A stretch of 19,843 bases of DNA from an uncultured Sphingomonas sp. (GTDB lineage Bacteria; Pseudomonadota; Alphaproteobacteria; Sphingomonadales; Sphingomonadaceae). A model generated the notes under the pieces. That model was not told the origin of the DNA. It worked only from the letters and a program-made list of their open reading frames with translations, and did not search any database. This document shows positions 1-19,843 of the stretch, one piece after another. The first letter of the stretch is position 1, and every line of letters starts with the position of its first letter. The translations under genes were made by a program, and so were the position numbers. The stretch is taken from positions 1 to 19,843 of the forward strand of contig CAMPJH010000007.1 of the NCBI GenBank assembly GCA_946886845.1, given 5' to 3'.

Positions 1-14
1 GGACTCACTGGACA

Positions 15-1820
15 TCATCGATAACTCCAAGGCCACAGGCGAGTTGTAAGCGAGACAAGGATCCGCGGATCCGGCTTCCGATCCTCAATGCCGACTCGAG
101 AGAGCGGAACGGCGACGGCAGCATCGAGCAGGAAGCGGTCGTAGGTGATCCGCGCGCCGCCGCCGACCGAACTGAGGTGCTTCGACTGCTCGACGACGAA
201 CAGCCGGTCGAGATTGCTGACCCGCGCGTGGTCGAAAAAGGCATAGCCCTGGATTGCGGCCCGCCGGGCGCTGGTCGGGACCGTGCTTCCGACCCGGATC
301 TCGGCCTGGGTTCCCCAACCGCGATCGCCGAGAAGCGAGCCCGGATCATAGCCGCGGCCGACCGTATAATTGCCGGCCGAGAATTCCTCGAAGCTCAGCA
401 GCGGCTTCCACGCATATTGCGCGCGCGCGCCGAGCGAGAGGGTCAGCTTTGGAGCCGGGCGGAATTCTCCGTAGAGCAAGGCGCGAACGACCGCCGCGGT
501 CGACCGACCCTCGAGCCGGCTGGGCGGGACCTGGCCGGGGCCCAGGCAGGCGGCGCCTGTCGGGCCGCAGTCCTTTGTCGCCCCGAGGATGTCGAGCCCC
601 TTGCGAAATTCGAGCAAGCCGCTGAACCGCCACAACGGCTCGGCCAGCGATCGGCCTCTCGCGAAGTGTGTGCTCATCGCGTCGAGCCCGAGCCGCGCGA
701 ACGCAACCCGGATGCGGTCGCGAGCCAGGTCGATCGAATCGATTTCAACGTCCTGGTTGACGATGTCCATGCCGGCCGTGCCGCGCAGGTTGCGCGAGAG
801 GCTGCGCAGGAATGGATAGTCGGCCTGCAGCGTCGCCAGCAGTGTCCTGGCACGAACGTCGCTGTCGCCCTCGATCGACGGATGCGCCCAGGCGTAGGTG
901 AACAGGCCGCCGAGGCCGAGCCCTTCCGAGCCCAGCTTGAAGTCGTGGCCGAGTTGCAGCGTTTGCTGCTCCTTGAGATCCGCGGTGCTGAACGCCGCGA
1001 TCGTCGTCCGGTCGCCAAGGCCGGTCAGCCCGAACAACTGGCCGCGGACCAGGCCGCCCCAGCGGCCCAGTTCGCGCGAGCCGCCATTCTGGACGTTGAA
1101 GTCCGCATAAGCCGGCGTGCGCTGGACGGTGACGTCACCGATCACTTCGCCGGGCGTGCTGCCGGCGGGACGAAGGGTCAGCCGAACCAGATAGCCCGGA
1201 AGGTCGCTGGCCAGCAGCAGATAGCGTTCGGCCTCATAACGGTTAAAGACCGGTTGCTTGGTCAGCTGGTTAAGATAGCCGGCGATGATCCGTTCGGCGC
1301 CGGTGGCGTTGCCGCGCACCCGAACCTCGGTCAGCCGTGCCATCAGCACTCGGAAGCGGACGACTCCGTCGGCGATCCTCTGTTCAGGCACTTCGACGGC
1401 GGCAATATAGCCGGCGTTGCGAAGGATCGTCGCGGCGCGATCGCGGATTTCGCAGACCACGGAGATCGGTTGCTCGGTCCCGACATACGATGAATAGGCG
1501 GACTGAAGCTCCGTTGCGCTCAGCCCCTGCAAGCCCTCGAACTCGGCGCCGCGCACGGTGATCCGAATGTTCTGGAACTCGGGATTGTCGAGTGCGCACG
1601 GGGCGCGTTCGATCTCGCCCTCGACCTCGAGTCGCGGCGCGCGCACTTCCGGCGGCGGCGCTTCGGGGCGAGTCACTTCCTCGCGAGTCGGAGGCAGAAC
1701 TTGCGGCGCTGTCTGCGCCGCAGCGGTTGCGGAAGCGGATGCAAGAATCGACGTCAGCAAAAGCGCCGATACCCATCGCCTGCCGCCTTCGCGGAATTGC
1801 TTACCCGTCACTATGAACAT
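15..1820 (-). CDS. ShlB/FhaC/HecB-type (TpsB) outer-membrane transporter
   Basis: The 601-residue product has a Sec-type signal peptide (about residues 1-34, with a hydrophobic run around ALLLTSILASASA). A POTRA-like periplasmic part follows (roughly 70-220, including EIRDRAATILRNAGY), then a long beta-rich region to the C-terminus. The motif GRGYDPG near residues 488-494 matches the VRGY/F motif on loop L6 of the Omp85/TpsB barrel. In known two-partner systems such a protein is the outer-membrane pore that exports a large TpsA passenger. No TpsA-like gene with a TPS or haemagglutinin N-terminal domain is visible here, although one could lie beyond the left edge. I chose the ATG at 1818-1820 because it starts the signal peptide and has a purine-rich AGGGGAGGGG upstream. 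An open frame reaches 1919 but adds no recognisable sequence. It is divergent from the repeat-protein gene. Family assignment is strong; the substrate is unknown. Confidence 0.9.
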   Translation of the reverse strand: MFIVTGKQFREGGRRWVSALLLTSILASASATAAAQTAPQVLPPTREEVTRPEAPPPEVRAPRLEVEGEIERAPCALDNPEFQNIRITVRGAEFEGLQGLSATELQSAYSSYVGTEQPISVVCEIRDRAATILRNAGYIAAVEVPEQRIADGVVRFRVLMARLTEVRVRGNATGAERIIAGYLNQLTKQPVFNRYEAERYLLLASDLPGYLVRLTLRPAGSTPGEVIGDVTVQRTPAYADFNVQNGGSRELGRWGGLVRGQLFGLTGLGDRTTIAAFSTADLKEQQTLQLGHDFKLGSEGLGLGGLFTYAWAHPSIEGDSDVRARTLLATLQADYPFLRSLSRNLRGTAGMDIVNQDVEIDSIDLARDRIRVAFARLGLDAMSTHFARGRSLAEPLWRFSGLLEFRKGLDILGATKDCGPTGAACLGPGQVPPSRLEGRSTAAVVRALLYGEFRPAPKLTLSLGARAQYAWKPLLSFEEFSAGNYTVGRGYDPGSLLGDRGWGTQAEIRVGSTVPTSARRAAIQGYAFFDHARVSNLDRLFVVEQSKHLSSVGGGARITYDRFLLDAAVAVPLSRVGIEDRKPDPRILVSLTTRLWPWSYR

Positions 1821-1875
1821 TAGGGGCGCCCCTCCCCTGTAGCGCGAGTCGCGCCCCAGAGCCTCCAATTTAGAG

Positions 1876-1887
1876 CAGGTTAACCTG
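1876..1887. repeat. 12-bp perfect palindrome CAGGTTAACCTG
   Basis: A perfect 12-bp palindrome lies between the candidate TpsB promoter and the TpsB start, so it would sit in the 5' leader. It could be an operator half-site pair or part of a CtrA-like element (TTTA-N7-TTAACC on the plus strand). No function can be assigned. Confidence 0.3.
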
Positions 1888-1905
1888 TTTCCTACAAGCC
1901 AAATT

Positions 1906-1950
1906 AATATACCGCTCAAGTCGTTAGAGGCGATATTCTGTCTCTAAACG
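1906..1950 (-). promoter_or_regulatory. Candidate TpsB promoter with inverted-repeat operator
   Basis: On the minus strand TATATT (1906-1911) matches the sigma-70 -10 consensus in five of six positions, but there is no good -35 upstream. In its place lies an imperfect inverted repeat, TTAGAG (1924-1929) and CTCTAA (1942-1947), with 12 bp between the arms and flanking CG/GTT bases partly symmetric. Its centre falls near -37 relative to a start around 1899. A regulator bound there could supply the missing -35 contact. This is inference only. Confidence 0.35.
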
Positions 1951-2201
1951 AGACTTTGGCGGCGCCATTTCGCTCCAGGCGGGGGCGTCGATTGACTCCG
2001 AAACGGCTATTAAGCGCCGTCGAGTCGCGCAGCGATCTGATCGGCGATTTCTGTCGCACGCGCGAAGTTCGAATCTTGATGAGTTCGTGCCTCTCAAGCC
2101 CGGTTTGACACGGCTCCGTTACATTGACTCTGCGTTAACAGATGATACCCCTGCACGGTTAAGCTCAATGGGGGCTTGGCATCAAAACAGGGAGTTGCGC
2201 C

Positions 2202-3761
2202 ATGACCGGGACCACGGCCAACAATCGCAAATATCTAGCAACTGGAGCGGCGATTCTCGTCGTCGCAGCCGGAGCCTATGGGCTTGGGCGAGTCTATCCG
2301 CCGCTCGGGCCGAGCGCCGGCACCATCGCGCCGGCCGAGCGCTACCAATCGAGCCAGGTCGGCGAAGGCGATGTGACGCTCGGCGACACTTCGGTGGCCG
2401 AGCTGATGCAAACCGACGTGTTCGAACTGATGGTTCACGACGAAAACTTCCGCGCGCTGGCGGCGAGCCCGGGCTTCAAGGCCCTGGCCGGACAGCCGCA
2501 AGTGATGGCGGCGCTGATGGCCAATCCAAAGGCGTTTGCAGCGCTGGCCGCCAATCCGAAGGCATTCGAGGGCGTTGCGCACGCAGCCCAACAAGCTTCG
2601 GCGCTGGCGCCAAAGGCTAGCCAGGCTTCGGCTCAGCTGATGAACGCGATCGCTGCCCACCCGAAGGCAATGGAAGCGCTTGCTGCGCATCCCCAGGCCT
2701 TGGCCGGAATCGCCAGCAATGCTTCGGCGTTCAGCAGTTTCGCGTCGAACGCGAATGCGTTTCGTAATGCCGCTTCGAACGCAGCGGCCAACGCCCACAT
2801 GGCCAGCAACGCCGCCGCATTCGCGCGACTTGCGAGCGACAATTCAGCGATGAGCGCGCTTTCAGCCGACCCGTCGGTATTCAGCGCGCTCGCTGCCAAT
2901 GCCGCGGCGTTCAAGGCGCTTTCCGCTCAGCCGCAAGCCCTTGCCGCGACAGTGAACAGCGCCGCGGCTGCGGCTCGCCAGCTTCAGTCGGCGGGCATCT
3001 CGAGCTCGGCGATGGCCGCGATCGCGGCGCATTCGAATGCCTATGCGGCGCTTGCCGGGCAGCCGAAGGCGCTGGCGGCTATCGCTGCGCATTCCAAGGC
3101 ATTCGCCGCGTTGTCGGCGCATCCGCAGGCGCTTGCGGCGATCCTGTCGAATGCGTCCGCCTTCAGCAGCTTTGCAAGCAACGCGAATGCGTTCCGCAAT
3201 GCCGCTGCGAATGCGGCCGCCGATGCGCGGCTGGCCAGCAACGCCGCCGCTTTCGCCAGGCTCGCAAGCGACAATGCGGCGATGAGTGCGCTCGCCGCCG
3301 ACCCGCGGTTCTTCTCCGCGGTCAGCAGCAACGCCCTCGCTTTCGGCGGGATCGCCAGCAATGCGCGAATGCTCAGCCCGCAACTGATTGCGGCGATCGG
3401 CAACAACGCCTCTGCCTTTTCGAGCATGGCGAGCAATGCTGCCCAGTTGAGCTCGTCGGCGCGGGCGATTCAGGCCCTCAACGCCCATGCGCTGGTTGCG
3501 TCGGCAGCGGCGGCCGGACAGCTCAATGCGAGCGCGTCACAAGCCGTGCTTGCCAATCCGCATGCTTTTGCGGCGATGGCGGCTAATCCGCGGGCATTCG
3601 AAGCGGTCAGCCAGAATTCGGCGGCGCTTGCAGCGCTTTCGTCGAACCAGAAGGCGCTCGCGGCGCTCGCGGCGCAACCAAATCTCTCGGCGCTGATGGC
3701 CAACCCGAACTTCTCGGCGGCGCTGAGCCAGGCCGGAGTGTCTCAGGCCCAAGCGAACTGA
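2202..3761 (+). CDS. Membrane-anchored alanine-rich decapeptide-repeat protein, unknown function
   Basis: I do not recognise a family for this 519-residue protein. A short basic N-terminus (NNRK) precedes one hydrophobic segment at about residues 11-32. That suggests a single-pass inner-membrane anchor with the remainder in the periplasm, or an uncleaved signal. Residues 33-80 are acidic and non-repetitive (VAELMQTDVFELMVHDE). From about residue 81 to 509 the chain is almost wholly ten-residue repeats with consensus A-L-A-A/S-N/H-P/A-x-A-F. Phe/Leu and Leu/Ile are spaced i,i+3, and Asn-Pro recurs at the junctions. The protein has no Cys or Trp. Pro after a capping residue in each unit suggests short helices stacked as a solenoid or rod, but this is inference. 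The ATG has GGGAG seven bases upstream. The next gene starts 25 bp after the stop, so the two are probably co-transcribed. A structural or surface role is plausible and untested. Confidence 0.85.
   Translation: MTGTTANNRKYLATGAAILVVAAGAYGLGRVYPPLGPSAGTIAPAERYQSSQVGEGDVTLGDTSVAELMQTDVFELMVHDENFRALAASPGFKALAGQPQVMAALMANPKAFAALAANPKAFEGVAHAAQQASALAPKASQASAQLMNAIAAHPKAMEALAAHPQALAGIASNASAFSSFASNANAFRNAASNAAANAHMASNAAAFARLASDNSAMSALSADPSVFSALAANAAAFKALSAQPQALAATVNSAAAAARQLQSAGISSSAMAAIAAHSNAYAALAGQPKALAAIAAHSKAFAALSAHPQALAAILSNASAFSSFASNANAFRNAAANAAADARLASNAAAFARLASDNAAMSALAADPRFFSAVSSNALAFGGIASNARMLSPQLIAAIGNNASAFSSMASNAAQLSSSARAIQALNAHALVASAAAAGQLNASASQAVLANPHAFAAMAANPRAFEAVSQNSAALAALSSNQKALAALAAQPNLSALMANPNFSAALSQAGVSQAQAN
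2442..3728 (+). repeat. Array of about 40 degenerate 30-bp (decapeptide) coding repeats
   Basis: Ten-residue units follow each other in register in blocks covering residues about 81-130, 147-250, 268-390 and 446-509, with irregular linkers between them. Clear examples are ALMANPKAFA, ALAANPKAFE, AIAAHPKAME, ALAAHPQALA and AMAANPRAFE. Units have diverged at the DNA level, so this is an old, selected protein repeat and not a fresh microsatellite. Confidence 0.85.
2700..3323 (+). repeat. Internal duplication of a 64-residue repeat block (432-bp offset)
   Basis: Residues 167-230 (2700-2891) and 311-374 (3132-3323) align without gaps over six or more decapeptides. Shared segments include SNASAFSSF, ASNANAFRNA, ASNAAAFARLASDN and MSAL. 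The copies are clearly related in DNA but with many third-position differences. The array therefore grew partly by copying a multi-unit block of 144 residues. Confidence 0.8.
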
Positions 3762-3767
3762 CCTGAG

Positions 3768-3783
3768 CGGCTTGGGGGAGCCG
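3768..3783 (+). promoter_or_regulatory. Intercistronic hairpin holding the downstream ribosome binding site
   Basis: CGGCT (3768-3772) and AGCCG (3779-3783) form a 5-bp stem with loop TGGGGG. The Shine-Dalgarno sequence GGGGGAG (3774-3780) of the next gene lies in the loop and stem, three bases before its ATG at 3787. This could lower translation of the downstream protease relative to the repeat protein. The stem is short, so the effect may be small. Confidence 0.35.
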
Positions 3784-3786
3784 TAA

Positions 3787-6700
3787 ATGGGGGTTGCGTA
3801 TTCCAACGGGCGCCGGCTTGCATCCTGCACGCTGGCGCTCGTTGTCGCCGCCTCCGGAACCGCCGCCCTGGGTCAGACCCCGGCCAAGCAGCCTCCCCCG
3901 CCGCCGCCCGCGGACACGACCACGATCGTCGAAGATCCCGACGCGGTGCCGCCCTCGCCGCAGGATCCTCCTCCTGTCGAACCGGAGCAACAGGGCCCGG
4001 AACATGTGCCGCCGGACGCTTCGGGCTTTCATCTTTCGACGCTGGAAACGGCGAACCTGTCGCTGCTCTATATCGACCCGCTGCAGACGTACCTGACACC
4101 TTATGTCGCGCGCGCGTTCGAAAACTCGCTGGCCTTCCACAAGAAGCAATTCCAGTGGGAGCCGTGGGACCGGACCACGATGCTGCTCAAGGACTTCTCC
4201 GACTATGGCAATGCCGCCGCGCTCGGATCCCCAAGCAACATGGTGCTGCTCGACGTGGCGCCGCTGTCGCTGTCGATGGAGACTTTTTCGCCCGGCGAGC
4301 GCTTCTTCACCCTGACCAACCACGAGCTCGCCCACGTTGCCGCGATCGATGTCTGGAACAAGCGGGACGCGTTCTGGCGCAGGTTTCTCGGCGGCAAGCC
4401 GATGCCCTTGCAGAAGCACCCGGAATCGATCCTCTACAATTTCCTGACCAGCCCGCGGAACCTGACTCCGCGCTGGTACATGGAAGGCAGCGCGGTCTTC
4501 TTCGAAACCTGGATGGCCGGCGGCCTCGGCCGGGCGCAGGGCGCCTTCGACGAAATGGTCTTCCGGGCGAAAGTCCGGGATGGCACCCGCATCTATTCGC
4601 CGCTTGGCCTCGAGAGCGAAGGCACCTCGTCCGACTTCATGGTCGGTGCCAATTCCTATCTCTACGGCACCCGATTCTTTTCGTATCTCGCCTTGACCTA
4701 CGGCCCCGAACGCACGGTCGAATGGCTTCGCCGATCGGAGGATTCGAAGGCGTTTTACGCCAGTCAGTTCAAGCATGTTTTCGGCAAGCCGCTCGACACC
4801 GCGTGGGATGAGTGGGTCGCCTTCGAACACGGCTTCCAGAAGGCCAACCTCGACGCGATCGGACGCTATCCGCTGACCGAGGTTCGCCACCTCAGCCCAC
4901 GCGGGCTGGGATCGATGTCGCGCGGCTTCGTCGACGAGAAGACCAACAGCCTGATCGCCGCCTTCCGCTACCCCGGCCGGATCGGTTTCCTTGGGCGAAT
5001 GGACATGGCGACGGGCAAGCTGACTCCGCTCACCGATCTCGACGGGATGATGCTGTACAAGGTGACCAGCGTCGCCTTCGATCCCGACAGCCGGACCGCT
5101 TTCTACACCAATCAGAATTACGCCTTTCGCGAGCTGATGGCGATCGACGTCGACACCGGCCGAAAGCGCCTGCTCCTCAAGGATGCGCGGATCGGCGACC
5201 TTGCGTTCAACCGCGCTGACAAGAGCCTGTGGGGAATCCGCCACCAGAACGGGTTCGTGACGCTGGTCAGGATTCCCGCTCCCTACACCAGCTTCAACCA
5301 GGTCAAGACGTTCCGTTACGGCGAAATCCTTTTCGATCTCGATGTCTCGCCCGACGGCGAGCTGGTTTCGGCCTCCTACGGAACCGTCGACGGCAAGCAG
5401 TCGGTCAAGGTGTGGAAGCGCGCGGACATCGAGCAGGGAGATGCCGAAAACCCGGTCGCGACGCTTTCGCTAAGCCCCGCCATACCGGAGAATTTTGCCT
5501 TCACGCCCGACGGCAAGGCGCTGCTCGGCACCGCATATTTCACCGGCGTGTCCAACGTCTTCCGCTTTGACATCGCGAGCGGCGAATATCAGGCCCTGAC
5601 CAACGCCTCGACCGGCTTCTTCCGGCCGCAGCTTCGTCCCGATGGCTCGCTGCTGGTCTATGATTACACCGGCGACGGCTTCAACCCGTCGCTGATCCAA
5701 CCGCAGGCGCGCGACGATCTCGCCGCGATCGAGCTGCTCGGGACGCGCGTCGTCAACGCCCATCCCGAGCTCAAGCAATGGGGCGTCGGCTCGCCGGCCA
5801 AGGTCCCGCTCGACGAGCTGATCACCGAGCGAGGCACCTATCGTCCGACGCAGCGGATGCGGTTCGACGCCCATTATCCGATCGTCTCGGGCTACGCCCG
5901 TCAGCCCGCGTTCGGCTATTACATGCATATCGCGGACCCGCTGCAATTCCGGCAATTGAGCGCGAGCATCGCGGTCTCGCCATTCAAGGTTAAGGGAGCG
6001 CAGCGCCTCCATCTCGACGTCGAGTATCAGACGCCGAACTGGAAGTTGCGCTACTGGCACAACCTCGCCGACGTCTATGACCTCGCCGGCCCGGTGCTGC
6101 GAAGCCGCAAGGGCGACGCTTTCATCGTCAGCTACACGCGGCCGCTGATCTACGATCCGCCGCGCCAGCTCGACGTCTTCGGGTCGGCCTCCGCTTTCTT
6201 CGGGCTCGAACAGCTTCCCGGCGCGCAGAATATCCCGAGCCCGAAGAATCTGCGCTCGGCCGAAATCGGGCTGCGCTATACGAACACCACGAAAGCGCTT
6301 GGCGGAGTCGATCATGAAAAGGGCATCGCCGGTCGGATCGTCGCCGCCGCGGACCAGGCGCAGGGACGAGTTTTCCCGCGCCTCTATGGCGGAATCGACA
6401 TCGGCACGGCCTTGCCGTGGAGCAACAGCTCGGCCTGGATCTATGCCCATGCCGGAATGGTCGGCGGCCAGCGGCTGAACCCGCTCGCCGCATTCTATTT
6501 CGGCTCGTTCCGCAACAATTACGTCGATGACCGGCCGGAGAAACGGTATCGCGAACTGGAGAGCTTTCCTGGTTTCGAGATCGACGAGATCGCCGCTCGG
6601 CAATTCGCCAAGGTGACGGGCGAAGTGAACCTGCCGCCGATCCGTTTCGCCGAGGCCGGAACCGCCGCCTTTTACCTGAGCCATCTGCGCCCGGCGCTCT

Positions 6701-6891
6701 TCGCCGGCGCAATGGCGACCAAGACTCCGGACGGCGACGGCCGCAACTATTACACCGTCGGCGGTCAGCTTGACCTCAACTTCACGATCGCCATGCGGCT
6801 GCCGATGATCTTTTCGGTCGGCGCCGCCGCCGGCTTCGAGGACGGCCACTATCGCAAGACCGAGTGGCTGGCCTCGCTGAAGATCATGTAA
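3787..6891 (+). CDS. Exported gluzincin-like metalloprotease with beta-propeller and probable outer-membrane barrel
   Basis: The 1034-residue product begins with a signal peptide (1-29, cleavage near AALG/Q) and a proline- and acid-rich linker (33-77). A zinc-protease module at about 78-330 carries HELAH (179-183) and, 50 residues later, WYMEGSAVFFE with Glu233. The HExxH...(W)xxEGxA layout matches the Peptidase_MA/M1-like gluzincins. Residues about 345-650 contain repeated propeller-like blades (DVSPDGELVSASYG, AFTPDGKALLG, RPDGSLLVYD), as in TolB/PD40 proteins. From about 680 to the end, alternating aromatic and polar strands (for example YYTVGGQLDLNF) suggest an outer-membrane beta-barrel, so the protein may be surface-anchored. 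The ATG has GGGGGAG upstream. It follows the repeat gene by 25 bp and precedes the PrsW gene by 2 bp. Protease and propeller calls are good; the barrel is inference. Confidence 0.8.
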   Translation: MGVAYSNGRRLASCTLALVVAASGTAALGQTPAKQPPPPPPADTTTIVEDPDAVPPSPQDPPPVEPEQQGPEHVPPDASGFHLSTLETANLSLLYIDPLQTYLTPYVARAFENSLAFHKKQFQWEPWDRTTMLLKDFSDYGNAAALGSPSNMVLLDVAPLSLSMETFSPGERFFTLTNHELAHVAAIDVWNKRDAFWRRFLGGKPMPLQKHPESILYNFLTSPRNLTPRWYMEGSAVFFETWMAGGLGRAQGAFDEMVFRAKVRDGTRIYSPLGLESEGTSSDFMVGANSYLYGTRFFSYLALTYGPERTVEWLRRSEDSKAFYASQFKHVFGKPLDTAWDEWVAFEHGFQKANLDAIGRYPLTEVRHLSPRGLGSMSRGFVDEKTNSLIAAFRYPGRIGFLGRMDMATGKLTPLTDLDGMMLYKVTSVAFDPDSRTAFYTNQNYAFRELMAIDVDTGRKRLLLKDARIGDLAFNRADKSLWGIRHQNGFVTLVRIPAPYTSFNQVKTFRYGEILFDLDVSPDGELVSASYGTVDGKQSVKVWKRADIEQGDAENPVATLSLSPAIPENFAFTPDGKALLGTAYFTGVSNVFRFDIASGEYQALTNASTGFFRPQLRPDGSLLVYDYTGDGFNPSLIQPQARDDLAAIELLGTRVVNAHPELKQWGVGSPAKVPLDELITERGTYRPTQRMRFDAHYPIVSGYARQPAFGYYMHIADPLQFRQLSASIAVSPFKVKGAQRLHLDVEYQTPNWKLRYWHNLADVYDLAGPVLRSRKGDAFIVSYTRPLIYDPPRQLDVFGSASAFFGLEQLPGAQNIPSPKNLRSAEIGLRYTNTTKALGGVDHEKGIAGRIVAAADQAQGRVFPRLYGGIDIGTALPWSNSSAWIYAHAGMVGGQRLNPLAAFYFGSFRNNYVDDRPEKRYRELESFPGFEIDEIAARQFAKVTGEVNLPPIRFAEAGTAAFYLSHLRPALFAGAMATKTPDGDGRNYYTVGGQLDLNFTIAMRLPMIFSVGAAAGFEDGHYRKTEWLASLKIM

Positions 6892-6893
6892 AG

Positions 6894-7946
6894 ATGGCCT
6901 GGTTCCTGACCGAGATCGCCCACTGGGGACTGGCGCTGGTGCCAGTCCTCATCCTGCTTTCAATCTTCGTCTGGCTCGACGCCTTCAAGCTGACTAGTCT
7001 CAAGGAAATCCTGGTCCTGCTGCTGCTCGGCGGGATTGCCGCGCTCGCCGCCTGGCCGGTCAGCGGCCGGCTGATCGACACCCTGCCGATCGGCTTTTCC
7101 AATTACAGCCGCTTCATCGCGCCGTGGTTCGAGGAGGCGCTCAAGGCCGCCGTCATCATCCTGCTCTTTCGCTTCAACCGCGTCGGCTACAAGGTCGACG
7201 CGGTGATCGCCGGCTTTGCCGTCGGCGCCGGCTTCTCGGTCGTCGAGAACGTCTTTTACCTGGCCATCTTCCCTGATTACGGCGCCGGCACCTGGCTGGT
7301 GCGCGGGCTTGGGACCGCGGTGATGCATGGCACGACCCTGGCGATTCTCGCCGCCGTCGCTCACGAGCTGGCGGAGCGCGAGAATCGCGCCGCGGCCGGC
7401 GACTTCAGCTTCAACCTGCTGTGGTTCGTCCCCGGCTATCTGGTCGCCGTCGGCTTGCACATGGCGTTCAACCAGTTCCCCGACCAGCCGATGCTGGCGA
7501 TGATGGGCGCGGTGATTTTCGCGCCGATCGCGATCCTGGCGATTTTCCACTTCGGCACCGCCGAAGCGCAGCGATGGCTCACCACCGAATCCGCAGCCCA
7601 CCGGTCGCAGCTGGAAGCCCTTCGGGCCGGACGCTGGCCAGAAGGCGCGGCCGGCCGCAAGATCGCCGCGCTCGCCGGTCGCCTCGGTCCGGAGGCCGCC
7701 GGGCGGATCCGCCGCTATTGGGAATTGCAGGCATGGCTGGTCGTCCAGGCCGAGGAAACCCTGATGGAAGAGGCCGCCGGCGACGCCGAGGTTGATTCGG
7801 GCGAGGTGCGGGCGGCATTCGCCGAGATGGCAGGACTGCGGCAGGCGCTCGGCAAGAGCAGCTTCGCCGCGGTCAAGGCGCTGCTTCCGTTCAGCCGCAA
7901 CGATTATTGGGAAGTGTCCGAGCTTCGCCAGCGCCTCTCGCGCTGA
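6894..7946 (+). CDS. PrsW family intramembrane metalloprotease
   Basis: The 350-residue protein has several hydrophobic segments in residues 1-230. It shows PrsW/CAAX-like motifs: EEALK (80-84, with the paired glutamates), FSVVE (114-118) in the next helix, an MHG motif and a later HMAFN. PrsW proteins are polytopic membrane proteases; in Bacillus subtilis PrsW starts cleavage of the anti-sigma factor RsiW. The C-terminal 120 or so residues are soluble, charged and helical, longer than I expect for a minimal PrsW. An in-frame GTG at 6864 lies inside the upstream gene. The ATG at 6894, two bases after the upstream stop, gives a natural first membrane helix, and translation is probably coupled. 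No sigma/anti-sigma pair is adjacent, so the substrate is unknown. The single-pass repeat protein in the same operon is one possibility. Confidence 0.88.
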   Translation: MAWFLTEIAHWGLALVPVLILLSIFVWLDAFKLTSLKEILVLLLLGGIAALAAWPVSGRLIDTLPIGFSNYSRFIAPWFEEALKAAVIILLFRFNRVGYKVDAVIAGFAVGAGFSVVENVFYLAIFPDYGAGTWLVRGLGTAVMHGTTLAILAAVAHELAERENRAAAGDFSFNLLWFVPGYLVAVGLHMAFNQFPDQPMLAMMGAVIFAPIAILAIFHFGTAEAQRWLTTESAAHRSQLEALRAGRWPEGAAGRKIAALAGRLGPEAAGRIRRYWELQAWLVVQAEETLMEEAAGDAEVDSGEVRAAFAEMAGLRQALGKSSFAAVKALLPFSRNDYWEVSELRQRLSR

Positions 7947-7958
7947 CGATCGTCCTCC

Positions 7959-8723
7959 TCAGCCGAACCGCTCGCGAAGCAAGTCGAGCGACGGGTCGTG
8001 GGTGAGGTCGAGGTGAAGCGGAGTGACGCTGACATAGGCGTCGTCGATCGCTTCGAGGTCGGTCGAGTGGCCGGGCGTCTGGACCATCGGGCCGAGCCCG
8101 AACCAATAGTAATTGTAGCCGCGAGGGTCGGTCCGCTCGACGATCCGCAAGCGGCCGTAGTCGCGGATTCCCTGTCGGCAAATGCGAATGCCGTTGATCT
8201 TCTCGGGCGGCAGCGCCGGAAAATTTACGTTGATCAGGGTTCCGGGCGGCGGCTCGAAATCCATTAGCGGCGCAAGCACCCTCTCCGCCCAGGCCTCGGC
8301 GGCCGCGAAAGGGACAGTGTCGCCCATGCCCTCACGCGAGTAGCTCTGGCTGAGGGCGATCGAGCGGACTCCGGCGAGCGCGCCCTCCATCGCCGCCGAC
8401 ACGGTGCCCGAATAGGTCACGTCTTCGCCGAGATTGGCCCCGCGGTTGATGCCTGACAGAATCAGGTCGGGCGGCGAGTCCTTCATGACGTGCGCAAGGG
8501 CCAGCATCACCGCATCGGTCGGGGTGCCGGTGACCGAGAATCGCTTCTTGTCGTGGCGGCGCAGGCGAATCGGCTGGGTCAGGGTCAGCGAGTGACCGGC
8601 GCCGGATTGCTCCTCGGTCGGAGCAACCACCCAGACATCGTCCGAGAAACCCTGGGCGATCGTCTCGAGCAGATCGAGGCCGCGGGCGTTGATGCCATCG
8701 TCGTTGGTCAGCAGGATGCGCAT
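7959..8723 (-). CDS. surE: 5'/3'-nucleotidase SurE
   Basis: The 254-residue protein begins MRILLTNDDGI, the signature metal-binding start of SurE, with Asp8-Asp9. It continues with GHSLTLTQPIRL, TGTPTDAV and SGINRGANLGEDVTYSGTV, the conserved active-site blocks. SurE is a cytoplasmic, divalent-metal-dependent nucleoside monophosphate phosphatase linked to stationary-phase survival. The start at 8721-8723 is set by the family N-terminus and by GAGGAG about five bases upstream; the frame is open to 8801. In many proteobacteria surE sits beside pcm or serS, but neither is present here. It converges on the PrsW gene with 12 bp between stops. Confidence 0.96.
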   Translation of the reverse strand: MRILLTNDDGINARGLDLLETIAQGFSDDVWVVAPTEEQSGAGHSLTLTQPIRLRRHDKKRFSVTGTPTDAVMLALAHVMKDSPPDLILSGINRGANLGEDVTYSGTVSAAMEGALAGVRSIALSQSYSREGMGDTVPFAAAEAWAERVLAPLMDFEPPPGTLINVNFPALPPEKINGIRICRQGIRDYGRLRIVERTDPRGYNYYWFGLGPMVQTPGHSTDLEAIDDAYVSVTPLHLDLTHDPSLDLLRERFG

Positions 8724-8846
8724 CGCGCTCCTCATAACGGCCCCGCCGACCCGGGCAACCATGGGTGCCGAACGGACACCGCCGAGCCTAAAATGCGCCA
8801 TATCGGCAACAGCTTGGCGATTTATTGACCGACCCAGTGTCAGCGC

Positions 8847-8875
8847 TTGTTAAGGCCTTGGCCCTTATTTATAGG
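8847..8875 (+). promoter_or_regulatory. Candidate sigma-70 promoter of dksA
   Basis: TTGTTA (8847-8852) and TATAGG (8870-8875) are separated by exactly 17 bp, each matching the consensus in four of six positions. A start near 8882 would give a leader of about 154 nt before dksA. It is the best-spaced promoter-like pair in the 312-bp gap between surE and dksA. Confidence 0.45.
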
Positions 8876-9035
8876 CGCGGTCGGGGATTACCGACTTGCC
8901 CGGTGCTAAACCCCGGGAAAGTCTTGTTGAATCCGCCTCCGGCTGCACCGGTGGCTCCGGTCGCAGCAGCGATGGCGGGCTAGCGGGGGATGCCCTCAGG
9001 CAAGGCGCCTGCGGACAGACTGGGAGGGGTATCAA
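8876..9035 (+). promoter_or_regulatory. Long GC-rich dksA 5' leader with potential hairpins
   Basis: No ORF of note lies here. Potential stems include GTCGG/CCGAC (8880-8884 with 8891-8895), several CCGG-rich segments around 8935-8965 and CAGGC/GCCTG with a five-base loop shortly before the ribosome binding site GGGAGGGG. A tiny MAG-stop frame is also present. I recognise no known riboswitch. The rest of the surE-dksA gap (8724-8846) shows nothing I can name. Confidence 0.35.
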
Positions 9036-9500
9036 ATGGCGACTGCTCTAGTCGATCTTTACAATGAAAAGCCGGTACCGTTCGATCGGATCATCGTTCC
9101 GGAATCCTATCGGCCGTCCGACAAAGACGAGTTCATGTGCGACCTCCATCGCGCCTATTTCCTCAAGAAGCTTCGCGAGTGGAGAGAAGCGGTCATCGAC
9201 GAGTCGCGGCAGACGATGGCGCAGCTCCAGGTCGATTCGCTTCGCGAGCCCGACCTTGCCGACCGCGCGTCCAGCGAAACCGATTGGGGGATCGAGCTTC
9301 GGACCCGCGACCGGCAGCGCAAGCTCATTGCCAAGATCGATAGCGCCATCCGGCGCCTGTACGAAGGCGAATATGGCTATTGCGAGGTGACCGGCGATCC
9401 GATTTCGCTGGCTCGGCTCGAAGCCCGGCCAGTCGCAACGATGACCCTTGAAGCGCAGGAGCGCCACGAGAGGATCGAGAAGGTGTCACGGGACGACTAA
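9036..9500 (+). CDS. dksA: RNA polymerase-binding transcription factor DksA (one-cysteine type)
   Basis: The 154-residue protein has the DksA layout: an N-terminal helical segment, a coiled-coil with the tip motif DLADRA (73-78, matching DxxDxA) and a C-terminal zinc-finger region YGYCEVTGDPISLARLEARP. DksA enters the RNA polymerase secondary channel and with ppGpp retunes rRNA and amino-acid promoters. Only one of the four zinc cysteines remains (Cys116). The other positions are Thr119, Thr137 and Ala140 by alignment with the E. coli protein from memory. Such low-cysteine DksA proteins are known in alphaproteobacteria and are thought to be less dependent on zinc and thiol state. The ATG has GGGAGGGG seven to eight bases upstream. 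The gene is probably monocistronic. Confidence 0.95.
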   Translation: MATALVDLYNEKPVPFDRIIVPESYRPSDKDEFMCDLHRAYFLKKLREWREAVIDESRQTMAQLQVDSLREPDLADRASSETDWGIELRTRDRQRKLIAKIDSAIRRLYEGEYGYCEVTGDPISLARLEARPVATMTLEAQERHERIEKVSRDD

Positions 9501-9550
9501 AGCGCGGGGCGCTTTAGGCGAATGGGACACGCGACGACTAAAGCGTCGCG
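9492..9550 (+). repeat. Duplicated dksA 3' end forming two perfect hairpins
   Basis: A 13-bp sequence GACGACTAAAGCG, which holds the last two dksA codons and its stop, recurs 41 bp downstream (9492-9504 and 9533-9545). Each copy lies in a perfect inverted repeat. One is CTAAAGCG/CGCTTTAG with loop CGGGG (9497-9517). The other is CGCGACG/CGTCGCG with a 7-base loop (9530-9550). Neither is followed by a T-run on the plus strand, so they are not classic intrinsic terminators, though they may protect the 3' end of the mRNA or end both converging transcripts. Confidence 0.55.
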
Positions 9551-9566
9551 CTAGGCCGGCTCGGGC

Positions 9567-9731
9567 TCAATGCTCGTAATGGCCGGCGAGCTCGTCCTTG
9601 AGCTTCAGTTTTTCTTTCTTGAGCTGATGGAGAAGATCTTCGTTCGGGTGCGGCCGATGCTCCTCTTCGTCGATCATCGCGTGGAGCGCCGCGTGCTTGG
9701 ATGCGAGAGTGTCGGCCTGTGCCTTGTCCAT
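9567..9731 (-). CDS. YdcH family (DUF465) small protein
   Basis: A 54-residue frame begins MDKAQADTLASKHAALHAMI and ends KLKDELAGHYEH. The pattern of Leu-x-x-x-His/Lys helical residues, the EEEHRPHPNE turn and the KKEKLKLKDEL block are typical of the DUF465/YdcH family of short alpha-helical hairpins. Its function is not established. AAAGGAA lies about ten bases before the ATG. It converges on dksA and diverges from the rcdA-like gene. Confidence 0.9.
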   Translation of the reverse strand: MDKAQADTLASKHAALHAMIDEEEHRPHPNEDLLHQLKKEKLKLKDELAGHYEH

Positions 9732-9961
9732 CGGTGCCAGTTCCTTTCGTGAACACGAGTGACAACCGACACTAGTAAATCACGTTTTTTGCAATTTGTC
9801 TTGGGGCTGTAACAACCGCCCACCCGGCCGCTCGCGCGTCCTGCCGCGATGCGACAATGCCTGGTCATTCACCGTCCCGCTTCGGGACAGCGGCCCGCCG
9901 ACGGCGCCGAATGACGATGTTGTGCGTTTTCTCGGGCTCCCGAAAGTGGCAGTTGAGCGCG

Positions 9962-10447
9962 ATGGACGACTCACGCGAAGTCCCCGATTCGGAAGCCCGC
10001 ATCACCCCGCGGCTGATCAACTCCTTTTACACGGAGGCGATGCTGCTGGCCGACGAGGCCCGTTCCTATTTCGACGACGCCGGCCGTGGTGAGCGCGACG
10101 GCCTCGACCCGTTCATCCGGGTCAGCTTCGCCTGCGAATCGCTCAAGGTCACGACCCGGATCATGCATATCGTCGCCTGGCTCTTGACCCAGCGCGCAAT
10201 CGAAAGCGGCGAAATCGCCTTGCGCGAAGGCCGCCGGCCCGAGCGCCGGCTGGGCAACGCCCAGGAAAGCGATCCGGCGGTGATCGCGCGGCTGCCGGAA
10301 GCCGCCCGGCGCCTGGCGAATGCGAGCTCCGATCTTTACGCGCGGGTGAAGCGGCTCGACGAGGGCAGCCTCGCCGACGAGCCGCCGCAGAGCCCGGCGC
10401 GGGCGCTGATGGGTCGCCTCGAGCGCGGCCTCACCGGACAGCCTTAG
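9962..10447 (+). CDS. DUF1465 / RcdA-like protein
   Basis: The 161-residue, mostly helical protein carries FYTEAMLLADEARSYF and, further on, ESLKVTTRIMHIVAWLL followed by TQRAIESGEI. These match the DUF1465 family, which to my knowledge includes RcdA of Caulobacter. RcdA is an adaptor that helps ClpXP degrade CtrA and other cell-cycle factors. Whether this protein has that role here is inference. The open frame extends to 9857, but the extra 35 residues are arginine-rich and atypical. I prefer the ATG at 9962 (MDDSREVPDSE), although it has only a weak ribosome binding site; 9911 is an alternative. Its 3' end overlaps the converging nitronate monooxygenase gene by 17 bp. The 230-bp region upstream (9732-9961) holds a hairpin GTCCCG-CTT-CGGGAC at 9874-9888 and no clear promoter. 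Confidence 0.82.
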   Translation: MDDSREVPDSEARITPRLINSFYTEAMLLADEARSYFDDAGRGERDGLDPFIRVSFACESLKVTTRIMHIVAWLLTQRAIESGEIALREGRRPERRLGNAQESDPAVIARLPEAARRLANASSDLYARVKRLDEGSLADEPPQSPARALMGRLERGLTGQP

Positions 10448-11405
10448 CCTCGCACAGGCGCTTCAGCGCCGCGTCATATTCGCGAGCAAGCGTGGCGACA
10501 TAGTCGGCCGCCGGCTGGACTTTGTCGATCACTCCAATGCCCTGTCCCGAGCCCCAGATGTCGCGCCACGCCTTGCTCTTTGTCGATCCGTCCGAGCCGA
10601 ATTCGGTCGGCAGGGATTCGACCTTGTCGAGTGAGTCGGGGTCGAGCCCGGAGCGTTCGATCGACGAGCGAAGGTAGTTGCCGGCGATCCCCGTGAACAA
10701 GGCGCTGTTGACGATGTCGGCGGCGCCGGCGGCGACAATCGCTTGCCGATATTCGTCGGCGCAGCGCGCCTCTGGAGTGGCGATGAACGGCGAGCCGACA
10801 TAAGCCAGATCGGCGCCCATTGCCTGTGCGGAAAGCACCGCCGAGCCGGTGGCGATCGCTCCCGACAGGATAAGCGGCCCCTCGAACCACAGGCGGATCT
10901 CCTGGACCAAGGCGAACGGCGACCAGCGGCCGGCATGTCCCCCCGCACCCGCGGCGACCGCGATCAATCCGTCGGCGCCCTTGGCCACGGCCTTCCTTGC
11001 GAAGCGGTCGTCGATGATGTCGTGGAGCGTAATCCCGCCCCACCCGTGAACCGCCTGGTTGAGCTCCTCGCGCGCGCCCAGCGAGGTGATGACGATCGGC
11101 ACCTTCCACTTCTCGCAGACCGCCATGTCGGCTTCGAAGCGGTCGTTGGAGCGGTGAACGATCTGGTTGACGGCGAACGGCGCCGCCGGCCGGTCGGGAT
11201 GTTCGCGATCATGAGCCGCGAGCGCTTCCGTGATCTCGTGCAGCCATTCATCGAGCTGCGCCGCCGGACGCGCGTTGAGCGCCGGAAAGCTGCCGACGAT
11301 CCCGGCCGTGCACTGCGCAATCACCAGCTTGGGGTTGGAAATGATGAACAGCGGCGCGCCGATCACCGGCAAGCGCAAGCGAGACAGGATAGAAGGAAGT
11401 GTCAT
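10431..11405 (-). CDS. Nitronate monooxygenase (2-nitropropane dioxygenase family)
   Basis: The 324-residue TIM-barrel flavoprotein begins with LPVIGAPLFIISNPKLVIA, the usual N-terminal strand and FMN-site region. It has GAGGHAGRWSPFALV, holding the expected active-site His, and GAIATGSAVLSAQAMGADLAYVGSPF, the phosphate-binding strand pair. Family members oxidise alkyl nitronates such as propionate-3-nitronate with FMN and oxygen; the natural substrate is uncertain. The ATG at 11403-11405 has a G-rich stretch upstream. It follows dusB on the same strand by 33 bp and may be co-transcribed with it. Its 3' end overlaps the rcdA-like gene by 17 bp on the other strand. Confidence 0.92.
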   Translation of the reverse strand: MTLPSILSRLRLPVIGAPLFIISNPKLVIAQCTAGIVGSFPALNARPAAQLDEWLHEITEALAAHDREHPDRPAAPFAVNQIVHRSNDRFEADMAVCEKWKVPIVITSLGAREELNQAVHGWGGITLHDIIDDRFARKAVAKGADGLIAVAAGAGGHAGRWSPFALVQEIRLWFEGPLILSGAIATGSAVLSAQAMGADLAYVGSPFIATPEARCADEYRQAIVAAGAADIVNSALFTGIAGNYLRSSIERSGLDPDSLDKVESLPTEFGSDGSTKSKAWRDIWGSGQGIGVIDKVQPAADYVATLAREYDAALKRLCEAKAVR

Positions 11406-11438
11406 CGTGCCCCCCGGCGCCGGTTCAAAAACGCGCGA

Positions 11439-12437
11439 TCAGGCAGCGGCGCGCGTCAGCCAAGGCGCATAATAATCGCGGAGCATCGCCACGACCGTGT
11501 CCGGGTCATCCTGCTGGTTGACCCGATTGCGAAGCTCGGCCGAGCCGGGCAGGCCCTTGGTGTACCAGCCGATATGCTTGCGGGCGAGGTTGACGCCGGT
11601 GTGCCGTCCGTAAAGCGACAACATCTCGTCATACTGGCCGAGCATGACTTCGAGCTGCTCGTCGAGCGACGGCTCGCTCCAGGCGCCATCCTTGGTCAAC
11701 TCGGCCATCGCCTGCGCCAGCAGCCAGGGGCGACCGTAAGCGCCGCGGCCGATCATCACTCCGTCTGCGCCCGACTGGCGAAGCGCCGAGCGGGCGTCCT
11801 CGACCGAGCATATGTCGCCGTTGACGATCACCGGAATCGAAACCGCGTCCTTCACCTTGCGGACAAAGCGCCAATCGGCGTCCCCTTTGTACATTTGGCA
11901 CCGGGTGCGGCCGTGGACGGTGATCATCTTCACGCCCGCGCTTTCGGCGATCCGCGCCAGCTCGGGCGCGTTCAGGCTCGAATGATCCCAGCCCATGCGC
12001 ATCTTGAGGGTGACCGGCACGTTCACCGCTTCCACCGTCGCCTCGACGATCGCCGCCGCCAGCGGTAGGTCGCGCATCAGCGCCGACCCCGCCTCGCCAT
12101 TGACCACCTTCTTGACCGGACAGCCCATGTTGATGTCGATGATCGCGGCGCCGCGCTGCTCGTTGAGACGCGCGGCTTCGGCCATTACCTTGGGCTCGCA
12201 GCCGGCAAGCTGCAGCGACACCGGCTGCTCCGACTGGTCCCACAAGGATTTTTGCAGCGACTGGCGGGTCTCGCGGATCATCGCCTGGCTGGCGATCATC
12301 TCGCTGACTGTCAGCCCGGCGCCGTAGCGCTTGACCGCCCGCCGGAACGGCAGGTCGGTGACGCCCGTCATCGGCGCCAGGATTACTGGCGAGTCGATCC
12401 GGACTGGTCCGACTTGTATGGGCTTCAGGACGCTCAT
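11439..12437 (-). CDS. dusB: tRNA-dihydrouridine synthase DusB
   Basis: The 332-residue flavoenzyme starts with VILAPMTGVTDLPFRRAV, the Dus signature, and has MGCPVKKVVNGEAGSALM with the catalytic Cys106. It reduces uridine in the tRNA D-loop with NADPH and FMN. The ATG at 12435-12437 (MSVLKPIQVG) matches the family start; the frame is open to 12476. In many alphaproteobacteria dusB (nifR3) is followed by ntrB and ntrC. Here it is followed by a nitronate monooxygenase instead. It diverges from ispDF with 65 bp between start codons. Confidence 0.95.
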   Translation of the reverse strand: MSVLKPIQVGPVRIDSPVILAPMTGVTDLPFRRAVKRYGAGLTVSEMIASQAMIRETRQSLQKSLWDQSEQPVSLQLAGCEPKVMAEAARLNEQRGAAIIDINMGCPVKKVVNGEAGSALMRDLPLAAAIVEATVEAVNVPVTLKMRMGWDHSSLNAPELARIAESAGVKMITVHGRTRCQMYKGDADWRFVRKVKDAVSIPVIVNGDICSVEDARSALRQSGADGVMIGRGAYGRPWLLAQAMAELTKDGAWSEPSLDEQLEVMLGQYDEMLSLYGRHTGVNLARKHIGWYTKGLPGSAELRNRVNQQDDPDTVVAMLRDYYAPWLTRAAA

Positions 12438-12502
12438 GGGATCGCGGCATGTAGGCGACCAGCCCTTGGCGGACAAGGCGAGCGGCCCTAGAGCCGCGCT
12501 CC

Positions 12503-13645
12503 ATGAGCGTGACAGCGCTAATCGTCGCCGCCGGCAAGGGCGAGCGCCTCGGCGGCGGTCTGCCCAAGCAGTATCGGCCGCTTGGCGGCAAGCCGGTCCT
12601 TCGCCGCGCAGTCGAGGCTCTGGCCTCGCATCCGGCGATCGGCGCCCTGCGCGTGGTGATCGGTGCCGGCCAACATGATCTTGCCAACGAGGCGCTGGCG
12701 GGGCTCGACGTCGGGCCGCTGATCGAGGGCGGCGCCGAGCGCGCCGATTCCGTCCGCGCCGGCCTCGGCCAGATCGCCAGCGATGTAGTGCTCGTGCATG
12801 ATGCCGCCCGTCCCTTCTGCCCCCCCGCCGTCATTGACCGGCTGCTCGCGCCGCTCGAATTCTTCGACGGGGCTGCGCCGGTGCTTGCGGTGGGCGACAC
12901 TCTGGCGCGCGCGGGCGACCAGATCGAAACACCGGTCGACCGTAGCGGGCTGGTGCGTGTGCAGACACCCCAGGCGTTCCGGCTCGGGGCGCTTCGCCGG
13001 GCTTATGAATCCTGGAGCGGCCAGGCGGCGACCGACGAAACCACCGTCGCCCGCGCCGCCGGTCTCGGAGTCGCGGCGGTCGAAGGCGATCCGGCGCTCG
13101 AGAAGATCACCACCACCGCCGACTTCGCTCGCGCCGAGCAATGGCTGGCCGCGCGGCTCGTTTCCCGCACCGGCGTCGGCTTCGACGTCCACGCCTTTGC
13201 CGACAACGGCCCGATCATGATGGGCGGGATCGAAATTCCGCACGAGCGCGGCCTGGCCGGCCACAGCGACGCCGACGTCGTCCTGCACGCGATCACCGAC
13301 GCGCTGCTGGGGGCGGCTGGGCTCGGCGACATCGGCGAGTTTTTCCCGCCGGCCGATCCGCAGTGGAAGGGCGCCTCATCGGACCGCTTCCTCGCGCACG
13401 CGGCCGCTCTGGTTCGCGAGCTTGGCGGCGTGATCGACAACGTCGACTGCACCGTGATTTGCGAAGCGCCCAAAGTCGCCCCGCATAGGGAGCAAATGCG
13501 CGCCCGGATCGCTGAGATCCTGCGCGTTCGGCAAAGCCAGGTGAGCATCAAGGCGACCACCACCGAACGTCTGGGCTTCACCGGGCGCGGCGAGGGCATT
13601 GCCGCGCAGGCGGTGGCGAATATCCGTCTGGAGATGAGCGAATGA
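12503..13645 (+). CDS. ispDF: Bifunctional MEP cytidylyltransferase / MEcPP synthase IspDF
   Basis: The 380-residue fusion carries two steps of the non-mevalonate isoprenoid pathway. Residues about 1-215 are IspD, with [19 protein letters not shown] (CTP-binding loop) and VHDAARPF. Residues about 220-380 are IspF, with GFDVHAF and [19 protein letters not shown] (zinc ligands Asp, His, His) and [17 protein letters not shown] at the C-terminus. IspD makes CDP-methylerythritol and IspF makes the cyclic diphosphate; the intermediate IspE is separate. IspDF fusions are common in alphaproteobacteria. The stop overlaps the next start (ATGA), indicating translational coupling. The ribosome binding site is weak. 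Confidence 0.97.
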
Positions 13646-14145
13646 GTGAAAGGCTTCTCCCGCAGGAACTGTACGACAAGGCGAAGGAAGTGGTCGACGC
13701 CAACCGCAAGCTCGGCCGGCGCGTGGCGGTGGCGGAAAGCTGCACCGGCGGCCTGGTTTGCGCCGCTCTGACCGAGATCCCGGGATCGTCGGAGATCTTC
13801 GAAGCCGGCTACGTGACCTATTCGAACGCGTCGAAGATCGACGATCTCGGAGTCAGCTCGGAAGTCGTCGAGACGTTTGGCGCGGTCAGCGTCGCGACCG
13901 CCTGGGCAATGGCGCGCGGCGCGCTTTCAGCGTCGAACGCCGACATCGCCGTCGCGATCACCGGGATCGCGGGACCCGGCGGCGGAACCCCGACCAAGCC
14001 GGTCGGAACGGTCGTCTTCGCACGAGCCGAGCGCGACGCCGATCCATCGCAGATCGTCGCCGACCAGAAGCATTTCGATGCCGTCGGCCGGGCCGGCGTG
14101 CGGCTTCAGGCGACGCTCTGCGCGCTCGACCTGCTGATGCCGTAG
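13642..14145 (+). CDS. CinA C-terminal-type nicotinamide-nucleotide amidohydrolase (PncC)
   Basis: The 167-residue protein is a stand-alone CinA_C domain with [27 protein letters not shown] and [20 protein letters not shown], the conserved blocks of the PncC family. These enzymes deamidate nicotinamide mononucleotide in NAD recycling. The N-terminal CinA (ADP-ribose pyrophosphatase) half is absent, as is usual for short PncC proteins. The start overlaps the ispDF stop by four bases. The last 40 bp overlap the 3' end of the opposing ratA-like gene. Confidence 0.93.
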
Positions 14146-14567
14146 AGCGTCGCGGCGCGCTGCTCGAACGCGCCCGTCATTCGCCTCAGCGCCCGGTCGA
14201 ACATCTGGCCGGCAAGCGCCTCGAACAGGCGCGACCGGAAGGCGAAATCGACCGAGAAGTGGAGGTTGGTGCCGCCGTCGCCGGCAGGCTCGAAGCGCCA
14301 CTCGTTGTGCAGATATTTGAGCGGGCCCTCGACATAGTCGACGACGATCCGGTCCGGCCGCTCTTTCACCACCCGGCTGGTGAACCGTTCCTTGAAGGCG
14401 CTGAAGCCGACGACAAGGTCGGCAAGCGTCTCGGTCTCGCTCGATGAGCGGACCCGCACCGCGACCACCCAGGGCAGGAATTCGTCGTAGTGGCCAACGT
14501 CGGCAACCATCTCGAAAAGTTGCTCGGGCGTGTAAGGGAGATGGCGGGATTCACTGTGCCTCGGCAT
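14106..14567 (-). CDS. RatA/Coq10 family START-like protein (ubiquinone-binding type)
   Basis: The 153-residue protein has the SRPBCC/START fold signature of the Coq10-RatA family: [22 protein letters not shown] near the N-terminus, [16 protein letters not shown] in the middle and [24 protein letters not shown] at the end. Homologues bind coenzyme Q and support respiration; in E. coli RatA was also described as a ribosome-association toxin. The ATG overlaps the lipA stop by one base (TGATG), so the pair is an operon, the usual order in alphaproteobacteria. The coding end overlaps pncC on the other strand by 40 bp. Confidence 0.93.
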
Positions 14568-15484
14568 CAGCCGATCGCTCGCTCCAGCTGCGCTTTGCGC
14601 GCCTCCTGCATCTTCTTGAAATCGTCGCCGGCGTGATAGCTCGATCGGGTCAGCGGCGACGCCGCGACCAGCAGGAAGCCCTTGGCTCGGGCGATCGCCG
14701 CATAAGCGTCGAATGCCTGCGGAGTGACGAACTCCTCGACCGTCGCGTGGCGCGGGGTCGGCTGCAGATATTGGCCCATGGTCAGGAAATCGACGCCAGC
14801 CGAGCGCATGTCGTCCATCACCTGGTGGACCTCGAGGCGCTGCTCGCCCAGGCCGACCATCAGCCCGGACTTGGTGAAGATGTGCGGCGCCTTGCGCTTG
14901 ACGCTCTCGAGCAGACGCAGCGACGCATAGTAGCGCGCGCCCGGGCGGATCGTCGGATAGAGCCGCGGCACCGTCTCCAGGTTGTGATTGTAGACGTCCG
15001 GCCCGGCGACGATGATCGCATCGACCGCGCTGTCCGCTTTGTTGCGGAAATCCGGGGTCAGGATTTCAACGGTCGTGTTGGGAGTGCGCTTGCGGAGCGC
15101 CTCGATCACCTTGACGAACTGCGACGCGCCGCCGTCGGGCAAATCGTCGCGGTCGACCGAGGTGACGACGATATGCTCGAGCCCAAGCTCGGCGGCGGCC
15201 GTCGCGACATGCTCGGGCTCGAGGGGATCGACGGCCCTCGGCATTCCAGTCTTGACGTTGCAGAAGGCGCAGGCGCGCGTGCAGGTGTCGCCCAGGATCA
15301 TCACCGTCGCGTGCTTCTTGGTCCAGCATTCGCCGATATTCGGGCAGGCCGCTTCCTCGCAGACGGTGGCAAGATTGAGCTCGCGCATCAGCCGCCGGGT
15401 CGAATGATAGCCTGGGCTGGTCGGCGCCTTGACCCGGATCCAGTCGGGCTTGCGCTGTCGCGGTACGGCCGTTGGGGCGTTCAT
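14567..15484 (-). CDS. lipA: Lipoyl synthase LipA
   Basis: The 305-residue radical SAM enzyme inserts two sulfurs into octanoyl groups on lipoyl domains of the 2-oxoacid dehydrogenases and the glycine cleavage system. It shows the auxiliary cluster motif CX4CX5C (Cys42, 47, 53 in [12 protein letters not shown]), the radical SAM motif CX3CX2C (Cys68, 72, 75 in CTRACAFC) and the C-terminal RSSYHAGD motif, whose serine ligates the auxiliary cluster. I chose the ATG at 15482-15484 ([15 protein letters not shown]); the frame is open to 15520. It diverges from the carbonic anhydrase gene with 65 bp between starts. Confidence 0.97.
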
Positions 15485-15549
15485 GCGCGCCAGATAGCGA
15501 TGCTCCGGCCCGCTTGCCACCCCCGCGGCGGCGATCTAGCGCAACCGCC

Positions 15550-16185
15550 ATGGGGCGCTTCACTCGAATGGTCGAAGGCTATCGCCGGTTCCGGCAATCC
15601 CGCTGGCCGAAGGAACGCGAGCGCTGGTCGGACCTGGCTGAAGGCCAGAGCCCGAAGGTGATGGTGCTGGCCTGCTCCGACAGCCGGGTCGATCCCGCCG
15701 AAATCTTCGACACCCGTCCCGGCGAGATCTTCGTCGTCCGCAACGTCGCCAATCTCGCCCCGCCGTACGAGACATCGAGGGGCTATCATGGCGTGTCCGC
15801 GGCCCTGGAATTCGCGGTCACGCAGCTCGAGGTGGAGGAGATCCTCGTGCTCGGTCATGAATCGTGCGGGGGCTGCGCGGCGGCGCTGACCGGCCAGTTC
15901 GACGGGGCCGAGCCCGGCGAAGGCCATTTCATCGCCGACTGGGTGCGGCAGCTCAGCGATGCGCGCCAGCGCGTTCGCGCGCGTCACCCCGAAATGGACG
16001 CCGACGCAGCGCTCGAAATGGAACGGGAAGCGGTCAAGCTCAGCCTGGCCAACCTCAGGAGCTTTCCGTGGATTGCAGATCGCGAGGCCGACGGACGGCT
16101 GAAGCTCCACGGCGCCCATTTCTCGATCGCGGAAGGGCGATTGTTCGTGCTCGACGAGACGGAAGGTAGCTTCCGCCCCGCCTGA
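15550..16185 (+). CDS. Beta-class carbonic anhydrase
   Basis: The 211-residue enzyme has the beta-class zinc motif ACSDSRVDP (Cys42, Asp44, Arg46) and GHESCGGC (His103, Cys106). Between them VVRNVANLAPPYE and GVSAALEFAVTQLEV are standard. It interconverts CO2 and bicarbonate in the cytoplasm. The ATG at 15550 gives the usual N-terminus MGRFTRMVEGYRRF; the frame opens at 15472 but the extra segment overlaps lipA antisense and is atypical. An ATG at 15568 is also possible. It converges on the lipoprotein gene with 18 bp between. Confidence 0.95.
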   Translation: MGRFTRMVEGYRRFRQSRWPKERERWSDLAEGQSPKVMVLACSDSRVDPAEIFDTRPGEIFVVRNVANLAPPYETSRGYHGVSAALEFAVTQLEVEEILVLGHESCGGCAAALTGQFDGAEPGEGHFIADWVRQLSDARQRVRARHPEMDADAALEMEREAVKLSLANLRSFPWIADREADGRLKLHGAHFSIAEGRLFVLDETEGSFRPA

Positions 16186-16203
16186 GTCACGAAGCGCAAT
16201 CAA

Positions 16204-16560
16204 CTAGCAGCGGACGTTATAATCGTAATGCGGCTGGCCGTACTGGTCGACGTAATAGCAATAGCCGCGAGTATCCCGGTAATATTGCCGGTTGTTGATC
16301 ACCGCTCCGAGAACTCCGCCGAGAACCGCGCCGGCGATCGCCCCTTCGACGGTGCTGACGCCAGGAATGATCGCCCCGCCGATTGCGCCGGCGGCTCCGC
16401 CGACCGCAGCGCCGGTCGCGATTCGGCGACCCTGCGAGTCATACTGATACCCGTACGGCTGGTTGGCGCCGTAATAGGGGTTGCCATAATATGGGTTGGT
16501 CGCGCAGCCGGTTGCGGCAAGGCTGCCGGCCAGCGCGGCGGTAAGTGCCAGTCTTTTCAT
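16204..16560 (-). CDS. Small glycine-zipper lipoprotein
   Basis: The 118-residue product has a lipoprotein signal MKRLALTAALAGSLAATGC, so Cys19 is the probable lipidation site. A Tyr/Asn/Gly-rich stretch (NPYYGNPYYGANQPYGY) follows, then a glycine-zipper hydrophobic segment (GAAVGGAAGAIGGAIIPGV to AGAVLGGVLGAVIN). It ends in a Tyr-rich tail with two cysteines (GYCYYVDQYG, YNVRC). It resembles the 17-kDa surface-antigen/glycine-zipper 2TM lipoproteins of the envelope, whose exact role is unclear. The ATG at 16558-16560 has GGAGGA upstream. The frame extends to 16599 without adding a better start. Confidence 0.88.
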   Translation of the reverse strand: MKRLALTAALAGSLAATGCATNPYYGNPYYGANQPYGYQYDSQGRRIATGAAVGGAAGAIGGAIIPGVSTVEGAIAGAVLGGVLGAVINNRQYYRDTRGYCYYVDQYGQPHYDYNVRC

Positions 16561-16640
16561 AACCTTGGTCCTCCAAAACGCTTTCCCCGGAAATCCCATG
16601 CGGATTCAGTGCACGAGAAGGCGTTTCGTTCCCGCATCGA

Positions 16641-16660
16641 TCATGTACGGTTCATGTACG
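16641..16660. repeat. Two 9-bp direct repeats TCATGTACG, 11-bp period
   Basis: TCATGTACG occurs at 16641-16649 and again at 16652-16660 in the 180-bp gap between the lipoprotein and NYN genes, which diverge. The 11-bp period puts both copies on nearly the same DNA face, as expected for tandem sites of a regulator. No known binding site matches. The rest of the gap shows no clear promoter. Confidence 0.35.
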
Positions 16661-16740
16661 CGACAGGTTGCGCGGTCAGCTGTGGTCATTCCGCGACGCC
16701 GCGGTAGATGGGACTCCAAGCAGTGAGGATTCGCGAGACG

Positions 16741-17469
16741 ATGAGCAACGGAAGCGACGGTACGCGCGACTTCAACATCGCCTTGCTGATCGATGCCGAC
16801 AACGCCTCGCCCGACCATCTCGACGAAGTGCTGCTGGTGCTCGGCGAGCTCGGGACGATCAACATCCGCCGCGCCTATGGCAATTGGGCGAAAGCGAGCC
16901 TGAAGGGCTGGGGCGACCTGACCGGGCTTCACTCGATCATCCCGATGCAGCAGTTCGACGTCGTCAAGGGCAAGAGCGCGACCGACATGCGGATGACGAT
17001 CGACGCGATGGACCTGCTCTATCGCGGCAATATCGACGGCTTCGGGATCATGTCGTCGGACAGCGATTTCCTGCCGCTGGCCCAGCGGATCCGCGAGGAC
17101 GGCCTCCCCGTCTACGGCTTCGGCACGGCCAAGACGCCGCTCGGCTTCCGCCAGGCCTGCACCCGCTTCTTCGATGTCGCCGCGCTCGTCGCCAACCAGC
17201 CGGTCGAAGGGGAGACCGGGCTCAGCGTCGAGGAACGCCCGGTCGACGACGAGCTGCTCGAGCTGCTCGGCCACGCTTACAAGGCCTCGGAGCGCGACGA
17301 GGAGGGCTACACCAGCCTCTCCGAGCTGGGCCAGCGGGCCAAGGCGGTGTCGAGCTTCGCGACCCGCAATTACGGCTATACGCGGCTGTCCGACCTGCTC
17401 CGCGCGATCCCCAATTTCGATGTGAAGCCCGGCGCCGACGGCCGGCTTCGGGTCAAGCGCCTGCGCTAG
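16741..17469 (+). CDS. NYN domain (LabA-like) putative RNase with C-terminal LOTUS/OST-HTH domain
   Basis: The 242-residue protein has an N-terminal NYN nuclease fold: ALLIDADNAS (Asp18, Asp20), GKSATDMRMTIDAMD (Asp82) and SSDSDFLPLAQRIREDG (Asp107, Asp109) give the acidic metal site of PIN-like RNases. Residues about 165-242 (ELLELLGHAYKASE..., YGYTRLSDLLRAIPNFDV) match the OST-HTH/LOTUS RNA-binding domain. This NYN-LOTUS pairing is found in many bacteria and is predicted to act on structured RNA; the target is unknown. I preferred the ATG at 16741 (MSNGSDGTRDFNIALL) over 16708. The ribosome binding site is weak. Confidence 0.92.
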   Translation: MSNGSDGTRDFNIALLIDADNASPDHLDEVLLVLGELGTINIRRAYGNWAKASLKGWGDLTGLHSIIPMQQFDVVKGKSATDMRMTIDAMDLLYRGNIDGFGIMSSDSDFLPLAQRIREDGLPVYGFGTAKTPLGFRQACTRFFDVAALVANQPVEGETGLSVEERPVDDELLELLGHAYKASERDEEGYTSLSELGQRAKAVSSFATRNYGYTRLSDLLRAIPNFDVKPGADGRLRVKRLR

Positions 17470-17470
17470 C

Positions 17471-17495
17471 GGAACCCTGCCCTTCGACGCCCGTT
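17471..17495 (+). promoter_or_regulatory. EcfG-type general stress promoter (perfect match)
   Basis: GGAAC (17471-17475) and CGTT (17492-17495) are separated by exactly 16 bp. This equals the alphaproteobacterial EcfG/sigma-EcfG consensus GGAAC-N16/17-CGTT. A start near 17502 would leave a 16-nt leader carrying AAGGAG before the ATG at 17518. The motif begins two bases after the NYN stop. Confidence 0.75.
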
Positions 17496-17517
17496 CGCTC
17501 CAGCAAGGAGCAAGGCC

Positions 17518-17787
17518 ATGACCGAGACCAGAGGCGAGCGCCGCGCCGAAACGGCGAAACGCAACGACGACAGCGGCATCATCGAAGCCGCCATCGACGA
17601 ATCGGAAGCTGCTGCCCAGCGGGGCAGCGGCGGCGGCAATCTGCAGCGCGACATTGGGACCCAGGCCGAACGCGACCAGGTCGAAGACCCGGAAGCCCAT
17701 GAGAGTGTCACGAAAGGCGACCACATGGCCCACGGCCAGTTCAGCGACGAGCCGCACCCAGCGACCAAGGTCGTCACTGAGCGCTAG
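17518..17787 (+). CDS. Small hydrophilic protein, probable general-stress gene
   Basis: I do not recognise a named family. The 89-residue product is very hydrophilic, rich in Glu, Asp, Arg, Gly and Gln, with no membrane segment, no Cys and no Trp. It contains DDSGIIEAAIDESEAAAQ, then a glycine-rich turn and GNLQRDIGTQAERDQ. It is probably disordered or partly helical, of the kind often induced by osmotic or desiccation stress. Support for a real gene comes from AAGGAG eight bases before the ATG and from the perfect EcfG-type promoter at 17471-17495. Its stop lies 126 bp before the PAS gene. Confidence 0.75.
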   Translation: MTETRGERRAETAKRNDDSGIIEAAIDESEAAAQRGSGGGNLQRDIGTQAERDQVEDPEAHESVTKGDHMAHGQFSDEPHPATKVVTER

Positions 17788-17851
17788 CCTTCACTCGCTG
17801 TTGCCCGGACGACACTATGACGCCAATCTTTTCAGTTTGTTGACGGCAGAG

Positions 17852-17876
17852 GGAACGCAAACAGCCGCCACCGGTT
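17852..17876 (+). promoter_or_regulatory. EcfG-like promoter (one mismatch) for the PAS gene
   Basis: GGAAC (17852-17856) is followed after 16 bp by GGTT (17873-17876), one base from the CGTT consensus. A start near 17883 would give a leader of about 30 nt before the ATG at 17914. A second such motif within 400 bp of a perfect one strengthens the case. Confidence 0.5.
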
Positions 17877-17913
17877 GAGGTTCCTAACCTAAGTTACGAC
17901 CCGCCGGGATATC

Positions 17914-18471
17914 ATGCACGCGAATACAAGCGTCCAAATGCTGCTCGACATCGCTCTCGATGCGCTCCGCAACGGCGAGAATTGGCGATCCGTCCTCGAT
18001 GGGCTTCCGGTGCCGGTCTATACGACCGACGCCAATGGCGCGGTGACCTATTGGAACCAGTTCTGCGTCGACTTCGTCGGCCGCGAGCCGCGCCTCGGCG
18101 AGGACCGATGGTGCGTCACCTGGCACCTCTACACCACAGCCGGCGATCCGCTGCCGCACGACAAATGCCCGATGGCTAGGGCGATCAGGGAAAAGCGGGA
18201 AATCCGTGACGAGATCATCATCGCCGAGCGCCCCGACGGGCATCGCTTCGCCTGCCGGCCCTACCCGACTCCCTATTTCGATGCGGGTGGTGATCTCAAG
18301 GGCGCGGTCAATCTGATCATCGACGTCACTGATGAACAGGCCGGCGCGCTCGCCGATCAGGCGGCGCGGTGCAAGCGGCTGGCCGATTCGACCAACGATC
18401 AGCGGGCATCGATGATTCTCGCGCAAATGGCGAAGGACTATGCGGCGAGCGCGGCAGCTCTGCGCGACTAA
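17914..18471 (+). CDS. Single PAS domain protein
   Basis: The 185-residue protein has one PAS domain at about residues 25-140: LPVPVYTTDANGAVTYWNQ (PAS core), a cysteine-containing loop DRWCVTWHLYTTAGDPLPH then DKCPM, and the closing strands CRPYPTPYFDAGGDLKGAVN and LIIDVTDEQ. The C-terminal helix (about 145-185) has no kinase, GGDEF or HTH domain, so it is probably a soluble sensor or adaptor working with another protein. Similar stand-alone PAS proteins are common in sphingomonads and rhizobia. An EcfG-like promoter lies upstream. No good ribosome binding site is visible. The stop overlaps the end of the opposing DUF1905 gene by four bases. Confidence 0.88.
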   Translation: MHANTSVQMLLDIALDALRNGENWRSVLDGLPVPVYTTDANGAVTYWNQFCVDFVGREPRLGEDRWCVTWHLYTTAGDPLPHDKCPMARAIREKREIRDEIIIAERPDGHRFACRPYPTPYFDAGGDLKGAVNLIIDVTDEQAGALADQAARCKRLADSTNDQRASMILAQMAKDYAASAAALRD

Positions 18472-18758
18472 AGCAGCTCCAACTCAACCCTAACCTCTTC
18501 GCCAGTGGCAATGTGCGCTTTCCGGCGCACATCCGCCTTGACCGGAAGGATGTAACCGCCGCTCTTTTGCGGGAACACCGAAGTTCGCCAGGTGACGCCG
18601 TTGATGGTCGCCTCGACGCGCACCGACCCAAAGCCGCGCAGTCCCGCGAAAGCCGCAGCACGGATCTCCGCCGATTTCTCCTCTGCAATGCTGAGAAAAT
18701 ACCAGCGACCGGACGCTTGTGTCTGCCAGACCCACAGGAGCGTCCGTAATTCGATCAC
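18468..18758 (-). CDS. DUF1905 domain protein
   Basis: A 96-residue domain runs from IELRTLLWVW through SGRWYFLSIAEEKSAEIR, GFGSVRVEATINGVTWRTSVF and KSGGYILPVKADVRRK to VELELL. This matches the DUF1905 family, small beta-barrel proteins of unknown function. No ATG fits the domain start. The GTG at 18756-18758 gives the usual N-terminus just before IELR, with only a poor upstream purine run. The longer frame to 19079 reads through the neighbouring gene antisense to its frame and is not family-like. It follows the paralogue at 18790 by 31 bp on the same strand and may be co-transcribed. Confidence 0.72.
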   Translation of the reverse strand: MIELRTLLWVWQTQASGRWYFLSIAEEKSAEIRAAAFAGLRGFGSVRVEATINGVTWRTSVFPQKSGGYILPVKADVRRKAHIATGEEVRVELELL

Positions 18759-18789
18759 CTCACCGAAGGGCGCCGCAACCGTCGCTTTG

Positions 18790-19149
18790 TCAATCCGCGC
18801 CGGCTTTTGCGTCGATCGCGCCGTGGAGATGGGCGGCGGCGAGCTCAATGTCGCGATGGCCGTACTGCCCAGCCCGACTTTCCGCGGCGAGCAAGGCGCA
18901 GCGGTGGACCTTGCGGAAATCTCCATAGGGGAACTTGTAATGCGCCTTGGTGTCGGCAGGTTCCTGGTCATCCGCTCCAAGATGCCACTTGCCATATTCG
19001 GTAAATCCGTGGCGCTCGATGAACTTGTTTTCTTCCTCGGCGGACGGCTGGTGCTCACTCCAGTCATCGCGCTCGTCACGGACGACGCGGCCCTCCCGGA
19101 TCAACGTCTCCGCATGCGCTTCCCCGCTCCTGTGAAGCTTTACGGTCAT
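18790..19149 (-). CDS. Conserved hypothetical protein, tandem paralogue 1
   Basis: The 119-residue, acidic, soluble protein carries DERDDWSEHQPSAEEENKF, IERHGFTEYGKWHLGADDQE, KFPYGDFRKVHRCALLAAES and DIELAAAHLHG. I know this pattern as an uncharacterised family in alphaproteobacteria but cannot name a function. Conserved Trp, His and Cys residues (W30, W55, H56, H82, C84) invite a ligand- or metal-binding role, which is untested. The ATG at 19147-19149 has GGAGG eight bases upstream, a strong site. It lies just downstream of its paralogue, whose frame overlaps its first 74 bp. Confidence 0.85.
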   Translation of the reverse strand: MTVKLHRSGEAHAETLIREGRVVRDERDDWSEHQPSAEEENKFIERHGFTEYGKWHLGADDQEPADTKAHYKFPYGDFRKVHRCALLAAESRAGQYGHRDIELAAAHLHGAIDAKAGAD

Positions 19150-19546
19150 GCCTTTCGCCTCCTTCTCCCATCCTTTCGAGCAACTGCTCGGCGGCAAGCT
19201 CGATGTCACCGAGAACGAGCAGTTCGGCCTGCCCCTCCGCGCTCAGCAGCGCGCAACGATGCACTCTGGCGAAATCGCCATACGGGTAGTGGAAGCGCGC
19301 TTTGGAATCTTCTGGCTCCTCGTCGTCGATCCCCAGGTGCCAGTTTGCGTATTCGGCGAGCCCATTACGCTCGATGAAGGCATCTTCGTCTGCCGCCGAG
19401 CGACGGTGGTCTTTCCAGTCAAGCCAATCGTCGACGACGTAGAGCCCGTTGTCGATAAGGCCGCGCGCTTGTTCCACCGCACGCTGGTTGAGCTCAATGC
19501 TTATCTCAGAGCGCTTTCTGCGACCGCAGTCGTAGCCGCTGCGCAC
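19076..19546 (-). CDS. Conserved hypothetical protein, tandem paralogue 2, with overrun C-terminus
   Basis: Residues about 18-126 of this 156-residue frame are clearly homologous to the neighbour: AFIERNGLAEYANWHLGIDDEE, HYPYGDFARVHRCALLSAE and DIELAAEQLL align without gaps. The last 30 or so residues (GEGGERHDRKASQERGSA...) have no counterpart. They are the neighbour's ribosome binding site and first codons read in another frame. No ATG starts the domain; a GTG at 19544-19546 is the only common start, and its ribosome binding site is poor. Either the stop was lost after duplication or the two genes are tightly coupled. It may be a decaying copy. Confidence 0.68.
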   Translation of the reverse strand: MRSGYDCGRRKRSEISIELNQRAVEQARGLIDNGLYVVDDWLDWKDHRRSAADEDAFIERNGLAEYANWHLGIDDEEPEDSKARFHYPYGDFARVHRCALLSAEGQAELLVLGDIELAAEQLLERMGEGGERHDRKASQERGSACGDVDPGGPRRP

Positions 19547-19664
19547 GCTTCGCGCGTTTATGCGCCGTCCTCCATCGCATTGCCCCCGAATCGCTCGGCT
19601 GACGCGTAGGAGCCATGACGGCTGTCAATATTGAGCGTTTAGCGCGACGCCTCCGCGCCCAATC

Positions 19665-19843
19665 CTAACGCGTAAGCTTCCGATACGTCATCCGGTGGGG
19701 CCGGTCCGCCTCCGGCCCAAGCCGCCGCCTTTTGTCCTCCTCGTAAGCTTCGAAATTGCCTTCGAACCATTCGACCTGGCTGTCGCCTTCGAAGGCGAGG
19801 ATGTGGGTGGCGAGGCGGTCGAGGAAGAAGCGGTCGTGGCTGA
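19665..19843 (-). CDS. ettA: EttA, ABC-F translational throttle ATPase (3' part only)
   Basis: The last 58 residues are present and run off the right edge. They start SHDRFFLDRLATHILAFEGD (the post-Walker B switch histidine region of the second ATPase domain) and pass through VEWFEGNFEAYEEDKRRRLG to the end PHRMTYRKLTR. This C-terminus is diagnostic for EttA, which binds the ribosomal E site and gates the first elongation steps according to ATP/ADP. The 118-bp gap between it and the next gene (19547-19664) shows no clear terminator. Confidence 0.95.
   Translation of the reverse strand, partial: SHDRFFLDRLATHILAFEGDSQVEWFEGNFEAYEEDKRRRLGPEADRPHRMTYRKLTR

Follow-up and report, generated by a model that had tools for sequence, protein, structure and literature searches.

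A tandem decapeptide-repeat protein encoded near a PrsW-family protease: a candidate periplasmic arm of an envelope-sensing and proteolysis module

What does a long run of ten-residue units do behind a single bacterial membrane anchor, and to what kind of family does such a protein belong? The window (the whole stretch of DNA that was analysed, 19,843 nucleotides) encodes a protein of this type, here called DECA, whose reading frame was taken from the ORF list and is backed by relatives and by purifying selection. The original prediction had placed a decapeptide-repeat protein with one membrane anchor at 2442-3728; these coordinates correspond, in frame, to DECA residues 81-509, and the anchor is borne out by inspection of the sequence. 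The gene and its non-repetitive parts are as follows.

2122-2128, plus strand: CATTGAC element upstream of DECA.
2202-3761, plus strand: DECA, decapeptide-repeat protein of 519 residues.
2238-2288, plus strand: single N-terminal membrane anchor, DECA residues 13-29.
2319-2417, plus strand: juxtamembrane module GTIAPAERYQSSQVGEGDVTLGDTSVAELMQTD, DECA residues 40-72, from alignments A4 and A9.

The layout of DECA is simple: 12 residues, the membrane anchor, the segment AGTIAPAERYQSSQVGEGDVTLGDTSVAELMQTD, and then repeats almost to the C-terminus. An AlphaFold2 helix at residues 9-30 covers the anchor, at low confidence. Because just 12 residues precede the anchor, the window DECA has no cytoplasmic anti-sigma domain of the sigma-binding kind. 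In alignment A9 (59 of the 60 DECA members, with L014 left out; A5 was made without L003) the sole invariant positions are G40, T41, G61 and Q70, all within the juxtamembrane module, and R47, Y48, Q52, D57, D62, M69, T71 and D72 are nearly invariant. The constant part of the family is the anchor together with the motif GTIxPAxRY...LMQTD. Upstream of the gene, the CATTGAC element is possibly a -35 box; its TTGAC core was aligned in 22 of 23 upstream regions, counted by eye, and an EcfG-type promoter pattern was found in one of the 23.

The repeats themselves form three features.

2421-3740, plus strand: decapeptide array (residues 74-513) of 34 units, interrupted ten times, from lag identity, a unit profile and AlphaFold2 helices.
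2646-2912, plus strand: internal duplication, copy 1, DECA residues 149-237.
3078-3344, plus strand: internal duplication, copy 2, DECA residues 293-381.

For residues 81-510 the identity at lag 10 is 0.369 (z = 11.8 against 1000 composition-preserving shuffles), with z = 6.3 at lag 20 and 4.5 at lag 30. The corresponding values at lags 5, 7 and 11 are -2.7, 1.9 and -3.1, which rules out pentapeptide, heptad (coiled-coil) and hendecad repeats and upholds the predicted period of 10 for this protein. A profile of the ten-residue unit, with the consensus F/M/L-A/S-A-L/I-A/S-A/S-N/H/Q/D-P/A-x-A, places 34 non-overlapping units on DECA with a score of 385.6; 100 shuffles score 168.6 on average and 216.1 at most. 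Shuffled sequences also receive 22.8 units on average (maximum 29), so the profile score is a stronger test than the unit count. With the lag statistic, it rules out chance low complexity as the source of the repeat. Of the expected 40 or so units in an almost continuous run, the tandem ten-residue array stands; the units placed are 34, and ten interruptions of 1-24 residues divide them; across two of these, of 20 and 10 residues, the register is kept. An older internal duplication makes up part of the array, with 71 of 89 residues (80%) identical at an offset of 144. At the DNA level, TRF covers 9% of the gene, and its only array in the window (3008-3143) has 2.3 copies; the pattern therefore lies at the protein level and is not a recent microsatellite.

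In the AlphaFold2 model, residues 72-510 form 37 helices, of which 31 have a length of 7-9 residues, so that the expected short helix per unit is approximately what the model contains. The model was judged from secondary structure and confidence rather than from coordinates, and for this reason the solenoid that had also been suggested is an inferred arrangement, in which the short helices are probably packed. Pure disorder with no conservation among relatives, which had been named as the outcome that would speak against a structured repeat, is not what was found: helices are predicted and, as shown below, the repeats are under purifying selection in close relatives. A Foldseek search of the window DECA model against the PDB gave no match at E <= 0.001, and VIA and viral-library searches of the whole model gave no usable match, results which do not speak against an STI1 or another solenoid fold.

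Relatives of DECA are scattered. A phmmer search over a large protein set returned 18, two further searches raised the retrieved proteins to 76, and one scan of genome contigs yielded 24 loci in Sphingomonas, Sphingomicrobium, Hyphomonadaceae, Caulobacteraceae, Lysobacterales and other MAGs. With the A4 profile the family was found in 4 of 289 genomes from the class of a Sphingomonas seed, in 2 of 274 from the class of a gammaproteobacterial seed, and in 10/196, 14/147, 12/96 and 8/150 genomes from four seed orders; with the A11 profile it was found in 11 of 151 genomes from the order of the genome carrying L023 and in 1 of 398 in a phylum sample, the single genome being the seed itself (all tallies count the seeds too). 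The distribution is patchy and mostly rare. The label 'gammaproteobacterial' as used here derives from the names of L023 and L024 and from sampling by order from the genomes of L018 and L023. The nearest relatives of the window DECA in this set are of Sphingomonas type (74% identity to L090, 69% to L001 from Sphingomonas segetis), and one named match, P0022 (Thermoanaerobaculia), falls outside both classes. In four retrieved proteins on contigs of 1.3-5.4 kb (P0007, P0060, P0064 and P0068) the decapeptide units pass over into sequence of NuoG-like, glycosyltransferase-like, ECF-sigma-like and other kinds, perhaps through misassembly at repeats. The family is apparently undescribed, in the sense that the window DECA has no Pfam or NCBIfam match above cut-off and that literature searches on decapeptide or alanine-rich repeats, on PrsW, ECF and anti-sigma systems and on bacterial STI1 returned nothing that describes it, judged by titles and the starts of abstracts, and in no further sense.

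The gene neighbourhood supplies the informative context for DECA. Three neighbours in the window are relevant.

3787-6891, plus strand: OMPprot, 1034 residues, downstream partner gene of DECA, from sequence, profile searches and gene order.
4321-4335, plus strand: HELAH motif, OMPprot residues 179-183 (HE..H in 19 of 19 listed members).
6864-7946, plus strand: PrsW-family intramembrane protease, 360 residues (PF13367, 65.6 bits against a cut-off of 23.5).

Neighbours were sought by hmmsearch, with models built from the first 24 loci and the window, in 70 loci (60 plus 10, the second match of genome G1147, L133, being left out) which are not independent, L013 and L014, for example, being nearly identical. 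In all 58 loci with at least 300 nt after DECA, 38 of them outside the model-building set, OMPprot follows downstream in the same orientation. In 56 of these the two genes are -116 to 181 nt apart; the distance is 843 nt in L003, where another ORF intervenes, and 1598 nt in L123, where OMPprot was read as two ORFs. PrsW is present in 50 of 52 testable loci, the exceptions being L024 and L081, and EExxK occurs in 14 of 14 listed PrsW members. OMPprot has a signal peptide by inspection, a metallopeptidase-like site (HExxH plus WxxEGxA) and a TolB-like propeller. H179, E180, H183 and E233 are invariant in alignment A6 (16 rows), the pattern of the gluzincin metallopeptidases. The propeller matches PDB TolB at E 4.7e-07 with the window sequence and more weakly in profile searches (E 0.0051 and 0.0092), and 10 of 16 members have a PD40 match. 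The C-terminal part is possibly an outer-membrane barrel; Omp85_2 and OMP_b-brl were each matched in one of 16 members, below cut-off. In the window, two of the three members of this core set (repeat protein, HExxH/propeller protein and PrsW) exceed no Pfam or NCBIfam cut-off.

The association also holds when OMPprot is taken as the starting point. Of 132 genomes of the sphingomonad order, 4 have it, and each of these has DECA as well; in one seed order it occurs in 23 of 147, including all 14 with DECA. Among the nine genomes without a DECA match, the gene before OMPprot is a DECA-type array in L160, L161 and L162, with the N-terminus cut or unreadable; L164 has a DECA with a GNKGLDGQG-like array, and L163 a partial GDKAGDRA array at the contig end. 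The contig before the OMPprot match measures 174 nt in L159 and 366 nt in L149, which was left out of the upstream scan. In L165 and in both loci of genome G029 (L166 and L167), the DECA position is taken by a short protein with a lipobox-like start, a GTI/ATI-like motif and an Ala-rich tail. Such lipoprotein-like versions suggest that the C-terminal part of DECA is extracytoplasmic.

A regulatory context is seen in part of the family. Of the 65 loci that either extend 2500 nt or more upstream or contain both genes, 24 carry ECF sigma and anti-sigma-like genes upstream of DECA and 41 do not; all 24 also have SpoIIE, HATPase and STAS genes. The Pfam identities of these upstream genes were taken from L018, whose anti-sigma-like gene matches zf-HC2 below cut-off (15.3 against 22.2). 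No sigma gene is among the listed neighbours of the window DECA. A second line of possible anti-sigma kinship comes from fused relatives: 55 of the 76 retrieved proteins, chosen by reading, carry an extra domain N-terminal of the anchor, each with at least 45 residues before it (alignment A10 left out the other 21). The predicted model of one such domain resembles chains of RsiW, RslA and ChrR, and it seems that the fused members have an anti-sigma domain facing the cytoplasm. In addition, a G[TAS][ILMV] motif lies no more than 40 residues after the anchor in 23 of 24 anti-sigma-like proteins, against 6.2 expected; the proteins being related and the pattern loose, this is no more than a hint. 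An excerpt of PMC4183432 describes PrsW as thought to be the site-1 protease of RsiW.

The fused relatives, the gammaproteobacterial gene order and this role of PrsW together are why the array is read as an arm in the periplasm, a sensor or a scaffold, that belongs to an envelope-stress module. DECA would be an arm anchored in the inner membrane and lying in the periplasm, a run of STI1-like short helices with about one per ten-residue unit, and would work with OMPprot and PrsW as an envelope-sensing and proteolysis module; a rough probability of 0.48, just short of even odds, can be attached to this reading. The window protein would be the stand-alone form, lacking a cytoplasmic domain, of a family with fused members of anti-sigma type, and the array its exchangeable sensing or scaffolding part. 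In systems with an attached sigma factor and anti-sigma factor, such as the fused proteins and the gammaproteobacterial clusters, PrsW-type cleavage and the release of the ECF sigma factor would depend on the state of the arm. In the lineage of the window the sigma link is absent from the neighbourhood and the three-gene core remains. The reading frame, the repeat, the predicted helices, the motif, the gene order, the fusion-type architecture, the purifying selection in close pairs and the differing arrays in near-identical clusters are results of computation; sensing in the periplasm, cleavage by PrsW, any binding by the array and co-transcription of the genes are what we infer in this account.

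How constant is the array? The period of 10 describes the window DECA and does not define the family. The top lag is 10, 20 or 30 in 38 of 60 members. In 14 others, which without exception belong to the gammaproteobacterial set, it is 9, 18 or 27; six have a multiple of 4, and L021 and L022 are mixed. Six arrays of period 4/8 (L078 and L099-L103) consist almost solely of A, S, N, Q, K and D. Orthologues with varying unit number had been named as support for a new repeat class, and array lengths do range from 84 to 495 residues, some of them cut by contig ends. A change of array was seen in a DNA comparison of two loci.

L018, 9995-10648: carries an array of period 10, member of the array-exchange pair.
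L082, 1-855: carries an array of period 9, its counterpart.

Five neighbour genes of L018 and L082 are 80-96% identical, and their DECA genes resemble each other (84%) up to nt 219; from there on the comparison reported no DNA similarity, and the two arrays are different. L127 compared with L123 and L125 looks like a second case (neighbours 37-84% identical, the L127 array being cut by a contig end). L089 and L087 have the period in common, with DECA proteins 35% identical and the rest of the clusters 76-94% identical; the L087 array (7188-8303, minus strand) is a degenerate nine-residue array with a TRF coverage of 0, and that of L089 is highly regular. Purifying selection acts on the repeats in most close pairs. 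The repeat dN/dS is 0.12 for the window and L090 and 0.25 for the window and L001; over 15 pairs, several with dS values near saturation, it spans 0.00-0.40 (the highest for L089/L087) and is undefined for L018/L082 and L079/L024. In L013/L017 the repeats show a dN of 0.023 at a dS of 1.01, and in L013/L014 a dN of 0.001 at a dS of 0.22.

These observations bear directly on the main rival of the sensor or scaffold reading, in which the array is a passive tether or ruler, a structural spacer from the inner membrane to an outer-membrane or periplasmic partner, for which any regular helical or extended Ala-rich sequence would suffice. Such a spacer would account for the wide variation in unit length and composition (10, 9, 4/8, GNKGLDGQG-type, short lipoprotein tails) beside a constant anchor, motif and partner, and for differing arrays in near-identical gene clusters. 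On the other hand, array length differs several-fold, and the constraint within a lineage, as in the L013 pairs, exceeds what a free spacer would seem to need. Arrays that differ between close relatives and are strongly conserved in other lineages are more readily explained by a swappable part for recognition or scaffolding than by a free spacer, and the tether is considered unlikely, at perhaps one chance in a few.

The second rival concerns the nature of the unit. Known STI1 domains are small and are found in eukaryotic co-chaperones. The best Pfam match of the window DECA is STI1-HOP_DP (PF17830), at 22.3 bits below its cut-off of 29.1. Fragments of two relatives exceed such cut-offs, L018 for XPC-binding (PF09280; 32.3 against 26.4 bits) and P0023 for STI1-HOP_DP (34.2 against 29.1); the window fragment matches only XPC-binding (E 0.029), and the P0034 fragment neither. 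Six of the eight controls made were scored, the two from the window being left out: among three with permuted unit positions STI1 was never matched and XPC-binding once, at E 0.33, and three shuffled controls gave no match to either family. At E <= 0.01, STI1-HOP_DP is matched in 14 of 59 stand-alone members and 15 of 55 fused proteins, and XPC-binding in 16 of 59 and 2 of 55; PF17830 is precomputed in 9 of 40 proteins from one relative search. Because some relatives with 10- or 9-residue units exceed STI1-type cut-offs in an order-dependent manner, the unit is best called STI1-like rather than unlike everything, and the expectation of no recognisable family survives for the window DECA and fails for those relatives. 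The arrays also match YlbE, DUF826, RPN13_C, CT0912-like_C, Plasmodium_HRP and others, a few above cut-off (YlbE 27.1 against 27 in L016; CT0912-like_C 28.8 against 27 in L024), which are taken as composition effects. Since unrelated families match such biased sequences too, the STI1 match is a resemblance and no proof of descent.

An STI1-like periplasmic holdase would have no part in signalling; its F/L/M-rich arrays would capture unfolded outer-membrane proteins or hydrophobic helices, in the manner of the STI1 domains in Hop and ubiquilin. It draws on the order-dependent and precomputed matches just given and on excerpts of PMC13083928, in which a ubiquilin-family STI1 domain binds a transmembrane domain, and of PMC13083955, in which STI1 domains bind hydrophobic helices; for F/L/M-rich arrays such as that of the window, binding of this style is possible. 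The shortfall of the window's own match, the P0034 result and the unrelated matches weigh against it, and arrays of A/S/N/Q or A/S/K/D, lacking bulky hydrophobics, occupy the same position in relatives and speak against hydrophobic-helix binding as the general function. As a complete explanation the holdase is improbable.

A further neighbour brings in a third rival.

15-1919, minus strand: ShlB/FhaC-type two-partner secretion transporter beside the DECA gene set, from Pfam.

Eight of 60 loci have TpsB, TpsA and/or CHAT-domain genes in the vicinity of DECA, namely the window and L002, L003, L004, L006, L008, L009 and L090, all from sphingomonads. The array could be a surface or released product: PrsW or the HExxH protein would cleave it, and the shed part might serve in a matrix or in adhesion, for instance. 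Two putative proteases do adjoin DECA, as do the secretion genes in these eight loci. The remaining 52 loci, some of them truncated at a contig end, showed no such genes, DECA has no secretion signal besides its anchor, and the gammaproteobacterial context is regulatory, so that shedding seems very unlikely. A low-complexity by-product of unit expansion with no function of its own, as the Ala-rich arrays and the DNA homogeneity of many gammaproteobacterial ones (TRF coverage 0 to 0.79) might suggest, is already disfavoured and barely credible given the purifying selection in most close pairs, a window array diverged in DNA yet periodic in protein, and the retained neighbour genes.

The sensor or scaffold reading can be widened, more tentatively and with the odds somewhat against it, to a new bacterial alpha-solenoid in which each unit contributes one short helix. 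Its anchor and motif would stay fixed while replacement of the whole array alters the unit length (10, 9, 4/8), and it would be the exchangeable arm, in the periplasm, of a PrsW-linked and as yet undescribed module of the anti-sigma type in Alphaproteobacteria, Gammaproteobacteria and Thermoanaerobaculia (the last from the single named match, P0022). If right, a long exchangeable repeat arm would be added to what is known of envelope sensing by membrane anti-sigma systems, STI1-like units would gain a bacterial setting, and there would be a natural case of a repeat domain changing its unit length between close relatives while its partners stay constant. The analysis also points to the conserved three-gene set as such.

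In comparison with known systems, DECA shares tandem repetition with pentapeptide repeats, TPR, HEAT, coiled coils and TAL effector repeats, and differs in its period of 10 rather than 5, 7 or 11; none of these families is among the four Pfam matches of the window DECA up to E 1, and a likeness to TAL effectors was rejected (Hax3 chains at E 0.43 or worse). With STI1/STI1-HOP_DP, XPC-binding and UBQLN1 (PF23195) it shares short helices, an N-P-x-x-hydrophobic pattern of about 9-10 residues and, in some relatives, above-cut-off matches that depend on order within the unit; unlike STI1 domains, it has 34 tandem units behind a bacterial membrane anchor, and the window protein stays below cut-off. 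OMPprot resembles TolB-like proteins in its propeller region and departs from them in its length of about 1000 residues, the HExxH domain in front and a further C-terminal part. Fused DECA relatives, with an N-terminal helical domain, one anchor and a tail beyond, are apparently built like RsiW, RslA and ChrR, which the model of one member resembles, and an ECF sigma gene is nearby in gammaproteobacterial clusters, as with anti-sigma factors, whereas the window DECA has neither a cytoplasmic domain nor a sigma gene beside it. PrsW-RsiW proteolysis in the sigma-W system of Bacillus subtilis is comparable in its PrsW-family protease and in the anti-sigma-like relatives; DECA loci differ in adding an exported HExxH/propeller protein and a repeat arm and, in gammaproteobacteria, the SpoIIE/HATPase/STAS set. 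STI1-like units and PrsW/anti-sigma modules are each known and, as far as found, their combination as an exchangeable repeat arm is new.
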